Source: Polaribacter sp. L3A8
GTDB taxonomy: Bacteria > Bacteroidota > Bacteroidia > Flavobacteriales > Flavobacteriaceae
DNA length: 64,000 nt
Assembly: GCF_009796785.1 (NCBI RefSeq)
Contig: NZ_CP047026.1
Location: 2,142,501 to 2,206,500 of the forward strand
Reading direction: 5' to 3'
Part shown: positions 1 to 64,000 of the stretch, one piece after another
Layout: every line of letters begins with the position of its first letter
Numbering within the stretch: the first letter of the stretch is position 1
Notes under the pieces: model-generated
What the model saw: only the letters and a program-made list of their open reading frames with translations
Told to the model about the DNA's origin: nothing
The model's database searches: none
Position numbers and translations under genes: made by a program

Positions 1-50
1 GACATCCTTTTGTGAAGTATGAAACAAAAGATATAGTGGATAGCCCGACC
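1..50 (-). repeat. Partial intergenic palindromic element (copy A)
   Basis: Read on the minus strand this segment contains the same core words as the elements at 23910-23984 and 46820-46894: TCCACTATATCTTTT, a short loop, then AAAAGGATG. The remainder runs off the window edge, so its boundary is unknown. It is non-coding as far as can be seen. Confidence 0.55.
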
Positions 51-212
51 TTTTTTACCTGAAAATTGATTGAAATTAAAGATGTGTATTTGATATATGA
101 CCTTAACTTTTTTAGAATTCACCTAAAAAAAGGGAACACCCAAAGGAAAACGCTCCTTTATTAAGAGAAAACCTTATTAATAAGTGTGTTTAATAATAAG
201 TACATATATATA

Positions 213-243
213 TTGTGTAAAAAATTGTTTTCTAATATCTTTG
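213..243 (+). promoter_or_regulatory. Promoter of thrS operon
   Basis: TTG at 213-215 and TATCTTTG at 236-243 are separated by exactly 20 bases, matching the Bacteroidetes housekeeping promoter (TTG, 17-23 bases, TAnnTTTG). The thrS ATG lies 23 bases downstream. A terminator-like A/T hairpin near 107-132 separates it from whatever lies to the left. Confidence 0.75.
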
Positions 244-266
244 CATCCTCAAATATTAGACATTAA

Positions 267-2207
267 ATGATTAAAATAACATTACCTGACGGAACTATTA
301 AGGAGTTTGCTGTAAACAGTACTCCGATGGATGTTGCAAAAAGTATTAGTGAAGGGTTTGCTAGAAACGTAATATCTGCAAATTTTAACGACGTAACTGT
401 TGAAACCACTACTCCATTAACCACGGATGGTTCTTTAACTTTATATACATTTAATGATGATGGTGGAAAGAAAGCTTTTTGGCATTCTTCTGCACACGTA
501 TTAGCAGAAGCTATTTTAAGTTTTTATCCGAATGCTAAATTGACTATTGGACCAGCTATTGAAAATGGTTTCTATTATGATATTGATTTAGGAGAAGATG
601 TTATTTCTGATAAAGATTTTTCTAGCATAGAAAAGAAGTTTTTAGAGATTGCTAGAGGAAAACATGAGTTTTCTTTACGTTCTGTTTCTAAGGCAGATGC
701 TTTATCATTATATAAAGCAGAAAATAACGAATATAAAGTTGAGTTGATTGAAAACTTAACAGACGGAGAAATCACTTTTTGTGATCATAGTAACTTTACG
801 GATTTATGTAGAGGAGGTCACATACCAAATACAGGAATTATAAAAGCGATTAAAATAATGAGCGTTGCTGGTGCTTATTGGCGCGGTGACGAAAAAAATA
901 ATCAGTTAACACGTGTTTATGGAATTAGTTTTCCGAAACAAAAATTGCTAACTGAATATTTAGAGTTATTAGAAGAAGCTAAAAAACGTGACCATAGAAA
1001 ATTAGGTAAAGAATTAGAGTTGTTTACTTTTTCTCAGAAAGTTGGTGCTGGTTTGCCTTTATGGTTACCAAAAGGTGCTGCTCTACGTAATCGTTTACAA
1101 GATTTCTTAAAGGTAGCACAAAAGAAAGCTGGTTATGAAGAAGTAATGACACCTCATATTGGTCAGAAAGAATTATATGTTACTTCTGGGCATTATGAAA
1201 AATATGGTGCAGATAGTTTTCAGTCTATAAAAACACCTAAAATGGATGAGGAGTTTTTATTGAAACCTATGAACTGCCCACATCACTGTGAAGTTTATAA
1301 CTTTAAACCTTATTCTTATAAAGATTTACCAAAACGTTTTGCAGAGTTTGGTACCGTTTATAGATATGAACAAAGTGGAGAACTACATGGTTTAACACGT
1401 GTTAGAGGTTTTACGCAAGATGATGCACATATTTTTTGTACACCAGAACAATTAGACCAGGAATTTAAAGACGTTATAGATTTAGTTTTATATGTATTTG
1501 GTTCTTTAGGATTTGAAGATTTTACCGCACAGGTTTCTATTAGAGATAAAAGCAACCCAGATAAATATATAGGAGATACTGAAACTTGGGAAATTGCTGA
1601 AAATGCAATTATAAGTGCAGCAACTGATAAAGGTTTAGATTTTGTGATTGAAGAAGGTGAAGCTGCCTTTTATGGACCTAAATTAGACTTTATGGTAAAG
1701 GACGCTTTAGGCAGAAGTTGGCAACTTGGAACGATACAAGTTGACTATAATTTACCAAAACGTTTTGATTTAACCTATAAAGGAGCAGATAATCAATTGC
1801 ATAGACCGGTTATGATACATAGAGCACCGTTTGGATCTATGGAGCGTTTTATTGCAGTATTACTAGAGCACACGGGAGGAAACTTCCCGCTTTGGTTAAC
1901 TCCAGATCAGGTTATCTTATTACCAATCAGTGATAAATATCAGAAATATTCAGAAAAAGTTTTAAAATCGTTAGAAAATTCCGAAATTCGCGCCCTGGTA
2001 GATAACCGAAGTGAGAAAACTGGTCGTAAGATTAGAGATGCCGAAGTTAGCAAAACACCATTTATGGTTATTGTTGGTGAAAAGGAAGAACAAGACGGCA
2101 CAGTTTCTGTAAGAAGACACGGTGAAGGAGATATAGGAACATTTACAATTGAAGAATTTATTTCTTTAATTAAAGCAGAAGAAAGTAAAACATTGAAGAA
2201 TTTTTAA
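267..2207 (+). CDS. thrS: Threonyl-tRNA synthetase
   Basis: Cytoplasmic class II aminoacyl-tRNA synthetase that charges tRNA-Thr. The 646-residue length is normal for the full-length bacterial enzyme: TGS domain (about 1-62), editing domain with HxxxH-type [10 protein letters not shown] near residue 75, catalytic core with the zinc-ligand motif MNCPHHC (Cys337), motif 3 region [10 protein letters not shown] and a C-terminal anticodon-binding domain starting near DQVILLPIS. The ATG follows a consensus promoter by a short leader. It heads the thrS-infC-rpmI-rplT order conserved in many bacteria. Confidence 0.98.
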
Positions 2208-2280
2208 TTAATTTTGAAATTCATCGGGAACATAAAAAGGTTGGAAAACAACCATAAGTTAAACTTAAAATATATAAGTC

Positions 2281-2841
2281 ATAGCAATTCGTAGAAGCAG
2301 GTCAAGAAGACCGTTAAGAGTAATCAAAGAAGATCAACATAGGATTAATGAGAAAATAAAATATGTTGACGAAGTTCGTCTTGTGGGCGAGAATATAGAA
2401 GTTGGTGTATATCCTTTAGATAAAGCTAAAGAATTAGCCAGAGAACAGGAATTAGATTTGGTTGAAATATCACCAAAAGCTAAGCCACCTGTTTGTAAAA
2501 TTATTGATTACAAGAAATTCTTGTATGAGCAAAAGAAGCGTGAAAAAGTCTTAAAGTCTAAAGCAACAAAAGTGACTATAAAGGAAATACGTTTTGGACC
2601 TCAAACTGATGAGCATGATTATGAGTTTAAAAAGAAACATGCCGTTAAGTTTTTACAAGAAGGAGCAAAATTAAAAGCATTTGTATTCTTTAAAGGACGT
2701 TCTATTATTTTTAAAGAACAAGGACAAATTTTATTATTAAAATTAGCCCAAGAACTTGAGGAATATGGTAAAGTAGAACAGTTACCAAAGTTAGAAGGTA
2801 AACGTATGATTATGTTTATTGCTCCTAAAAAGTTAAAGTAA
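2281..2841 (+). CDS. infC: Translation initiation factor IF-3, probable non-ATG (ATA) start
   Basis: IF-3 binds the 30S subunit and monitors start-codon selection. The open frame after the stop at 2275 reads [18 protein letters not shown] then RINEKI and [11 protein letters not shown], the conserved IF-3 N-terminus, so translation must begin well upstream of the first GTG (2383). The only family-consistent initiator is ATA at 2281 (giving (M)AIRR...); ATT at 2287 is an alternative. That gives 186 residues, a normal length; the GTG start would remove the first part of the N-terminal domain. Rare AUN initiators in infC are known to allow autoregulation because IF-3 rejects them. C-terminal domain motifs such as [13 protein letters not shown] and [10 protein letters not shown] are intact. 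Confidence 0.93.
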
Positions 2842-2855
2842 TTATTACAAAATAG

Positions 2856-2879
2856 CTACAAGGGTTAAAAACCTTGTAG
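2856..2879 (+). promoter_or_regulatory. Hairpin between infC and rpmI
   Basis: CTACAAGG at 2856-2863 pairs perfectly with CCTTGTAG at 2872-2879 across an A-rich loop. No T-run follows, so it is not a standard terminator. Position ahead of rpmI-rplT allows a role as a ribosomal protein leader or processing site, but this is inference only. Confidence 0.4.
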
Positions 2880-2949
2880 GATATAAAAAAGTTTCTGAAA
2901 CTTGTTTTGGAAATTAATGTCTTATAAGCAAGATAAAAACGAAGGAGAG

Positions 2950-3147
2950 ATGCCTAAAATGAAAACAAAATCTAGCGCCAAAAAACGATTTAAAGTTACT
3001 GGTACTGGAAAAATCAAAAGAAAGCACGCGTTTAAAAGTCACATCTTAACAAAGAAGTCTAAAAAACGTAAATTAAAGTTAACTCATGATGGTTTAGTAC
3101 ATAAAGCAGACGAGTCTAACATTAAGCAACAATTAAACTTAAAATAA
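2950..3147 (+). CDS. rpmI: 50S ribosomal protein L35
   Basis: Small, very basic 65-residue large-subunit protein. The start is the ATG giving [18 protein letters not shown], the conserved N-terminus of the family. An upstream in-frame ATG (2902) would add 16 residues not seen in L35. The [14 protein letters not shown] segment is typical. It lies between infC and rplT, the usual place. Confidence 0.97.
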
Positions 3148-3241
3148 GTTTAAAAAGGGAATTTAATTATTAACCATGGAGTTAGGCCAAAAATAAAAAG
3201 TATTCTTAAATGAATCGCCTACTACAAAACACATTGAAATT

Positions 3242-3586
3242 ATGCCAAGATCAGTAAATTCAGTAGCCTCAAGAAAAAGAAGAAAAAAAATCTTGAAGGC
3301 TGCAAAAGGTTACTTCGGACGTAGAAAAAACGTTTACACAGTAGCAAAAAATGCAGTTGAAAAAGGTATGCTTTATGCATACAGAGACCGTAAAAACAAT
3401 AAGAGAAACTTCCGTTCTTTATGGATTGTGCGTATTAACGCGGCAGCTCGTTTACACGGAATGTCTTACTCTCAGTTTATGGGTAAAGTGAAAGCTAACC
3501 AAATCGAATTAAACCGTAAGGTTTTAGCAGATTTAGCTGTTAACAACCCAGACGCTTTTAAGGCAGTTGTAGAAAAAATTAAATAA
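3242..3586 (+). CDS. rplT: 50S ribosomal protein L20
   Basis: Primary 23S rRNA binding protein needed for large-subunit assembly; 114 residues as usual. The conserved N-terminus [18 protein letters not shown] and the segment [18 protein letters not shown] identify it. It is the last gene of the translation block and is followed within 25 bases by a strong terminator. Confidence 0.98.
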
Positions 3587-3610
3587 ATAATAATACTTGC
3601 TTATATTTAA

Positions 3611-3642
3611 AAACCCAAACATAAAGTTTGGGTTTTTTTTTT
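3611..3642 (+). terminator. Terminator of the thrS-infC-rpmI-rplT block
   Basis: AAACCCAAAC (3611-3620) pairs with GTTTGGGTTT (3625-3634), with a four-base loop and a continuous T-run. It is a classic intrinsic terminator. Confidence 0.9.
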
Positions 3643-3673
3643 ATAAATTTACGCACGTAAAAAAAAACTAACA

Positions 3674-4261
3674 ATGAAATCATTTTTAATAGCTTTATTA
3701 TTACTAGTATCTACTTTATCTTTTGCACAAGAAAATGCAGATGAAGTACAAGAAAACAATTCTATTCAAGGTCAATTTGATAAAATTTACAGAGTATCAA
3801 CCACTTATCAAGTATATAAAGTAATCAGCAAAGACAGTTATCAACGTTTAAAATCTAATGTTTTAGACTCTCTTAAATCTTCAAAAAAAATAATTTCTAA
3901 AAAAAATAATTTATTAAAGGCTGAAAAGGAAAATATTGAAAAAAACAAAAACCTTTTGGCTAAAACTAAATTAGACTTAGATGCTGCTTTAATTAAAGAA
4001 CACTCTATTTCTATTATGGGCATGCAATTAAGTAAAACAACCTACAACCTTGTACTTTGGAGCCTTATAATACTATTAGTTTTAGGTTTATCATATTATA
4101 TATTTAAGTTTTCGAAAAGTAATGTTTTAACCAAGGAAGCAAAAGATAATTTAGCCGAAATTGAACAAGAATTTGAAAAACACAGAAAGAATACTTTAGA
4201 AAAAGAACAAAAACTGCGAAGACAGTTGCAAGATGAAATTAATAAACAGAGAAACAGTTAA
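3674..4261 (+). CDS. Membrane-anchored coiled-coil protein of unknown function
   Basis: A 195-residue protein with a signal peptide (cleavage about after SFAQ), a charged helical region (about 55-115), one membrane span (about 130-148, LVLWSLIILLVLGLSYYI) and a C-terminal highly charged coiled coil (about 155-195). This is a widespread flavobacterial family that is often found in databases under the label tRNA (guanine-N1)-methyltransferase. Nothing resembling a SPOUT/TrmD knot or SAM-binding site is visible, so that name is very probably wrong. It stands alone between the L20 terminator and the glucan cluster. Function unknown; a role as an envelope spacer or scaffold is only a guess. Confidence 0.85.
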   Translation: MKSFLIALLLLVSTLSFAQENADEVQENNSIQGQFDKIYRVSTTYQVYKVISKDSYQRLKSNVLDSLKSSKKIISKKNNLLKAEKENIEKNKNLLAKTKLDLDAALIKEHSISIMGMQLSKTTYNLVLWSLIILLVLGLSYYIFKFSKSNVLTKEAKDNLAEIEQEFEKHRKNTLEKEQKLRRQLQDEINKQRNS

Positions 4262-4399
4262 TTTCTGTTTATTAAGGATTAATATATAAACACATACTTT
4301 AAATTCTACTAATAAATACACAGTGAAAACACAAGATTGCATATTTATATTAAGGGTTTGACAATAATAAAGGTTTCTAAATAAAATCTCTTACTTTCT

Positions 4400-4431
4400 T
4401 TGGTAATTTAAATAGTATTTTCTTATCTTTT
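4400..4431 (+). promoter_or_regulatory. Possible promoter of the alpha-glucan operon
   Basis: TTG at 4400-4402 is followed after 21 bases by TATCTTTT (4424-4431), one base off the TAnnTTTG consensus. It lies about 40 bases upstream of the first glucan gene. Confidence 0.45.
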
Positions 4432-4472
4432 GATTCTAAAATTAACTAACCATATTTAATTACTTAAATTTT

Positions 4473-5678
4473 ATGAAAGCCCTTTTTTATACTAGAGAAT
4501 TTCCTCCTTACGTATATGGTGGAGCTGGTGTTCATGTAGAATATCTTGCAACAGAATTAGCTAAACTTATGCATGTTGATGTAAGGTGTTTTGGAGACCA
4601 AAATGACACTGTCAACAATCCCACTGTAAAAGGTTTTCCTTACGAAAATCCAATTTTTGATAATTCTGATGACAAGCTTAAAGCTATCTTTCAAACTTTA
4701 AGTACAGGCCTTCATATGAACGCAGAACCTATAGATGCAGATGTAATACATTGTCATACTTGGTACTCACATTTTGCAGGAATCGTTGCAAAACTTTGCT
4801 ATGGCATACCTTTAGTAATTACCACACACTCCCTAGAACCCTTAAGACCCTGGAAAAGGGAGCAACTAGGGCGTGGATACGATGCTTCTTCTTGGATAGA
4901 AAAAACAGCTATTGAAATGGCTGATGCATTAATTGCTGTTTCTAAAGAAACAAAAGAAGATGTTCTAAAGCATTTTAACGTAGATGAAAGTAAAATTAAG
5001 GTAATTTATAACGGTATTAACTTACAACAATACATTACAACTCCAGAAACTTCTACTCTAGACGAATACGGTATTGATAAAAATAAACCTTATGTCCTTT
5101 TTGTAGGTAGAATAACAAGACAAAAAGGAATTATTCATTTAGTGAATGCCATAAAATATATAGACCCAGACACACAAATAGTATTATGTGCTGGTGCTCC
5201 GGATACACCTGAAATTGGTAAAGAAATGAAAGATGCCGTTAACGAGGTTAAAAAAACTCGTAAAAACGTTATTTGGATTGACAAAATGGTTACCAAAGAA
5301 GAAATAATTCAATTATATTCTCATGCTGATGTATTTTGTTGCCCTTCCATCTATGAACCCTTTGGTATTATAAATATTGAAGCAATGGCATGTAACACCG
5401 CTGTTGTTGCCAGTGCAGTTGGCGGTATTAAAGAAGTTGTTGTTCATAGAGAAACTGGTTTACTTATACCGGTAGAACAACAAGACTCGGCACCATTTGA
5501 ACCTATAGACCCAAATAAATTTGCTAAAGATTTAGCTGATGGAGTTAATGAGGTAATTAACAATCCTGAATTAAGGGAGTCTATGTCCCAAAAAGGTAGA
5601 AAAAGAGTAGAAGAACATTTTGATTGGATATCGATAGCAAAACAAGTAGAAGAATTATATAAATCAGTAAAAAAATAA
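4473..5678 (+). CDS. glgM: ADP-glucose-dependent glucosyltransferase, glycogen synthase / GlgM-like
   Basis: GT-B retaining glycosyltransferase of 401 residues. The N-terminus KALFYTREFPPYVYGGAG and the E-x7-E motif (Glu295 and Glu303 within YEPFGIINIEAMACN) are clear. It is the short actinobacterial-type glycogen synthase, about 80 residues shorter than classical GlgA. In mycobacteria the member of this family called GlgM joins ADP-glucose and glucose-1-phosphate to give alpha-maltose-1-phosphate, the GlgE donor. Because glgC follows by 3 bases and glgE comes next, a GlgM role is favoured here over plain chain elongation. That choice is inference; the symbol could equally be glgA. Confidence 0.85.
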   Translation: MKALFYTREFPPYVYGGAGVHVEYLATELAKLMHVDVRCFGDQNDTVNNPTVKGFPYENPIFDNSDDKLKAIFQTLSTGLHMNAEPIDADVIHCHTWYSHFAGIVAKLCYGIPLVITTHSLEPLRPWKREQLGRGYDASSWIEKTAIEMADALIAVSKETKEDVLKHFNVDESKIKVIYNGINLQQYITTPETSTLDEYGIDKNKPYVLFVGRITRQKGIIHLVNAIKYIDPDTQIVLCAGAPDTPEIGKEMKDAVNEVKKTRKNVIWIDKMVTKEEIIQLYSHADVFCCPSIYEPFGIINIEAMACNTAVVASAVGGIKEVVVHRETGLLIPVEQQDSAPFEPIDPNKFAKDLADGVNEVINNPELRESMSQKGRKRVEEHFDWISIAKQVEELYKSVKK

Positions 5679-5681
5679 GCA

Positions 5682-6947
5682 ATGATAAACGATAAAGTAC
5701 TAGGAATTATTTTAGGAGGAGGACAAGGCTCTAGATTATATCCGTTAACAAAAGATAGATCTAAACCTGCTGTACCTATTGCTGGTAAATATAGATTAGT
5801 CGATATTCCCATTTCTAATTGTATCAATTCTGATATAAAAAGGATGTACGTATTAACTCAATTTAATTCTGCCTCTTTAAATGCACATATTAAAAACACC
5901 TATCACTTTAGCTTTTTTAGTTCTGCCTTTGTTGATGTATTAGCTGCTGAACAAACGATACATAGTGATAAATGGTTTCAAGGTACCGCTGATGCTGTAA
6001 GACAAAGTATGCTCCATTTCTTGGAGAATGATTTTGAATATGCCCTAATTCTTTCTGGTGACCAATTATATCAAATGGATTTTAACGATATGATTAAAAA
6101 ACATGAAGAAAGTGGCGCAGAAATTTCTATTGCTACTTATCCTGTTAATGCTAAAGATGCTACACAATTTGGTTTATTAAAAACTAATAACGAAAATATA
6201 ATTACTTCTTTCATAGAAAAACCAGCTGCTGAATTATTGCCAGATTGGACTTCTGATGTTAGTGATGAAATGAAATCGCAAGGTAGAGATTACTTAGCTT
6301 CTATGGGAATCTATATCTTTAATAGAGATTTATTAGTTGAATTGATGAAAAATCCAGATACCAATGATTTTGGTAAAGAAATTATTCCACAAGCCATAGA
6401 AACACATAAAACATTAAGTTATCAATATGAAGGGTACTGGACTGATATTGGAAATATTGACTCGTTCTTTGAAGCTAATTTAGGATTAACAGATGACGTT
6501 CCTAAATTTAATTTATATGATGAGAAAGGAATATACACTAGACCAAGAATATTACCAACTTCTAAAATTGCAGGTTCTATTTTAAATAAAGCTGTAATTG
6601 GAGATGGATGTATTATTCATGCAGAAAAAATAGAAAGGTCTGTGATTGGTATTCGTTCTAGAATTGGTAAAAATTCTTTAATATCTAACACCTATATGAT
6701 GGGGAATGATTCTTATGAAACTTTGAGTGAAGTTTCTGAAAACCATATTGAAATTATGATGGGAATTGGAGAAAGATGCTACATACATAACTGTATTATA
6801 GATAAAAATTGTAGAATTGGTGATGATGTTAGAATTAACGGTGGACCGCATATAGCAAATATAGAAACAGATACTTATATGGTTAAAGAGGGAATTGTAG
6901 TTATTAAAAAAGATGCTACTATACCAAAAGGAACCAACATCGGATAA
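5682..6947 (+). CDS. glgC: Glucose-1-phosphate adenylyltransferase
   Basis: Makes ADP-glucose from ATP and glucose-1-phosphate, the committed step of bacterial alpha-glucan synthesis. It has 421 residues with an N-terminal nucleotidyltransferase motif GGGQGSRLYPLT, the conserved substrate segment SKPAVPIAGKYRLVD, the catalytic/metal motif LSGDQLYQMD, GYWTDIG near residue 250 and a C-terminal left-handed beta-helix. The start is 3 bases after the preceding gene, so the two are translationally linked and presumably made in proportion. Confidence 0.97.
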   Translation: MINDKVLGIILGGGQGSRLYPLTKDRSKPAVPIAGKYRLVDIPISNCINSDIKRMYVLTQFNSASLNAHIKNTYHFSFFSSAFVDVLAAEQTIHSDKWFQGTADAVRQSMLHFLENDFEYALILSGDQLYQMDFNDMIKKHEESGAEISIATYPVNAKDATQFGLLKTNNENIITSFIEKPAAELLPDWTSDVSDEMKSQGRDYLASMGIYIFNRDLLVELMKNPDTNDFGKEIIPQAIETHKTLSYQYEGYWTDIGNIDSFFEANLGLTDDVPKFNLYDEKGIYTRPRILPTSKIAGSILNKAVIGDGCIIHAEKIERSVIGIRSRIGKNSLISNTYMMGNDSYETLSEVSENHIEIMMGIGERCYIHNCIIDKNCRIGDDVRINGGPHIANIETDTYMVKEGIVVIKKDATIPKGTNIG

Positions 6948-6988
6948 CATAATTTTTTACTTTTTTATTATTTAAATGAACCAAATTA

Positions 6989-8926
6989 ATGCAAAATCAA
7001 AGTAGAATTGTAGTAGAAAATATTGCTCCACAATTAAATAGTGGACAAGTTAGTATTAAACGTGTTGTAGATGAAATTGTACATGTAACTGCAGACGTAT
7101 TAGTGGACGGTCATGATGTACTTCAGGCTAATTTATTATTCAAACATGAAAAGGATAATAAATGGACAGAGCTTAGAATGACACCAACTTCTAATGATGA
7201 ATACACAGCCTGTTTTCATACAATAAAACAGGGTTCTTATTCTTATAAAGTAGAAGGTTGGGTAGACTATGCCTTAAACTGGCAACATGGCTTAGAAAGA
7301 AAAATTGATGACACTCAACATGTAAATTCAGAACTTTTAGAAGGGGCAGAACTATTACTTGCAATTACAGATAAAGTAACTCCCGAAGAAAAAGACTATT
7401 TATTACATTTAATATTTATCTTTAAAAACACTAAAAACTATACAGAAGCCATTAAGGAAGCTAGTTCAGAAAGGTTAACATCAATTTTAAAAAAATATCC
7501 AGAGAAAATTTTAACAGAAACTTCTCAAGAATACAACGTTTACGTAGATAGAAAAAAGGCGAGATTTAGTACTTGGTATGAGTTCTTTCCACGTTCTGCT
7601 GCAGAGCAAGAAGGACAACACGGTACTTTTAATGATTGTCACAGAATATTACCAAGAGTTGCCCAAATGGGGTTTGATACCTTATACTTCCCTCCTGTTC
7701 ATCCTATCGGAGAAGTAAATAGAAAAGGAAAGAACAACACCACTGTTGCACAAGATGGAGATGTTGGTTCTACTTGGGGAATTGGTTCTAAACATGGTGG
7801 TCATAAAGATCTGCATCCACAATTAGGTTCTTTAGAGGACTTTAAAAACTTAGTTACAAAAGCAAAGGAGTTAGGTATAGAAGTTGCTATGGATTACGCA
7901 TTACAAGCTGCACCAGATCATCCATGGGTAACAGAACATCCAGATTGGTTTAAATGGAGACCAGATGGTACGGTACAATATGCCGAGAATCCTCCTAAAA
8001 AATATCAAGATATTCTTCCTATTTATTGGGAAAGTAAAGATTTTAAAAATCTTTGGCAAGAATGTTTATACACCTTATTATATTGGATAGATTGTGGAAT
8101 TAATGTTTTTAGAGTTGATAACCCACATACAAAACCTTACTTCTTTTGGGGTTGGGTTATTGCAGAAGTAAAAAAACAGCATCCTGATGTATTATTTTTA
8201 GCAGAAGCATTTACCAGACCAAAGGTTATGCAACAATTGGCTAAACAAGGCTACACGCAATCTTACACTTATTTTACTTGGAGAGATTCTAAACATGAAC
8301 TTATTGAGTATGTAAACGAACTAACCAAAACGGATCAAAAAGAATATATGCGACCTAATTTCTGGCCAAATACACCAGATATTAATCCATTTCATTTGCA
8401 AGGAGCTCCAGAAAGTAAATACATACAACGCTATGTTTTGGCAGCAACCTTAAGTTCTAATATTGGTATTTATGGCCCTGTCTTTGAACAAATGATTAGT
8501 GATCCAATTCCTGGAAAGGAAGAATATAATATGTCAGAGAAATTTCAACTTTGTCATTACGATTGGTTTAAACAAAATAAAGTAACCACTTTAATTTCTA
8601 AAATTAATCATATAAGAAAAGAGCACGAATCGTATCAACAAACAAACAATATCAAATTTGTAGAAACTGGTAATGATCAAATTATTGCATTCTATAAATG
8701 GAATGATACTAGAAGTAATGAAACATTGACAATTATAAGTTTAGATGCTTATAATTCTCAATCAGGCTCAATACAATTGCCCCTTCATGACCTAAAAATT
8801 AATAATGGCCAGAAAGTGGAAGTACAAGATTTGGTAACAAGAAATTGCTATGATTGGTATAGTGAATGGAATTATGTAGAGCTACATGCAACACTTCCAT
8901 TCCACATTTTTAAAATCAACAAGTAA
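6989..8926 (+). CDS. glgE: Alpha-1,4-glucan:maltose-1-phosphate maltosyltransferase
   Basis: GH13 subfamily 3 enzyme that transfers maltosyl units from alpha-maltose-1-phosphate to growing alpha-1,4-glucans. Its 645 residues include an N-terminal beta-sandwich domain (YKVEGWVDYALNWQ), the family segment YEFFPRSAA, nucleophile Asp377 in FRVDNPHTKP, acid/base Glu406 in FLAEAFTRPK, and DINPFHLQG. These motifs distinguish GlgE from ordinary amylases. It follows glgC by 41 bases. No trehalose synthase/maltokinase (TreS-Pep2) lies in the window, so the maltose-1-phosphate probably comes from the glgM-like gene upstream. Confidence 0.95.
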   Translation: MQNQSRIVVENIAPQLNSGQVSIKRVVDEIVHVTADVLVDGHDVLQANLLFKHEKDNKWTELRMTPTSNDEYTACFHTIKQGSYSYKVEGWVDYALNWQHGLERKIDDTQHVNSELLEGAELLLAITDKVTPEEKDYLLHLIFIFKNTKNYTEAIKEASSERLTSILKKYPEKILTETSQEYNVYVDRKKARFSTWYEFFPRSAAEQEGQHGTFNDCHRILPRVAQMGFDTLYFPPVHPIGEVNRKGKNNTTVAQDGDVGSTWGIGSKHGGHKDLHPQLGSLEDFKNLVTKAKELGIEVAMDYALQAAPDHPWVTEHPDWFKWRPDGTVQYAENPPKKYQDILPIYWESKDFKNLWQECLYTLLYWIDCGINVFRVDNPHTKPYFFWGWVIAEVKKQHPDVLFLAEAFTRPKVMQQLAKQGYTQSYTYFTWRDSKHELIEYVNELTKTDQKEYMRPNFWPNTPDINPFHLQGAPESKYIQRYVLAATLSSNIGIYGPVFEQMISDPIPGKEEYNMSEKFQLCHYDWFKQNKVTTLISKINHIRKEHESYQQTNNIKFVETGNDQIIAFYKWNDTRSNETLTIISLDAYNSQSGSIQLPLHDLKINNGQKVEVQDLVTRNCYDWYSEWNYVELHATLPFHIFKINK

Positions 8927-8969
8927 TTATAAAAAATACCAAACAAAACAATATTATAAAAGATAACTT

Positions 8970-10877
8970 ATGGCGCAAACAAAAGTACACAGTCTTTTTA
9001 CTGAATTTGATATTAGCCTATTTAAGGCCGGAAAACATTATCGTTTATACGAAAAATTTGGCTCACACATTACTACTGTAGACGGTATAAAAGGAACTTA
9101 TTTTGCAGTTTGGGCACCAAGTGCTAAATCGGTATCCGTTATTGGAGATTTTAATTTCTGGTTAGAAAGAGAACATCACTTAAATGTACGTTGGGACGGA
9201 AGTGGTATTTGGGAAGGTTTTATACCAGATATTGGTAAAGGAACTATTTATAAATACAAAATAAGAAGTGCAAATAACAATGTAACCACAGAAAAAGCAG
9301 ATCCTTTTGCAAGAAGATGTGAACATCCGCCAAAAACAGCATCAGAAGTTTGGGAAGATGATTACTCTTGGAATGACAAAAAATGGATGAAAAATAGAAA
9401 GAAAAACAACGCACTAGATGCTCCTTTTTCTGTTTATGAAGTTCATTTAGGTTCTTGGAAAAAACAAATTGAAGAAGGTCGTTTTTTAAGTTATAGAGAA
9501 TTGGCCGATGAATTAGTGGATTATGTTGCGGAAATGAATTTTACACATGTAGAGTTTATGCCAATAATGGAATATCCGTACGACCCAAGTTGGGGATATC
9601 AATTAACAGGATATTTTGCACCAACATCTCGTTTTGGATATCCTGATGAATTTAAATATTTAGTGGATAAATTTCACGAAAAAGGAGTTGGAGTATTATT
9701 AGACTGGGTACCTTCACACTTCCCTTCAGACGATCATGGATTAGGATTCTTTGATGGATCTCATTTATACGAGCATCCAGATAGAAGAAAAGGGTATCAT
9801 CAAGATTGGAAAAGTTTAATTTTCAATTATGGTAGAAACGAAATAAAAGCCTTTTTAATAAGTAACGCCATCTTTTGGTTAGACCAATACCATGCAGATG
9901 GTTTAAGAGTAGATGCTGTAGCTTCTATGTTGTTTTTAGACTATTCTAGAGAAGAAGGAGAATGGGAACCTAATGAATTTGGTGGTAGAGAAAATTTAGA
10001 TGCAATTAACTTTATCAAAGAGATGAATACGGCTGTATATGAGGCTTTTCCTGATGTACAAACTATTGCAGAAGAATCTACTTCTTTTCCAAAAGTATCA
10101 AAACCAATTTACGATGGTGGTTTAGGATTTGGAATGAAATGGATGATGGGTTGGATGCATGACACCTTAGATTATTTTGCAAAAGAGCCTATCTACAGAA
10201 AACATCATCAAAATGAATTAACCTTCAGTTTAAATTACGCTTTTACAGAGAACTTTATGTTGCCTTTATCTCATGATGAAGTTGTGTATGGTAAAAAATC
10301 TATTGTAAATAAAATGCCTGGTGATGAATGGCAAAAATTTGCTAATTTAAGAATGCTATACAGTTTGATGTTTACACACCCTGGAACTAAATTATTATTT
10401 CAAGGTGGTGAGTTTGGACAAACTTCTGAATGGAATTTTAATGGTAGTTTAGATTGGCATTTATTAGATTACGATGTACATAAAGGAGCTCAAAATTTAG
10501 TAAAAGACTTAAATAAATTATATCAAAAAGAACCTGCATTACATGAAAAGCAATTTTCTCATGAAGGTTTTGAATGGATAGATCATGGAGATCATGAAAA
10601 TTCTGTGATGTCTTATATTAGAAAAGGAGTAAGCGAAAAAGATAATGTCATCGTTATTTTAAATTTAACACCAGTTCCAAGAGAAAATTATAGAATAGGA
10701 TTACCAAAAACAGGAACCTTAAAAGAAATTTTTAATAGTGATGCTGTAAAATATAGCGGAACAGGAAACTTTAATAATAAAAAATTAACCTCAGAAAAGA
10801 AAGAATGGAATAATAGAAAACATTCTATTGAATTAGATTTACCTCCACTAGGAATGATCGCATTTAAATACAAATAA
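8970..10877 (+). CDS. glgB: 1,4-alpha-glucan branching enzyme
   Basis: GH13 enzyme that introduces alpha-1,6 branches into the glucan. The protein has 635 residues: CBM48-type N-terminal domain (FAVWAPSAKSVSVIGDFNFW), catalytic barrel with nucleophile Asp315 in GLRVDAVASM and acid/base Glu368 in IAEESTSFP, LSHDEVVYGK and a C-terminal beta domain. It is shorter than E. coli GlgB because it lacks the extra N-terminal N1 module. It is the last of four closely spaced genes and is followed by a terminator. Confidence 0.97.
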   Translation: MAQTKVHSLFTEFDISLFKAGKHYRLYEKFGSHITTVDGIKGTYFAVWAPSAKSVSVIGDFNFWLEREHHLNVRWDGSGIWEGFIPDIGKGTIYKYKIRSANNNVTTEKADPFARRCEHPPKTASEVWEDDYSWNDKKWMKNRKKNNALDAPFSVYEVHLGSWKKQIEEGRFLSYRELADELVDYVAEMNFTHVEFMPIMEYPYDPSWGYQLTGYFAPTSRFGYPDEFKYLVDKFHEKGVGVLLDWVPSHFPSDDHGLGFFDGSHLYEHPDRRKGYHQDWKSLIFNYGRNEIKAFLISNAIFWLDQYHADGLRVDAVASMLFLDYSREEGEWEPNEFGGRENLDAINFIKEMNTAVYEAFPDVQTIAEESTSFPKVSKPIYDGGLGFGMKWMMGWMHDTLDYFAKEPIYRKHHQNELTFSLNYAFTENFMLPLSHDEVVYGKKSIVNKMPGDEWQKFANLRMLYSLMFTHPGTKLLFQGGEFGQTSEWNFNGSLDWHLLDYDVHKGAQNLVKDLNKLYQKEPALHEKQFSHEGFEWIDHGDHENSVMSYIRKGVSEKDNVIVILNLTPVPRENYRIGLPKTGTLKEIFNSDAVKYSGTGNFNNKKLTSEKKEWNNRKHSIELDLPPLGMIAFKYK

Positions 10878-10885
10878 GTATAGAT

Positions 10886-10935
10886 CCTCTTTTTCACATT
10901 CTTTGTTTTGATAAAAAAGAGGGTTCATTTTTTTA
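10886..10935 (+). terminator. Terminator after glgB
   Basis: CCTCTTTTT (10886-10894) pairs with AAAAAGAGG (10914-10922) and is followed by GTTCATTTTTTT. A second small hairpin, GAAGTC/GACTTC at 10951-10970, lies just downstream. The remaining bases up to 11142 hold no obvious gene. Confidence 0.7.
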
Positions 10936-11142
10936 TAAATCACAAAAAAAGAAGTCATTTTTAAGACTTCAAAAAATCTTTCAATAATATTCGAAAGAAA
11001 TCGTATTCTGTTTACTTTTAAATAAATAAACAATATTTTTACCCCTTAAATAGACAAATACACTATCGTTTAAAAAAGGTGTTAAACCATGTTCTTACAT
11101 ACTTTTTCACGATTTTTACACGTTTAATAAACAACCAAAATT

Positions 11143-13548
11143 ATGATTGTTAATACAGAGTTAGAACAAAAAGGAAATTTATTTCCTTCTGAAATTGTGA
11201 GCTACAAGAAAGATGTAGACACCTTATATTTTACCACAAAGAACAACGTAATATTACAACTTACTGTAGTTAGAGACAGTGTTATAAGATTTAGATATGC
11301 TACTACTGGTAAATTTGAAAATGATTTTTCTTATGGAGTAACCATACATGCTTCTAGAGGATATGATTTTTTAGACGTTACCGAAAATGAAACTCATTAC
11401 ATCGTTACAACATCAAAATTAATCTGTAAGGTAGAAAAAAGTAGCTTACAAGTTAAACTTTTTGATGCAATCGATTTAAAACTAATTAACGAAGATGAAA
11501 TTGGTTTTCATTGGGAAGAAAGCTATGAATATGGTGGTGACATTGTAAAAATGAGTAAAACTTGCCAGAGAGCAGAAAGTTTTTATGGTTTAGGTGATAA
11601 ACCTGTGGACGTAAACTTAAAAGGAAAACGTTTTGAAAACTGGGCTACAGATTCTTATGCTTTTGGTAAAGATACAGATCCTATTTACAAAGCAATTCCT
11701 TTTTATACTGCTATTCAAGGAGGTAAATCTTATGGAATTTTCTTTGATAACACTTTTAAATCACATTTCGATTTTGCACATGAAAGAAGAAATGTAGCTA
11801 GTTTTTGGGCACAAGGAGGTGAAATGAATTACTATTTTATCTACGGTCCACAAATGGAAGATGTTGTTAAAAATTATACAGACTTAACAGGAAAGCCACA
11901 TACGTTGCCTCCATTATGGGCTTTAGGATTTCATCAATGTAAATGGAGTTATTACCCAGAAACAACCGTAAAAGAAGTTACCAAAACATTTAGAGATTTA
12001 AAAATCCCTTGTGATGCTATTTATTTAGACATCGATTATATGGAAGGATTCCGTTGTTTTACTTGGGATAAAAAACATTTTCCTGATCCAAAAAGAATGG
12101 TTAAGGAACTAGAAGACGATGGTTTTAAAACCGTAGTAATTATAGATCCAGGAATTAAAATAGATTTAGAATACGATGTTTTTAAAGAAGCATTAGATAA
12201 AGATTATTTCTGTAAACGTGCAGATGGACCTTATATGAAAGGTAAAGTTTGGCCTGGTGAATGTTATTTTCCAGATTATACAAAACCAGAAGTTAGAGAA
12301 TGGTGGTCTGGATTGTTTAAAGAATTAATTGAAGATATTGGTGTAAAAGGTGTGTGGAATGATATGAACGAACCTGCTGTAATGGACGTTCCTAACAAAT
12401 CTTTTCCAGATGATGTTCGTCATGATTATGATGGAAATCCTTGTTCTCATAGAAAAGCACACAATATTTATGGAACTCAAATGGCACGTGCTACCTACCA
12501 TGGTTTAAAGAAATATGCATATCCAAAAAGACCTTTTGTAATTACAAGATCTGCGTATTCTGGAGCACAGCGTTATACTTCTACTTGGATGGGAGACAAT
12601 GTTGCTACTTGGGAACATTTAGCAATTGCTAATAACCAAGCACAAAGAATGGCAATGTCTGGTTTTTCTTTTGCAGGATCTGATATTGGTGGATTTGCAG
12701 AGCAACCACAGGGCGAGTTGTTTGCACGTTGGATTCAACTAGGTGTATTTCATGCCTTTTGTAGAGTACACTCTTCTGGAGATCATGGAGATCAAGAACC
12801 TTGGGTTTTTGGAGATGAAATTACAGACATTGTAAGAAAATTCGTTGAAATTAGATACCAACTATTACCTTATTTATATACTGCATTTTGGAAATATATA
12901 AATGACGGAACACCAATCTTAAAGTCATTAGTATTATACGATCAAGAAGATACGGCTACACACCATAGAAGTGATGAATTTGTTTATGGAGAACAAATTT
13001 TAATTTGCCCAATACTAGAACCTAATGCTAAGGGAAGAAGAATGTATGTTCCTAGAGGTAACTGGTATAACTTTTGGACAGACGAACTTGTAGAAGGAGG
13101 AAAAGAAATGTGGGTAGAAGCAGATATTGACAGCATGCCAATATTTATTAAAGAAGGAGCAATTATACCTAAATACCCTGTACAACAACACGTAGAAGAA
13201 AAAGAATTTGATGAAATTACTTTAGATCTATATTATAAAGAAGGTAAGGAATCGTCACAATTATATGATGACGCCCATGATGGATATGATTATAAAAAAG
13301 GAAGGTTTAGTTTACGTACTTTTAAAGTAACAGGTAAAAAAGAAGAGTTAATTATACAACAACACAAACAAGGAGATTTTAATGCAGGTTATACCAAGTT
13401 TAATATTGTATTCCATAATTTACCTTTCGAAATTACCTCTATTGAAATAGATAACGTAATTACACCTTTAAATGAAGCTAATCTTGATGGAAATCAATCT
13501 ATACTTATAGATAAAGAGTTTACTCAATTACATTTAATAGGAAAATAA
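11143..13548 (+). CDS. GH31 alpha-glucosidase
   Basis: Retaining glycoside hydrolase family 31, 801 residues, no visible signal peptide, so probably cytoplasmic. Nucleophile Asp407 lies in VWNDMNEPAV and acid/base Asp485 in STWMGDNVATW; SGFSFAGSDIGGF is also typical. It has an N-terminal beta-sandwich domain and C-terminal beta domains. Placed just after the glucan-synthesis genes but behind its own terminator gap, it probably trims alpha-1,4/1,6 linked glucose from glycogen or maltodextrins and could be expressed separately. Exact linkage preference cannot be read from sequence. Confidence 0.93.
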   Translation: MIVNTELEQKGNLFPSEIVSYKKDVDTLYFTTKNNVILQLTVVRDSVIRFRYATTGKFENDFSYGVTIHASRGYDFLDVTENETHYIVTTSKLICKVEKSSLQVKLFDAIDLKLINEDEIGFHWEESYEYGGDIVKMSKTCQRAESFYGLGDKPVDVNLKGKRFENWATDSYAFGKDTDPIYKAIPFYTAIQGGKSYGIFFDNTFKSHFDFAHERRNVASFWAQGGEMNYYFIYGPQMEDVVKNYTDLTGKPHTLPPLWALGFHQCKWSYYPETTVKEVTKTFRDLKIPCDAIYLDIDYMEGFRCFTWDKKHFPDPKRMVKELEDDGFKTVVIIDPGIKIDLEYDVFKEALDKDYFCKRADGPYMKGKVWPGECYFPDYTKPEVREWWSGLFKELIEDIGVKGVWNDMNEPAVMDVPNKSFPDDVRHDYDGNPCSHRKAHNIYGTQMARATYHGLKKYAYPKRPFVITRSAYSGAQRYTSTWMGDNVATWEHLAIANNQAQRMAMSGFSFAGSDIGGFAEQPQGELFARWIQLGVFHAFCRVHSSGDHGDQEPWVFGDEITDIVRKFVEIRYQLLPYLYTAFWKYINDGTPILKSLVLYDQEDTATHHRSDEFVYGEQILICPILEPNAKGRRMYVPRGNWYNFWTDELVEGGKEMWVEADIDSMPIFIKEGAIIPKYPVQQHVEEKEFDEITLDLYYKEGKESSQLYDDAHDGYDYKKGRFSLRTFKVTGKKEELIIQQHKQGDFNAGYTKFNIVFHNLPFEITSIEIDNVITPLNEANLDGNQSILIDKEFTQLHLIGK

Positions 13549-13560
13549 TTTTTTATTCTA

Positions 13561-13594
13561 ACTGTTTTCAGTGAGAACACTCACTGAAAACAGT
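13561..13594 (+). other. 15-bp perfect hairpin behind the GH31 gene
   Basis: ACTGTTTTCAGTGAG (13561-13575) and its exact reverse complement (13580-13594) flank the four-base loop AACA. No clean T-run follows on the plus strand. It probably ends or protects the GH31 message. Confidence 0.75.
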
Positions 13595-13606
13595 GAACTA
13601 AAAAAC

Positions 13607-13651
13607 CCCATAAATGGGTATTGTGAGGGTTGTATTACTAGCATACATTTG
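13607..13651 (+). promoter_or_regulatory. Orphan consensus promoter with upstream palindrome
   Basis: TTG at 13621-13623 and TACATTTG at 13644-13651, 20 bases apart, match the Bacteroidetes promoter exactly. The palindrome CCCAT-AA-ATGGG (13607-13618) abuts the upstream element and could be an operator. The next plus-strand CDS is beyond the oppositely oriented prfA, so this promoter has no protein gene to serve. Confidence 0.65.
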
Positions 13652-13657
13652 TAGTAT

Positions 13658-13762
13658 AGTAATCTTTCCCCCAAGCAACGCATAAATTGTTTAAGATTTC
13701 TTAATTATTTGAATAACGCAAAAAGCGATTAACAGTTGTCTAAACTTTAATCGCTTTTTTTA
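13658..13762 (+). ncRNA. Candidate small RNA of about 100 nt
   Basis: Bounded by the orphan promoter ending at 13651 and the terminator at 13720-13760. There is no ATG and no meaningful open frame between them. The 5' part holds CTTTCCCCCAAG, which could be single stranded. The start position is estimated from the promoter and the function is unknown. Confidence 0.5.
13720..13760 (+). terminator. Terminator of the candidate small RNA
   Basis: AAAAAGCGATTA (13720-13731) pairs with TAATCGCTTTTT (13748-13759), followed by further T residues. The stem is about 12 bp. Confidence 0.8.
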
Positions 13763-13790
13763 TGCTCTAAATTTAATATTGAAAATAAAA

Positions 13791-13820
13791 AAAACCTCAA
13801 AACATAGTTTTGAGGGTTTT
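13791..13820 (-). terminator. Terminator of prfA (minus strand)
   Basis: AAAACCTCAAAAC (13791-13803) pairs with GTTTTGAGGGTTTT (13807-13820) with one extra G. On the minus strand a T-rich run follows. It lies just past the prfA stop codon and may work in both directions. Confidence 0.8.
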
Positions 13821-13840
13821 ACTTTTATAAATAAGGCAAA

Positions 13841-14917
13841 CTAGATTCCGTCTCCTAATCCTTTTAATTTTTGTGTATTTTCAGCAAGCATTAATTCATC
13901 AATAATTTTCTGAATATCACCATTTAAAATATTTGGTAAATCATATAATGATAATCCAATTCTATGATCTGTAACTCTACCTTGTGCATAATTGTAAGTT
14001 CTAATCTTAGCACTTCTATCTCCAGAAGAAACCATAGAACCACGCTTTAAAGCATCTTCTGCATTTTTCTTTGCCAACTCCATATCATACAAACGAGAAC
14101 GTAGTACTTTAAAAGCTTTCTCTTTATTTTTATGCTGTGATTTTTGATCTTGACATTGTGCAACCAAACCAGTTGGAAGGTGGGTTAAACGCACTGCAGA
14201 ATAAGTAGTATTTACAGATTGACCACCAGGGCCAGAAGAACAGAAAAAATCTATTCTTACTTCCTTTGGATTAATTTCTACATCAAATTCTTCAGCTTCA
14301 GGAAAAACCATACAAGTTGCTGCAGATGTATGCACACGACCTTGAGTTTCTGTTTGTGGAACTCGTTGTACACGGTGTACACCAGCTTCAAACTTTAAAA
14401 TTCCATAAACATCATTACCGGTAACTTCAAACTGAATTTCTTTGAAACCGCCATTTGTACCTTCAGAATAATCTACCGTAGAAACTTTCCATCCTTTACT
14501 TTCGCAATATTTAGAATACATTCTAAATAAATCTCCAGCAAAAATACTTGCTTCATCCCCTCCTGCTCCTGCACGTAATTCTACAACTGCATTCTTAGAA
14601 TCTTCTGGATCTTTAGGTATTAATAATACTTTTATTTCATCTTCTAATTCAGGAATTCTAATATTGGCTTCATCAATTTCCATCTTCGCCATCTCGTTCA
14701 TTTCGGCATCAGAACCATCAGCAAGAATTTCTTTTGCTTCTTCTATATTGTTGGTTAAAGTTTGGTATTCATCCCCTTTTTTAACAACATCACCTAAATC
14801 TTTATATTCTTTCATCAATTGCGCATAACGCTTCTGATCCATAATGATTTCTGGCTGAATAATTAAATCAGAAACTTCATCATAACGCTGCTTTACAATT
14901 CTTAATTTATCTAACAT
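13841..14917 (-). CDS. prfA: Peptide chain release factor 1
   Basis: Class I release factor that recognises UAA/UAG and triggers peptide release. It contains the universal GGQ motif (in [15 protein letters not shown]) and a PxT-type recognition region. The start is the ATG giving [15 protein letters not shown], yielding 358 residues as in other RF1 proteins; an upstream in-frame ATG at 14977 would add 20 residues with no family support and would run almost into the divergent lipoprotein gene. Confidence 0.96.
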
Positions 14918-14986
14918 CTTCTGTCTTTTCTTGGATTGCGAATTTACAATTTTTATGGCTATATTTAAACAAAGCAAACTAATTTT

Positions 14987-15439
14987 ATGAAATTACTACC
15001 AATTATTTGTTCTTTTTTATTGTTGGTTTCTTGTCATCAAGAAAAAAGGAAAACACAAAAGCCTACTTTCTTAGTTGGAGATTGGGTTTGTGTAAACGAC
15101 AAAGAAGGCAGTATTACTTATGAAACATGGCATACAAACCTAAAAGGTTTAGGCTATACATTAAAAGAAAAAGACACTACTTTTAAAGAAATATTAAGTA
15201 TTGTTACTATAAAGGACACGTTGTTTTTAAAAGTTGAAGGTGTAAATGAAAACCCAACATTATTTAAATTTAAACAACAATCAGCTACTTCGTTTGTTTG
15301 TGAAAATCCGAAGAATGAGTTTCCAAAAAAAATAAAATACTATTTAGAAAATAATCAATTAAAGGCAATTGTATCTGCAAAGGATTTTAAAATTGATTTC
15401 GTTTTTGAGAGATATAATACCAAATTCATAAACTTATAA
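14987..15439 (+). CDS. Small lipoprotein of unknown function
   Basis: A 150-residue lipoprotein: signal peptide with lipobox LLVSC (Cys16) and a small beta-rich domain beginning [11 protein letters not shown] and ending [10 protein letters not shown]. The pattern of a short G-x-W strand near the N-terminus followed by alternating strands recalls lipocalin-like DUF6265-type domains, but I do not assign a family firmly. It is divergent from prfA. Its last 25 codons recur as a degraded copy at 20064-20138 (64 of 75 bases identical), so a paralogue once existed nearby. Confidence 0.85.
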
Positions 15440-15554
15440 TTCTCACGTTACTTACCTTTTTATAATTTTAAAATAATTACAAGAAAACAATCAAACACTT
15501 ATTATAGGTTATAATAAATGTATTAATTTAGCATCTTAATTTTAAAAAAATAAC

Positions 15555-16775
15555 ATGAAAAAGATTTATTTATTAGCACTATGTACAACCTTATTTATTA
15601 ATATATCTTGCAGCAGCAATGATAATGAAGAAGACAATAAAATTACTGGCTCACTTAGTGTAGAAGAAGGAAAAACACAGTTAGAAGACAATACTATCAA
15701 ATTATTAGATAAAGTAGATGATTTTAAAAACGACAATGCTTTAAACGATATCATCGAATTAGCAGAATACTTGAATTCTGATAATAATATAAAAAACAAA
15801 GGTTTTAAAAAAGCAACCTTAAATACAATATCTAATATAGCAAATATAAAAACTACTACTAATGGTCTAACTGCTTTTAATGCAAAACAAGGCATAGCTA
15901 TTATAGCAGAAACATCACTTATTGATGATTTTAATAGTGAGAAAGGAATCTATAGTTGGAATTCTAACACAAAGGAGTTTGATAAAACTGGAAATAGTGA
16001 TGATATTATTTATAATGTAGCATATAATGATGGAAAAAATGCTGTATTTAGTTTTACTGATTTTGGGACTACTATTGTAGGAAGCGATAGTGATAATGAA
16101 CTACCTACTTTGGCTAAAGCTAATCTTAAGATAAATGGTACTACTGTATTCACTCAAAATTATACGGCTACTTTTATTAGTGGACAATTAATTCCTGCTG
16201 CAATTTCTAATACAACTAATATTGGAGATTTTTCATTTGAAACCTTTTATACAAATTCTAACAACAAGGAAATTAAGCAATCATTCAATTTTAAACTTAG
16301 TAATGATGTTATAATAGGATATAGCTTATCTACAAATGGTAATTTTAATGACGATGCAAATGGTAATATTGAAGATATTGTTGATAATGCAACTTTTACA
16401 TTTCAATTTTTAAATGCAGCATTAACTCTAAAAGCTAATGATACTGGTTTTAATTCTGATAGCGAATTAAATGTAGACGAGCAAATCGCATTGTTAAACA
16501 GCAATACTAGTGCAGAACTTAGTATTAACAACAAGTCTGTTGCTAAAAGTCAATTTTACAAAGATGAAGATACTTATACGGACTATACATACAACCCGAA
16601 TACTCAAAACTACGAAGAAACAGAAGTAACTGAAGAAATTGTTAATGCAAGATTCTTATTTGAAGACGGTACAACAAGTGATTTTAACACTTATTTCGAT
16701 GGATCTTTTACCAGTATAGAAGACAAATTTGATGCTGTATTTGAGGCTTATGAAAGTCTTTTAAGTAATATCTAA
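15555..16775 (+). CDS. Lipoprotein of unknown function
   Basis: A 406-residue protein with signal peptide and lipobox (Cys19 in INISCSSN), followed by acidic residues (NDNEEDN) as often seen in flavobacterial lipoproteins exported to the cell surface. The rest is Asn/Asp/Thr-rich and predicted mixed helix then beta, with no motif I recognise. It stands alone: upstream is a near-consensus TAATTTAG box, downstream a strong terminator. Function unknown. Confidence 0.85.
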   Translation: MKKIYLLALCTTLFINISCSSNDNEEDNKITGSLSVEEGKTQLEDNTIKLLDKVDDFKNDNALNDIIELAEYLNSDNNIKNKGFKKATLNTISNIANIKTTTNGLTAFNAKQGIAIIAETSLIDDFNSEKGIYSWNSNTKEFDKTGNSDDIIYNVAYNDGKNAVFSFTDFGTTIVGSDSDNELPTLAKANLKINGTTVFTQNYTATFISGQLIPAAISNTTNIGDFSFETFYTNSNNKEIKQSFNFKLSNDVIIGYSLSTNGNFNDDANGNIEDIVDNATFTFQFLNAALTLKANDTGFNSDSELNVDEQIALLNSNTSAELSINNKSVAKSQFYKDEDTYTDYTYNPNTQNYEETEVTEEIVNARFLFEDGTTSDFNTYFDGSFTSIEDKFDAVFEAYESLLSNI

Positions 16776-16802
16776 ACAAATAACTATTATTTAATATTGA
16801 GT

Positions 16803-16835
16803 AAAGGTCGCCTATAGAGGCGGCCTTTCTTTTTA
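16803..16835 (+). terminator. Terminator between convergent genes
   Basis: AAAGGTCGCC (16803-16812) pairs with GGCGGCCTTT (16819-16828) with one G-T pair, followed by CTTTTTATT. It sits between the lipoprotein gene (plus) and the DUF4249 gene (minus) and probably serves the former. Confidence 0.85.
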
Positions 16836-17675
16836 TTCAGGGATCTTAAATTTAAAACTTGATATATTTTCACCAGACCAATAACCAAAAGCACCATTAC
16901 TAATATTTGTAACAACCTCATTAGCATAAGATGCATTTTCTAAAATACTTGTTTGATCTCCTTTTATAGACTTCCAAAAATAAAATTGATCTTTTGTAAT
17001 AGAAATAATCTGTATTTCAATTACATCATTTACTTTAATTTGATTTTCATTTTCACCTTCATCATCTGTTTTTATATAACTCACAATTAAAGGAAATGTT
17101 TCAGTAGCAATATTTTCTGTACTAAAAATGAAAGGTCTCGCTAACTCAAACTTTTTTTCTTTTTCATTCTTAATAAGAATCTTAAAGTACTTATGTTCTA
17201 AGTCAGTGTTATTAAACGTTAATTTAATATCTTTAAATCCCTGATATACAACTCCTTCTTCAATCCAATCTAAAAAATCAACATTTAATATTTCAGTTTT
17301 TTTAGGAACTATTGTTTTAGATACAAACTCTTTTCCCCTAATCTGTATAGACAAATCATACGTTTTACCAATTTCTCCTTTTATTAAATTACTTCTATAA
17401 TACAAAAAAGGGAAACGAGTTTCATCTTTCTTTAAAGTTAATATTTCTGAACTTTCACCGTCAGAAAGCACCACTTTTGCTTTCGTTTCAATAGATTTTG
17501 CAACTACTACAGAATCAATAACACCATTAAAAGCTAAACTATTAGTTAAGCTTATTTTTGCAAATTCACCATAAACTATATGCCCTTCTACCGTAAGAAT
17601 ATCTGATGATAAAATAGCTGTTTCATTACTTAAACAAGCAGATAGTAAAAAGGATAAAAAAAATATTTTTTTCAT
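16833..17675 (-). CDS. DUF4249 family lipoprotein
   Basis: A 280-residue lipoprotein (Cys14 in LLSACLSNE) with beta-sandwich features typical of DUF4249: LTVEGHIVYGEFAKISLTNS near the N-terminus, VVLSDG, and YDLSIQIRGKEF followed by KTIVPK. DUF4249 proteins are regularly encoded directly after a TonB-dependent receptor, as here (12-base gap), and presumably act as its surface partner. Substrate unknown; there is no adjacent FecI/FecR pair. Confidence 0.85.
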   Translation of the reverse strand: MKKIFFLSFLLSACLSNETAILSSDILTVEGHIVYGEFAKISLTNSLAFNGVIDSVVVAKSIETKAKVVLSDGESSEILTLKKDETRFPFLYYRSNLIKGEIGKTYDLSIQIRGKEFVSKTIVPKKTEILNVDFLDWIEEGVVYQGFKDIKLTFNNTDLEHKYFKILIKNEKEKKFELARPFIFSTENIATETFPLIVSYIKTDDEGENENQIKVNDVIEIQIISITKDQFYFWKSIKGDQTSILENASYANEVVTNISNGAFGYWSGENISSFKFKIPE

Positions 17676-17687
17676 AATACACTTTAT

Positions 17688-19955
17688 TTAAAAAGAAAAT
17701 AGCCAGTTAAGCGTTGGCAAAAAAGGAAACAAATCATCTTTCTTTTCTTTAATTTCTATAAATGAATCATCTGCAGTACCATCTGTACTATAATAAATTT
17801 GAAAAGGATTACTATTATTATACACATTATACAGGGTTAAATTTAATTTTGATTTCCATTTCCCTTTATCTTTAAAAGAATATGTACAAGATAAATCTAA
17901 TCTATGATAACTAGGAAATCGAGATGCATTTTTAGACTCAAAATTAAGTACAGGTCTTTCATTTATAATTCTTATATCTCTAGGTCTTGTATAGTTTTGT
18001 CCACTCGTAAACAAAAATAAAGCTCCAAATTCAAACTTATTATTTAACCTATAATGCATAATCGTATTTATGTTTATTGGCCTATCGAAAGTTGTAGGAA
18101 AATAATTCCCTTGATTAATATCTTTAAATTTGGCTAAAGTTTTAGATAAAGTAAATGATGTTTGAGCTGTAAAGTTATTTATTTTTTTATTTAGACTAAC
18201 TTCAAACCCATAAGAATTAAATTTACCAACAAGTATATCACTATAAATATCATTTGAAAATAAATTATTTACAGAACCATTTCTAAACTCGGTATAATTA
18301 GAAACGTTTTTAAAATAAACAGCACTATTTAATTGTAGTCCGTTTACTTCGTAAGAATACCCTAAACTAAATTGATTTACTACCTGTGGTTTTATGTTTT
18401 TAGTACTTACCACAAAAAAATCTGCTGGTAAACTAAAATTTACAGAAGCTTGGTGTACAAACTGACTTAACCTTTGGTAGCTTAATTTAAAAGCTTGATT
18501 TTCGCTATACTCATATTTTAAACTCGCCCTTGGCTCAACACTAAAAAAGGTTTCTTTACCAACTAAATCATTTTTATATGTAAAAAAAGAAGTAAATCTC
18601 AATCCTGTTTTTGCTTTTAATTTTGATGTTACAGAAAACGCCAAATCTCCATAAAAGCTAACATCATCATATCTATATTTTTCTTGATTTAAAATTTCTA
18701 AAGGAGAATTATCTATATTCGCTTTTACATCCTTAGGTAATATATTGTTTTTATTATATGCTGTTCCTATTTTCAATAAATACGATGGTTTATCTAATAA
18801 AAAATAATGTTTTAAACTAAATACATTAAATGTACTTTCTGCGCTATAATCAAAAGGAAAATCATTGTCTCCAAAAGAAAACTTATAAAAACTATTAGAT
18901 ACTGTGGTTTGAGATCTTAGACTAGATGAAAACTGATGTTTAAAAGTTGTTCCAAATAAAGAATTTCCCCATTTTAATTTTCTATTTCTCCCTTTGGTTT
19001 GATCTCTAAAATTATCACTTGTTATATAAAATGTAGTTTCTATCTCACTTTTTTTTGATAATTGAAAACTATGCTTTGCTAAAAAATCATACAAAAAATA
19101 ATTTTTATTTTTACTAAGAATAGATGTATCATCCCCAAAAAAAGGTTTAAAAACTTCTAAATAGGTTCTTCTTCCAGAAATTAATAAACTATGTTTTTTA
19201 TGAACTTTTATATTTCCTGTTAATTTTGTAGACAACAATCCCAAACTACCTTCAAAATGAGTGCTATCTGGTTGTTTTAAAGTTTTAATATCAGTAACTG
19301 ATGATAATCTACCGCCATAACCAGCGTCGAAACCAGCTTTAGAAAACTCTAATGATTGAACAAAATCTGAATTTATGGTAGAAAACAAACCACCTAAGTG
19401 GGATGTATTATGCAGATAAATATTATCTAACAAGGTTAAATTCATACTTCCATTACCTCCTCTCACTAAAAATCCAGATTGACCTTCGGCTGCTTGCTGA
19501 ACACCTGGAGTGTATTGTATTAATTTAATTACATCTTTCTCCCCTAATATAAAAGGAAGCATTTCTATATCTTTTTTAGAAAAGTAAATTTGATCTGGTA
19601 CTATTTTATTTAATTGACTGCTAGAGAAACTTCTTATTACTATTTCCTTTAACACGCTAACCTTTGGAGATAGATAAACTGTGCTCATTACAGAATTAAT
19701 ATTTAATTTTAATGTAGTAAACCCAATTTTAGAAAAAACTAATACGCTTCCTTTTGGTATGTTTTTAAAAGAAAAATCTCCTTTAGTATTAGTGTAAGTA
19801 CCTATATCTGTATTTAAAACTTTAATAGAAACATCACTAATAGGTATATTCTTCTCTATATTAAATACTGTTGAATTAACAATTTCTTGAGCGGATATAT
19901 TATTACTTAAAAGTGTAAAAAAGGATATTAAAAATAATAATTTTGTCTTATTCAT
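17688..19955 (-). CDS. TonB-dependent receptor with carboxypeptidase-like domain
   Basis: Outer-membrane receptor of 755 residues: signal peptide (1-22, ending NISAQ), carboxypeptidase regulatory-like domain (about 24-105), plug domain (about 120-225; VIKLIQYTPGVQQAAEGQSG, FLVRGGNGSMNLTLLDN) and a beta-barrel ending with an aromatic residue (NWLFSF). This subtype with PGVQ and LVRGG and a DUF4249 partner is common in Flavobacteriia. The substrate cannot be inferred. The genes form a two-gene unit transcribed away from the ABC-F gene's terminator. Confidence 0.92.
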   Translation of the reverse strand: MNKTKLLFLISFFTLLSNNISAQEIVNSTVFNIEKNIPISDVSIKVLNTDIGTYTNTKGDFSFKNIPKGSVLVFSKIGFTTLKLNINSVMSTVYLSPKVSVLKEIVIRSFSSSQLNKIVPDQIYFSKKDIEMLPFILGEKDVIKLIQYTPGVQQAAEGQSGFLVRGGNGSMNLTLLDNIYLHNTSHLGGLFSTINSDFVQSLEFSKAGFDAGYGGRLSSVTDIKTLKQPDSTHFEGSLGLLSTKLTGNIKVHKKHSLLISGRRTYLEVFKPFFGDDTSILSKNKNYFLYDFLAKHSFQLSKKSEIETTFYITSDNFRDQTKGRNRKLKWGNSLFGTTFKHQFSSSLRSQTTVSNSFYKFSFGDNDFPFDYSAESTFNVFSLKHYFLLDKPSYLLKIGTAYNKNNILPKDVKANIDNSPLEILNQEKYRYDDVSFYGDLAFSVTSKLKAKTGLRFTSFFTYKNDLVGKETFFSVEPRASLKYEYSENQAFKLSYQRLSQFVHQASVNFSLPADFFVVSTKNIKPQVVNQFSLGYSYEVNGLQLNSAVYFKNVSNYTEFRNGSVNNLFSNDIYSDILVGKFNSYGFEVSLNKKINNFTAQTSFTLSKTLAKFKDINQGNYFPTTFDRPININTIMHYRLNNKFEFGALFLFTSGQNYTRPRDIRIINERPVLNFESKNASRFPSYHRLDLSCTYSFKDKGKWKSKLNLTLYNVYNNSNPFQIYYSTDGTADDSFIEIKEKKDDLFPFLPTLNWLFSF

Positions 19956-20045
19956 ATGCTATTACACCAATAATTATAATAAAGTATCAAGCAAATTTAA
20001 AGACTATTACACGTCTTACAAAGCTATAATTTAGTTTTTTAAGAA

Positions 20046-20147
20046 TACCATGTTAAAACAAAAAATAACCATTTAAAAGCAATTGTTTCTACTGATAATT
20101 TTAAAATTGATTTTATTTTTGAGAGATATAATACCAAATCAATATAA
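20046..20147 (+). pseudogene. Remnant of a paralogous lipoprotein gene (3' end only)
   Basis: Bases 20064-20138 match 15350-15424, the end of the small lipoprotein gene, at 64 of 75 positions without gaps. The encoded residues agree at 20 of 25 (NNHLKAIVS, FKIDFIFERYNTK) and the frame closes at TAA 20145-20147. Many differences are silent, so the copy was a working gene before being lost. No start codon or upstream part is left. Confidence 0.8.
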
Positions 20148-20183
20148 TTAATTCCGTATTTACTATTAAATGTAAAACATAAA

Positions 20184-20218
20184 AAAGCTCCTTATTTAAG
20201 ATTTAAATAAGGAGCTTT
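20184..20218 (-). terminator. Terminator of the ABC-F gene
   Basis: A perfect 15-bp stem (AAAGCTCCTTATTTA at 20184-20198, complement at 20204-20218) with a five-base loop. On the minus strand it is followed by a T-run, and it lies 22 bases past the ABC-F stop. Confidence 0.88.
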
Positions 20219-20240
20219 CATTTCTTTGATAAACTTAAGA

Positions 20241-22157
20241 CTAAAAATTAGAAACTTCTGCTTCTATTTTTTCCCAGTTTTCCATTACTGTATCTAATTT
20301 AGCTTTTTTAGCTTTGTATTTTTCAAAGAAATTTGGTCTAGCAGAAACTTCATCATAATTCTTAGCTAACTCTAAATCTATTTTTGCAATTTCTTTTTCT
20401 AAATCAGCAATTTCAGTTTCAATATTAGACAATTTGTTCTTTAACTTCTTCAATTGCTTTTCTTGATCTCTAGATAATTGATGAGATTCTTTTTTAGAAG
20501 TATCCTTATCAACTTTTACAACCGTTCTTTTTTCTGCTTCTCTAAGGTTTTCTATTTTATGCTGTTCTAAAAAATAATCTATATCTCCTAAATATTCCTT
20601 AATCTCCTTATCTTTAAACCCATAAACAGTTTCTGTTAACCCTTGTAAGAAATCTCTATCGTGAGACACCACAATTAAGGTTCCATTAAAATTCTTTAAA
20701 GCTTCTTTTAATACGGTTTTAGAGGCAATATCTAAGTGATTTGTTGGCTCATCCATTATTAAAACATTAAATGGCTGTAATAATAATTTACACAATGCCA
20801 ATCTATTTCTTTCCCCTCCAGAAAGTACTTTTGCCTTTTTATCTACAGCATCTCCACCAAACAAGAAAGAACCTAACATATCTCTAACACGCACTCTGTT
20901 TCCGTCTGTGGCAGCATCTTCCATAATTTCCAACACGGTCTTTTCTGGCGGCAATTCTTCAGATTGATTCTGAGCAAAATACCCAACTTCTACATTATGA
21001 CCCAACTTTAAAAATCCTTCAAAAGGAATTTCACCTACCATCATTTTTGCCAACGTAGATTTTCCTTGACCATTTTGACCAACAAAAGCAATTTTACTGT
21101 TTTTTTCTATTAGTAAATCTACATCTTCTAAAACATGCTTATCACCATAGCTTTTACTTAAATCCTTTGCTTCTATAATAATTTTACCCGGTTCTTTAGA
21201 GATTGCAAACTTAACATTCATTGCTTGGTTGTCATCTTGGTCAACCTCTATTAATTCAACTTTATCAAGTTGTTTCATTAAAGATTGCGCCATAGAAGCC
21301 TTACTAGCTTTTGCTTTAAACTTGTTTATTAAGTGTTGCTTTTGTTTTATTTCTTTCTCTTGGTTTTTCTGCGCCTGTAATTGCTTTTCTTTAATTTCTC
21401 CTCTTAATACCAAAAATTCAGAATACGGTTTTTTGTAATCGTAAATCTGACCTAAAGAAATTTCTATAGTTCTATTGGTTACATTATCTAAAAACATTTT
21501 ATCATGCGATACCAATACAATAGCTCCAGAATATCCTTTTAAGAAATTCTCTAACCAAATAATAGATTCAATATCTAAGTGATTGGTAGGCTCATCTAAT
21601 AACAAAATATCATTATTTTGTAAAAGTAATTTTGCCAATTCTATACGCATTCTCCAACCTCCAGAAAAAGTGTCTGTTTTTTTATCAAAATCTTCTCTCT
21701 GAAAACCTAAACCTTGTAAGATTTTTTCGGTATCACCTTGGTAATTGTAACCACCAAGCAACTCATAACGTTCTGTATTATCCGTTAAATCATGAATCAA
21801 TTCTGTATACCCTTCACTTTCATAATCGGTTCTAGTAGCAAGTTGCTCATTAATTTCATCAAGTTTTACCTCAATTTCTTTAATTTCAACAAATGCTTGG
21901 TATGCTTCTTCTAAAATAGTTCTTCCTTCAACAAAATCTATATCTTGTCTTAAAAAACCCATTTTAATATCTTTATCAAAAGCCATGGTACCACCACTTG
22001 TTTCTATATCTTTAGAAAGCACTTTTAAAAGCGTAGATTTCCCTGCTCCATTTTTTCCGATAAGACCAATTCTATCTCCTTTGTTTAATTTGAAAGTAAT
22101 TCCTGAAAATAAATCAGTTCCCATAAAAGAAACTGATAAGTTGTGTACGTTTAGCAT
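20241..22157 (-). CDS. ABC-F family ATPase (Uup/EttA-like)
   Basis: Cytoplasmic protein with two ATP-binding cassettes and no membrane part, 638 residues. Walker A motifs are GKNGAGKST and GQNGQGKST; signatures FSGGWRMR and LSGGERNR; Walker B segments LLLDEPTNHLD and LIMDEPTNHLD. A linker between cassettes (PtIM-type, KEKQLQAQKNQEKEIKQ) and a charged C-terminal coiled coil (about 545-638) fit ABC-F proteins that act on the ribosome. The C-terminal coiled coil favours the Uup-like group. No sign of an antibiotic-resistance role. Confidence 0.93.
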   Translation of the reverse strand: MLNVHNLSVSFMGTDLFSGITFKLNKGDRIGLIGKNGAGKSTLLKVLSKDIETSGGTMAFDKDIKMGFLRQDIDFVEGRTILEEAYQAFVEIKEIEVKLDEINEQLATRTDYESEGYTELIHDLTDNTERYELLGGYNYQGDTEKILQGLGFQREDFDKKTDTFSGGWRMRIELAKLLLQNNDILLLDEPTNHLDIESIIWLENFLKGYSGAIVLVSHDKMFLDNVTNRTIEISLGQIYDYKKPYSEFLVLRGEIKEKQLQAQKNQEKEIKQKQHLINKFKAKASKASMAQSLMKQLDKVELIEVDQDDNQAMNVKFAISKEPGKIIIEAKDLSKSYGDKHVLEDVDLLIEKNSKIAFVGQNGQGKSTLAKMMVGEIPFEGFLKLGHNVEVGYFAQNQSEELPPEKTVLEIMEDAATDGNRVRVRDMLGSFLFGGDAVDKKAKVLSGGERNRLALCKLLLQPFNVLIMDEPTNHLDIASKTVLKEALKNFNGTLIVVSHDRDFLQGLTETVYGFKDKEIKEYLGDIDYFLEQHKIENLREAEKRTVVKVDKDTSKKESHQLSRDQEKQLKKLKNKLSNIETEIADLEKEIAKIDLELAKNYDEVSARPNFFEKYKAKKAKLDTVMENWEKIEAEVSNF

Positions 22158-22197
22158 CTAATGTAATAATTGTTACTTAAAAAAAAGTTTAAAACTC

Positions 22198-22213
22198 TAT
22201 ATTTGCAAAAGTA
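22198..22213. promoter_or_regulatory. Back-to-back divergent promoter -7 boxes
   Basis: TATATTTG (22198-22205) on the plus strand directly abuts the reverse complement of TACTTTTG (22206-22213), giving a -7 box for the DUF983 gene and one for the ABC-F gene. No TTG at ideal spacing is seen for either (the nearest plus-strand one is 25 bases away). Confidence 0.55.
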
Positions 22214-22232
22214 TACAAATTTAAGGTCTATT

Positions 22233-22622
22233 ATGTTGAAAAAGGGTAGCAAGTTATATAGTATTTTTAATGCTAAGTGTCCTAGGTGTCATGAAGGCGA
22301 TTTTTTTGAGTATAAATTTACGTTTAATCCCAATAAAGTTACCAAATTACACGAACATTGCCCAAAATGTAATTTAAAATATATGATGGAACCTTCGTTC
22401 TTTTACGGAGCAATGTACGTAAACTACGGGTTAACAGTTGGTATTTCTATCGTTGCTTTCTTAATTTCTGTACTAATATTTGGCGTTACACTTTTACAAT
22501 CTTTTGCAGCAATAGTTATTGCTTTACTGGTATTAGCACCAATTAATTTGCGCTTATCTAGAATAATATGGATAAATATGTTTGCCCATTATGACGAGAA
22601 ATTCTCTAAAAAAGAAAAATAA
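22233..22622 (+). CDS. DUF983 family membrane protein
   Basis: A 129-residue protein with a zinc-ribbon-like N-terminus (CPRCHEGDFFEY then HCPKCNLKYMMEPSFFYGAMYV), typical of DUF983, and two membrane spans (about 63-82 and 85-105). The start is the ATG at 22233; a TTG at 22170 in frame lies upstream of the -7 box and would not be transcribed from it. Divergent from the ABC-F gene. Biochemical function unknown. Confidence 0.88.
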   Translation: MLKKGSKLYSIFNAKCPRCHEGDFFEYKFTFNPNKVTKLHEHCPKCNLKYMMEPSFFYGAMYVNYGLTVGISIVAFLISVLIFGVTLLQSFAAIVIALLVLAPINLRLSRIIWINMFAHYDEKFSKKEK

Positions 22623-22631
22623 TTTTTTTTT

Positions 22632-22759
22632 GGGCGTTTAAACAGGCTTTCGCTACTCGCTTTTTTTAGTACCAGTTCTCGATACAAATTTGCAAAAAAA
22701 CAAATTCACTCAAACTTACACTAAAAAAGAGCTCAAACAAACCGCTCTATCCTTAACGC
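22632..22759 (+). repeat. Nested palindromic intergenic element (copy B, variant)
   Basis: Starts GGGCGTTTAAAC and ends CCTTAACGC. The arms CTTTTTTTAGT (22660-22670) and ACTAAAAAAG (22720-22729) pair. Inside lies a second element, TTCTCGATACAAATTTG to CAAATTCACTCAAACT (22676-22715). Both follow the layout of short non-coding repeats I recall from other flavobacterial genomes. It separates two convergent genes and may terminate both. Confidence 0.55.
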
Positions 22760-22787
22760 ATATTGCAAACCTAAAAAGGAAGTTATA

Positions 22788-23861
22788 TTAATTAACTTTT
22801 TTAGAATTCTTATCCTTTAAATGTTTAAAACGTACAATATCTATTTCTATATCTAAACTTTCATTATTATATAAATGATTGTAAAGGTTTTTAGCAACCG
22901 TTGGTGCAATCATAACACCACGAGTTCCTAAACCGTTTAAAACAATTAAATTGGCATAATCTGGATGTATACCAACCAAAGGTCTTCTGCCAGAAACAGT
23001 AGGTCTTATACCTGCAGATTGAGATACAATTGTATAAGGAACATTAATTACTTTCTTAAGTTTTTCTACCAACTCTTCTTTACCTTCTTCAGACGGATTA
23101 GAGGTTTTGTCTGTCCAATTAAAAGTAGCGCCTACTTTATAAGTATTGTCTCCTAAAGGCATAACAAAAAGTGTTGACTTTAATAAAAAATCGATATTTA
23201 ATTCTGGTGCATGTATGGTTAATAATTCACCTTTTGCCTCATTAATCGGTAAATAATTAAAATATGGGTTTTGTTTAATTCCGAATCCTTCGCAAAACAC
23301 AATTTTAGAAGCTTCAATATCTTTATAGTTTATAGACTCTTCACCAATAATTAATTCGTCATGTTTAAATTGTTCAAAACGAATATGATTTTCAGATTCT
23401 ATATACGCTCTGTAAGCAGTTATCAATTTTTCTGTATCTATTCTCCCCGTTTCGTTTACATTTCCAAAACTAAAGTCGGCAATAACTCCATTGTAAGAAC
23501 TCTTATCTAATTTAGGATCTAAATAACCTTCTAACTTTGGTTTATCTAAAGCTCCAAACCAGTTATTTTGATCTTCTATAGATTTAAAAGATTTCTTGAT
23601 TACAAATTTTTGATCAATAGTTATGTTTAGTTTTTCTTCTATATGTTTATAAAAAGGAAGTGCAACTTCTAATTGTTCTTTAGCATTCCAAACAGGTGTA
23701 AACCTTTTTAAAATTACCGGATTATAAACGCCACCTGCCACTAATGAAGAAGTTTGAGAATCGTCTTCGAAAACTAAAAATGTTTTTTTAGCGGCAATTA
23801 ATTCTTCTACAAAAGCCAAACCTGCTAATCCTAAACCAACTATTATGTAATCTATTTTCAT
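22788..23861 (-). CDS. FAD-dependent oxidoreductase (DAO family)
   Basis: A 357-residue flavoprotein. The N-terminal Rossmann motif IIVGLGLAGLAFVEEL binds FAD, and the C-terminal segment SAGIRPTVSGRRPLVGIH with LIVLNGLGTRGVMIAP is typical of D-amino-acid-oxidase-type folds. The substrate is unknown; an amino acid or amine is possible. It follows gldN on the same strand, an arrangement seen in other flavobacteria, but a repeat element separates them and co-transcription is uncertain. Confidence 0.88.
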   Translation of the reverse strand: MKIDYIIVGLGLAGLAFVEELIAAKKTFLVFEDDSQTSSLVAGGVYNPVILKRFTPVWNAKEQLEVALPFYKHIEEKLNITIDQKFVIKKSFKSIEDQNNWFGALDKPKLEGYLDPKLDKSSYNGVIADFSFGNVNETGRIDTEKLITAYRAYIESENHIRFEQFKHDELIIGEESINYKDIEASKIVFCEGFGIKQNPYFNYLPINEAKGELLTIHAPELNIDFLLKSTLFVMPLGDNTYKVGATFNWTDKTSNPSEEGKEELVEKLKKVINVPYTIVSQSAGIRPTVSGRRPLVGIHPDYANLIVLNGLGTRGVMIAPTVAKNLYNHLYNNESLDIEIDIVRFKHLKDKNSKKVN

Positions 23862-23909
23862 GGGATAAAAATACGTGAATTTGAATTAATTATTACTGGT
23901 CTTTCTAAA

Positions 23910-23984
23910 ATGTTTAGCCCTGATTGAAACGGCATCCTTTTTACTTTTTCTGTAAAAAGATATAGTGGAAAGCAGGAAATAGCT
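23910..23984 (-). repeat. Intergenic palindromic element (copy C)
   Basis: Read on the minus strand: AGCTATTTCCTGCTTT, TATCTTTTTAC, loop, GTAAAAAGGATGCC, TTCAATCAGGGCTAA. It matches copy D (46820-46894) at 63 of 75 positions without gaps. The inner arms pair as a hairpin. It lies in the 3' region of gldN, in the same orientation as that gene. Any open frame across it is accidental. Confidence 0.85.
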
Positions 23985-24042
23985 ACAAAAAAAAACGTCC
24001 CAAATAATTGGAACGTTTTATATATTAAAAAATATTGAAATT

Positions 24043-24897
24043 TTAGTAATTCCACATATCCATTTCTCTATTTCTAATGTCTTCTTTAATCTTATTTGCT
24101 TCTAATAATTGGAATAAAGAATTACCTCTTACATAATCTGAAATAGATCTGTTACCGTAAATGTTTTCTTCTTTTACAATGGTACTGCTAAATCTTCTTG
24201 CATTTAACATGTGATCGAAAGAAATTGGTTGAGATGCATTCTTTGGATTAAACACTTTTGCTTCGTGTAAAACGTCTCTTGCAGATGGGTAAAAAACCCA
24301 AAATAACTCATACAATTGTTCGTCTTCTATATCTTGAACACCTAAAGTTTGTACATCTTTCCCCATTGGAGCAATAGCAATTAACCTGTATTTTAATTCA
24401 CCTTGACGTTTATCAAAATACCACATTCCTTTAATCATATAGCCTTCTACATCTTGAGACTGCAATCTAATAGTATCGCTATAACCATTTTCTTCTCTAA
24501 TGCTAGACATTCTCGTTTGTATCTCATTTTGAGTAATTTTTGAAGTAAAAAAAGAATCTGAATATGCATCTTCAATTTTACCTTGTTTAATACCTTTAAT
24601 TAAAGTATCAAATAAAGACCTTCTGTTTGGAGAAATATTAGATTTATCTATAGGGAAATAATATGGTAAATTTATTTTTTGATTTAAATCAATAAACTCC
24701 CACACAACTTTAGACCATAATACATCTCTATCGTCTACATATCCATAGGCTAAAGGTGCATCATTATCTGCAGCAATTTGTTGCTCGTTTTTCTTTCCTA
24801 TTTGATCTACTTTTTTAGCATTCAATAAACCTATTTGTGCGTTTATTGAACCACCAATCATCAAACCGAAAAATAATAGTAAACAATTTTTAAACAT
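24043..24897 (-). CDS. gldN: Gliding motility / type IX secretion protein GldN
   Basis: Periplasmic component of the T9SS ring, 284 residues with a signal peptide (about 1-20, SINAQ). Conserved segments include PLAYGYVDDRDVLWSKVVWE, INLPYYFPID and VLHEAKVFNPKNA. GldN works with GldK as an outer-membrane/periplasm ring. The gene ends the gldK-L-M-N series, 17 bases after gldM, and is probably translated from the same mRNA. Confidence 0.95.
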   Translation of the reverse strand: MFKNCLLLFFGLMIGGSINAQIGLLNAKKVDQIGKKNEQQIAADNDAPLAYGYVDDRDVLWSKVVWEFIDLNQKINLPYYFPIDKSNISPNRRSLFDTLIKGIKQGKIEDAYSDSFFTSKITQNEIQTRMSSIREENGYSDTIRLQSQDVEGYMIKGMWYFDKRQGELKYRLIAIAPMGKDVQTLGVQDIEDEQLYELFWVFYPSARDVLHEAKVFNPKNASQPISFDHMLNARRFSSTIVKEENIYGNRSISDYVRGNSLFQLLEANKIKEDIRNREMDMWNY

Positions 24898-24914
24898 ATT
24901 TTATTTTTTAACTT

Positions 24915-26441
24915 CTAGTTTGTTAACTCTATATTAACTGGTAACACTTTTTTAAGATTATACCCATTAGCCGTAGCTTTAATACCATAAATATTAATGA
25001 TATCACCTCTCTTTGCTTTAGACAATTTTTGTTTTGCCGCTGCATTTAAACTAGATCCATTTACAATAATTGTTAATTGACCTGGTACTTTAATTTTAAA
25101 ACTCTGCACTTTAATATTTAAATCGAATTCAAAATCTGGTAATCCTGCAGCAATTGGTGCAGTAGATAAACCAGATTTAGGCATTCTTACAGTTCCGTAT
25201 TGTCCTCTTACAGATCCCATAGCTGCTGGTATGTCTTTAATTCTAAAAGTTGCTTTAGAATTTACTGATTTACCATTACTTAAGGTAGCACTTACGTTAA
25301 TAGTAGCTACATTGCCACCTGCAGGTCTAATGCTATATTTACCTTTACCACCTGTTAATGTACCTCCACTAGCAGAAACTCTTAGGTTATTATCACTTAC
25401 TCCTGGTAATGAAACTGAAATAGGATTGTCTAAACCTCTATACACAACATTCATTTTATCTGCAGAAACAACAGCATCACCTGGTTGTGGAATTACAGAA
25501 TAAGAACTTTCGAAAGGAACTTCTACTACTTCTCCATTTTGTGTAAAAGCAATTTTTCCTTTAATATCATGATTTCCAATATTACCAGACGGCATGTCAA
25601 TAATTACTTGACCCGATTGAATGTTTTTATAATCTTTACCATTTAAAGTTACATTATCCGGAATCATAGTAGCATCATAACGACCTAATACGATTTTACC
25701 TGTAACTTTTTCTCCTGCAAAATATGCGTTTTTATCTAAAGCAACAATTCCTTTATAGTTGTTTAAAGACAACGCTTCTTCCATTTTACCACCTAATAAA
25801 TCTGATACAATATCACTTTCTGTGTTTTTGATATCAGCTTGCATTTGCGTTAAACTTGTTAAAGAAGCTACTAAAGGAAACCCTTTGTATCTATAGTCTA
25901 ACCATTTTATGGTTTTTCCATCTCTATTTTCAACATCATTTGTAGAAAACCTTTTAGATAAAATTGACGCAAACTTACTATCTTTCCCTAAAGCAGCAGT
26001 AACGTCGGTTCTATACCCGTTTATTTTATCTAAAAATTCTTGCCCTTCAGCAGTAAATTTATCACCTTTAAAGAAATGTTCATCTAAAAAAGCTGTTTTA
26101 TCCATAGATTCGTAATCGTCTTTAACCTCTATATCTGCGGTCATTTTAGATTTTAACTCTTCTAAATAAGCATAAAAATTAGCAGAATACCCTTTAATTT
26201 TTATTGCATCTTTATTTAATTCTGCAAATTTTGCAGCTTGTTCTGAAGCTTTGGTAGCCAAATTAGCATACGCTTCATTATTTTTAGCTGTAGTTGAAAT
26301 ATTATTTTCACTCAACTTTTCGTTCATAAAACCGAAAGCAGATAAGACTTCTTTACTCATATTCATTGCTAACATTGCAATAAATACAAGATACATTAAG
26401 TTTATCATTTTCTGTCTTGCGGACATTTTTCCTCCTGCCAT
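24915..26441 (-). CDS. gldM: Gliding motility / type IX secretion motor protein GldM
   Basis: Inner-membrane protein of 508 residues. One membrane span near the N-terminus (about 13-33, MINLMYLVFIAMLAMNMSKE) is followed by a large periplasmic part of four domains. With GldL it forms the proton-driven motor that powers type IX secretion and gliding. Position between gldL and gldN and the N-terminal span identify it beyond doubt. Confidence 0.96.
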   Translation of the reverse strand: MAGGKMSARQKMINLMYLVFIAMLAMNMSKEVLSAFGFMNEKLSENNISTTAKNNEAYANLATKASEQAAKFAELNKDAIKIKGYSANFYAYLEELKSKMTADIEVKDDYESMDKTAFLDEHFFKGDKFTAEGQEFLDKINGYRTDVTAALGKDSKFASILSKRFSTNDVENRDGKTIKWLDYRYKGFPLVASLTSLTQMQADIKNTESDIVSDLLGGKMEEALSLNNYKGIVALDKNAYFAGEKVTGKIVLGRYDATMIPDNVTLNGKDYKNIQSGQVIIDMPSGNIGNHDIKGKIAFTQNGEVVEVPFESSYSVIPQPGDAVVSADKMNVVYRGLDNPISVSLPGVSDNNLRVSASGGTLTGGKGKYSIRPAGGNVATINVSATLSNGKSVNSKATFRIKDIPAAMGSVRGQYGTVRMPKSGLSTAPIAAGLPDFEFDLNIKVQSFKIKVPGQLTIIVNGSSLNAAAKQKLSKAKRGDIINIYGIKATANGYNLKKVLPVNIELTN

Positions 26442-26487
26442 TCTAATTAGTTTTTTTTAAGTTAAATTTATATTAGTAAACTAATTA

Positions 26488-27123
26488 TTATTTAGACATT
26501 GCAGAAAGCATACCTCCATAAACACCGTTTAAAGAAGATAAGTTTTTTGCTAAAGATTCCATTTGCTCTTTTAATTTTTCTGTATTTTCTACAATTGATC
26601 CATTTAAATCAGATTGTTTGGTTGTATTTTCTACTTGTACTTTATATAAGTTATTTAAAGTTTCCATTTGAACAGCTGCCATAGAAACTTGCTCGTTATA
26701 TTTATTTGTTGATGAAATAGATTCTGATGCAGCAGATAAACCTTCTGCAGCTCCCTGAAAGTTTTTCATACTAGTACCTAAGCTAGTCATTAAAGAAGCA
26801 TCTATTTTTGCGTCTTTTAACAAGTCATCTAATTTTTGTGATAACATTCCTTGTGTACCTACTTCTTCTTTTTCGGCTTTAAAACTATCTTCTCCTAACT
26901 CAGGATATACTTTAGACCAGTCAAAATCATCTTCTGGAGTATCAAAAGCAGAAATAGCAAAAACTGCTGCTTCTACCAATAAACCAATTGTTAACATCAT
27001 ACCTCCAGTAATAGGACCTAAAGTCATGTGTTGAATTTTAAATAATGCTCCAACAATTACAACTGCCGCTCCCATTCCGTAAACGAAATTCATTGTTTTT
27101 TTGTAAGATTTTGATTGTGCCAT
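26488..27123 (-). CDS. gldL: Gliding motility / type IX secretion motor protein GldL
   Basis: Inner-membrane partner of GldM, 211 residues. Two membrane spans (about 12-28 and 36-57) including the conserved acidic residue of the second span (GLLVEAAVFAISAF), followed by a cytoplasmic helical region. GldL and GldM form a 5:2 motor in characterised species. It lies 35 bases after gldK. Confidence 0.96.
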   Translation of the reverse strand: MAQSKSYKKTMNFVYGMGAAVVIVGALFKIQHMTLGPITGGMMLTIGLLVEAAVFAISAFDTPEDDFDWSKVYPELGEDSFKAEKEEVGTQGMLSQKLDDLLKDAKIDASLMTSLGTSMKNFQGAAEGLSAASESISSTNKYNEQVSMAAVQMETLNNLYKVQVENTTKQSDLNGSIVENTEKLKEQMESLAKNLSSLNGVYGGMLSAMSK

Positions 27124-27158
27124 AGTGTATTTTTTTTCTTTTTTTTGTTATTTTTTAA

Positions 27159-28535
27159 TTATTTGTTTGTTGTACCAATATAGTTCTGTACCGTTCTAAA
27201 GCCAATATAACTTCTTGCAGTATCTGCATATTCATAATCTCTAGAACTTACTTCTAAAAAGTAGGCTACATCTTTCCAAGAACCTCCACGAATTATTTTT
27301 CTTTTATTTTTTCTATCTTCTACATTAGGGTTCATTGTAGAAGCCATGTAATAAGAAGATAAATTGTAAGCAGTACTTGTCCATTCAGATACGTTCCCAG
27401 CCATGTTGTATAATCCGTAATCATTCGCATTAAAAGATTTTGCCTCCATAGTATAAAGCGCTCCATCTACTGCATAATCACCTCTTACCGGTTTAAAGTT
27501 TGCTAAGAAACAACCTCTATCACTAGTTGTACCACCCGTTCCCCAAGGATAGGTAGCAAATTCTAATCCACCACGTGCTGCATACTCCCATTCTGCTTCT
27601 GTTGGCAATCTAAAATCTGGAACACCAGTAGCATTCTTTTTTGTTTTTAAGTAATCATTCTTTTTCTTCGTTCTCCAATTACAAAAAGCATTCGCTTGAC
27701 TCCAATTTACCCCAACTACAGGATAATCTCCATAAGATTGATGGTAAAAATAATCTTGGTGCATTGGATCGTTATAAGAATAATTAAAATCTTTAACCCA
27801 TACCGTAGTATCTGGATAAATATTTAAGGTTTCTGTTTTTACAAAATCTCTTCTATTACCACCTTTTCTTGCAGCATTATCTCTATCAAACCAAGTATAT
27901 TTATATTTTAAATATTTTACATTAAAAGAACGAACACCATCAACAGCCTCTTCTCTAGGTACAAATAATGAATCCATTACTTCTACATAATCAACATCTG
28001 GAAAATCATCTTTTTTCCAAATAATTTCTGGCTCCCAATTTAAGGGTCTTATAGAATCAGAATCAAACGCTAAACTTGTATAGTTATCAAACATATATCT
28101 TTCATAAGCATTTGCGCCTGTGGTATCTTTTACAACAGCAAATGCAAATTGATTGATTCCTCCTGAAGGAGCTTCTGCTCCGGCTTCAGGTGTACCCATC
28201 ATTGCAGAAAATTCTTGTTGGTAACCTAACCTCGTTCTTACAACAGAATCTCTAACCCAAAACACAAATTCTTTGTATTCGTTGTTTGTAATTTCAGTTT
28301 CGTCCATGTAATAAGGTCTAACAGTAACTGTTTTGGTTGGCGAATTCATCGTTCCAATGATATCTTGATCTTGTTTACCCATTGTAAAGGCACCACCAGG
28401 AATCAAAGCCATACCAAATGGTTTCTCTGAAAACCATTTTTTCTTAGACTTAACTCCTACCAATTCTCCTCTGTCATTAGAGCCACAACTGTAAAAAACT
28501 ACTATTAAAAGTGCAAATATTGCTGCTTTCTTCAT
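27159..28535 (-). CDS. gldK: Gliding motility lipoprotein GldK
   Basis: Outer-membrane lipoprotein of the T9SS (Cys17 in VFYSCGSN), 458 residues. It has an FGE/SUMF1-like fold: MALIPGGAFTMGKQD, FRLPTEAEWEYAARGG, NVSEWTSTAY and GGSWKD. Motifs are as in GldK rather than in active formylglycine-generating enzymes. First gene of the gldKLMN series; it forms the ring with GldN. Confidence 0.96.
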   Translation of the reverse strand: MKKAAIFALLIVVFYSCGSNDRGELVGVKSKKKWFSEKPFGMALIPGGAFTMGKQDQDIIGTMNSPTKTVTVRPYYMDETEITNNEYKEFVFWVRDSVVRTRLGYQQEFSAMMGTPEAGAEAPSGGINQFAFAVVKDTTGANAYERYMFDNYTSLAFDSDSIRPLNWEPEIIWKKDDFPDVDYVEVMDSLFVPREEAVDGVRSFNVKYLKYKYTWFDRDNAARKGGNRRDFVKTETLNIYPDTTVWVKDFNYSYNDPMHQDYFYHQSYGDYPVVGVNWSQANAFCNWRTKKKNDYLKTKKNATGVPDFRLPTEAEWEYAARGGLEFATYPWGTGGTTSDRGCFLANFKPVRGDYAVDGALYTMEAKSFNANDYGLYNMAGNVSEWTSTAYNLSSYYMASTMNPNVEDRKNKRKIIRGGSWKDVAYFLEVSSRDYEYADTARSYIGFRTVQNYIGTTNK

Positions 28536-28641
28536 ATTTTAAAATGTCTTTACTATAAAGTCCGTAAACCTATTATTTTTTTTGTTAAAAAACAATAAGC
28601 AAATTGCTTTTTAACGTTCTATTATTCTAATATCTTTTTTA

Positions 28642-29805
28642 CTACACTAACTTTCGCATTGCTTTGTACCATTTTTCTGGAATAATTTGCTTGGTAGCAT
28701 CTATATAATCATTGTATGTACATGGTATTAACGCATGTCTTTTGTATTTATTATCTGATAAAATTTTTATCTCTATCCACCATCTTCCTGATTTATTACT
28801 TTTATAAAAAGTTAAAGGATCATCGTCTTCTAATAAAACGGTAAATTTCTGATAATTCTCTTTTCCTGAAAACGGATAATCTTTTACCCTAAAGTTAACG
28901 CCTTCAATAAAATACCAAATCATTTGCGCAATTAAATGTGCTGTTTGATGGTTATTATCTAGCTTAGAATTGTACTCATAAACTCCGAATGAAGATACCT
29001 TATCACTTAAGCCAGCATACCTAGAAATAGCACAAATTTCTTCTCCATAAAACCCATTTGGAGAAGCATTATTGTTTGCAGGTGCTTCACTTTGTCTTAC
29101 AGAGCCCAAATCTATAGAAACAATATCAGCATTTCTAAAAACAGGTTCTATATTTTCTAATTGTTTTGCATTTCCTAACCTACAAGCATCAAAAAATAAG
29201 TTGTCTAATAACTGAATTTCTTCTTGAGAATTAAAATAAGTTTGATAACCAACATTACTGTAATTAAACAAGTTATTGGGTTCTTGCATAATTATTTTAC
29301 TCAAATAAGACTGAGAAGTTAAATCATCATCTAAATTACCTAAATCGAAACGACTATCTACAGCCGCAATATTTACCGTTTGTTCTAAAGAGTCATAGGC
29401 TCTATAATTTACATAGGTAAGATCTTGACCACCACCTATAATTACCGGAATAATATTTTTTTTAAGTAAGTCTGTTATAATTTTTGAAACCGCAAAATAG
29501 GTATCCGAAACTGAATTCCCTTTTAAAACATTTCCTAAATCGGCTATTTGAGTATTCCAATCTCCTGGAAATAATTCATATAATTTTCTTCGAACAAAGT
29601 GTAAATCTTCTCCACATCCAAAGTTATTTTCAGAATTTCGATCTTCTTGCACTCCTAAAATTGCAATCTGAACGTTCTCCAAATCTGGAAAACCTTCTTC
29701 ATCTGTGTGAATTCTAATTTTTTTCCCCAGGCATGCAGGAGATTGCAACGCTAGCTGCGCTACAACCGAATCTTTTACGGGGGTTAAAAAGTCTTGGTTC
29801 ATCAA
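28642..29805 (-). CDS. Arginase/formimidoylglutamase-fold protein with degenerate metal sites
   Basis: A 387-residue ureohydrolase-fold protein. In active arginases three motifs bind two manganese ions: GGDHS, DAHxD and SxDxDxxDP. Here the matching segments are GGGQD (124-128), DSRFD (150-154) and SIDLGSV (230-236), so both histidines and at least one aspartate are replaced. It is probably not a normal metallohydrolase. It lies between topA and gldK; this neighbour recurs in other flavobacteria under the name formimidoylglutamase. An envelope or regulatory role is possible but unproven. Confidence 0.85.
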   Translation of the reverse strand: MMNQDFLTPVKDSVVAQLALQSPACLGKKIRIHTDEEGFPDLENVQIAILGVQEDRNSENNFGCGEDLHFVRRKLYELFPGDWNTQIADLGNVLKGNSVSDTYFAVSKIITDLLKKNIIPVIIGGGQDLTYVNYRAYDSLEQTVNIAAVDSRFDLGNLDDDLTSQSYLSKIIMQEPNNLFNYSNVGYQTYFNSQEEIQLLDNLFFDACRLGNAKQLENIEPVFRNADIVSIDLGSVRQSEAPANNNASPNGFYGEEICAISRYAGLSDKVSSFGVYEYNSKLDNNHQTAHLIAQMIWYFIEGVNFRVKDYPFSGKENYQKFTVLLEDDDPLTFYKSNKSGRWWIEIKILSDNKYKRHALIPCTYNDYIDATKQIIPEKWYKAMRKLV

Positions 29806-29839
29806 TTTTTTTTAATACGAAAGGCAAGGTAATAAATCC

Positions 29840-32356
29840 TTACTTCTTTTTTGTTGTTTTTCTTACCGTAGTTTTCTTTTTTGCTGCAGGCTTCTTTTTA
29901 GCTACCTTTTTCTTAGGCGTTTTAGCTTCAATCATCTTTACAGCTTCTTCCTTAGAAAGTTTTTCTATTTCTGTGGTTTTAGGTAACTCAATTTTAATCT
30001 TTCCTTTTATCACATTAAAACGTCCCCAACGTGCTTTTTCTACACGAATAGCAACATCTTCCCAATTATGAATTACTTTATCTATTTCTTTCTGTTTTTT
30101 AACTTCAATTAATTCAATAATGTCGTCATCGGTAAGATTGTCAAAATCGTATTTTTTACTTACGTTGATAAAAATAGAATTCCATTTTAAGAAAGGTCCA
30201 AAACGCCCAACTCCCTTTTGCACAGGTAAATCTTCGTAATGATAAATTGGAGCATCTGCTTTTTGTTTTGCTACAATTAATTCTATTGCTCTTGGCAAGT
30301 CTACCTCCATTGGGTTTTCTCCTTTGTCTAAAGAAACAAACATGGTTCCAAAACGAATATAAGGACCAAAACGACCGTTAGAAACAATTACTTCTTCATC
30401 TTCGTAACCACCTAATGTTTTTGGAAGCAAGAATAACTCTAAAGCTTCTTCCATGGTGATGGTTCCTAAATTCTGATCTTTATTTAAGCTAGCAAACACT
30501 TTTTCTTCGTCTTCTGGCGCTCCAATTTGTGCAATTGGTCCAAATTTACCTAGACGAACTAAAACTGTTTTTCCTGTTTCTGGATGTTTACCTAAAATAC
30601 GTTCTCCACTCTCTCTCTCTGCATTTTCTTTAACATCTTCTACATTATCATGAAATTTGGTATAGAAACCTTTAATCATCTCTATCCAATCTTCATTTCC
30701 TTCAGAAATATCGTCAAATGAACTTTCTACTCTTGCTGTAAATCCAAAATCTAAAATATTAGAAAAGTTAGCAACTAAAAAGTCGTTTACGATATTTCCA
30801 ATATCCGTAGGAATTAATTTATTTTTATTTGAACCCGTTTTTTCAGTCAAGGTTTCACTTTTTACAGTACCTGAAACTAAAATCATTTGTTCGTAATTTC
30901 TTTCTAAACCTTCATCCTCTCCTTTTTCTACATAGCCTCTTCTTTGTACAGTAGAAATTGTTGGTGCGTATGTAGATGGTCTACCAATACCTAATTCTTC
31001 TAATTGTTTTACCAAAGAAGCTTCTGTAAAACGGTAAGGCGGACTTGTAAAACGTTGTGTTGCATTTATAAAAGAATACTCTAATGCTTCACCAACTTTT
31101 AAATTTGGTAGCATTCCTGCTTGTTCTTCCTCATCATCATCTTTTCCTTCTAAATACACTTTTAAGAAACCATCAAACTTTATCATTTCACCATTTGCAG
31201 TGAATATTTTAGAGTTCTCAGAGTTCTCTATCTTAAAATTCGTTCTTTCTAACTGAGCATCACTCATTTGAGAAGCTAGTGTTCTTTTCCATATTAAATC
31301 ATACAATCTAGTTTGATCATACTCAGTAGAAATCGAATGCATTTTCATGTTGGTAGGGCGAATAGCCTCATGCGCCTCTTGAGCACCTTTTGCTTTCGTC
31401 TTAAAAACACGTTGTTTGCTATATTCTTTACCGTAGTAATTTGTAATTTCTTCTTCAGCAGCGTTTCTTGCATCAACAGATAAGTTTAAACTATCTGTTC
31501 TCATATAGGTAATTAAACCGGCTTCATACAAACGTTGTGCAACTTGCATTGTTTTTGCTACCGGAAAACCTAATTTCCTAGATGCTTCTTGCTGTAACGT
31601 AGACGTTGTAAATGGTGCTGCTGGAGATTTCTTTGCTGGCTTTTTAGTTAACTCTGCGATAGAAAAATCTGCATTTGCACACGATTTTAAGAAATTTTCT
31701 GCTGTTTTTTTAGTATCAAAATTCTTTGGAATGGTTGCTTTAAACGTTTTTCCTTCAACATTAGCAAATTCTGCAACTACTTTATAATGTGTTTCTGCAT
31801 TAAATTCTTGAATACTTCTTTCTTTTTCTACAATTAAACGAACCGCTACAGATTGTACTCTACCTGCAGACAAACCTCCTTTAACTTTTCGCCATAAAAC
31901 AGGCGATAATTCATACCCAACAAGTCTGTCTAAAACTCTACGTGCTTGTTGTGCATTTACCATATTATAGTCTATATCTCTAGGATTTTCGACTGCTTTT
32001 AAAATGGCATTTTTTGTTATTTCATGAAAAACAATACGTTTTGTATTTTCATCCTTTAAACTTAATTGCTCTTTTAAATGCCATGCAATTGCCTCACCCT
32101 CTCGATCCTCATCACTTGCTAACCATACTGTATCTGCTTTTTTTGCTAAAGCCTTCAACTTTTTTACAACTGGTTTTTTATCATCAGAAATAATATATTT
32201 TGGACTAAAATCTCCTTCTACATCAATACCCAATTCTTTGGATGGTAAGTCTGCAATATGACCATAACTAGATTCTACTTGAAAATCTTTTCCAAGAAAT
32301 TTTTCGATGGTTTTTGCTTTTGCTGGTGACTCTACAATTACTAAATTCTTTGCCAT
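29840..32356 (-). CDS. topA: DNA topoisomerase I
   Basis: Type IA topoisomerase that relaxes negative supercoils, 838 residues. TOPRIM domain at the N-terminus (LVIVESPAKAKTIEKFLG; ASDEDREGEAIAWH), catalytic Tyr284 in AGLITYMRTDS, and C-terminal topoisomerase repeats (RFGPYIRFG, GRFGPFLKWNS) with no cysteine zinc fingers. The tail is lysine-rich (KKKVAKKKPAAKKK), probably for DNA binding. A TACTTTTG box on the minus strand (32410-32417) may be its promoter. Confidence 0.97.
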   Translation of the reverse strand: MAKNLVIVESPAKAKTIEKFLGKDFQVESSYGHIADLPSKELGIDVEGDFSPKYIISDDKKPVVKKLKALAKKADTVWLASDEDREGEAIAWHLKEQLSLKDENTKRIVFHEITKNAILKAVENPRDIDYNMVNAQQARRVLDRLVGYELSPVLWRKVKGGLSAGRVQSVAVRLIVEKERSIQEFNAETHYKVVAEFANVEGKTFKATIPKNFDTKKTAENFLKSCANADFSIAELTKKPAKKSPAAPFTTSTLQQEASRKLGFPVAKTMQVAQRLYEAGLITYMRTDSLNLSVDARNAAEEEITNYYGKEYSKQRVFKTKAKGAQEAHEAIRPTNMKMHSISTEYDQTRLYDLIWKRTLASQMSDAQLERTNFKIENSENSKIFTANGEMIKFDGFLKVYLEGKDDDEEEQAGMLPNLKVGEALEYSFINATQRFTSPPYRFTEASLVKQLEELGIGRPSTYAPTISTVQRRGYVEKGEDEGLERNYEQMILVSGTVKSETLTEKTGSNKNKLIPTDIGNIVNDFLVANFSNILDFGFTARVESSFDDISEGNEDWIEMIKGFYTKFHDNVEDVKENAERESGERILGKHPETGKTVLVRLGKFGPIAQIGAPEDEEKVFASLNKDQNLGTITMEEALELFLLPKTLGGYEDEEVIVSNGRFGPYIRFGTMFVSLDKGENPMEVDLPRAIELIVAKQKADAPIYHYEDLPVQKGVGRFGPFLKWNSIFINVSKKYDFDNLTDDDIIELIEVKKQKEIDKVIHNWEDVAIRVEKARWGRFNVIKGKIKIELPKTTEIEKLSKEEAVKMIEAKTPKKKVAKKKPAAKKKTTVRKTTKKK

Positions 32357-32477
32357 TTATCTCTCTTTTTCTCTTGTATCGCGTTAAAAATTTGCGGCTT
32401 TTAAGAATGCAAAAGTATGTAGTTTTTTTTTATTATTATTTTTTTGAGGGCATTTTACATCATTTTTTATAAAAAAA

Positions 32478-34787
32478 TTACAGAATTGTAATCTTTTTCT
32501 TCAATTTTGTTGATGAATCTCCTCCTATAAAAAGATAAAAATCTCCAGATTCTACTTCCCATTTTTTATTAATAGTATAGAATTGTAAAACCTCTTTATC
32601 TATAGTAAAAGAAGCTTTTTTTGTTTCTCCGGCTTGCAAACTAATTTTCTGAAAACCTTTTAATTCTTTTACAGGCCTAACCAAACTACCTACTAAATCT
32701 CTAATATATAATTGTACAACTTCTTCACCATTTATAGTTCCTGTATTTTTAACATCAACAGAAAGTATAATTTCTCCATCTTTAGAAGTTTCTACTCTAT
32801 CTACATTTAAGTTATCATAAGAAAAAGCAGTATAACTTAACCCGAAACCAAAAGGGTATAAGGCAGATTTTTTAGAATCTGTATACCCCGAATAGGTTAC
32901 ATGTGTGGGATTATAGGGTCTTCCTGTATTTTTTTGATTGTAAAAAAGAGGTTCTTGTCCAACGTTTCTTGGAAAAGAAACAGGTAATTTCCCCGAAGGA
33001 TTGTAATCGCCAAATAACACATCTGCAATTCCGTTTCCAGATTCAGATCCTAAATGCCAGGTAATTAAAATTCCAGGTAATATGTTGTTAACTCTAGAAA
33101 TATCCATTGGTCTTCCTGTAGAAAGTACTAAAACAATATTTTTATTTACGTTATAAACGGCTTCTATCAATTCATTTTGTAAACCTGCAAAACCAATTTT
33201 AGTTTGACTTCTTCCTTCTCCCGTTTGATATGCATCTTCACCAACTGCTAAAAAAACAATTTCAGATTTTTTTGCAACTGCAACCGCTTTTGCAATTCCT
33301 TCTTTATTTTCTGTATTAAACTCTAAAGGATGTAAAAATTGATTATTACCAGGCTTTACTGTAGGTATTGTTAATTCAATTCCTTTTTCATAATATACTT
33401 TTGTATTTGCACCAACTTTTGCCTTTACACCTTCTAATAAAGAAACAGCCGAATTATAAGTTCCTTTTGCTCTCCAATTTCCTAAAGGTTGATCTTTATT
33501 ATCTGCAAAAGGCCCAATTAGCGCAATACTTTTTATATTTTTAGAAACTGGTAAAATATTATTTTCATTCTTTAATAAAACAATAGATTTTTTTGCAGCA
33601 TCTCTTGCAATTGCTAAATGTTCTTTGGTATAAATATCATTTTTCTCTTTTTCTTCATCACAATATTTATAAGGATCATCAAATAAACCTAATTGAAATT
33701 TTAAACTTAAAATACGCTTTACAGCATCATTTATATCCTCTAAAGAAACTTTACCTTCTTCTAATAGTTTTTCTAAACTAGACTCATAAGCATAAGATTC
33801 CATATCCATATCACTCCCTGCGTTCAATGCAATTTCTGCAGCATGTTTTTTATCTTTTGCATATCCATGAGATTTCATTTCTCCAATAGAACCCCAATCT
33901 GAAACTACAAAACCTTTCCAATTCCAATCTCCTTTTAAAATATCTCTTTGTAATATTTCATGTCCTGTTGCAGGAATTCCATCAATATCATTAAAAGAAT
34001 TCATAAAAGTTGCTACACCGGCCTCTGCCGCTGCTTTAAATGGAGGTAAAATAACATTGTGTAATTCATATTCACCAATATTTACCGTATTATAATCTCT
34101 ACCAGATTCTGCAAAACCATAACCTGCAAAGTGCTTTGCACACGCTGCAATTGTATTTACGTCGGATAGATCATCGCCTTGAAAACCATGTATTCTTGCC
34201 ACACCAATTACAGAATTTAAATAAGGATCTTCACCTACACCTTCCATAATTCTACCCCATCTTGCGTCTCTAGACACATCAACCATAGGAGCAAAAGTCC
34301 AATTTAATCCAGAAGCAGCAGATTCTTTTGCAGCAATTGCTGCAGATTTTTTAATAATATCCAAATCCCAACTCGCAGATTCGGCTAAAGGAACCGGAAA
34401 AATTGTTTTTAAACCATGTATAACATCGTAAGCAAAAATCATAGGGATTTTTAACCTCGAATTTTCCATCACTAATTTCTGAGCCTCACGAACTTCTTTT
34501 ACGGAAACAACATTTAAAACAGAACCAACAAGTCCTTTTTTCATTCTATCTACCTTTTCTTTAGCACTTTTAGAAGATGCTGGTCCAGTTAAATCCCAAC
34601 CTGCAGAATATTGAACCATTTGCCCAATTTTCTCTTCTAAATTCATTAAATTTAAAACGGAATCAACTTTTTGTTCAATGCTATTATTTATTGATGTACC
34701 TCTTAAGTTTTTTTGATTTTTATCACAACTAACTAGACAAAAAATGAGAATGAAGTTGATTATAAAAAGTTTGTTTAATTTATTCAT
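32478..34787 (-). CDS. bglX: GH3 beta-glucosidase, lipoprotein
   Basis: Glycoside hydrolase family 3, 769 residues, with lipobox (Cys21 in FCLVSCDKN). Conserved segments: GLNWTFAPMVDVSRDARWGR, KHFAGYG and nucleophile Asp297 in GFVVSDWGSI, then the C-terminal alpha/beta sandwich and fibronectin-III-like domain (EVVQLYIRD). It should release glucose from beta-linked oligosaccharides in the periplasm. Start 7 bases after the preceding EEP gene, last gene of the polysaccharide locus. Confidence 0.94.
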   Translation of the reverse strand: MNKLNKLFIINFILIFCLVSCDKNQKNLRGTSINNSIEQKVDSVLNLMNLEEKIGQMVQYSAGWDLTGPASSKSAKEKVDRMKKGLVGSVLNVVSVKEVREAQKLVMENSRLKIPMIFAYDVIHGLKTIFPVPLAESASWDLDIIKKSAAIAAKESAASGLNWTFAPMVDVSRDARWGRIMEGVGEDPYLNSVIGVARIHGFQGDDLSDVNTIAACAKHFAGYGFAESGRDYNTVNIGEYELHNVILPPFKAAAEAGVATFMNSFNDIDGIPATGHEILQRDILKGDWNWKGFVVSDWGSIGEMKSHGYAKDKKHAAEIALNAGSDMDMESYAYESSLEKLLEEGKVSLEDINDAVKRILSLKFQLGLFDDPYKYCDEEKEKNDIYTKEHLAIARDAAKKSIVLLKNENNILPVSKNIKSIALIGPFADNKDQPLGNWRAKGTYNSAVSLLEGVKAKVGANTKVYYEKGIELTIPTVKPGNNQFLHPLEFNTENKEGIAKAVAVAKKSEIVFLAVGEDAYQTGEGRSQTKIGFAGLQNELIEAVYNVNKNIVLVLSTGRPMDISRVNNILPGILITWHLGSESGNGIADVLFGDYNPSGKLPVSFPRNVGQEPLFYNQKNTGRPYNPTHVTYSGYTDSKKSALYPFGFGLSYTAFSYDNLNVDRVETSKDGEIILSVDVKNTGTINGEEVVQLYIRDLVGSLVRPVKELKGFQKISLQAGETKKASFTIDKEVLQFYTINKKWEVESGDFYLFIGGDSSTKLKKKITIL

Positions 34788-34794
34788 TTTTATA

Positions 34795-35637
34795 TTATTT
34801 AATGTGAATTTCTGCTATTACAGGAAAATGATCTGAAGGATATTTTAAATCTTTTGAATCTGTTAAAACTCCATATTTGTTTACAGTGATGTTTGCATCC
34901 TTTGATAAAAAAATATAATCTATTCTTCTTGTAACTTGCTCATGAAATTTAAATGCATTAAAAGTTCCATCTGATCCAAAAACATTGTCTTTTGCCAGTT
35001 CTTTAGAATCGTTTAAATTCTTTTTTAGATTTGTAATTAACTCACTACCTGGCTCCACATTAAAATCTCCTGTTAAAACAACTGGATAATTTTTAGTGTT
35101 TACTTTTTTTATTTCTGCTTCAATTAATCGTATTCCGTTTAATTGCGCTTGCTGTCCTTTATGATCTAAATGTGTATTAAAAACCCATACTTTTTTATCA
35201 GAATTTAAAACAGTCATTAAACCATAAGTACAAATTCTTGGATATGCAGCATCCCAACCTTTAGATATTTTTTCTGGCGTTATAGATAACCAAAAAGTCT
35301 TAACATTTTCGAATTTCACTTTTCTTTTATCATAAAAAATAGCAGAATATTCTCCTTTATCTCCACCATCTCTACCCTGACCTATATAGCTATAATTTGT
35401 TAAGCTTTTATCTATATAAGCTATTTGATTAGGCCTGCCTTCTTGCGTACCAAATACAGTAGGTTCATGAAATTTAATCTGAGATAATAAAAAATCTTTT
35501 CTGTTAGACCATTGGTTTTCTCCATCAGAATTTACGTCTAAGCGAATATTATAAGTCATTACTTTTATAATATCTGTTTTTTCTAACGGAATACAACTTG
35601 TAAAAACTACAAATACCAGTATTAAAATTCTTTTCAT
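34795..35637 (-). CDS. Endonuclease/exonuclease/phosphatase-fold lipoprotein
   Basis: A 280-residue lipoprotein (Cys15 in FTSCIP) of the EEP family, which cleaves phosphoesters and phosphodiesters. All expected catalytic elements are present: MTYNIR (Asn30), TQEG (Glu66), NTHLDH, LTGDFNVEP, RRIDYIF and YPSDHFP (Asp269-His270). Nucleic acid, phospholipid-type head groups or sugar-linked phosphodiesters are all possible substrates. Tight placement (11 and 7 base gaps) between the GDPD-GH16 gene and the GH3 gene suggests it acts on a decoration of the same glycan. Confidence 0.88.
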   Translation of the reverse strand: MKRILILVFVVFTSCIPLEKTDIIKVMTYNIRLDVNSDGENQWSNRKDFLLSQIKFHEPTVFGTQEGRPNQIAYIDKSLTNYSYIGQGRDGGDKGEYSAIFYDKRKVKFENVKTFWLSITPEKISKGWDAAYPRICTYGLMTVLNSDKKVWVFNTHLDHKGQQAQLNGIRLIEAEIKKVNTKNYPVVLTGDFNVEPGSELITNLKKNLNDSKELAKDNVFGSDGTFNAFKFHEQVTRRIDYIFLSKDANITVNKYGVLTDSKDLKYPSDHFPVIAEIHIK

Positions 35638-35648
35638 TTTTAATCGTT

Positions 35649-37226
35649 TTATTTTTGATATACCCTAACATAATCGACAATCATTTTTTGAGGAAAAATA
35701 GAATCGTCAATTCCTTTTTTACCACCTAACATTCCGCCTACTGCTACATTTAAAATTAAATAAAACTTTTGATCAAAAGGCCATTCTGCAGTTGTTTTAT
35801 GTTGATTTTTAAAGGTATTATACACTTCATTATCTAAAATAAAATCCATTTTTTCGGGTGTCCATTCTAGTGTAAAAACATGAAATTCTTCATTAGGTTC
35901 ATCAATAAAAATACTTTTACCTTGTTGCGTTTTTTTTATATGATTAAAAGCTTTTGTATGTACAGTTCCAAAAATTGTATCATTATTAAACCCCACATGC
36001 TCCATAATATCAATCTCTCCAGATTCTGGCCAACCAACATCCTCTTTATTTTCTCCTAACATCCAAATTGCCGGCCATAGACCAACACCTTTTGGTAATT
36101 TTGCTCTAACATCTATTCGTCCATATTGCCAAGAAGCAAGATTTTTAGTTGTTAATCTTGCAGAAGTATATTTTGCTGTTTTACGTTCTGCTGCATACTT
36201 TTTCCAGCTTTTCTTTAATAGTTCTGGATTGTTATAATCTTTATTATCTATAGTTTCTTTATGTGCCTCAATAATTAAATTTCCGTTTTCTACTCTGGCA
36301 TTTTTTAGGCTATCTGTATAATATTGGTTCTCTCTATTAGCAATAAAACCGTAGGCATAATTCCATTTACTACTATCTGGTTTTCCTTTATAATTAAACT
36401 CATCACTAAAAACCAATTGATATCCATCTTTAATAGGCGATTCATTTATTCTTTCGAATACTAATTCTGGCTTGTCTGTAGTTATAAAATTAAACTCATT
36501 TGCTATCAGCCAATCTATATCACTAGAACTATTTGCGGTCCAACTATTTAAAGTAATACCTAATTCTTTAGCACTTTTAATGTATTCTGGATGCGTTTTA
36601 ATTTTATACAAATGATAATCTAAACCCTTAATTCCGTTTTCTTTTAAAAACTCTGGAGACTTATAACCATCTAAATACTGTGTTTTTGCACTTGGACTTT
36701 CTTCAATAATTTGTTTTAAAATATCTAAGCTAAAACTAATATAAGAACCAATGTATTTATCTGCTTTTACTTCTTTTACGAGCTCTAGTGTTTTGGTTGT
36801 AATTATAACGTTTCTTTCTTTAGAAGATGTTGGTTTAATTTCTACAATAAAACTAGTGGAAGTGTTATTTTGCATACCCGCCAATAAATACTCTTTTAAT
36901 GTTGGTAGCTTTTCTCCGTTAAAAAGTTTTGTTTGCGCTAATTCTTTGTATTCAGTTTCTTCTATTAAGAGGTTATTATAGTCTTTATCATGTGTAACTA
37001 TTAATACCTCATCTTTTGTCATTCTTACATCAAACTCGCTACCATAACAATTTAATCTAATAGCTTCTTTTAATGAAGCAATTGAGTTTTCTGGTATTTC
37101 TTTACTTTTCCAAGCTCCCCTGTGAGCTATTACAGCATTTTTAGCAAAGTCTATTTTTTTATTTGTTGATGACTCAGCACAAGAGAAGAATAATAAAGTA
37201 ATAAAAACAAATATTAAATGGCGCAT
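35649..37226 (-). CDS. GDPD-GH16 fusion lipoprotein (phosphodiesterase + beta-glucanase)
   Basis: A 525-residue lipoprotein (Cys16 in LFFSCAESS) with two catalytic domains. Residues about 30-275 are a glycerophosphodiester phosphodiesterase: AHRGA (His35, Arg36), PENS, SEFDVRMT (Glu64, Asp66), VTHD (His79), IVEIKP and LNSWTAN, all key residues kept. Residues about 285-525 are a GH16 beta-glucanase: LVFSDEFN, LWPAIWMLG and the catalytic ESGEIDIMEHV with Glu404, Asp406 and Glu409. GH16 members of this type usually cut beta-1,3-glucans such as laminarin. The fusion suggests cutting of a backbone and removal of a glycerophosphate-like substituent on the same polymer (inference). Confidence 0.92.
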   Translation of the reverse strand: MRHLIFVFITLLFFSCAESSTNKKIDFAKNAVIAHRGAWKSKEIPENSIASLKEAIRLNCYGSEFDVRMTKDEVLIVTHDKDYNNLLIEETEYKELAQTKLFNGEKLPTLKEYLLAGMQNNTSTSFIVEIKPTSSKERNVIITTKTLELVKEVKADKYIGSYISFSLDILKQIIEESPSAKTQYLDGYKSPEFLKENGIKGLDYHLYKIKTHPEYIKSAKELGITLNSWTANSSSDIDWLIANEFNFITTDKPELVFERINESPIKDGYQLVFSDEFNYKGKPDSSKWNYAYGFIANRENQYYTDSLKNARVENGNLIIEAHKETIDNKDYNNPELLKKSWKKYAAERKTAKYTSARLTTKNLASWQYGRIDVRAKLPKGVGLWPAIWMLGENKEDVGWPESGEIDIMEHVGFNNDTIFGTVHTKAFNHIKKTQQGKSIFIDEPNEEFHVFTLEWTPEKMDFILDNEVYNTFKNQHKTTAEWPFDQKFYLILNVAVGGMLGGKKGIDDSIFPQKMIVDYVRVYQK

Positions 37227-37260
37227 TATGTAAGTTTTAGTTAATGTTTATCTATGTAAT

Positions 37261-37311
37261 ATTAATAGAAAAGCATCGAAAAAGTTGATTTTTCGATACT
37301 TTTCTATTAAT
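37261..37311 (-). promoter_or_regulatory. Long hairpin between susD and the enzyme genes
   Basis: A 23-bp inverted repeat with one mismatch (arms 37261-37283 and 37289-37311) and loop GTTGA lies in the 105-base gap. No strong T-run follows on the minus strand. It may partly end transcription or stabilise the upstream susCD message so that transport proteins exceed enzymes. Confidence 0.7.
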
Positions 37312-37331
37312 TATTTAAAAAAAATGAGAAC

Positions 37332-38909
37332 TTAATATCCATCATTTTGTGGGTATCCTTCACCTAAGACATCTAAATCACCCTGAGCGATTGGCCAGTT
37401 AATAAAATAAGATCTCCAATTGGTTCTTGGATCTTTAGAACCTAAGTTTGCAGGAAAATATTCTCCATCTCCTGCAAATGTTGTCATTTGATAATCAATG
37501 ACACTTTGTCCCATTCTTTTTAAAGTAAACCATCGCTGTCCTTCAAAAGCTAACTCTCTTGCACGTTCATCTAAAATTGCTTGTTGATCTACACTCGTTA
37601 AAGGAGCAGCATTTGCTCTATTTCTTATTGCATTAATATAAGGTAATGGATCTCCACTAGAACGCATAATAGCTTCTGCTGCAATTAAATAAGTTTCTGC
37701 TAATCTATATACCAAAATGTTTCCCGTTTGAAGATACGAATCTGGGTTTCCATTTTCTTGAGAAAATTTGATACAAGAAGGATGCATTCTTTGATAATAA
37801 CTTTGATAAGTATCAGATGGATTATCAAGATCTGTAATGGGTGCGTAATCATCTAATTCCTCTCCGATTCTATCTCCAGATGTATAATAATATTTTAATC
37901 TAAAATAAGTATCATCATCTCTAGTATCATTAGGATCTTCACTTAAAAGACCTAATAAATATAGGTTTGGCAAAACACGAGAAAAACCTCTACCACCTTG
38001 CTCATTATTATTTTCAATTCCAGATATTTGAAAGTATTGAGTTACATAATTTGCATTCGTCATATTTAAACCACCACCACCAGGTAATTCATTATTTCGT
38101 TGTATTGTAAATAATGTTTCTGAAGTGTTTCTATCTCCTACAAAAACTTCTGCAGTACTTGAAACTAATGCATGAGGCCCTTCTTCTATTAATGATACTG
38201 CTTGTGCTTTCGCTTCTTCCCAATTTCCTTCCCACATAGCAACTTTAGCTTTTACATGTTTAGCAGTACCTTTTGTAACTCGCCCAAAAGTATCTGTCCA
38301 AGATAAATTTTCTACGGCATAAGCTAAATCATTATTTAAAAGTGTAAATATTTTTTCTTCTGAAGATTTATCACTTATTACATCAAAAGCATTTTCAACA
38401 GTTGCTGGTTCATCATTTACATAAATATTACCATACATTCTATATAAATAAAAATAAGAATGTGCTCTAAAAAACTTAGCTTCTGCAATAATTTTTTTTC
38501 TTGAAGCTTCGTTTATATTTTCTACCTTTTCTGCTGCACTAATAATCGCTGTTGCCTGAGTAGCAATATCATAATAATGCTTCCAAAATAAAGTAGAAGC
38601 TAAAGTTGAACCATAATCTGCAGGAGAAACAGCTCTTTCATACCTACCAATTAATCCTGTATAGCCAGTTCTACTAAAAGTTAAATCTCCTCTAGTAGAC
38701 ATTAAAACAGATCCCATATAATCTTCTGTACTCTTATCATATCGGTTTCTTTCTGAAGCATATAAACTAACTACACCAGATTTTAATCCTATTTCTGATG
38801 CATATACATCCGTTGCACTTATCTCTGTTGATACCTCTTCTTCTAAAAAATTTTCACAAGATGTAAGAGTACCTAAAACAATTAACAGTAAAAAAATACT
38901 GAATTTCAT
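37332..38909 (-). CDS. susD: SusD/RagB family glycan-binding lipoprotein
   Basis: Surface lipoprotein that forms the lid of the SusC transporter. The start at 38909 gives MKFSIFLLLIVLGTLTSCEN with lipobox Cys18 and acidic residues directly after, a surface-export type signal; an upstream ATG (38936) would add 9 polar residues ahead of the signal. The 525 residues include the TPR-like helices (AEAKFFRAHSYFYLYRMYG) and C-terminal LAFEGQRWFTLKRMG, LNP-like end typical for SusD. It follows SusC by 44 bases. Confidence 0.95.
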   Translation of the reverse strand: MKFSIFLLLIVLGTLTSCENFLEEEVSTEISATDVYASEIGLKSGVVSLYASERNRYDKSTEDYMGSVLMSTRGDLTFSRTGYTGLIGRYERAVSPADYGSTLASTLFWKHYYDIATQATAIISAAEKVENINEASRKKIIAEAKFFRAHSYFYLYRMYGNIYVNDEPATVENAFDVISDKSSEEKIFTLLNNDLAYAVENLSWTDTFGRVTKGTAKHVKAKVAMWEGNWEEAKAQAVSLIEEGPHALVSSTAEVFVGDRNTSETLFTIQRNNELPGGGGLNMTNANYVTQYFQISGIENNNEQGGRGFSRVLPNLYLLGLLSEDPNDTRDDDTYFRLKYYYTSGDRIGEELDDYAPITDLDNPSDTYQSYYQRMHPSCIKFSQENGNPDSYLQTGNILVYRLAETYLIAAEAIMRSSGDPLPYINAIRNRANAAPLTSVDQQAILDERARELAFEGQRWFTLKRMGQSVIDYQMTTFAGDGEYFPANLGSKDPRTNWRSYFINWPIAQGDLDVLGEGYPQNDGY

Positions 38910-38953
38910 GTCTTTATATATTAGTATTGATTTCATAATATTGTTTTTTATAA

Positions 38954-41900
38954 TTAAAATTTTAAACGTAATCCAAAAGTATAACTTTTCGCATCTGGGT
39001 AACCACTATCTCCAGTGTTACCAGCTGTTCTAATATCAACCTCTGGGCTATAACCAATATAATCTGTTTGTGTAAATAAATTTGCTCCTGTAATGTATAG
39101 TTTAACCTGATCTAAGCCTAATCTATCTAACAAATCTCCAGGTAAAGAATACCCTAAACTTAAGGTTCTTAGACGCACATAAGAAGCATCGCTAATAGCT
39201 AAAGAATTTAAGTATTGCGGAGCACTTCCCAAAGTTGGTATTGGATATGTTGTAGATGGATTCTCTGGTGTGTAATATGGTACTTTAACACCGTTTAAAA
39301 CACCTTGTCTGTATGCTCCACTATTTGCATCTGTTAAAATTGAATTTGATTTTCTTATACCTTGTACTGCATAAAAATCTACTAATAATTCAAAGCCTTT
39401 ATATTCAAAATTTGTAGAAAAAGAGCCAAACCAATCTGGAGTAGTTTCAATAACTTCTCTATCTTCTTCTGTTATTTTTCCATCTCCATTTAAATCAGCA
39501 ACCCTAATATCTCCTGCTCTTAAATTAGGTTGTTTAATAAGATTATCTGGGTTAGATTGTGGTGCATTAGCTAGGTCTTCTCCTTCTTGCCATATACCAT
39601 CAAACCTATATGCTTTAAAAGAATTTATTGCATAACCTACATACTTCTGATTACCACTTCTAGTATCTTCTAATATAGCTACCCCATCTCCATCATCATA
39701 TAATGATAATAATTTATTTTTATTTTTAGACCAGTTTGAAGATACCGACCATCTAAAAACATCATTACTAATAATATTAGCTGTTAAACTTAACTCTACA
39801 CCTGTGTTTTGTAATTCTCCTCCGTTTGTATAAGTATCTGCAAACCCAGTTATAGATGGCACAGGTCTGTTTAACAACAAATCGGTAGTTCTAGCATCAT
39901 AATAATTTATATTACCAGTTAAAATATTATCGAAAATTGAAAAATCAAGTCCTAAATTAAAAGTAGTTACTTTTTCTGAACGTAAATTTGGGTTTGGCAA
40001 TGTAGATAAAGTTCCAAATCCTGACTCTGTACTTTCATTAAAAATATAATTATTTCCATCAGCTCTAGCTACACTAGATAATGTAGTTCCTAAACTATTT
40101 GTTAATGCACCATAACTAGCTCTAAACTTTAATTCCCTAATTGCATCTACATTTTCTAAAAAGCCCTCATTATGCATTTTCCATGCAAATGATCCTCCAA
40201 AACTACTTCTCCATTTATTGTCTGCTGAGTTTACTGATGAAGCATCATTTCTTGCAGTAAAATTTAATAAATATTTATCCATTAAACTATAACGTAATCT
40301 TGCCATTAAACCAACTAGACTAGACTGCGTTTTTAATCTACTAATGCTACTTTCTCCAGTATAATCTGCAATACCATCATATCCTTGTGAATCACTCACA
40401 AAACCTTCACCTACAGAAGTAGTTCTAGAGCGTTTGTTTTCTTGAACAGAATGTACCAAGGTTACATTAAACTTATGATCTTCATTAATCTCTTTATTAT
40501 AATTAAGGATATTTTCTAATAAATATGATTCCTTTAACTGACTTTCAATAGTAGCTCTTCCATTAACATCATCTGCAGCACCACTTAAAATAGATTGGTA
40601 CTTTCCTCTTTCATAAGTCCTTCTAGTAAAATTTGTTTTTAATTGATATTGTAAGTTCTCTAAAATTTGCCAACTCGGTGTAATATTTACAACAAAATCA
40701 TTTCCTTTTATATCTTCATTCTGTTCTCTAAGGTTCCATAATGGACTTACCCCAATTTCATCTCCATAAGGGAAACGAGATAAACTTCCATCATCATTAT
40801 AAGGTTTAGCAATAGGTGATGTTGAAATAACATTTACACCTGCAGCTTTATCCGTATCACTATTTAGTAAGTTTAAATCAAAACTAACAGAAACCTTGTC
40901 GCTAATCTTTTGGTCTACATTTAACCTTAACGTTTTTCTAGTGTAATTAGAATTTGGAATTAATCCTGTTTCTTTAAAATAATTAACAGACCCAAATACT
41001 TTAGTTATTTCAGTTCCACCGCTAACACTAAGCGCTTGACTATTTACAACTCCACTTCTTAAAAGCTCTTCTTCCCAATCTACAAATTGATTATTGTTAA
41101 GTGCTTCTAATTCTATATCAGAGAAAATAGCGTCATCAGGAGAATAAGTACCATCATCTGCTCTATTTGCTTCTCTTCTTAAGTCAGCTAATTCTTGCCC
41201 ACTAAATACATCAAAATTTCTTTCTATAGTTTTAGTGGTTGTATAACCATGGTAACTAACTTGTATCTTTTTATTTTTTCCTCTTTTAGTTGTAATTAAC
41301 ACTACCCCATTTGAAGCTCGAGATCCATAAATTGCTTGTGCAGATGCATCTTTTAAAAACTCCATAGAAGCAATATCATCTTGATCTATATCTGCAATAC
41401 CATCATCTCTAATAATTCCATCTACTACATAAATAGCACTTACATCACCAGATAATGAACCTTCTCCTCTAAAAATAATATTTGCAGCAGCCCCACCAGG
41501 TCTTAGGGTTCCACTACCAACACTTACTTGTAATCCTGCAATTCTTCCTCTTAGCATTTCTGTAACGTCTGATGTAGGTGACAGAGTAGCTTTTTCTAAA
41601 TCTGCCGTTGCAACAGCATTTACTAGATCACTTTTTCTTTGTGTACCATACCCTACCACAACAATTTCGTCTAAGGCATTAGCTTCTACTTCTAAAGACA
41701 CCGTAATATTATTACCTGTAATTGCAACCTCTTTAGTCTTATACCCTAAATAAGTAATACTAAACATTTTTGCTTCATTAGAAACAGCAATGGAAAAATT
41801 TCCATCGAAATCTGTAGATACACCATTTGAAGTTCCTTTTACAGATACAGACGCTCCAGGTAAAGGCATGTTACTCTCATCCAATACGATTCCTTTTATA

Positions 41901-41989
41901 GTTCTTTGCGCAAAAGCCGATAAGCTAAAAGCAAAAAAGAATAAAAGAGACAATATATAAAATCTTCTTTTTTTGATTAATTCAACCAT
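38954..41989 (-). CDS. susC: SusC/RagA family TonB-linked outer-membrane transporter
   Basis: Outer-membrane importer of 1011 residues: signal peptide (about 1-28, SAFAQ), carboxypeptidase-regulatory-like domain (about 30-110), plug with the SusC signatures VVVGYGTQRKSDL, LRGRIAGLQV and AIYGSRASNGVVLITTKRG, and a C-terminal barrel ending FGLRLKF. With SusD it imports oligosaccharides; the neighbouring GH16 and GH3 genes suggest beta-1,3-glucans. Confidence 0.96.
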   Translation of the reverse strand: MVELIKKRRFYILSLLFFFAFSLSAFAQRTIKGIVLDESNMPLPGASVSVKGTSNGVSTDFDGNFSIAVSNEAKMFSITYLGYKTKEVAITGNNITVSLEVEANALDEIVVVGYGTQRKSDLVNAVATADLEKATLSPTSDVTEMLRGRIAGLQVSVGSGTLRPGGAAANIIFRGEGSLSGDVSAIYVVDGIIRDDGIADIDQDDIASMEFLKDASAQAIYGSRASNGVVLITTKRGKNKKIQVSYHGYTTTKTIERNFDVFSGQELADLRREANRADDGTYSPDDAIFSDIELEALNNNQFVDWEEELLRSGVVNSQALSVSGGTEITKVFGSVNYFKETGLIPNSNYTRKTLRLNVDQKISDKVSVSFDLNLLNSDTDKAAGVNVISTSPIAKPYNDDGSLSRFPYGDEIGVSPLWNLREQNEDIKGNDFVVNITPSWQILENLQYQLKTNFTRRTYERGKYQSILSGAADDVNGRATIESQLKESYLLENILNYNKEINEDHKFNVTLVHSVQENKRSRTTSVGEGFVSDSQGYDGIADYTGESSISRLKTQSSLVGLMARLRYSLMDKYLLNFTARNDASSVNSADNKWRSSFGGSFAWKMHNEGFLENVDAIRELKFRASYGALTNSLGTTLSSVARADGNNYIFNESTESGFGTLSTLPNPNLRSEKVTTFNLGLDFSIFDNILTGNINYYDARTTDLLLNRPVPSITGFADTYTNGGELQNTGVELSLTANIISNDVFRWSVSSNWSKNKNKLLSLYDDGDGVAILEDTRSGNQKYVGYAINSFKAYRFDGIWQEGEDLANAPQSNPDNLIKQPNLRAGDIRVADLNGDGKITEEDREVIETTPDWFGSFSTNFEYKGFELLVDFYAVQGIRKSNSILTDANSGAYRQGVLNGVKVPYYTPENPSTTYPIPTLGSAPQYLNSLAISDASYVRLRTLSLGYSLPGDLLDRLGLDQVKLYITGANLFTQTDYIGYSPEVDIRTAGNTGDSGYPDAKSYTFGLRLKF

Positions 41990-42259
41990 TATAATTGTTT
42001 TTTTAAAATTTAATTAGTGTGTCAATATTACCTTAAAGAGATCTAGCTTACTTTAACACAACATTAACTTAAAATCAATTTTATGTACACAAAAAGAAGG
42101 GGTCTAAAACATCTTTTTTACAAACAAACTACATAAAAAAAACACACAAAAAAACATATAAAACCATATAAATAAAGGGATGTAATCGATTTAATAAAAA
42201 AACACAAAAAACAGTATAAAAACTAAAATGTAGGGGTTTTGTAGAGGGTATTTTCTTGT
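41990..42259. other. Intergenic region upstream of susC
   Basis: A 270-base A/T-rich gap between the regulator and susC. The word AGGGGT occurs at 42098-42103 and 42232-42237; the second belongs to a tandem pair GTAGGGGTTTT / GTAGAGGGTATTTT (42230-42254). No good TTG-TAnnTTTG promoter is visible on the minus strand, consistent with activator-dependent transcription. Assignment of these words as regulator sites is inference. Confidence 0.35.
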
Positions 42260-45043
42260 CTAAATATTCAAAATATAATCTATTAAGTGAGTTTCTTGTG
42301 GTAAATTAAGTTTTTTTCTTAACCTGTATCTTCTAATCTCAACACTCTTTACAGAAATATTTAACAAAGGAGCTATTTCTTTTGATGATAAATTCAGCCT
42401 TAAATAAGCACAAAACTTTAAATTACTATTCGTTAATTCTGGGTGTAACTTTTTAGCTCTTTTTAAAAACTCTTTATCTACATTATTAAAAGCTTCTTTA
42501 AAAAAATTCCAATCTTTATTACTATTTAAATTTTCATCAATCAATTTAAATACTTCGTTTTCTTCTTTAATTTCAGGGATCTTTTTTAATTCTTTTCTAA
42601 TACCCCTTAAGAACTCATTTCTTTTAACAATACTCATCGTAGAAATTGCCAATTCTCTATTTTTACTTTCTACTTCTTGACTTAATTTTTCATTCTTTAA
42701 TCGAATAACCTCTCTATCTGTCTGAATTTTCTGCAATTCTAATTGTCTTGCATTATCTTCGATTATTTTTAAATGTTGTTTTTTGTAATACTTCTTATAT
42801 AATTTGTGGATTATAAAAATCAAAAAAAGAAAAAACAGCACATAAAAAACAATTGCCAAGCTAGATAAATAAATAGGCGGTTTTATCTCAAATTGATAAA
42901 AAATAGTATTATCAGAAACTCTATTACCAACTTTAGATCTTATAGATAAGTTATAATCTCCAAAAGATAAATTATCAAAAGTTACTTCCGACTTGTTTTC
43001 TAGATCAACCCAGTTATTATCATTTAATTTATATTGATAATTTACAAATTCATATTTATTATAAATTGGGCTACTAAATTTAAAATTTAACGAATTTTCA
43101 TTATTCCTAAATATTTTATATCCTGATGTAGAAACATCAACTGCATCAACATTTTTAACATTAACTTCATTCAGAAAAATAGTATGAGAAAAATCTGGTT
43201 TTTCATCTAAATCTAAAAGTAAATACCCATTTGTTTTCCCTATTAAATAAGTGTTTTTATAAATATTTGATATGTTTTCAAAACTGATAGTTGTTTTTCG
43301 TAAATTATTTTTAATTTGAATAAACTTTACAGAAAACTTATTTTTAATAGGTCCTTTTTCTAAATAACTAATTGTACTCTTATTAAACGACCAAAGCCTG
43401 TTCTTTTTATCTAAAATCAGTTTTCCCGAAATATATTCATCACGAGAAAAGAGAATATTTAAAACTGAATCTTTTTGAGCTAGTTTATGATTAGCATTTA
43501 ATCTAAGAATACCATCTTTATGACTATACAGTAGTTTGTCATTATATTTAATTAAACCAGAACCTTTCCCTTTACCTACAGAAGAAAGTAATTTATTTTC
43601 TATAAAACTAGTATAATCATTACTTAAAATTAATCGATATACACCTTTATACTCATGATTTACAAAAACGGTATCTTTATTAAAAAGCTCGAAAAAACGT
43701 GCAGAACTCTGAAAGCCTTTTATTCTATTTCTTAACTTCCATTTATTATTCACTTTTTCTAAAATACTCATTCCTGCATAATGACCTTGTAATAACAAAT
43801 TAGGTTCATTCGGAATTTCTTTAATTCCCCAAGTTCCAGAAAAGCTTGTAATTTTAAAAGCAACATCTTTCTTTATAAGCAAAGTTCCGGCTGTATGTCC
43901 ACAGAATAAATCTCCGTTTATATTAACCAAAGACCAAACTTGCCCTTCTGTTCCTTTTATTTTTTTTAACGGTTCGTTTTTATTGATTGATTTATAAAAA
44001 AGTCCCTGATTTGTGCCAATATATAATTTACCATTATAATTGATTGAACAATAAGTTGATCCAAAAAAACCATTATTATCGTTAAATTCCTTTACATAAG
44101 ACTTAACGTTTAAACAATTAATTCCATTATCTAAAGCAGACCAAACATTACCATCGGCATCCTCAAACAATTTTAACACGGTATTATTAGACAACCCTTT
44201 TGTTTGATCTATTTTATTAATAATTTCTCCATTTTCAGAAACACGAATAATTCCATTAGAAACTGTACCTAATACAAAAGTATTATCCTTTAATTGTATT
44301 CCACAAAAGAATTGATAATTACTGAGACCTATTTTTACAGAAGGTTTCCACTTCTTAAGAACATTGTCTTCTAAAGTAAAAATACCTTTATGTCTTGTTA
44401 AAAACATAAAACCACGTGTTGTTTTAAAAACACTTAAAACAAGTTTTACTCCAAATTCATTAGGAAAAACAGTAACAACCTTTTCTTCATCATTTTGTAA
44501 ATGAACAAATTGACGGTTATTTTTAAAAATATAAATATTATTATCTATTTCAAAAATTCGGTAATAGTTGTCAAAATCAGAACGATAACTTATCTCTTCT
44601 GTTTCGCTATTATAAAAATATATTCGATGAAATGATTGAAACAAAACCCATTTATCAATCTTTTTAATATTCCAAATATTCTCATCCTCTACCAACTCAT
44701 TTTCAATTTTGCTAGATAATGACGTGTACTTTAATGCCCCCAGTTTGTTTGTTTTCCAAAAACCAAACTCCATATAAGCACCACTGTATATCCTATCATC
44801 CACAGATAGTAAAGACCTCATTACACTATTGTTTGGCGACTTATACAATTTCCATCTACCTCCGTTATACTCTAATAAACCTTCGTTATTAGCTACAAAA
44901 ATAAATTTATCTTTATTTTGAGTTATTGCCCAATTCTGATTTTCGGCATTATAATTTTTTGGAAGAAATTTTAAAATAGGTGAAATTTCTTGTCCAACTA
45001 AAGTTGATGTAATTAGAAAAAATAATAAGATTTTGATTCTCAT
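42260..45043 (-). CDS. SusR-like membrane transcription regulator (propeller, YYY, LuxR-type HTH)
   Basis: A 927-residue one-component regulator. Signal peptide (1-17), periplasmic beta-propeller repeats (about 20-640), a triple-tyrosine (YYY) Ig-like domain (about 650-720; YQYKLNDNNWVDLEN, DYNLSIRSKVG), one membrane span (about 725-747), a coiled coil, and a C-terminal LuxR-type helix-turn-helix (LSSKEIAPLLNISVKSVEIR). No histidine kinase or receiver domain is present. It probably senses imported oligosaccharide in the periplasm and activates the adjacent susCD genes. Its start is only 4 bases after a truncated sulfatase gene. Confidence 0.92.
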   Translation of the reverse strand: MRIKILLFFLITSTLVGQEISPILKFLPKNYNAENQNWAITQNKDKFIFVANNEGLLEYNGGRWKLYKSPNNSVMRSLLSVDDRIYSGAYMEFGFWKTNKLGALKYTSLSSKIENELVEDENIWNIKKIDKWVLFQSFHRIYFYNSETEEISYRSDFDNYYRIFEIDNNIYIFKNNRQFVHLQNDEEKVVTVFPNEFGVKLVLSVFKTTRGFMFLTRHKGIFTLEDNVLKKWKPSVKIGLSNYQFFCGIQLKDNTFVLGTVSNGIIRVSENGEIINKIDQTKGLSNNTVLKLFEDADGNVWSALDNGINCLNVKSYVKEFNDNNGFFGSTYCSINYNGKLYIGTNQGLFYKSINKNEPLKKIKGTEGQVWSLVNINGDLFCGHTAGTLLIKKDVAFKITSFSGTWGIKEIPNEPNLLLQGHYAGMSILEKVNNKWKLRNRIKGFQSSARFFELFNKDTVFVNHEYKGVYRLILSNDYTSFIENKLLSSVGKGKGSGLIKYNDKLLYSHKDGILRLNANHKLAQKDSVLNILFSRDEYISGKLILDKKNRLWSFNKSTISYLEKGPIKNKFSVKFIQIKNNLRKTTISFENISNIYKNTYLIGKTNGYLLLDLDEKPDFSHTIFLNEVNVKNVDAVDVSTSGYKIFRNNENSLNFKFSSPIYNKYEFVNYQYKLNDNNWVDLENKSEVTFDNLSFGDYNLSIRSKVGNRVSDNTIFYQFEIKPPIYLSSLAIVFYVLFFLFLIFIIHKLYKKYYKKQHLKIIEDNARQLELQKIQTDREVIRLKNEKLSQEVESKNRELAISTMSIVKRNEFLRGIRKELKKIPEIKEENEVFKLIDENLNSNKDWNFFKEAFNNVDKEFLKRAKKLHPELTNSNLKFCAYLRLNLSSKEIAPLLNISVKSVEIRRYRLRKKLNLPQETHLIDYILNI

Positions 45044-45047
45044 ACTT

Positions 45048-45185
45048 CTATTTAAAAGGTGTAAAATCAGAATATCCTAAATCATCTACAACTATTAATA
45101 ATATATTTGGTTTTTTGACTTCTTTTTTACTCTTTTTACAAGAAAAAGCCATAAATATTACAACTAATATTAAAATATCTTTCAT
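45048..45185 (-). pseudogene. Truncated sulfatase lipoprotein (N-terminal 45 residues)
   Basis: The frame encodes a lipoprotein signal (Cys16 in FMAFSCKKSK) followed by KKPNILLIVVDDLGYSDF, the unmistakable sulfatase N-terminus with the metal-binding Asp pair (34-35), then TPFK and a stop. The active-site CxPSR motif and all of the remaining 400 or more residues are absent. A TAGTTTTG box upstream (45215-45208) suggests the promoter survives. The break lies 4 bases before the regulator's start, so a deletion probably joined the two genes. Confidence 0.85.
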
Positions 45186-45303
45186 ACTAAAATTAAAATT
45201 ACATCATCAAAACTATAAATAATAATACTAAAGATTATAAATAGATTAAAAACATAACCTAATAGTAACAGCATTTTTTTTTAAATTATTTTTTTCTGCC
45301 AAT

Positions 45304-45337
45304 TTGTCATAATAAATTAAATTTGGTTGTATCTTTG
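45304..45337 (+). promoter_or_regulatory. Promoter of miaB
   Basis: TTG (45304-45306), 23 bases, then TATCTTTG (45330-45337). The start codon follows 26 bases later. Confidence 0.65.
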
Positions 45338-45363
45338 CTCACCTTTAAATGATAAATTGAGAG

Positions 45364-46818
45364 ATGGAATACGTAGAAAAAATCATAGACGAGAAAATAC
45401 AAGGGAAAGCTCTTGTTACCGAAAATAAAAAAAATAACACTAAAAAATTATTCATAGAAAGCTACGGCTGTCAAATGAATATGAATGATAGTGAAATAGT
45501 AGCCGCTATTTTAGATAAAGAAGGCTACAACACAACCCAAATTCTAGAAGAAGCAGATTTAGTTTTAGTAAATACTTGCTCTATTAGAGAGAAGGCAGAA
45601 ACTACTGTTCGTAAAAGATTACAGAAATACAACGCTGTAAAACAAGTGAACAAAAACATGAAAGTGGGTGTTTTAGGCTGTATGGCAGAACGCTTGAAAG
45701 AAAAGTTTTTAGAAGAAGAAAAAATAGTAGACTTAGTTGTTGGTCCTGATGCGTATAAAGATTTACCTAACTTATTAGAGGAAGTAAACGCTGGTAGAGA
45801 TGCCGTAAATGTAATTTTATCTAAAGAAGAAACCTACGGAGATATTTCTCCGGTGCGTTTAAATTCTAATGGAGTTACCGCATTTGTATCTATAACCAGA
45901 GGTTGTGACAATATGTGTACTTTCTGTGTGGTTCCTTTTACAAGAGGACGAGAAAGAAGCCGTGACCCAAAGAGTATTATTGAAGAAATTCAATCTATGG
46001 TTGATAGAAATTTTAAAGAAATTACACTTTTAGGTCAGAATGTAGATAGTTTCTTATGGTATGGTGGAGGATTGAAAAAAGACTTTGGCAAAGCATCTGA
46101 AATGGCACAAGCAACTGCTGTAAATTTTGCACAATTATTAGATATGTGTGCTACAGAATTCCCAAAAACACGTTTTCGTTTTGCTACTTCTAATCCGCAG
46201 GATATTAGTTTAGACGTGATTCACGCAATAGCAAAACACAAAAATATCTGTAAATACCTTCATTTACCTGTACAAAGCGGAAGCAACAACATGCTAAAAG
46301 CCATGAACAGACAACATACTCGTGAAGAATACATCGAATTAATTGATAATATCTTTAAGATTGTACCAGAAATGTCTTTATCACAAGATATGATTGTAGG
46401 TTTTTGTGGAGAAACAGAAGAAGATCATCAAGATACTTTAGATTTGATGAAGTACGTAAAATACGACTTCGGTTTTATGTTTACATACTCTGAAAGACCA
46501 GGAACTCTAGCTGCTAAAAAAATGGTAGATGACGTTCCTTTTCAAACAAAAAAACGAAGATTACAAGAAATAATAGACCTACAACAAGAACACGCTCTAT
46601 ACAGAACACAACAACATTTAGGAAAAACAGAAGAATTTTTAATTGAAGGTACTTCTAAGAAAAACCCAAATGAATGGAAAGGTAGAAATACACAAAATAC
46701 CGTTGCCGTTTTTGCAAAAGGAAACTACAAGCTAGGAGACTTTGTAATGGTAAAAGTAGAAGATTGTACGTCTGCTACCTTAAAAGGAACTGTTGTTGGG
46801 TATTCTGATAATAATTAG
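45364..46818 (+). CDS. miaB: tRNA-2-methylthio-N6-dimethylallyladenosine synthase
   Basis: Radical-SAM methylthiotransferase that modifies A37 of tRNAs reading UNN codons. The 484 residues contain the N-terminal UPF0004 domain with three cluster cysteines (SYGCQMNMND, NTCSIREKAE, GCMAER), the radical-SAM motif GCDNMCTFC (Cys181, Cys185, Cys188) and a C-terminal TRAM domain. The preceding promoter supports the ATG at 45364. A palindromic repeat begins two bases after its stop codon. Confidence 0.97.
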   Translation: MEYVEKIIDEKIQGKALVTENKKNNTKKLFIESYGCQMNMNDSEIVAAILDKEGYNTTQILEEADLVLVNTCSIREKAETTVRKRLQKYNAVKQVNKNMKVGVLGCMAERLKEKFLEEEKIVDLVVGPDAYKDLPNLLEEVNAGRDAVNVILSKEETYGDISPVRLNSNGVTAFVSITRGCDNMCTFCVVPFTRGRERSRDPKSIIEEIQSMVDRNFKEITLLGQNVDSFLWYGGGLKKDFGKASEMAQATAVNFAQLLDMCATEFPKTRFRFATSNPQDISLDVIHAIAKHKNICKYLHLPVQSGSNNMLKAMNRQHTREEYIELIDNIFKIVPEMSLSQDMIVGFCGETEEDHQDTLDLMKYVKYDFGFMFTYSERPGTLAAKKMVDDVPFQTKKRRLQEIIDLQQEHALYRTQQHLGKTEEFLIEGTSKKNPNEWKGRNTQNTVAVFAKGNYKLGDFVMVKVEDCTSATLKGTVVGYSDNN

Positions 46819-46819
46819 A

Positions 46820-46894
46820 AGCTATTTCCTGCTTTACGTTGTATCTTTTTTATGAAAAATAAAAAAGGATGCCACTTCAATCAGGGCTAAGCAT
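46820..46894 (+). repeat. Intergenic palindromic element (copy D)
   Basis: AGCTATTTCCTGCTTT, GTATCTTTTTTAT, loop, ATAAAAAAGGATGCC, TTCAATCAGGGCTAA. It is the same element as at 23910-23984 (63 of 75 bases identical). It starts directly after the miaB stop codon and has the same orientation as miaB, suggesting a role at mRNA 3' ends. Confidence 0.85.
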
Positions 46895-47017
46895 ATCTGG
46901 AGAAAACATAGCAGTCAGAAAATTAAATTATTTTTTAATTATTAATTGATAAAAAAAATCAAGAAACAAAACATATTGGGCCTTGAATCAAAATAATACT
47001 CTTTCAAAAAAGAAAAA

Positions 47018-48241
47018 ATGGAAAACTTACAAGCATTAAAACAACGTTTTGGAATTATCGGTAACGATATTCATCTAAACCGAGCTTTAGAAAAAGCACT
47101 TAGAGTTGCGCCTACAGACATTTCTGTTTTAGTTACTGGAGAAAGCGGTGTTGGTAAAGAAAGTATCCCTAGAATAGTACATCAATTATCACACAGAAAA
47201 CACGCAAAATACATTGCTGTAAACTGTGGTGCAATTCCAGAAGGAACTATTGATAGTGAATTATTTGGTCATGAAAAAGGATCTTTTACAGGAGCAACAC
47301 AAGACCGAAAAGGATATTTTGAAGTTGCAGATGGCGGAACCATTTTTTTAGATGAAGTAGGCGAACTACCTTTAACAACACAGGTTCGCTTATTACGTGT
47401 TTTAGAAAATGGCGAATTTATAAAAGTAGGTTCATCTAAAGTAATAAAAACAAATGTTAGAATAGTAGCTGCAACCAATGTAAACATGCTATCTGCCATA
47501 CAAAAAGAAAAGTTTAGAGAAGATTTATATTACAGACTAAGTACTGTAGAAATTAATTTACCTGCCTTAAGAGAACGTAATGAAGATATTCATTTATTGT
47601 TTCGAAAATTTGCGGCAGATTTTGCTCAAAAATATAGAATGCCATCTATTCGCTTAGATGAAAATGCGGTAAAAGTTTTATTAAATTATCGTTTTCCAGG
47701 AAACATTCGTCAATTAAAAAATTTAGCAGAGCAAATTTCAGTCATCGAAGAAAGTAGAGTCATTACAGGGTTAAAATTACAACAATACCTCCCAAACAAT
47801 AATGGCAATTTACCCGCTGTAATAGGAAGTAAAAAGGAAAATGATTTTTCTACCGAACGTGATATTATGTATAAAATTTTATTTGATATGCGTAATGACA
47901 TCAACGACTTAAAAAAGTTGACGTTAGATTTAATGAAGAGTGGTAATGTAGAAGAAGTGCAAGAAGAACATCATCAATTAATTGAAAAGATGTACGAAAA
48001 CAAAGACACGCACGAGCACAATGTAGAAGTAATGAACATTCCACAAAATAAAGCTGCAGAAAAAGAGTATGATTTTATTGAGACCATAGAAGAAGATGAA
48101 TCTTTATCTTTACAAGACAAAGAAGTAGAAATGATTAAAAAATCTCTAGACAAGAATAGTAATAAACGTAAGTTAGCAGCTAAAGAACTAGGGATTTCTG
48201 AAAGAACATTATATAGAAAAATTAAACAGTACGATTTGTAA
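47018..48241 (+). CDS. Sigma-54-dependent transcriptional activator without receiver domain
   Basis: A 407-residue AAA+ activator. It starts straight into the ATPase: Walker A GESGVGKE (41-48), sigma-54 contact loop GSFTGA (88-93, usual form GAFTGA), Walker B TIFLDEVGE, arginine finger region FREDLYYRLS. A Fis-type helix-turn-helix ends the protein (KLAAKELGISERTLYRKIK). No N-terminal sensory domain is present, so activity is probably set by its level or a partner. It is followed by lptE and secG, an order common in flavobacteria. Confidence 0.93.
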   Translation: MENLQALKQRFGIIGNDIHLNRALEKALRVAPTDISVLVTGESGVGKESIPRIVHQLSHRKHAKYIAVNCGAIPEGTIDSELFGHEKGSFTGATQDRKGYFEVADGGTIFLDEVGELPLTTQVRLLRVLENGEFIKVGSSKVIKTNVRIVAATNVNMLSAIQKEKFREDLYYRLSTVEINLPALRERNEDIHLLFRKFAADFAQKYRMPSIRLDENAVKVLLNYRFPGNIRQLKNLAEQISVIEESRVITGLKLQQYLPNNNGNLPAVIGSKKENDFSTERDIMYKILFDMRNDINDLKKLTLDLMKSGNVEEVQEEHHQLIEKMYENKDTHEHNVEVMNIPQNKAAEKEYDFIETIEEDESLSLQDKEVEMIKKSLDKNSNKRKLAAKELGISERTLYRKIKQYDL

Positions 48242-48278
48242 ATTTGTGTAAATCGTTTAAGTGTAAAAAACACCTCTA

Positions 48279-48331
48279 GAGCGCAGTCCGGAGGTTATAA
48301 TAATCAACTATTTTAGGTCTCGACTGCGCTC
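48279..48331. repeat. Inverted repeat GAGCGCAGTC / GACTGCGCTC
   Basis: Ten-base arms at 48279-48288 and 48322-48331 are perfect complements. The right part, GGTCTCGACTGCGCTCGACC, is a word I recall as a frequent short repeat in flavobacterial intergenic regions. GC content is clearly higher than in the surroundings. It sits between the sigma-54 activator gene and lptE. Confidence 0.6.
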
Positions 48332-48346
48332 GACCAGACAAAATCG

Positions 48347-48853
48347 ATGAGAAAAATATTTTACATAACATTCTTTACAATAAGCTCGTTACTATTAGTT
48401 GCATGTGGCGCTTATTCTTTTACAGGAGGTAGTACAGGAGATGCTAAAACTTTGCAAATAGATTTTTTTCCTAACCAAGCACCTTTAGTAGAACCTAATT
48501 TAAGTCAGCGTTTTACCCAAGAAATGCTAGATTTATTTACCAGACAAACCAACTTAACTACAGTAACCTCTAATGGAGACTTATACTTTAGTGGAGAAAT
48601 AACGGGCTATAGAATTACACCAATGAGTGCAACGTCGGACCAAACAGCTGCACAAAACAGACTAACAATAACTGTAAATGTTCGTTTTGTAAATAAGCTC
48701 ATAGAAAAAGATGACTTTGAAAAACAATTTTCTTTTTATTCAGATTTTGCTGCAGACGTACAACTTACTGGTAGTGTTTTAGAAGCTGCTTTTGATGAAA
48801 TTTTAGAAAGAATTACGCAAGATATCTTTAACGCTTCTGTTGCCAAATGGTAA
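48347..48853 (+). CDS. lptE: LPS-assembly lipoprotein LptE
   Basis: A 168-residue lipoprotein (Cys20 in LLLVACGAYSF) of the Bacteroidetes LptE family, plug of the LptD translocon in the outer membrane. Typical segments: GAYSFTGGS, TLQIDFFPNQA, LFTRQTNLTTV and GEITGYRITPMSA. It follows the sigma-54 activator and precedes a TPR-like gene and secG. Confidence 0.9.
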   Translation: MRKIFYITFFTISSLLLVACGAYSFTGGSTGDAKTLQIDFFPNQAPLVEPNLSQRFTQEMLDLFTRQTNLTTVTSNGDLYFSGEITGYRITPMSATSDQTAAQNRLTITVNVRFVNKLIEKDDFEKQFSFYSDFAADVQLTGSVLEAAFDEILERITQDIFNASVAKW

Positions 48854-48893
48854 AAAATAAAGGTCTAACATTTTACGTTGAAAAAAACACAAT

Positions 48894-49691
48894 TTGAAAA
48901 CAGCCAATTTTATAAATTTAATAGATAACAAAATTAAAATTCAAGAAGTAGAAACTGTTGAATTAAAAACTGTTGTTGAAAAATATCCGTATTTTCAAGC
49001 AGCAAGAGCTTTGCATTTAAAAGGATTAAAAAACCAAGATAGCTTTAAATATAATAACGAATTAAAAATTACAGCTTCATATACTACAGACAGAACCGTT
49101 TTATTCAATTATATTACTTCCAACGATTTTAATGGTAAAAAAGAAGACATTCACCAACAGATTGTTGAAAAATTATCAGAAGAAAAAATAAGTAAGGCAC
49201 CTACTCCAATTGCAGAACCTTCCTTAAAAAAATCGATTGAAGCTGCAGAAAAAATAAATGAAATAAAAGTAGATGAAATAAAAACGGAACTAGAAATAGG
49301 AAAACCGATTCCTTTTTCATCAACAGAGAATCATTCTTTTAGAGAATGGCTTCAGATTTCTGCTAGAAAACCAATTGTAAGACAAGTAAAAGAAACCGAC
49401 AAAAGGGTTGAAAAGCTTACTGAAAAAGAAGATTTAATCAATAATTTTATAGAAAACAACCCTAAAATAACCCCTTTAGCAAAAGACAAAATAGTAACTG
49501 TACCCGTTGCAAAAAACAGTCAAGATTCTTCTTTAATGACCCAAACTTTGGCAAAAGTTTATTTAGAACAGAAAAAGTATGAAAACGCAATGCAAGCTTA
49601 TAGAATTTTAAGTTTGAAATATCCAGAAAAAAGTGGTTTCTTTGCAGACCAAATTAAAAGAATACAAATTTTACAAAAAAATAAATCATGA
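48894..49691 (+). CDS. TPR-like protein of unknown function
   Basis: A 265-residue protein. Translation seems to begin at TTG 48894, giving MKTANFINLIDNKIKIQEVE; no ATG is available near the conserved-looking beginning. The middle is charged and low-complexity (KINEIKVDEIKTELE); the C-terminus has one TPR-like helix pair (TLAKVYLEQKKYENAMQAYR). No signal peptide, so cytoplasmic. It overlaps secG by 4 bases (ATGA), indicating translational coupling. Function unknown. Confidence 0.85.
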   Translation: MKTANFINLIDNKIKIQEVETVELKTVVEKYPYFQAARALHLKGLKNQDSFKYNNELKITASYTTDRTVLFNYITSNDFNGKKEDIHQQIVEKLSEEKISKAPTPIAEPSLKKSIEAAEKINEIKVDEIKTELEIGKPIPFSSTENHSFREWLQISARKPIVRQVKETDKRVEKLTEKEDLINNFIENNPKITPLAKDKIVTVPVAKNSQDSSLMTQTLAKVYLEQKKYENAMQAYRILSLKYPEKSGFFADQIKRIQILQKNKS

Positions 49692-50020
49692 GTTACACAG
49701 CATTTTTAATTCTAATTTTGATTGTAGCCATTGCATTAATCTTAATAGTGATGGTTCAAAATCCTAAAGGCGGAGGGTTATCTTCTTCTTTTGGAGGTGG
49801 TGGATCACAATCTTTAGGTGGAGTACAAAACACTAACAATTTTTTAGACAGAACAACTTGGACTTTAGCAATCGCTATGTTTGCTTTAATTTTATTAGCA
49901 AACTTTGCTATACCAAGAAGTGGAGACAACAACTTTGAGTTAAAAAACACTTTAGACGGTATTGAAACTACAACTCCTGTTGAAAACCCAACTCCAGCAA
50001 CTAACGATAGTTTAAACTAA
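49688..50020 (+). CDS. secG: Preprotein translocase subunit SecG
   Basis: Small inner-membrane subunit of SecYEG, 110 residues. Two membrane spans (about 3-22 and 56-74) flank the conserved loop VMVQNPKGGGLSSSFGGGG. The C-terminal tail is polar and Thr/Pro-rich. It starts inside the stop codon of the preceding gene and is followed by a terminator. Confidence 0.95.
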   Translation: MSYTAFLILILIVAIALILIVMVQNPKGGGLSSSFGGGGSQSLGGVQNTNNFLDRTTWTLAIAMFALILLANFAIPRSGDNNFELKNTLDGIETTTPVENPTPATNDSLN

Positions 50021-50041
50021 TTATCCGTTAGAAACAATTTA

Positions 50042-50077
50042 AAATGCCAACGTAAATGACACGTTGGCATTTTTTTA
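50042..50077 (+). terminator. Terminator after secG
   Basis: AAATGCCAACGT (50042-50053) pairs with ACGTTGGCATTT (50061-50072), followed by a T-run. It isolates the sigma-54 activator-lptE-secG unit from groES. Confidence 0.88.
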
Positions 50078-50115
50078 TGCTTAAAATTTAACAATAAAAT
50101 CAATCAAAGAAAAAT

Positions 50116-50149
50116 TGTCAGTTTTAGTGTAATGGCACAATTTCTGACA
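50116..50149 (+). promoter_or_regulatory. Inverted repeat and TGGCAC box upstream of groES
   Basis: TGTCAG (50116-50121) and CTGACA (50144-50149) form an inverted repeat with inner TGT/ACA symmetry. Inside lies TGGCAC (50133-50138), identical to a sigma-54 -24 element, but the -12 partner (CTGAC instead of TTGCA) is imperfect. No TAnnTTTG promoter is visible before groES. A stress-response operator or alternative promoter is likely; which one cannot be decided. Confidence 0.5.
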
Positions 50150-50196
50150 CTTTAGTATAAGTAAATTATAAATTAATTATCTAAAAATATATAACA

Positions 50197-50472
50197 ATGG
50201 GATTAAACATTAAACCTTTAGCAGACAGAGTACTTGTAGAACCTGCTCCAGCAGAAACAAAAACAGCATCAGGATTAATTATTCCTGATAATGCAAAAGA
50301 AAAACCACAACAAGGAACTGTTGTTGCAATTGGAAACGGTAAAGTTGATGAGCCTTTAACTGTTAAAATTGGTGATACTGTTTTATATAGTAAATACGGT
50401 GGAACTGATTTAAAATTAGAAGGAAAAGATTATTTAATGATGCGTGAAAGCGACATTTTAGCAATTATTTAA
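50197..50472 (+). CDS. groES: Co-chaperonin GroES
   Basis: A 91-residue heptameric lid of the GroEL chamber. The conserved [12 protein letters not shown], mobile-loop segment [18 protein letters not shown] and C-terminal [13 protein letters not shown] are all present. It is separated from groEL by an inserted four-helix-bundle gene, which is unusual. Confidence 0.97.
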
Positions 50473-50506
50473 TTCGCTTTAAGCCTTATGCAATAAGCTT
50501 TAAGCT

Positions 50507-50857
50507 ATGAGAGATTTTAAAAAATATGATATCTGGAAACTAAGTCATCTATTTACATTAAAAATATATGACGCCACAAAGTCTTATCCTAAAGATGAAA
50601 TATATGGTCTTGTTTCTCAAATAAGAAGAGCCTCATCTTCAATACCAACCAACATTAGTGAAGGTTGTGGTAGAGATAGTGACGCTGAATTCAATCGTTT
50701 TTTAACAATAGCTTTAGGTTCTGCATCAGAAGTTGAATATCAATTAATTCTTTCAAAAGATTTAAATTATATTAATGAAACATCATTTATTAATTTAACT
50801 GAAGAAATTAATATAATAAAAAGGAAAATTTATTCCTTAAAACAAAAATTAAAATAA
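50507..50857 (+). CDS. Four-helix-bundle protein (23S rRNA intervening-sequence type)
   Basis: A 116-residue protein of the family found inside 23S rRNA intervening sequences and scattered at other sites. Family signs: DIWKLSHLFTLKIY, YGLVSQIRRASSSIPTNISEG and GSASEVEYQLILSKDL. It lies between groES and groEL on the same strand. The flanks carry related A/T-rich words (TAAGCCTTATGC before, GCATAAAGCATA after) that form an imperfect inverted repeat, as if the gene arrived as a small cassette. Biochemical role unknown; RNA or nucleoprotein binding is suspected for the family. Confidence 0.92.
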   Translation: MRDFKKYDIWKLSHLFTLKIYDATKSYPKDEIYGLVSQIRRASSSIPTNISEGCGRDSDAEFNRFLTIALGSASEVEYQLILSKDLNYINETSFINLTEEINIIKRKIYSLKQKLK

Positions 50858-50915
50858 TAAACTAGCTTTCGGTTTTTGCTAACAGCAAATAGCCAAAAGC
50901 ATAAAGCATATTTAA

Positions 50916-52549
<1,634 letters not shown>

Positions 52550-52550
<1 letters not shown>

Positions 52551-52594
52551 TGGCGAATCGCCACAGATAAGTTATTTCACGCTTATGTGAAATA
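52550..52594 (+). other. Two hairpins directly after groEL
   Basis: GTGGCG-AAT-CGCCAC (52550-52564) overlaps the last base of the stop codon, and TATTTCAC / GTGAAATA pair at 52573-52594. They precede the main terminator and may protect the message 3' end. Confidence 0.55.
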
Positions 52595-52602
52595 TTGATA
52601 TT

Positions 52603-52638
52603 AAAAAATCCGATAGAAAAATTTCTATCGGATTTTTT
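52603..52638 (+). terminator. Terminator after groEL
   Basis: AAAAAATCCGATAGAAA (from 52603) pairs with TTTCTATCGGATTTTTT (to about 52638). The stem is long and A/T rich at its base, so it can also serve the oppositely oriented HMA gene. Confidence 0.85.
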
Positions 52639-52655
52639 ATTTACAAGAAAATAAA

Positions 52656-53063
52656 TTATTGCTTCTTTTGTTTTTTCAAATCGCCTTTGTGATCTAAAAT
52701 AATTTCTTCATCTCTATATTTACAACACGGATGCACAGAATTATACGCCTCTGTGGTTGCCACAACTTTTTTATCATCAGCATCAAAAACATCATGACCA
52801 ACTGCTAAAATATTTTGTTGCACCGATAAAACATCTGTTTTACGTTCGTCCATAATTAAGTTTAATTGATGTGTTTCTACACTCCAAAGCACAAACTTTA
52901 CTCCTTGTGTTTTTAAAGCAGCCGTTTCTATTCTTTTTTTACACATACCACAAATTCCATCTACCTCAAAAGTGATTTTTGCGTTTTTATTCTTTTTTAC
53001 TTCTTGTGATTGCACCGAAAAACCAATCAATAACAGGCTGAATATAAATACTATTTTTTTCAT
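52656..53063 (-). CDS. Secreted heavy-metal-associated (HMA) domain protein
   Basis: A 135-residue protein with signal peptide (about 1-19, SVQSQ) and a ferredoxin-like HMA domain whose metal site is GICGMCKK (Cys38 and Cys41). An extra cysteine pair occurs near the end (HPCCKYRD, 113-114). Such proteins bind copper or similar soft metals; here it would work in the periplasm. It follows a TonB receptor gene with a cysteine pair in its plug, suggesting a shared metal-uptake or sensing role. Confidence 0.88.
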   Translation of the reverse strand: MKKIVFIFSLLLIGFSVQSQEVKKNKNAKITFEVDGICGMCKKRIETAALKTQGVKFVLWSVETHQLNLIMDERKTDVLSVQQNILAVGHDVFDADDKKVVATTEAYNSVHPCCKYRDEEIILDHKGDLKKQKKQ

Positions 53064-53146
53064 TTTTATTGTTTTTTTTAGCTTCCTGCATTCGCAGGAA
53101 TAATTAAATGTTTAATTATTTTTTTTACAAAATCTCACTTTGTGGA

Positions 53147-55390
53147 TTATTTAATTTTATAACGCAAGCCAACATACATTGCTCTTCCAAAAATTGGCGA
53201 GTACACAATTGTACTATCAAAATAATCTCCAAAAGGATCATCACTTGCTAAAATAGGATTTTTCTGCTGAACGTTGGTCAGGTTTTCTGCACCTACATAA
53301 ACCTCAAATTGATTAGAAAACACTTTTGTTATTTGTGAATTCAGTATTTGATACGAACTCGAGTATCCTGGTAATTGATATTCAACTGGGTTTGACCCTG
53401 TAAAAGGCAAACGCTGCTTTCCAATACTATTAAAAGTAACATCAAACTTCCATTGAGAACCGTTTTCTTCTGCAAGAGTTTCAAAAGAAAGATTGGCGAA
53501 AAATCTATTTTTAGGCTGAATTGGTTTTTGTAAATTTCCTTTTTTATAATCCGTAGAAATATCAAAATATTTATATGCGGTTCTAAAATTAAAAAAAGGA
53601 GCAATATTGTAATTTATTTCTACCTGAAAACTATTTGCAATACTTTTCCCTTTTAAATCATAAAAAGAAATTTCTTGCGGACGTTCCCAATCTACAACAA
53701 CTTGGTTTTTAAAATCCGTTTGGTAAAAATCGAACGTAATGTCTCCTTTTTTATCAAAAAAATTAAATTTCTGCATATATGAAACTCCGTAATTCCATGC
53801 AATTTCAGGATTCAATCCATAGATATTTCCATCAACATTATCAATCTTAATTTGCCTAGAACTCGCAAAAAGTTGCTGATTTTCTGCAAAGATATTTGCA
53901 CTTCTCTTCCCTCTTCCAAAAGAAGCTCTTACAACACTGTTAGTCCAAGGCACATACCTAACATGTAAACGTGGTGTAACAAAAGTACCTAATAAATTAT
54001 GCGTATCAATTCTAGCGCCAGCAGTAAAACTAAAGTTATCTAAATTATCGTACGCATATTCAAAGAAAGCACCTAAGGAGTTCTCTTTTCTATCAAAATT
54101 ATTAATATTTACCAACTCATCATATTTATCATACGTAAAGCTGATTCCTGTTTTAAATTTATTTCTAGTATCGCCAATAATAGAACTAAACATTAAATTA
54201 GAATACACACTTTGATGTTGAATATCGTACACATTTAAACCAAAATAAGAATCTTGTTGATGATTACTATATGCCATTTGAAGACCAATATTCTGATAAG
54301 GTAGCTCAGGAAAAACATAGCCTAATTTTAAAGAAGTCTCAAAACGCTGTGTATCTATTTCACTTCCCCAAGCGTTAGTTTTGCCTTTATCTAACTTAGG
54401 GTTAAAACCGAGCTCTCCAGTTTGTTTTTCATCATTTAAAAAACGAACATTTATAAAACTTACCCAACCTTTTTCTGCATCAATATATTGCCAACGATTC
54501 ATTACGTTAATTTGATTCGCCAAGGGATTATCTAGAAAGTTATCGTTGTTTTTATCAAACTTTTCACCTCTATAATTTCCATGAATATAAACACCTGTAT
54601 GCCATTTGTCTGAAACACGCTGATTAAAATGCGTATTTAGCTCTAACCGACCATCTAAAGAAGAATAGGCATTTAAAAAGAATTTATTATCAGAAAAAGG
54701 CTTTACCAATTCAGCATTTATTTGTCCAGATATACTCTCGTAACCATTAACAACAGACCCTGCTCCTTTTGTAATCTGAATACTTTCTACCCAAGTTCCT
54801 GGAGTAAATGTGAGTCCGAATGCTTGAGAAGCACCTCTAACAGATGGAATATTCTCTTCTGTAATTAACAAATATCGACTTGTTAAACCTAACATTTGTA
54901 TTTGTTTTGTCCCCGTTAAAGCATCAGAAAAACTAACATCTATAGAAGGATTTGTTTCAAAACTTTCTGCCAAATTACAACACGCCGCTTTTAGTAATTC
55001 GTCTGAATTAACTGTAAACATATTAGCGGTTGTTAAGAACGGTTTATAGGTAGCTTTCTTTTTAGCCGTAACAATTACTTCTTTTAACTCACTTTGTTCT
55101 GTTAAAAAATGATGAATAGCTTTTAGACTTGGTATTGAAATTGTATCCGTTTTATACCCTAAATAATTAACGACTAACTTCTTGTACTCTTCTTTATAAG
55201 GTATAGAAAACCATCCTTTTTTATTTGTAATAGCACTAACGTTTGTATGTAACCAATGTACACTTGCCCCCTCTACTCCTAGATTATCTTTTGGGTTATT
55301 TTTATCCATAATCATCCCCTTAAAAGTAGTTTGAGAGAAAATTACAAATGGAATAAGCAGTAAAAAACTACTTAATATCTTTTTTTTCAT
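53147..55390 (-). CDS. TonB-dependent receptor, probably metal related
   Basis: Outer-membrane receptor of 747 residues: signal peptide (to about FSQ, 20), carboxypeptidase-like domain (about 22-110), plug with ELLKAACCNLAESFETNPS, a cysteine-pair segment I associate with receptors found next to HMA proteins, and QITKGAGSVVNGYESISGQI. The barrel ends VGLRYKIK. The flanking HMA and HYC_CC_PP genes suggest copper or another soft metal or its chelate. The substrate is inference. Confidence 0.9.
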   Translation of the reverse strand: MKKKILSSFLLLIPFVIFSQTTFKGMIMDKNNPKDNLGVEGASVHWLHTNVSAITNKKGWFSIPYKEEYKKLVVNYLGYKTDTISIPSLKAIHHFLTEQSELKEVIVTAKKKATYKPFLTTANMFTVNSDELLKAACCNLAESFETNPSIDVSFSDALTGTKQIQMLGLTSRYLLITEENIPSVRGASQAFGLTFTPGTWVESIQITKGAGSVVNGYESISGQINAELVKPFSDNKFFLNAYSSLDGRLELNTHFNQRVSDKWHTGVYIHGNYRGEKFDKNNDNFLDNPLANQINVMNRWQYIDAEKGWVSFINVRFLNDEKQTGELGFNPKLDKGKTNAWGSEIDTQRFETSLKLGYVFPELPYQNIGLQMAYSNHQQDSYFGLNVYDIQHQSVYSNLMFSSIIGDTRNKFKTGISFTYDKYDELVNINNFDRKENSLGAFFEYAYDNLDNFSFTAGARIDTHNLLGTFVTPRLHVRYVPWTNSVVRASFGRGKRSANIFAENQQLFASSRQIKIDNVDGNIYGLNPEIAWNYGVSYMQKFNFFDKKGDITFDFYQTDFKNQVVVDWERPQEISFYDLKGKSIANSFQVEINYNIAPFFNFRTAYKYFDISTDYKKGNLQKPIQPKNRFFANLSFETLAEENGSQWKFDVTFNSIGKQRLPFTGSNPVEYQLPGYSSSYQILNSQITKVFSNQFEVYVGAENLTNVQQKNPILASDDPFGDYFDSTIVYSPIFGRAMYVGLRYKIK

Positions 55391-55462
55391 TATTTAAATT
55401 TTAATAATTACACTTCTAAGTTTCCTTTAAAAAGGAACCTAACTGAAATAATAATTATAAAA

Positions 55463-55864
55463 TCAAATTAAAAAAGATTGGTAAGAAACCTGATAATCTA
55501 CACGTATATCTGGTGGATAAAAATCTTTGCAATAGCTTTTTTTTGATTCCTTTTCTATAAACAGATTGCTATAAGTAAGATAGAAAGAAGCAAAAAACTG
55601 TTGTTTAGAGAAATCAAAATCATCAACCAGAACTTGTCTTAATTCGTCTTGCCCTTCTATATGATGCACTTCGTCTTTGCAACAATTTTTCTTTACATCA
55701 ATTTCTTCTATTTCAACGCCACAGCTATCATCAACATTTCCTAAAAAAGAAACATCCATAAGAGCATCTCCACAATAATGCTTTTCTACCGTAAAAGAAA
55801 AGGTAGAAAACAACACTAAAAGTGCTAATAAAAAGGATGCTATTTTAGAAAAAAACGGTTTCAT
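55463..55864 (-). CDS. HYC_CC_PP family protein
   Basis: A 133-residue secreted protein named for three motifs, all present: HYC (29-31, VEKHYCGD), CC (61-62, KNCCKDE) and PP (117-118, FYPPDI). An N-terminal signal/anchor spans about 8-25. Proteins of this family are found with metal TonB receptors. A TAAATTTG box on the minus strand (55880-55873) lies just before the start, so the leader would be extremely short. The pair with the receptor downstream supports metal handling. Confidence 0.88.
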   Translation of the reverse strand: MKPFFSKIASFLLALLVLFSTFSFTVEKHYCGDALMDVSFLGNVDDSCGVEIEEIDVKKNCCKDEVHHIEGQDELRQVLVDDFDFSKQQFFASFYLTYSNLFIEKESKKSYCKDFYPPDIRVDYQVSYQSFLI

Positions 55865-55896
55865 TGCTATTGCAAATTTACAATAAGAAAATCTAA

Positions 55897-56328
55897 TTAT
55901 CTATTACTCAATTTTTGGTAATAGAACGCGGGCAATAATATTAACAAAAATATGGGATGAATGATAAATCTTCGAATGTAAAAAGGTAATAAATATCCAC
56001 TTTCAAAATTATCTCTAATTAAAAACACAAAAACTACAATAAGAATCATAAACGCTAGCATCAAGAAAAAAGCTGAGAATTTAAGGTAATCTTTCCTTTC
56101 AAATAGCACCCAAATTAAACCTAATGATATTATTGAATTTAAAATATATCTATACAACAGATTTACAGTTAAACGCCAAACATCAATATTATCAATACTT
56201 TTATATAAATAATCATTTTTAAAATACATTACTAAAGGATCATAAAACAATTTAGAAGCAACCGATCTTACCACAAATAGTAGTAAAAAAAGGATTAACA
56301 CTAGCGCTATTTTAATGTATTTATTCAT
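55897..56328 (-). CDS. Exosortase F system-associated membrane protein
   Basis: A 143-residue integral membrane protein with four predicted spans (about 5-22, 60-78, 86-106, 123-138). It matches the small partner regularly encoded beside XrtF, with DNIDVWRLTVNLLYRYILNS as the characteristic segment. It overlaps the xrtF gene by 4 bases (ATGA). Its precise role is not established. Confidence 0.88.
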   Translation of the reverse strand: MNKYIKIALVLILFLLLFVVRSVASKLFYDPLVMYFKNDYLYKSIDNIDVWRLTVNLLYRYILNSIISLGLIWVLFERKDYLKFSAFFLMLAFMILIVVFVFLIRDNFESGYLLPFYIRRFIIHPIFLLILLPAFYYQKLSNR

Positions 56329-56861
56329 TTTTTTAAATTAGAAAATTTATTAACCCATATCACCCAAAGTAAAAAAACGGTACCATAAATAATGGCAGGA
56401 AAAACTAAATCATGTAAAAAACCTACTTTATGCGGATACTTATAAATCATAACTGTAAGAAATGCTATTCTTAAAACATTAACAATATAAATAAATATAC
56501 TACCAAAAACGGCAAACAAAAAAGTAGCTTTAAAGGTTCCGGAAAAGGCTATAATAAATGAAATAAATAGAATAATTAAACTAATAGAATTACACCCTTC
56601 AATAACTCTCGCTGTATATTGGTTTTCTATAATTAATTTAACAGAAACTTCTTTATCATGCTGAATAGCCTGTACCTGATAACCGAAAAAAGTAAGCACT
56701 TTAACGGTTTGGTTTGCCACTGCCGTTGTTATTGATGCCGTTTGAAAAGTATCTATTTTTTGTTGAGATTTATGTAAGTATGTATTATAAATGGTTACTA
56801 ACAGAAAATAAGTTACAAAAAACTTAATAAGAAAAATGATGATACTTTTATTTTTTTTCAC
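56325..56861 (-). CDS. xrtF: Exosortase XrtF
   Basis: Inner-membrane transpeptidase-type protease that processes proteins with C-terminal sorting tails. In 178 residues, the exosortase triad is visible: Cys90 in VIEGCNSIS, Arg131 in NVLRIAFL and His150 in FLHDLVFP. Several membrane spans. No substrate gene with a sorting tail was noticed in the window; targets are usually elsewhere in the genome. Divergent from the GAF gene with 50 bases between. Confidence 0.93.
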   Translation of the reverse strand: MKKNKSIIIFLIKFFVTYFLLVTIYNTYLHKSQQKIDTFQTASITTAVANQTVKVLTFFGYQVQAIQHDKEVSVKLIIENQYTARVIEGCNSISLIILFISFIIAFSGTFKATFLFAVFGSIFIYIVNVLRIAFLTVMIYKYPHKVGFLHDLVFPAIIYGTVFLLWVIWVNKFSNLKK

Positions 56862-56911
56862 AATAAATTTTATTTTAATTTAGCCACTTATTTATTGAAC
56901 GAATATACAAA

Positions 56912-57364
56912 ATGAATATAGATATTTTACAAAAACAAATAGACAAAATTATTTCATCTAACACAACAATAGATGAGAAATTACAAGCTATATGCGATTA
57001 TTTAGAAAAAGAAATCTCTTACTATGATTGGGTTGGTTTCTATTTTAAAAATGGAGATAAAAACGAATTAAAATTAGCGCAATTTACAGGTGAGGAAACA
57101 GAACACACTATTATTCCCTTCGGTAAAGGTATTTGCGGACAAGTTGCTGTGAGTAATGAAAACTTTGTTGTACAAGATGTTTCTGCTCAAGAGAATTATA
57201 TTTCTTGTGGATGGAAAGTAAAATCGGAAATTGTAATACCCATTTTTGTGAACGGCGAAAACATTGGGCAAATAGATATTGATTCTCATACAGCAAATAC
57301 ATTTTCCGCAAAAGACGAAGCACTTTTAGAGTATATCTGTAAAGAATTATCAAATATTCTTTAA
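56912..57364 (+). CDS. GAF domain protein, free methionine-R-sulfoxide reductase-like
   Basis: A 150-residue single GAF domain resembling fRMsr, which reduces free methionine-(R)-sulfoxide. Conserved: DWVGFYF, IPFGKGICGQVA with Cys75, and YISCGWKVKSEIVIPI with Cys99. Of the three cysteines in the E. coli enzyme, the first (before IPFG) is absent here, which may change recycling or mean a different function. Cytoplasmic, no signal. Confidence 0.85.
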   Translation: MNIDILQKQIDKIISSNTTIDEKLQAICDYLEKEISYYDWVGFYFKNGDKNELKLAQFTGEETEHTIIPFGKGICGQVAVSNENFVVQDVSAQENYISCGWKVKSEIVIPIFVNGENIGQIDIDSHTANTFSAKDEALLEYICKELSNIL

Positions 57365-57369
57365 TTTTA

Positions 57370-57400
57370 TTGATTTTTATTTAAATTATTCTTAAATTTG
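57370..57400 (+). promoter_or_regulatory. Consensus promoter ahead of the small ORF / structured RNA
   Basis: TTG (57370-57372), 20 bases, TAAATTTG (57393-57400): an exact match. The -7 box sits inside the left arm of a 17-bp perfect inverted repeat (57385-57401 with 57426-57442). Confidence 0.75.
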
Positions 57401-57442
57401 ATGAATATAATATAATTACTACTTGTCAAATTTAAGAATAAT
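57385..57442. repeat. 17-bp perfect inverted repeat over a promoter
   Basis: ATTATTCTTAAATTTGA (57385-57401) is exactly complementary to 57426-57442, with a 24-base spacer. The left arm holds a -7 promoter box and the right arm its mirror image, so the site could be a large operator. No T-run follows, which argues against a plain terminator. Confidence 0.8.
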
Positions 57443-57590
57443 GAGAAAACACGAATCGACTACTACATTTTCATCTAAAAATTCAATGTCTAATCATAAC
57501 AGTAAAAACGATTCTATTTTAGATCATTTTATTGTTTGGTTTAGAGATTTTTTAGACAATGCTGAGTAGTCGATTGGTGTTTTTCTTGTG
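57407..57590 (+). ncRNA. Candidate structured RNA upstream of purH
   Basis: 57449-57464 pairs with 57565-57580 at 15 of 16 positions; inside, TCTAAAAA (57474-57481) pairs with TTTTTAGA (57549-57556), and 57510-57525 forms a tip hairpin. The two stems enclose an internal loop of 9 by 8 bases, and TTTTTC follows the closing stem. Length (about 180 nt) and shape recall 6S RNA, but no sequence proof is available. Confidence 0.4.
57441..57569 (+). CDS. Possible 42-residue peptide
   Basis: An ATG 40 bases after a consensus promoter opens a 42-codon frame, polar Ser/Asn-rich first half (KHESTTTFSSKNSMSN) and an amphipathic C-terminal helix (ILDHFIVWFRDFLDNAE), ending TAG. Codon use is like that of its neighbours. 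The same bases can form a long-range RNA stem, so the frame may be accidental within a structured RNA. Confidence 0.4.
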   Translation: MRKHESTTTFSSKNSMSNHNSKNDSILDHFIVWFRDFLDNAE

Positions 57591-57650
57591 GTAGAAAAAT
57601 TCTTTAAAAATTTGTTGTTAATTACTTGCTTGTTTTGTTACTATCTTTTA

Positions 57651-57681
57651 TTGCCTTAGAAGTTTGCTTTCCCTAAATTTG
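57651..57681 (+). promoter_or_regulatory. Promoter of purH
   Basis: TTG (57651-57653), 20 bases, TAAATTTG (57674-57681): exact consensus. The purH ATG lies 23 bases downstream, leaving no room for a riboswitch behind it. Confidence 0.78.
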
Positions 57682-57704
57682 CACGCTTAACAACACAACA
57701 CTAA

Positions 57705-59231
57705 ATGAGCACTTCAAAAACAATTAAATCCGCATTAATTTCGGTATTTCACAAAGATGGTCTAGAACCAGTTGTAAAAAAATTAAATGATCTTAATGTA
57801 ACTATCTATTCTACAGGTGGTACAGAGAAATTTATTAAAGATTTAGGAATCAATGTTATTCCGGTAGACGAGGTTACTTCTTACCCATCTATACTTGGTG
57901 GTAGAGTTAAAACATTACATCCTAAAGTTTTTGGAGGAATTCTTAACAGACAAGATAACGAAAGTGATGTTGCTGAATTAGCAGAATTTAATATTCCACA
58001 AATAGATTTAGTAATCGTAGATTTATATCCGTTTGAAAAAACAGTTGCTTCTGGAGCACCAGAACAAGATATTGTTGAGAAAATTGATATTGGGGGAATC
58101 TCTTTAATAAGAGCCGCTGCAAAGAATTTTAAAGACACATTTATTGTTTCTTCTATGGACCAATATGAAGGTTTCTTAAATATTCTTAATGAGAATAATG
58201 GAGAGACAACTATTGCCGACAGAAAGAAATTTGCTGCAAAAGCCTTTAATATTTCTTCTCATTATGATACTGCTATTTTTAACTACTTTAATGAAGATGA
58301 AATAGTTTATAAAGCTAGCGAACAAAACGCAAACGTTTTACGTTATGGAGAAAACCCTCATCAAAAAGGATATTTCTTTGGAGACCTAGAAGCAATGTTT
58401 GATAAACTTCATGGTAAAGAATTAAGCTACAACAATTTATTAGATGTTGATGCTGCTGTAAATTTAATTCAAGAATTTAAAGGAGAAGCACCAACTTTTG
58501 CTATTTTAAAACACAACAATGCTTGTGGTTTTGCACAAAGAGAAACAATTAGTCAAGCTTACACAGATGCTTTAGCAGGAGATCCTGTTTCTGCTTTTGG
58601 TGGTGTATTAATTGCAAACACAGAAATAGACAAAGAAACAGCAGAGAAAATTCATACTTTATTTTGTGAGGTTGTAATTGCACCTTCTTTTTCTGATAAT
58701 GCTTTAGCTATTTTAAAAGGAAAGAAAAACAGAATTATCTTAATTCAAAAAGACGCAGTGTTACCTACAACAACTGTAAGAACTTGTTTAAACGGTTCTT
58801 TAGTTCAAGATAAAGATAGTATTACAGATCAATTATCAGATTTAAAATACGCTACTAACAATAAACCTACTCAAAGCGAGTTAGATGATTTGTTATTTGC
58901 TTCTAAATTGTGTAAAAACACAAAATCTAACACTATAATACTTGTTAAAAACAAACAATTATTAGCTGGAGGAACAGGACAAACTAGTAGAGTTGATGCG
59001 TTAAACCAAGCTATTGAAAAAGCAAATTCTTTTAATTTTGATTTAAATGGATGTGTAATGGCAAGTGATGCATTTTTTCCTTTTCCAGATTGTGTAGAAA
59101 TTGCAGATAATGCAGGTATAAAAAGTGTTATTCAACCTGGAGGATCAATTAAAGATCAATTAAGTATAGACTATTGTAATGAACACAATATATCTATGGT
59201 AATGACAGGAACAAGACATTTTAAACATTAA
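57705..59231 (+). CDS. purH: Bifunctional AICAR transformylase / IMP cyclohydrolase
   Basis: Catalyses the last two steps of IMP synthesis. The 508 residues contain the N-terminal cyclohydrolase domain (STGGTEKFIKDLG, GGRVKTLHPKVFGGIL) and the C-terminal transformylase domain (LKHNNACGFA, GDPVSAFGGV, MASDAFFPFPDCVE, QPGGSIKD). It is a complete normal gene with its own promoter. Confidence 0.97.
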   Translation: MSTSKTIKSALISVFHKDGLEPVVKKLNDLNVTIYSTGGTEKFIKDLGINVIPVDEVTSYPSILGGRVKTLHPKVFGGILNRQDNESDVAELAEFNIPQIDLVIVDLYPFEKTVASGAPEQDIVEKIDIGGISLIRAAAKNFKDTFIVSSMDQYEGFLNILNENNGETTIADRKKFAAKAFNISSHYDTAIFNYFNEDEIVYKASEQNANVLRYGENPHQKGYFFGDLEAMFDKLHGKELSYNNLLDVDAAVNLIQEFKGEAPTFAILKHNNACGFAQRETISQAYTDALAGDPVSAFGGVLIANTEIDKETAEKIHTLFCEVVIAPSFSDNALAILKGKKNRIILIQKDAVLPTTTVRTCLNGSLVQDKDSITDQLSDLKYATNNKPTQSELDDLLFASKLCKNTKSNTIILVKNKQLLAGGTGQTSRVDALNQAIEKANSFNFDLNGCVMASDAFFPFPDCVEIADNAGIKSVIQPGGSIKDQLSIDYCNEHNISMVMTGTRHFKH

Positions 59232-59264
59232 TTTTTAATATGTATTTTGCACTCAGAAATTTAG

Positions 59265-59272
59265 TAAGTTTG
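59265..59272 (+). promoter_or_regulatory. Possible -7 box for the mre operon
   Basis: TAAGTTTG at 59265-59272 lies 37 bases before mreB. The nearest TTG (59247-59249) is only 15 bases upstream, shorter than the usual 17-23. Confidence 0.4.
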
Positions 59273-59309
59273 TAGGGATACATCAAGAATAAAACAACAA
59301 AGATATTTT

Positions 59310-60338
59310 ATGGGTTTTTTCGATTTTATGACGGAAGATATTGCGATTGATTTAGGAACCGCAAATACTTTAATAATTCACAACGGTAAAGTGGTTATTG
59401 ATAGTCCTTCTATAGTTGCAAGAAATAGGATTACTGGAGAAATTATTGCAATTGGAAAGGAAGCCAATTTAATGCAAGGAAAAACCCATGAAAATATTAA
59501 AACAATTCGTCCTTTAAAAGACGGAGTTATTGCAGATTTTGAAGCTTCAGAACAGATGATAAAGGAATTTGTAAAGCAAATTCCATCAATTAAGAAGCGT
59601 TTATTTCCGCCTGCATTAAGAATGGTTATCTGTATTCCTTCTGGAATTACAGAAGTAGAAAAACGAGCTGTTCGTGATTCTGCAAAACACATGAATGCAA
59701 AAGAAATCTATTTAATTTATGAACCTATGGCTGCTGCTATTGGTGTTGGTATAGACATTATGGAGCCAAAAGGAAACATGATTATAGATATAGGTGGTGG
59801 TACAACAGAAATTGCTGTAATAGCACTAGGTGGTATTGTTTGTGATCAATCTGTAAAAGTTGCAGGAGATCTTTTTACAAATGATATTATGTACTATATG
59901 CGTACCCAACACAATTTACACGTTGGAGAATCTACTGCAGAAAAAATTAAAATTACCATTGGTGCAGCAACAGAAGATTTAGAAACTCCGCCAGATGAAA
60001 TGTTAGTTCAAGGTAGAGATCTATTAAGTGGAAAACCAAAACAAGTGCAAGTTTCTTATAGAGAAATAGCCAAAGCATTAGACAAATCTATTTTAAGAAT
60101 TGAAGATGCCGTTATGGAAACATTATCTAAAACTCCACCAGAATTAGCTGCCGATATTTATAATACAGGTATCTATTTAGCAGGAGGTGGCTCTATGCTA
60201 AGAGGTTTAGATAAACGTTTGTCTAGAAAAACAGATTTACCTGTGTATGTTGCAGAAGATCCGTTAAGAGCTGTAGTTCGTGGAACAGGTATTGCCTTAA
60301 AAGAATTAAAAAAATACAAAAATGTATTAATGAAATAG
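59310..60338 (+). CDS. mreB: Rod shape-determining protein MreB
   Basis: Actin-like filament protein that guides lateral wall synthesis, 342 residues. Nucleotide-binding segments DLGTANTLI, IGKEANLMQGKTHENI, DIGGGTTEIAVIALGG and YLAGGGSMLRGLD are conserved. First gene of mreB-mreC-mreD-mrdA-rodA, all on the plus strand with tiny gaps or overlaps. Confidence 0.97.
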   Translation: MGFFDFMTEDIAIDLGTANTLIIHNGKVVIDSPSIVARNRITGEIIAIGKEANLMQGKTHENIKTIRPLKDGVIADFEASEQMIKEFVKQIPSIKKRLFPPALRMVICIPSGITEVEKRAVRDSAKHMNAKEIYLIYEPMAAAIGVGIDIMEPKGNMIIDIGGGTTEIAVIALGGIVCDQSVKVAGDLFTNDIMYYMRTQHNLHVGESTAEKIKITIGAATEDLETPPDEMLVQGRDLLSGKPKQVQVSYREIAKALDKSILRIEDAVMETLSKTPPELAADIYNTGIYLAGGGSMLRGLDKRLSRKTDLPVYVAEDPLRAVVRGTGIALKELKKYKNVLMK

Positions 60339-60357
60339 TAGTTTTTAAGTTCTAACA

Positions 60358-61182
60358 ATGCAACAGATTATCTATTTTTTTCAGAAGTTTAAGTATTTTC
60401 TGTTTTTTTTATTGTTAGAGCTCATTGCACTAACATTCACTTTTAATAATCTTAATTTTCATAAGAGTAAATTTGTAAATTCTGCAAATAGTATTACAGG
60501 TGGTTTATACACAACTTTAGCCAACTCTACCGAGTATCTAGGACTAAAGACAGAAAATGAGTTTTTATCAATAGAGAACACAAAGCTTAAAAATCAATTA
60601 GAAAAAAACAATTTGTTTTTCTCTAAAGATTCTATAGTTATAGATTCATCAAAATACCATCAAAAGTACAATTATACTCAAGCTAAAATTATCAATAATA
60701 ACTATTCCAAATCTTTTAATTTTTTAACTATTAATAAAGGTAAAAATCAAAAATTAGATAAAGAAATGGCTGTAATTAATAGCAGAGGAGTTATTGGTAT
60801 TACAGAAAATGCTTCTAATAATTACACAAGAGTTCAATCTATTTTAAATAAGAATAGTAAAATTAATGCCCGCTTAAAAAATAGTAATTATTTTGGTACA
60901 TTAGGTTGGAATGGTATCGACTATAAAACAGTACAACTTTCTGATATACCTAGACAAGCTCCTTTAAAAATTGGAGACACCATAGAAACCGATGGTAAAT
61001 CTACAATATTCCCAGAAGGAATACCTATTGGAACTATTTCTAAAATAAACCATGGCAATACAGCAGACAACAAAGTAGATGTACTACTTTTTAACGACAT
61101 GAGTAACCTTGGTTATGTTTATATCATTAAAAATTTAGATAAAGAAGAAATACGATCTTTAGAAAACTCAAGTAATGAATAA
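60358..61182 (+). CDS. mreC: Rod shape-determining protein MreC
   Basis: A 274-residue protein with a short cytoplasmic end, one membrane span (about 12-29), a coiled coil (about 60-85) and two periplasmic beta domains (NSRGVIGITENASNNYTRV, LSDIPRQAPLKIGDTIETDG). It links MreB to the wall synthesis enzymes. It lies 19 bases after mreB and overlaps mreD by 8 bases. Confidence 0.94.
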   Translation: MQQIIYFFQKFKYFLFFLLLELIALTFTFNNLNFHKSKFVNSANSITGGLYTTLANSTEYLGLKTENEFLSIENTKLKNQLEKNNLFFSKDSIVIDSSKYHQKYNYTQAKIINNNYSKSFNFLTINKGKNQKLDKEMAVINSRGVIGITENASNNYTRVQSILNKNSKINARLKNSNYFGTLGWNGIDYKTVQLSDIPRQAPLKIGDTIETDGKSTIFPEGIPIGTISKINHGNTADNKVDVLLFNDMSNLGYVYIIKNLDKEEIRSLENSSNE

Positions 61183-61678
61183 AAGTATTAATCAAATTTT
61201 ATTTTTTTTATTCTTGCTGTTTTTGCAAGTTTTAGTCTTAAATCATATTATTTTTTTAGGCCATATAAACCCATACCTCTATATTTCGTTTGTATTCTTA
61301 TACCCTGTTAAAGAAAAGAGGTTTACTTTTTTATTCGTTTCTTTTCTACTAGGTCTATTTGTAGATTTTTTCTCAGACTCTGGAGGAATCCATGCATTTG
61401 CTACGTTGTTTATCGCTTATATTAGACTGTTTTTTGTACGGGTTTATTTTAGAAAAATGCCGGCAGATTATCCATTCTTCACCCTAAAATCAGAATCTTT
61501 TGGTAAAGTTTTTAACTATGTAGTAACTTTAACAATAATTCACCACCTTATCTATTTTTCTTTTGCTAATTTTAGTTTTTTTAATTTATCAATGGTATTT
61601 TTAGATACATTATACGCTAGTGTATTTACATTGATTTTATTTTTTCTTGGAACTTATATTTTTACTAAAGACGAATAA
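61175..61678 (+). CDS. mreD: Rod shape-determining protein MreD
   Basis: A 167-residue polytopic membrane protein with five or six spans, very rich in Phe and Leu. The segment FLLGLFVDFFSDSGGIHAFA is typical of MreD. It overlaps mreC by 8 bases and its stop codon shares a base with the mrdA start (TAATG). Confidence 0.92.
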   Translation: MNKSINQILFFLFLLFLQVLVLNHIIFLGHINPYLYISFVFLYPVKEKRFTFLFVSFLLGLFVDFFSDSGGIHAFATLFIAYIRLFFVRVYFRKMPADYPFFTLKSESFGKVFNYVVTLTIIHHLIYFSFANFSFFNLSMVFLDTLYASVFTLILFFLGTYIFTKDE

Positions 61679-63564
61679 TGCAAAGAAGTTTTCTACTCTA
61701 TTTTTTAATTACACTTATTGGTATCATTTTTATTGGAAGACTATTTCAACTTCAAGTAATTAGAGGCGATAATTATGACCCTATACATAATTCTGCAGTA
61801 AAAATTGAATATGATTACCCAGAAAGAGGATATGTCTATGATAGAAAAGGAAAACTTTTAGTAGCAAACCAACTCTCTTACGATGTTATGGTACAACCCA
61901 ACCAAGTGAAACCATTAGACACTATAGAGTTTTGTAATCTATTAAAAATAGACAAAGAAGACTTTTTAAAAAGATTTCACAAAGCAAATAACTATGCACC
62001 GTATTTACCTTCTGTTTTTTTAAAACAATTAGCTAAAGAAGATTTTGCTTTTCTTCAAGAAAAATTACACAAATACACCGGTTTTTTTATTCAAAAAAGA
62101 ATTATAAGAAAGTATCCAATAAACGCAGCTGCAAATGTGCTTGGTTATATTGGTGAAGTAAATGAAACTTTAGCAAAAGAAAACCCTTACTATCAACCTG
62201 GAGAATTAATCGGTAAAGACGGAATTGAAAGACAATACGAAGATTACTTAAGAGGTAATAAAGGAAAAAAACTATTACAAAGAAACAATTTAAATAGAGT
62301 TACCGGTTCTTATTTAAACGGTAAATACGATACATTACCACAAAACGGAAAAGATCTTACATTAACTATAGACATAGAACTACAACGCTATGCACAAAAA
62401 TTAATGAAAGGTAAAAGAGGCGGAATAGTAGCTATAGAACCAGCTACCGGAGAAATTTTAGCTTTGGTAACAGCACCTTCTTACAACCCAAATATGTTAG
62501 TTGGTAGAAAACGGTCTTTAAACTCTACACTCCTTTTTAACGACACAATAAGTAAACCGTCATATGACAGAGGATTGTTAGCTACTTATGCCCCAGGCTC
62601 TCCTTTTAAAATGATGAATGCCTTAATTGGTCTTCAAGAAGGTGTTATTACAGAAGAGACAGGTTTTAAATGTTATCATGGTTTTAAGTACGGAAACAGA
62701 GCAGGTGCTTTTATGGGATGTCATTGCGGAATTACAGGAAGACCGGTTAAACTAAAATCTGCTATTGCTAAATCTTGTAACACTTACTTTTCTAACACTT
62801 ATAAAAGGATCGTAGAAAAAGACAATAAACCTTCAGAAGGATTAGATACTTGGAAAAAACACATTAGTAGTTTCGGTTTAGGTGATTATTTAGGATATGA
62901 TTTACCCGCAGGAAGTCCAGGGTTAATTCCGAGTGGAAAATATTATGATGATATCTATAAATATCATTGGAATGGCTCTACAACCATATCTAACGCAATA
63001 GGACAAGGAGAAGTATTGACAACTCCTATACAATTAGCAAATTTTACAGCTGCAATTGCCAACAAAGGTTTTTTTTACACACCGCACGTATTAAAAGAGG
63101 TGAATAAAAAAGCCATAAAGGACTCTACTTACACCATCGCAAAACATACAACCATAGATAAAAAATATTTTATTCCTGTTATTGAAGCAATGCACGAAGT
63201 TTTTAAAACAGGTACGGGAAAATACAACCAAGTAAAAGGAATTGAAATTTGCGGAAAAACAGGTACTGCAGAAAACTTTATAAGAATTGATGGACAAAAA
63301 ATTCAGCTTCCAGATCATTCTATTCTCGTAGCATTTGCTCCAAAAGAAAACCCAAAAATTGCTTTAGCTATTTTTGTTGAAAACGGAGGTTATGGTTCTA
63401 CAATTGCTGCTCCTATTACTAGTTTACTAATCGAAAAATATTTGACTGGTAAAATTTCTAAAGCAGACAAATACAGAGAACAACGCATGTTAGACTTAAG
63501 TTTAGAAGATATTTATGCCAAAATAAATCAAAAACCAAAAGCCATTGCGTCAGGAACGAAATAA
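61678..63564 (+). CDS. mrdA: Penicillin-binding protein 2
   Basis: Class B transpeptidase for cell elongation, 628 residues. N-terminal membrane anchor (about 5-22), dimerisation domain (YPERGYVYDRKGKLLVANQ) and transpeptidase domain with Ser308-x-x-Lys311 in PGSPFKMM, SxN motif in KSCNTYF, and KTGTAEN. Works with RodA, encoded directly after it; its last 20 bases overlap the rodA start. Confidence 0.96.
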   Translation: MQRSFLLYFLITLIGIIFIGRLFQLQVIRGDNYDPIHNSAVKIEYDYPERGYVYDRKGKLLVANQLSYDVMVQPNQVKPLDTIEFCNLLKIDKEDFLKRFHKANNYAPYLPSVFLKQLAKEDFAFLQEKLHKYTGFFIQKRIIRKYPINAAANVLGYIGEVNETLAKENPYYQPGELIGKDGIERQYEDYLRGNKGKKLLQRNNLNRVTGSYLNGKYDTLPQNGKDLTLTIDIELQRYAQKLMKGKRGGIVAIEPATGEILALVTAPSYNPNMLVGRKRSLNSTLLFNDTISKPSYDRGLLATYAPGSPFKMMNALIGLQEGVITEETGFKCYHGFKYGNRAGAFMGCHCGITGRPVKLKSAIAKSCNTYFSNTYKRIVEKDNKPSEGLDTWKKHISSFGLGDYLGYDLPAGSPGLIPSGKYYDDIYKYHWNGSTTISNAIGQGEVLTTPIQLANFTAAIANKGFFYTPHVLKEVNKKAIKDSTYTIAKHTTIDKKYFIPVIEAMHEVFKTGTGKYNQVKGIEICGKTGTAENFIRIDGQKIQLPDHSILVAFAPKENPKIALAIFVENGGYGSTIAAPITSLLIEKYLTGKISKADKYREQRMLDLSLEDIYAKINQKPKAIASGTK

Positions 63565-64000
63565 CATTTTTGCAGAAATCGATTGGATTTTAGTTTTTCT
63601 TTTCACCATACTTGTTGGTTTTGGGTGGATGAATATATATGCCGCATCAAAAACTGAAGAAAATCATCAGATATTAGATTTTTCAACAAAGTATGGAAAA
63701 CAAATTCTATGGATAATTTTAAGCGTACCGCTAATTGTTATTATACTTTTTTTTAACTCGAAATTTTACGAAAAATATTCTAGCATTTTCTACATAATCT
63801 CATTGATTATATTAATTCTTCTATTCCCACTAGGTAAAGAAATAAATGGTGCAAAATCTTGGTTTAGCTTTGGAGGTATGAGTTTACAACCTTCAGAGTT
63901 TGTAAAAGCTTTTACAGCGCTGGCAGTTGCAAAACTATTGAGTGATAGGCAGTATAATTTTAGGCTAATTAAAAATCAAATAAAGGCTTTTATAATTATT
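63545..64000 (+). CDS. rodA: Rod shape-determining protein RodA (5' part only)
   Basis: SEDS-family glycan polymerase partner of PBP2, cut by the window edge after about 152 codons. The frame reads RQERNNIFAEIDWILVFLF from TTG 63545, then GFGWMNIYAAS, GKEINGAKSWF and LQPSEFVKAF, classic RodA segments. TTG is the only plausible initiator near the conserved N-terminus, and it overlaps mrdA by 20 bases. Confidence 0.93.
   Translation, partial: MRQERNNIFAEIDWILVFLFTILVGFGWMNIYAASKTEENHQILDFSTKYGKQILWIILSVPLIVIILFFNSKFYEKYSSIFYIISLIILILLFPLGKEINGAKSWFSFGGMSLQPSEFVKAFTALAVAKLLSDRQYNFRLIKNQIKAFIII

Follow-up and report, generated by a model that had tools for sequence, protein, structure and literature searches.

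In Flavobacterium, SusCD gene clusters that combine phosphomonoesterases with phosphodiesterases (PUS clusters, with PusCD) are induced by phosphate depletion, and the accessible part of the source sets them apart from SusCD loci that include enzymes for carbohydrates (PMC8115612). GlpQ of B. subtilis (5t9c) is a stand-alone GDPD enzyme that acts on wall teichoic acid, a polymer from which it frees glycerol-3-phosphate, and the accessible text gives it as stereospecific for sn-glycerol-3-phosphoryl groups (PMC7086022). The Protein Data Bank also holds a multidomain enzyme resembling the GDPD-GH16 fusion considered below, but deposited as a glucanase (7ww4, 'multidomain beta-1,3(4)-glucanase'; 7wwc, beta-1,3(4)-glucanase); no paper naming 7WW4 was found in a literature search whose coverage left out most subscription papers. 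Laminarin-type polysaccharide utilization loci (PULs) were represented by eight hand-picked stretches (L066-L073, same family as the genome studied here, five genera) with SusCD, GH16, GH3 and GH16 genes. The present locus has SusC, SusD, a GH16 laminarinase and a GH3 beta-glucosidase in common with them. It differs in its GDPD and EEP (endonuclease/exonuclease/phosphatase) genes, which, like glp genes, occur in none of the eight stretches, and the SusC and GH16 proteins of these are 27-32% and 35-43% identical to its own. An ordinary laminarin PUL has no phosphodiesterase-type genes, so that the present locus, with both GDPD and EEP, falls outside this type.

The window, i.e. the whole 64,000-nucleotide stretch of the Polaribacter sp. 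L3A8 genome that was analysed, carries a six-gene run on the minus strand (positions 32478-45043). The regulator (42260..45043) has Reg_prop (PF07494) and LuxR-type HTH (PF00196, GerE) domains over their cut-offs, a Y_Y_Y domain (PF07495) below its cut-off (22.9 against 26.6) and a membrane segment recognized by eye only. It is followed by a SusC-like TonB-dependent transporter (38954..41989; PF07715 and PF00593 over cut-off), which passes TIGR04056 with 777.5 bits (cut-off 368), and by a SusD-like lipoprotein (37332..38936; PF07980 and PF14322 over cut-off). The next two genes encode the GDPD-GH16 fusion (35649..37226; PF03009 and PF00722 over cut-off) and an EEP protein (34795..35637; PF03372, 52.7 bits, cut-off 24.5), both with a lipoprotein-like signal recognized by eye. 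The last gene encodes a BglX-like GH3 beta-glucosidase (32478..34787; PF00933, PF01915 and PF14310 over cut-off), whose lipoprotein-like signal was seen by eye and which scores 750.5 bits with the NCBIfam BglX model NF011678 (cut-off 666). The gaps among the GH3, EEP and fusion genes are 7 and 11 bases. Adjacent SusC and SusD genes, accompanied on one strand by a regulator and glycoside hydrolases, make the run a PUL. Open reading frames and profile searches reproduced exactly the gene set, order, strand and 7-11-base gaps given in a preliminary description of this DNA. The locus is flanked by topA, encoding a type I topoisomerase (29840..32356, minus strand; TIGR01051 over cut-off), and by miaB (45364..46818, plus strand; TIGR01574 over cut-off). 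A plasmid search matched 308 records, none of them over 80% of the query.

The fusion consists of a GDPD half (residues about 24-262; PF03009, 79 bits, cut-off 23.6) and a GH16 half (residues 263-525; PF00722, 83.1 bits, cut-off 22) in which the ExDxxE motif is present, making it a laminarinase-type GH16. In an alignment of 29 rows, 28 of them distinct since the window's protein had been entered twice, GDPD residues H35, R36, E64, D66, H79, E129 and K131 were invariant in all 28 distinct proteins, GH16 residues E404 and D406 were likewise kept in 28/28, and E409 in 27/28. By motif, H35, R36, E64, D66, H79 and E129 pair with His43, Arg44, Glu70, Asp72, His85 and Glu152 of GlpQ, which has the same GDPD fold and HR/ExD/H/E pattern, and of the seven polar residues that the accessible text lists for the GlpQ active site, the fusion has counterparts of six (PMC7086022). 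By profile score and by its H, R, ExD, H and E residues, the first half is classed as a GDPD domain, and both halves look catalytically competent, a prediction made from the kept residues. Across 16 aligned fusion proteins, among them the window's, the lipoprotein cysteine hardly varies. The nearest named relatives are Polaribacter proteins of 79% identity and below.

The predicted structure of the fusion (mean pLDDT 84) aligns over 474 residues, at 48% identity, with 7wwc, which was solved with laminaritriose, and GDPD structures determined with glycerol-3-phosphate align with its GDPD half. The fold of the fusion is therefore already known as a structure (7ww4). In most loci of the family, the GH16 halves are 62-85% identical to that of the window. 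In L045, L046 and L076, the GH16 fused to GDPD shares no more than 41-43% identity with that of the window, and in L050-L053 and L055 GDPD and GH16 are separate genes, neighbouring or near each other; sequence comparison thus suggests that the two activities have been coupled repeatedly. G225 was rejected as a fusion genome, a stop separating its GDPD and GH16 genes.

The nearest solved relatives of the EEP protein are 3mpr and 4c1r, the latter (156.7 bits) deposited as a mannosyl-6-phosphatase and thus a sugar phosphatase by deposited name, to which the likeness is one of sequence alone. The context of 4c1r is Bacteroides yeast mannan. Residues N30, E66, H156, D191, N193, D240, D269 and H270 are near-invariant (>=97%) in 51 rows, 50 of them distinct; the profile score over cut-off and the kept N, E, D, N, D and H residues, which we take to be metal or catalytic residues, place the protein in the EEP superfamily (PF03372). 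It is proposed here as a periplasmic phosphatase acting on glycerol-phosphate or on a phospho-sugar. An EEP relative is present in 162 of 397 genomes, often in other PULs (L177-L196); because it is also found without GDPD, it is not specific to glycerol-phosphate.

A full-length fusion was found in 24 genomes (14/397 in the family sample, 6/97 in the genus sample and 9/395 in the phylum sample); the samples overlap, and two of the nine phylum matches are split in two, both parts lying in a single open frame. The preliminary description had proposed a search for the same gene order in other Bacteroidetes, and the order does recur: 22 of the 28 fusion loci, the window's among them, have an EEP gene as the immediate downstream neighbour of the fusion, in the same orientation and with a gap of -4 to 51 bases. 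Besides the window, these are all 13 other loci of the family sample, all five further ones of the genus sample, one of five further ones of the phylum sample and two of four named contigs; L075, L077 and L162-L165 have no EEP gene next to the fusion. A chance neighbourhood was rejected, as the gene order is kept across many genera.

As a further control, at least 80 GH16 loci, among the matches listed, were obtained with generic GH16 patterns (80 counted as control; 3.8 to 22.3 kb, eight under 10 kb), of which 74 have neither GDPD nor EEP, three GDPD only, two both and one EEP only. Two genomes of the laminarin control, G299 and G097, do have an EEP gene, about 16 kb away from GH16 and beyond the stretch (L180). 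Control and test stretches were chosen by hand from ranked lists and not at random, and many of the genomes are related. The stretches are of about 20 kb (3 of 20 EEP loci under 12 kb) and the extension of the loci was unequal.

In relatives, the fusion is accompanied by genes for glycerol use. An MIP (GlpF-like) channel gene and the gene of the glycerol kinase GlpK stand beside it in 12 of the 24 fusion genomes and in 7 of 15 genera, all 12 channel genes lying within 9 kb of the fusion. The linked genomes are five of the window's genus, i.e. all five of its other fusion genomes, and seven others. About 0.14 linked genomes would be expected by chance, a figure calculated from 66 MIP genes in 52 genomes of about 4 Mb each that ignores relatedness; MIP was searched in 52 genomes and GlpK in 30. 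G047, with its fusion on a contig of 7.9 kb, too short to judge linkage, was counted as unlinked. In L034, genes for a GlpD-like dehydrogenase, GlpK and an MIP channel precede SusC. This GlpK passes the NCBIfam cut-off (764.5 bits against 590), the dehydrogenase remains below its own (307 against 360), and the channel passes an MIP subfamily cut-off (183.7 against 171), a match that does not fix the solute. Where measured, the gaps are 13 bases between regulator and GlpF and 23 between GlpF and GlpK (L156), and 16 between GlpK and a sulfatase (L201). The position of the glp genes relative to the PUL varies between lineages, and the linkage is therefore not one inherited neighbourhood.

A second SusCD locus type (L063/L205 and L064/L206) has GDPD and a calcineurin-like phosphoesterase, plus GH97 in L063, joined to GlpF-GlpK-GlpD. 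It repeats the pattern of a diesterase, a phosphatase and glycerol genes. Among 19 loci with stand-alone GDPD (L050-L055, L057-L065, L148, L173-L175), at least five have glp genes (G157, G225, G133, G336, G373); four of these five had been extended and the 14 without glp genes were mostly seen within about 20 kb, so that five is a lower bound.

Control loci lack this association. Apart from the eight laminarin-type stretches, glp genes are absent from 79 of the 80 GH16 loci among the matches listed, the exception, L074, being itself a fusion locus, and from all 20 EEP loci without GDPD, on which account EEP was rejected as the partner gene of the glp genes. One EEP locus without glp genes (L194; regulator-SusCD-GH2-GH16-EEP-GH3) shares its genome with a glp-linked locus (L043). 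Of 13 MIP genes chosen away from a fusion, one (L218) has a SusC gene within its 20-kb stretch. A GlpK tree was built from 26 rows (midpoint root, some long branches, identical copies and copies of less than 440 residues left out); in it, 15 of the 16 PUL-linked rows form one clade (support 100/98) with two others, L221 from a fusion genome and L212 from G409. GlpKs from same-genus genomes without fusion (L211, L213, L215) fall in a separate clade, and the PUL-linked GlpK of L205, a long branch, is not part of the main clade.

The window's own genome contains neither an MIP gene nor a GlpK over cut-off, and hence no GlpF-like channel with GlpK near the locus. Glp genes elsewhere in this genome were considered and rejected, as only two GlpK relatives (26-28% identical) were found; a single GlpD-like protein, of 34% identity, is also encoded there. 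The five further fusion genomes of the genus all have the PUL flanked by topA and miaB, like the window, with topA on the same side and miaB beyond a GlpF-GlpK(-sulfatase) segment: between regulator and miaB there are GlpF and GlpK in 5/5 and a sulfatase in 4/5. In the window, only 320 bases separate the regulator from miaB. Within them, positions 45048..45185 (minus strand) encode the first 45 residues of a sulfatase followed by a stop, i.e. the truncated 5' end of the gene. In tblastn, the sulfatases of four relatives matched this remnant with E values of 3e-8 to 7e-11, from residue 1 to 45-51. Read from this comparison, the remnant is a deletion scar, left when GlpF, GlpK and the greater part of the sulfatase gene disappeared from the window's lineage; without GlpF and GlpK, glycerol would therefore not be used by the GlpF-GlpK route in this strain. 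The 45-codon remnant is absent from the preliminary description. RNA folding of the same stretch gave a z of 0.70.

In another genome of the genus, G409 (L212), GlpK-GlpF lies in the interval from miaB to topA but the PUL is missing. This genome and the window's speak most strongly against either part, PUL or glp genes, strictly requiring the other; the two can thus be lost separately, and the neighbourhood may be an old one within the genus.

The linkage and the controls favour, as far as genomic context can tell, a beta-1,3-glucan bearing glycerol-phosphate over plain laminarin, because an MIP channel and GlpK accompany the PUL in 12 of the 24 fusion genomes, and no control PUL has them. With slightly better than even confidence, the locus can be read as a PUL whose target is a beta-1,3-glucan, perhaps with 1,6 branches, bearing glycerol-phosphate diesters. 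SusCD would bind and import glucan fragments, the GH16 half would cut the beta-1,3 chain and the GDPD half the glycerophosphodiester of the same molecule, freeing glycerol-phosphate, or glycerol and a phospho-sugar. The EEP would then strip the phosphate, and GH3 would convert the bare oligosaccharides to glucose; this order of reactions and their compartment are part of the proposal. In linked relatives, glycerol would enter through the MIP channel, be phosphorylated by GlpK and be oxidized by a GlpD-like dehydrogenase where one is encoded nearby. In the window's strain, the locus would yield glucose and phosphate, glycerol probably remaining unused. If glycerol-phosphate does not enter the cell intact, a phosphatase and a glycerol channel would be expected. 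For TIGR00881 (glycerol-3-phosphate uptake), 0/9 genomes were over cut-off, with G421, G431 and G314 at 235-250 bits, in a test that only 2 of 14 controls pass.

Several observations argue against a glycerol-phosphate substrate. Twelve of the 24 fusion genomes have no glp linkage, no glp genes were seen at 14 of 19 stand-alone GDPD loci (most within about 20 kb), and a sulfatase conserved in many relatives stands outside the proposed scheme. MIP genes are missing from the window's genome and from G181; our confidence is slightly lowered because four fusion genomes (the window's genome G000 together with G173, G153 and G181) have no GlpK and because the glycerol-3-phosphate transporter matches are ambiguous.

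We know of no beta-1,3-glucan that bears phosphoglycerol; phosphorylated oomycete storage glucans are another candidate target. The preliminary description had suggested phosphoglycerol or phosphocholine-like groups on a beta-1,3(1,6)-glucan, with bacterial periplasmic glucans as an example. Phosphoglycerol drew support from the glp linkage and its absence from control PULs; phosphocholine gained none. For the degradation of osmoregulated periplasmic glucans, we would expect the beta-1,2-glucan hydrolase families GH144 or GH162, and a Pfam scan of the six locus proteins matched no beta-1,2-glucan hydrolase family. According to the accessible text, the periplasmic glucans of E. coli have a beta-1,2 backbone with beta-1,6 branches and take phosphoglycerol from phosphatidylglycerol (PMC3818809); such a backbone is a poor fit for a GH16 laminarinase. 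Phosphatidylglycerol carries sn-glycerol-1-phosphoryl groups, which GlpQ does not attack, as far as the accessible parts of the two sources state (PMC7086022, PMC3818809), and the window's GDPD would therefore need another stereochemistry or a target built from CDP-glycerol. The periplasmic glucan is not supported.

The same genes could also serve for algal lysate, with GH16 and GH3 degrading plain laminarin while GDPD, EEP and glp exploit glycerol and deacylated phospholipid head groups (glycerophosphodiesters) that arrive with it, i.e. two substrates under one regulon. GlpQ-like GDPDs act on glycerophosphocholine, -ethanolamine and -glycerol, as described in the accessible text (PMC7086022), some SusCD loci have GDPD without GH16 (L063, L064), and the laminarinase-like GH16 and the match of the whole fusion to the laminaritriose-bound 7wwc are in line with plain laminarin. 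However, GDPD is fused to apparently more than one kind of GH16, and GDPD, EEP and glp genes are all absent from the eight stretches with ordinary laminarin PULs in the family, which makes this explanation rather unlikely. We consider improbable a phosphate-scavenging cluster in which phosphodiesterase and phosphatase supply phosphorus and the glucanases merely open the material: the Flavobacterium PUS clusters provide a precedent, but they are described as separate from carbohydrate-enzyme loci in the accessible text (PMC8115612), the window's has GH16 and GH3, and relatives carry genes for glycerol as a carbon source. Very slightly less probable still is an ordinary laminarin PUL with the GDPD half as a structural or binding module and EEP and glp as hitchhikers, in line with the deposited names of 7ww4 and 7wwc, the wide occurrence of EEP in other PULs and the separate loss of glp and PUL in two same-genus genomes, since the checked GDPD catalytic residues are kept in every distinct fusion protein, unlike in a decayed module, and the glp linkage is far above chance.

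A substrate with glycerol-phosphate on a beta-1,3-glucan thus remains preferred. More tentatively, and with somewhat less than an even chance, an undescribed glycerol-phosphate beta-1,3-glucan, perhaps also sulfated, may occur in the sea, and a class of PULs may couple GDPD and a phosphatase to GlpF-GlpK-GlpD, with one branch having GH16, GH3 and EEP and another having the calcineurin-like phosphoesterase (GH97 once). If so, a polysaccharide carrying carbon and phosphorus together has gone unrecognized, and GDPD with GH16, EEP and GlpF-GlpK would be a gene signature for finding its consumers. The enzyme could then be used to detect the glycerol-phosphate substituent, and PULs now counted as 'laminarin' would split into two kinds.

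A literature search, from whose coverage most subscription papers were absent, returned nothing on GDPD or phosphoglycerol with PULs, laminarin or laminarinase. Broader searches showed no paper on such a locus among the listed titles and abstract openings, and the structure of the fusion is known (7ww4). Judged from its genes, the locus is a PUL variant with a putative substrate of its own, for which the glp linkage in relatives is the new evidence. Compared with PUS clusters, which likewise have SusCD, phosphomonoesterases and phosphodiesterases but are defined in the accessible text as SusCD apart from carbohydrate enzymes, the window has GH16 and GH3 in the same run, and its relatives have glycerol genes (PMC8115612). 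The locus joins features of PUS clusters with those of carbohydrate loci, and PusCD, as far as the accessible part of that source describes it, is the nearest published concept found (PMC8115612).

Immediately upstream of the regulator gene of the locus, the window carries the 5' stub of a sulfatase gene (45 codons, 45048-45185, minus strand). Its end is separated from the start of the regulator by 4 bases, and it may nowadays serve as a leader ORF for this regulator. In the relatives, a sulfatase is recurrent next to the locus or its glp genes (L034, L038, L039, L055, L168, L170, L199-L201, L203, L209 and L210), with 68-75% identity to the L034 copy, and the CSPSR motif was present in all four copies checked (L034, L038, L039 and L055). 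This recurrent sulfatase has a phosphodiesterase as neighbour.

Among the same-genus genomes bearing the fusion locus at the same site (L156-L160), SusD is far more divergent from its counterpart in the SusD-SusC segment of the window (37332-41989) than the GH3 enzyme, with identities of 39-65% and 77-82%, respectively. In one of these genomes, G431 (L157/L199), the regulator gene is apparently in pieces.

Another SusCD locus in the window's genome, set apart from this one (L197, own genome 96000-115999), encodes a GH16 and a GH72-like protein and is possibly the ordinary beta-glucan PUL of this genome. The GH16 of this locus shows only 38% identity to that of the window.

EEP relatives are present in many other clusters (L177-L196), some of which encode proteins that, judged by a motif in their first residues, resemble GH92 mannosidases. 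Moreover, L063/L205 and L064/L206 represent a second type of GDPD-SusCD locus, which bears a calcineurin-like phosphoesterase, additionally a GH97 in L063, and no GH16, and which adjoins GlpF-GlpK-GlpD.
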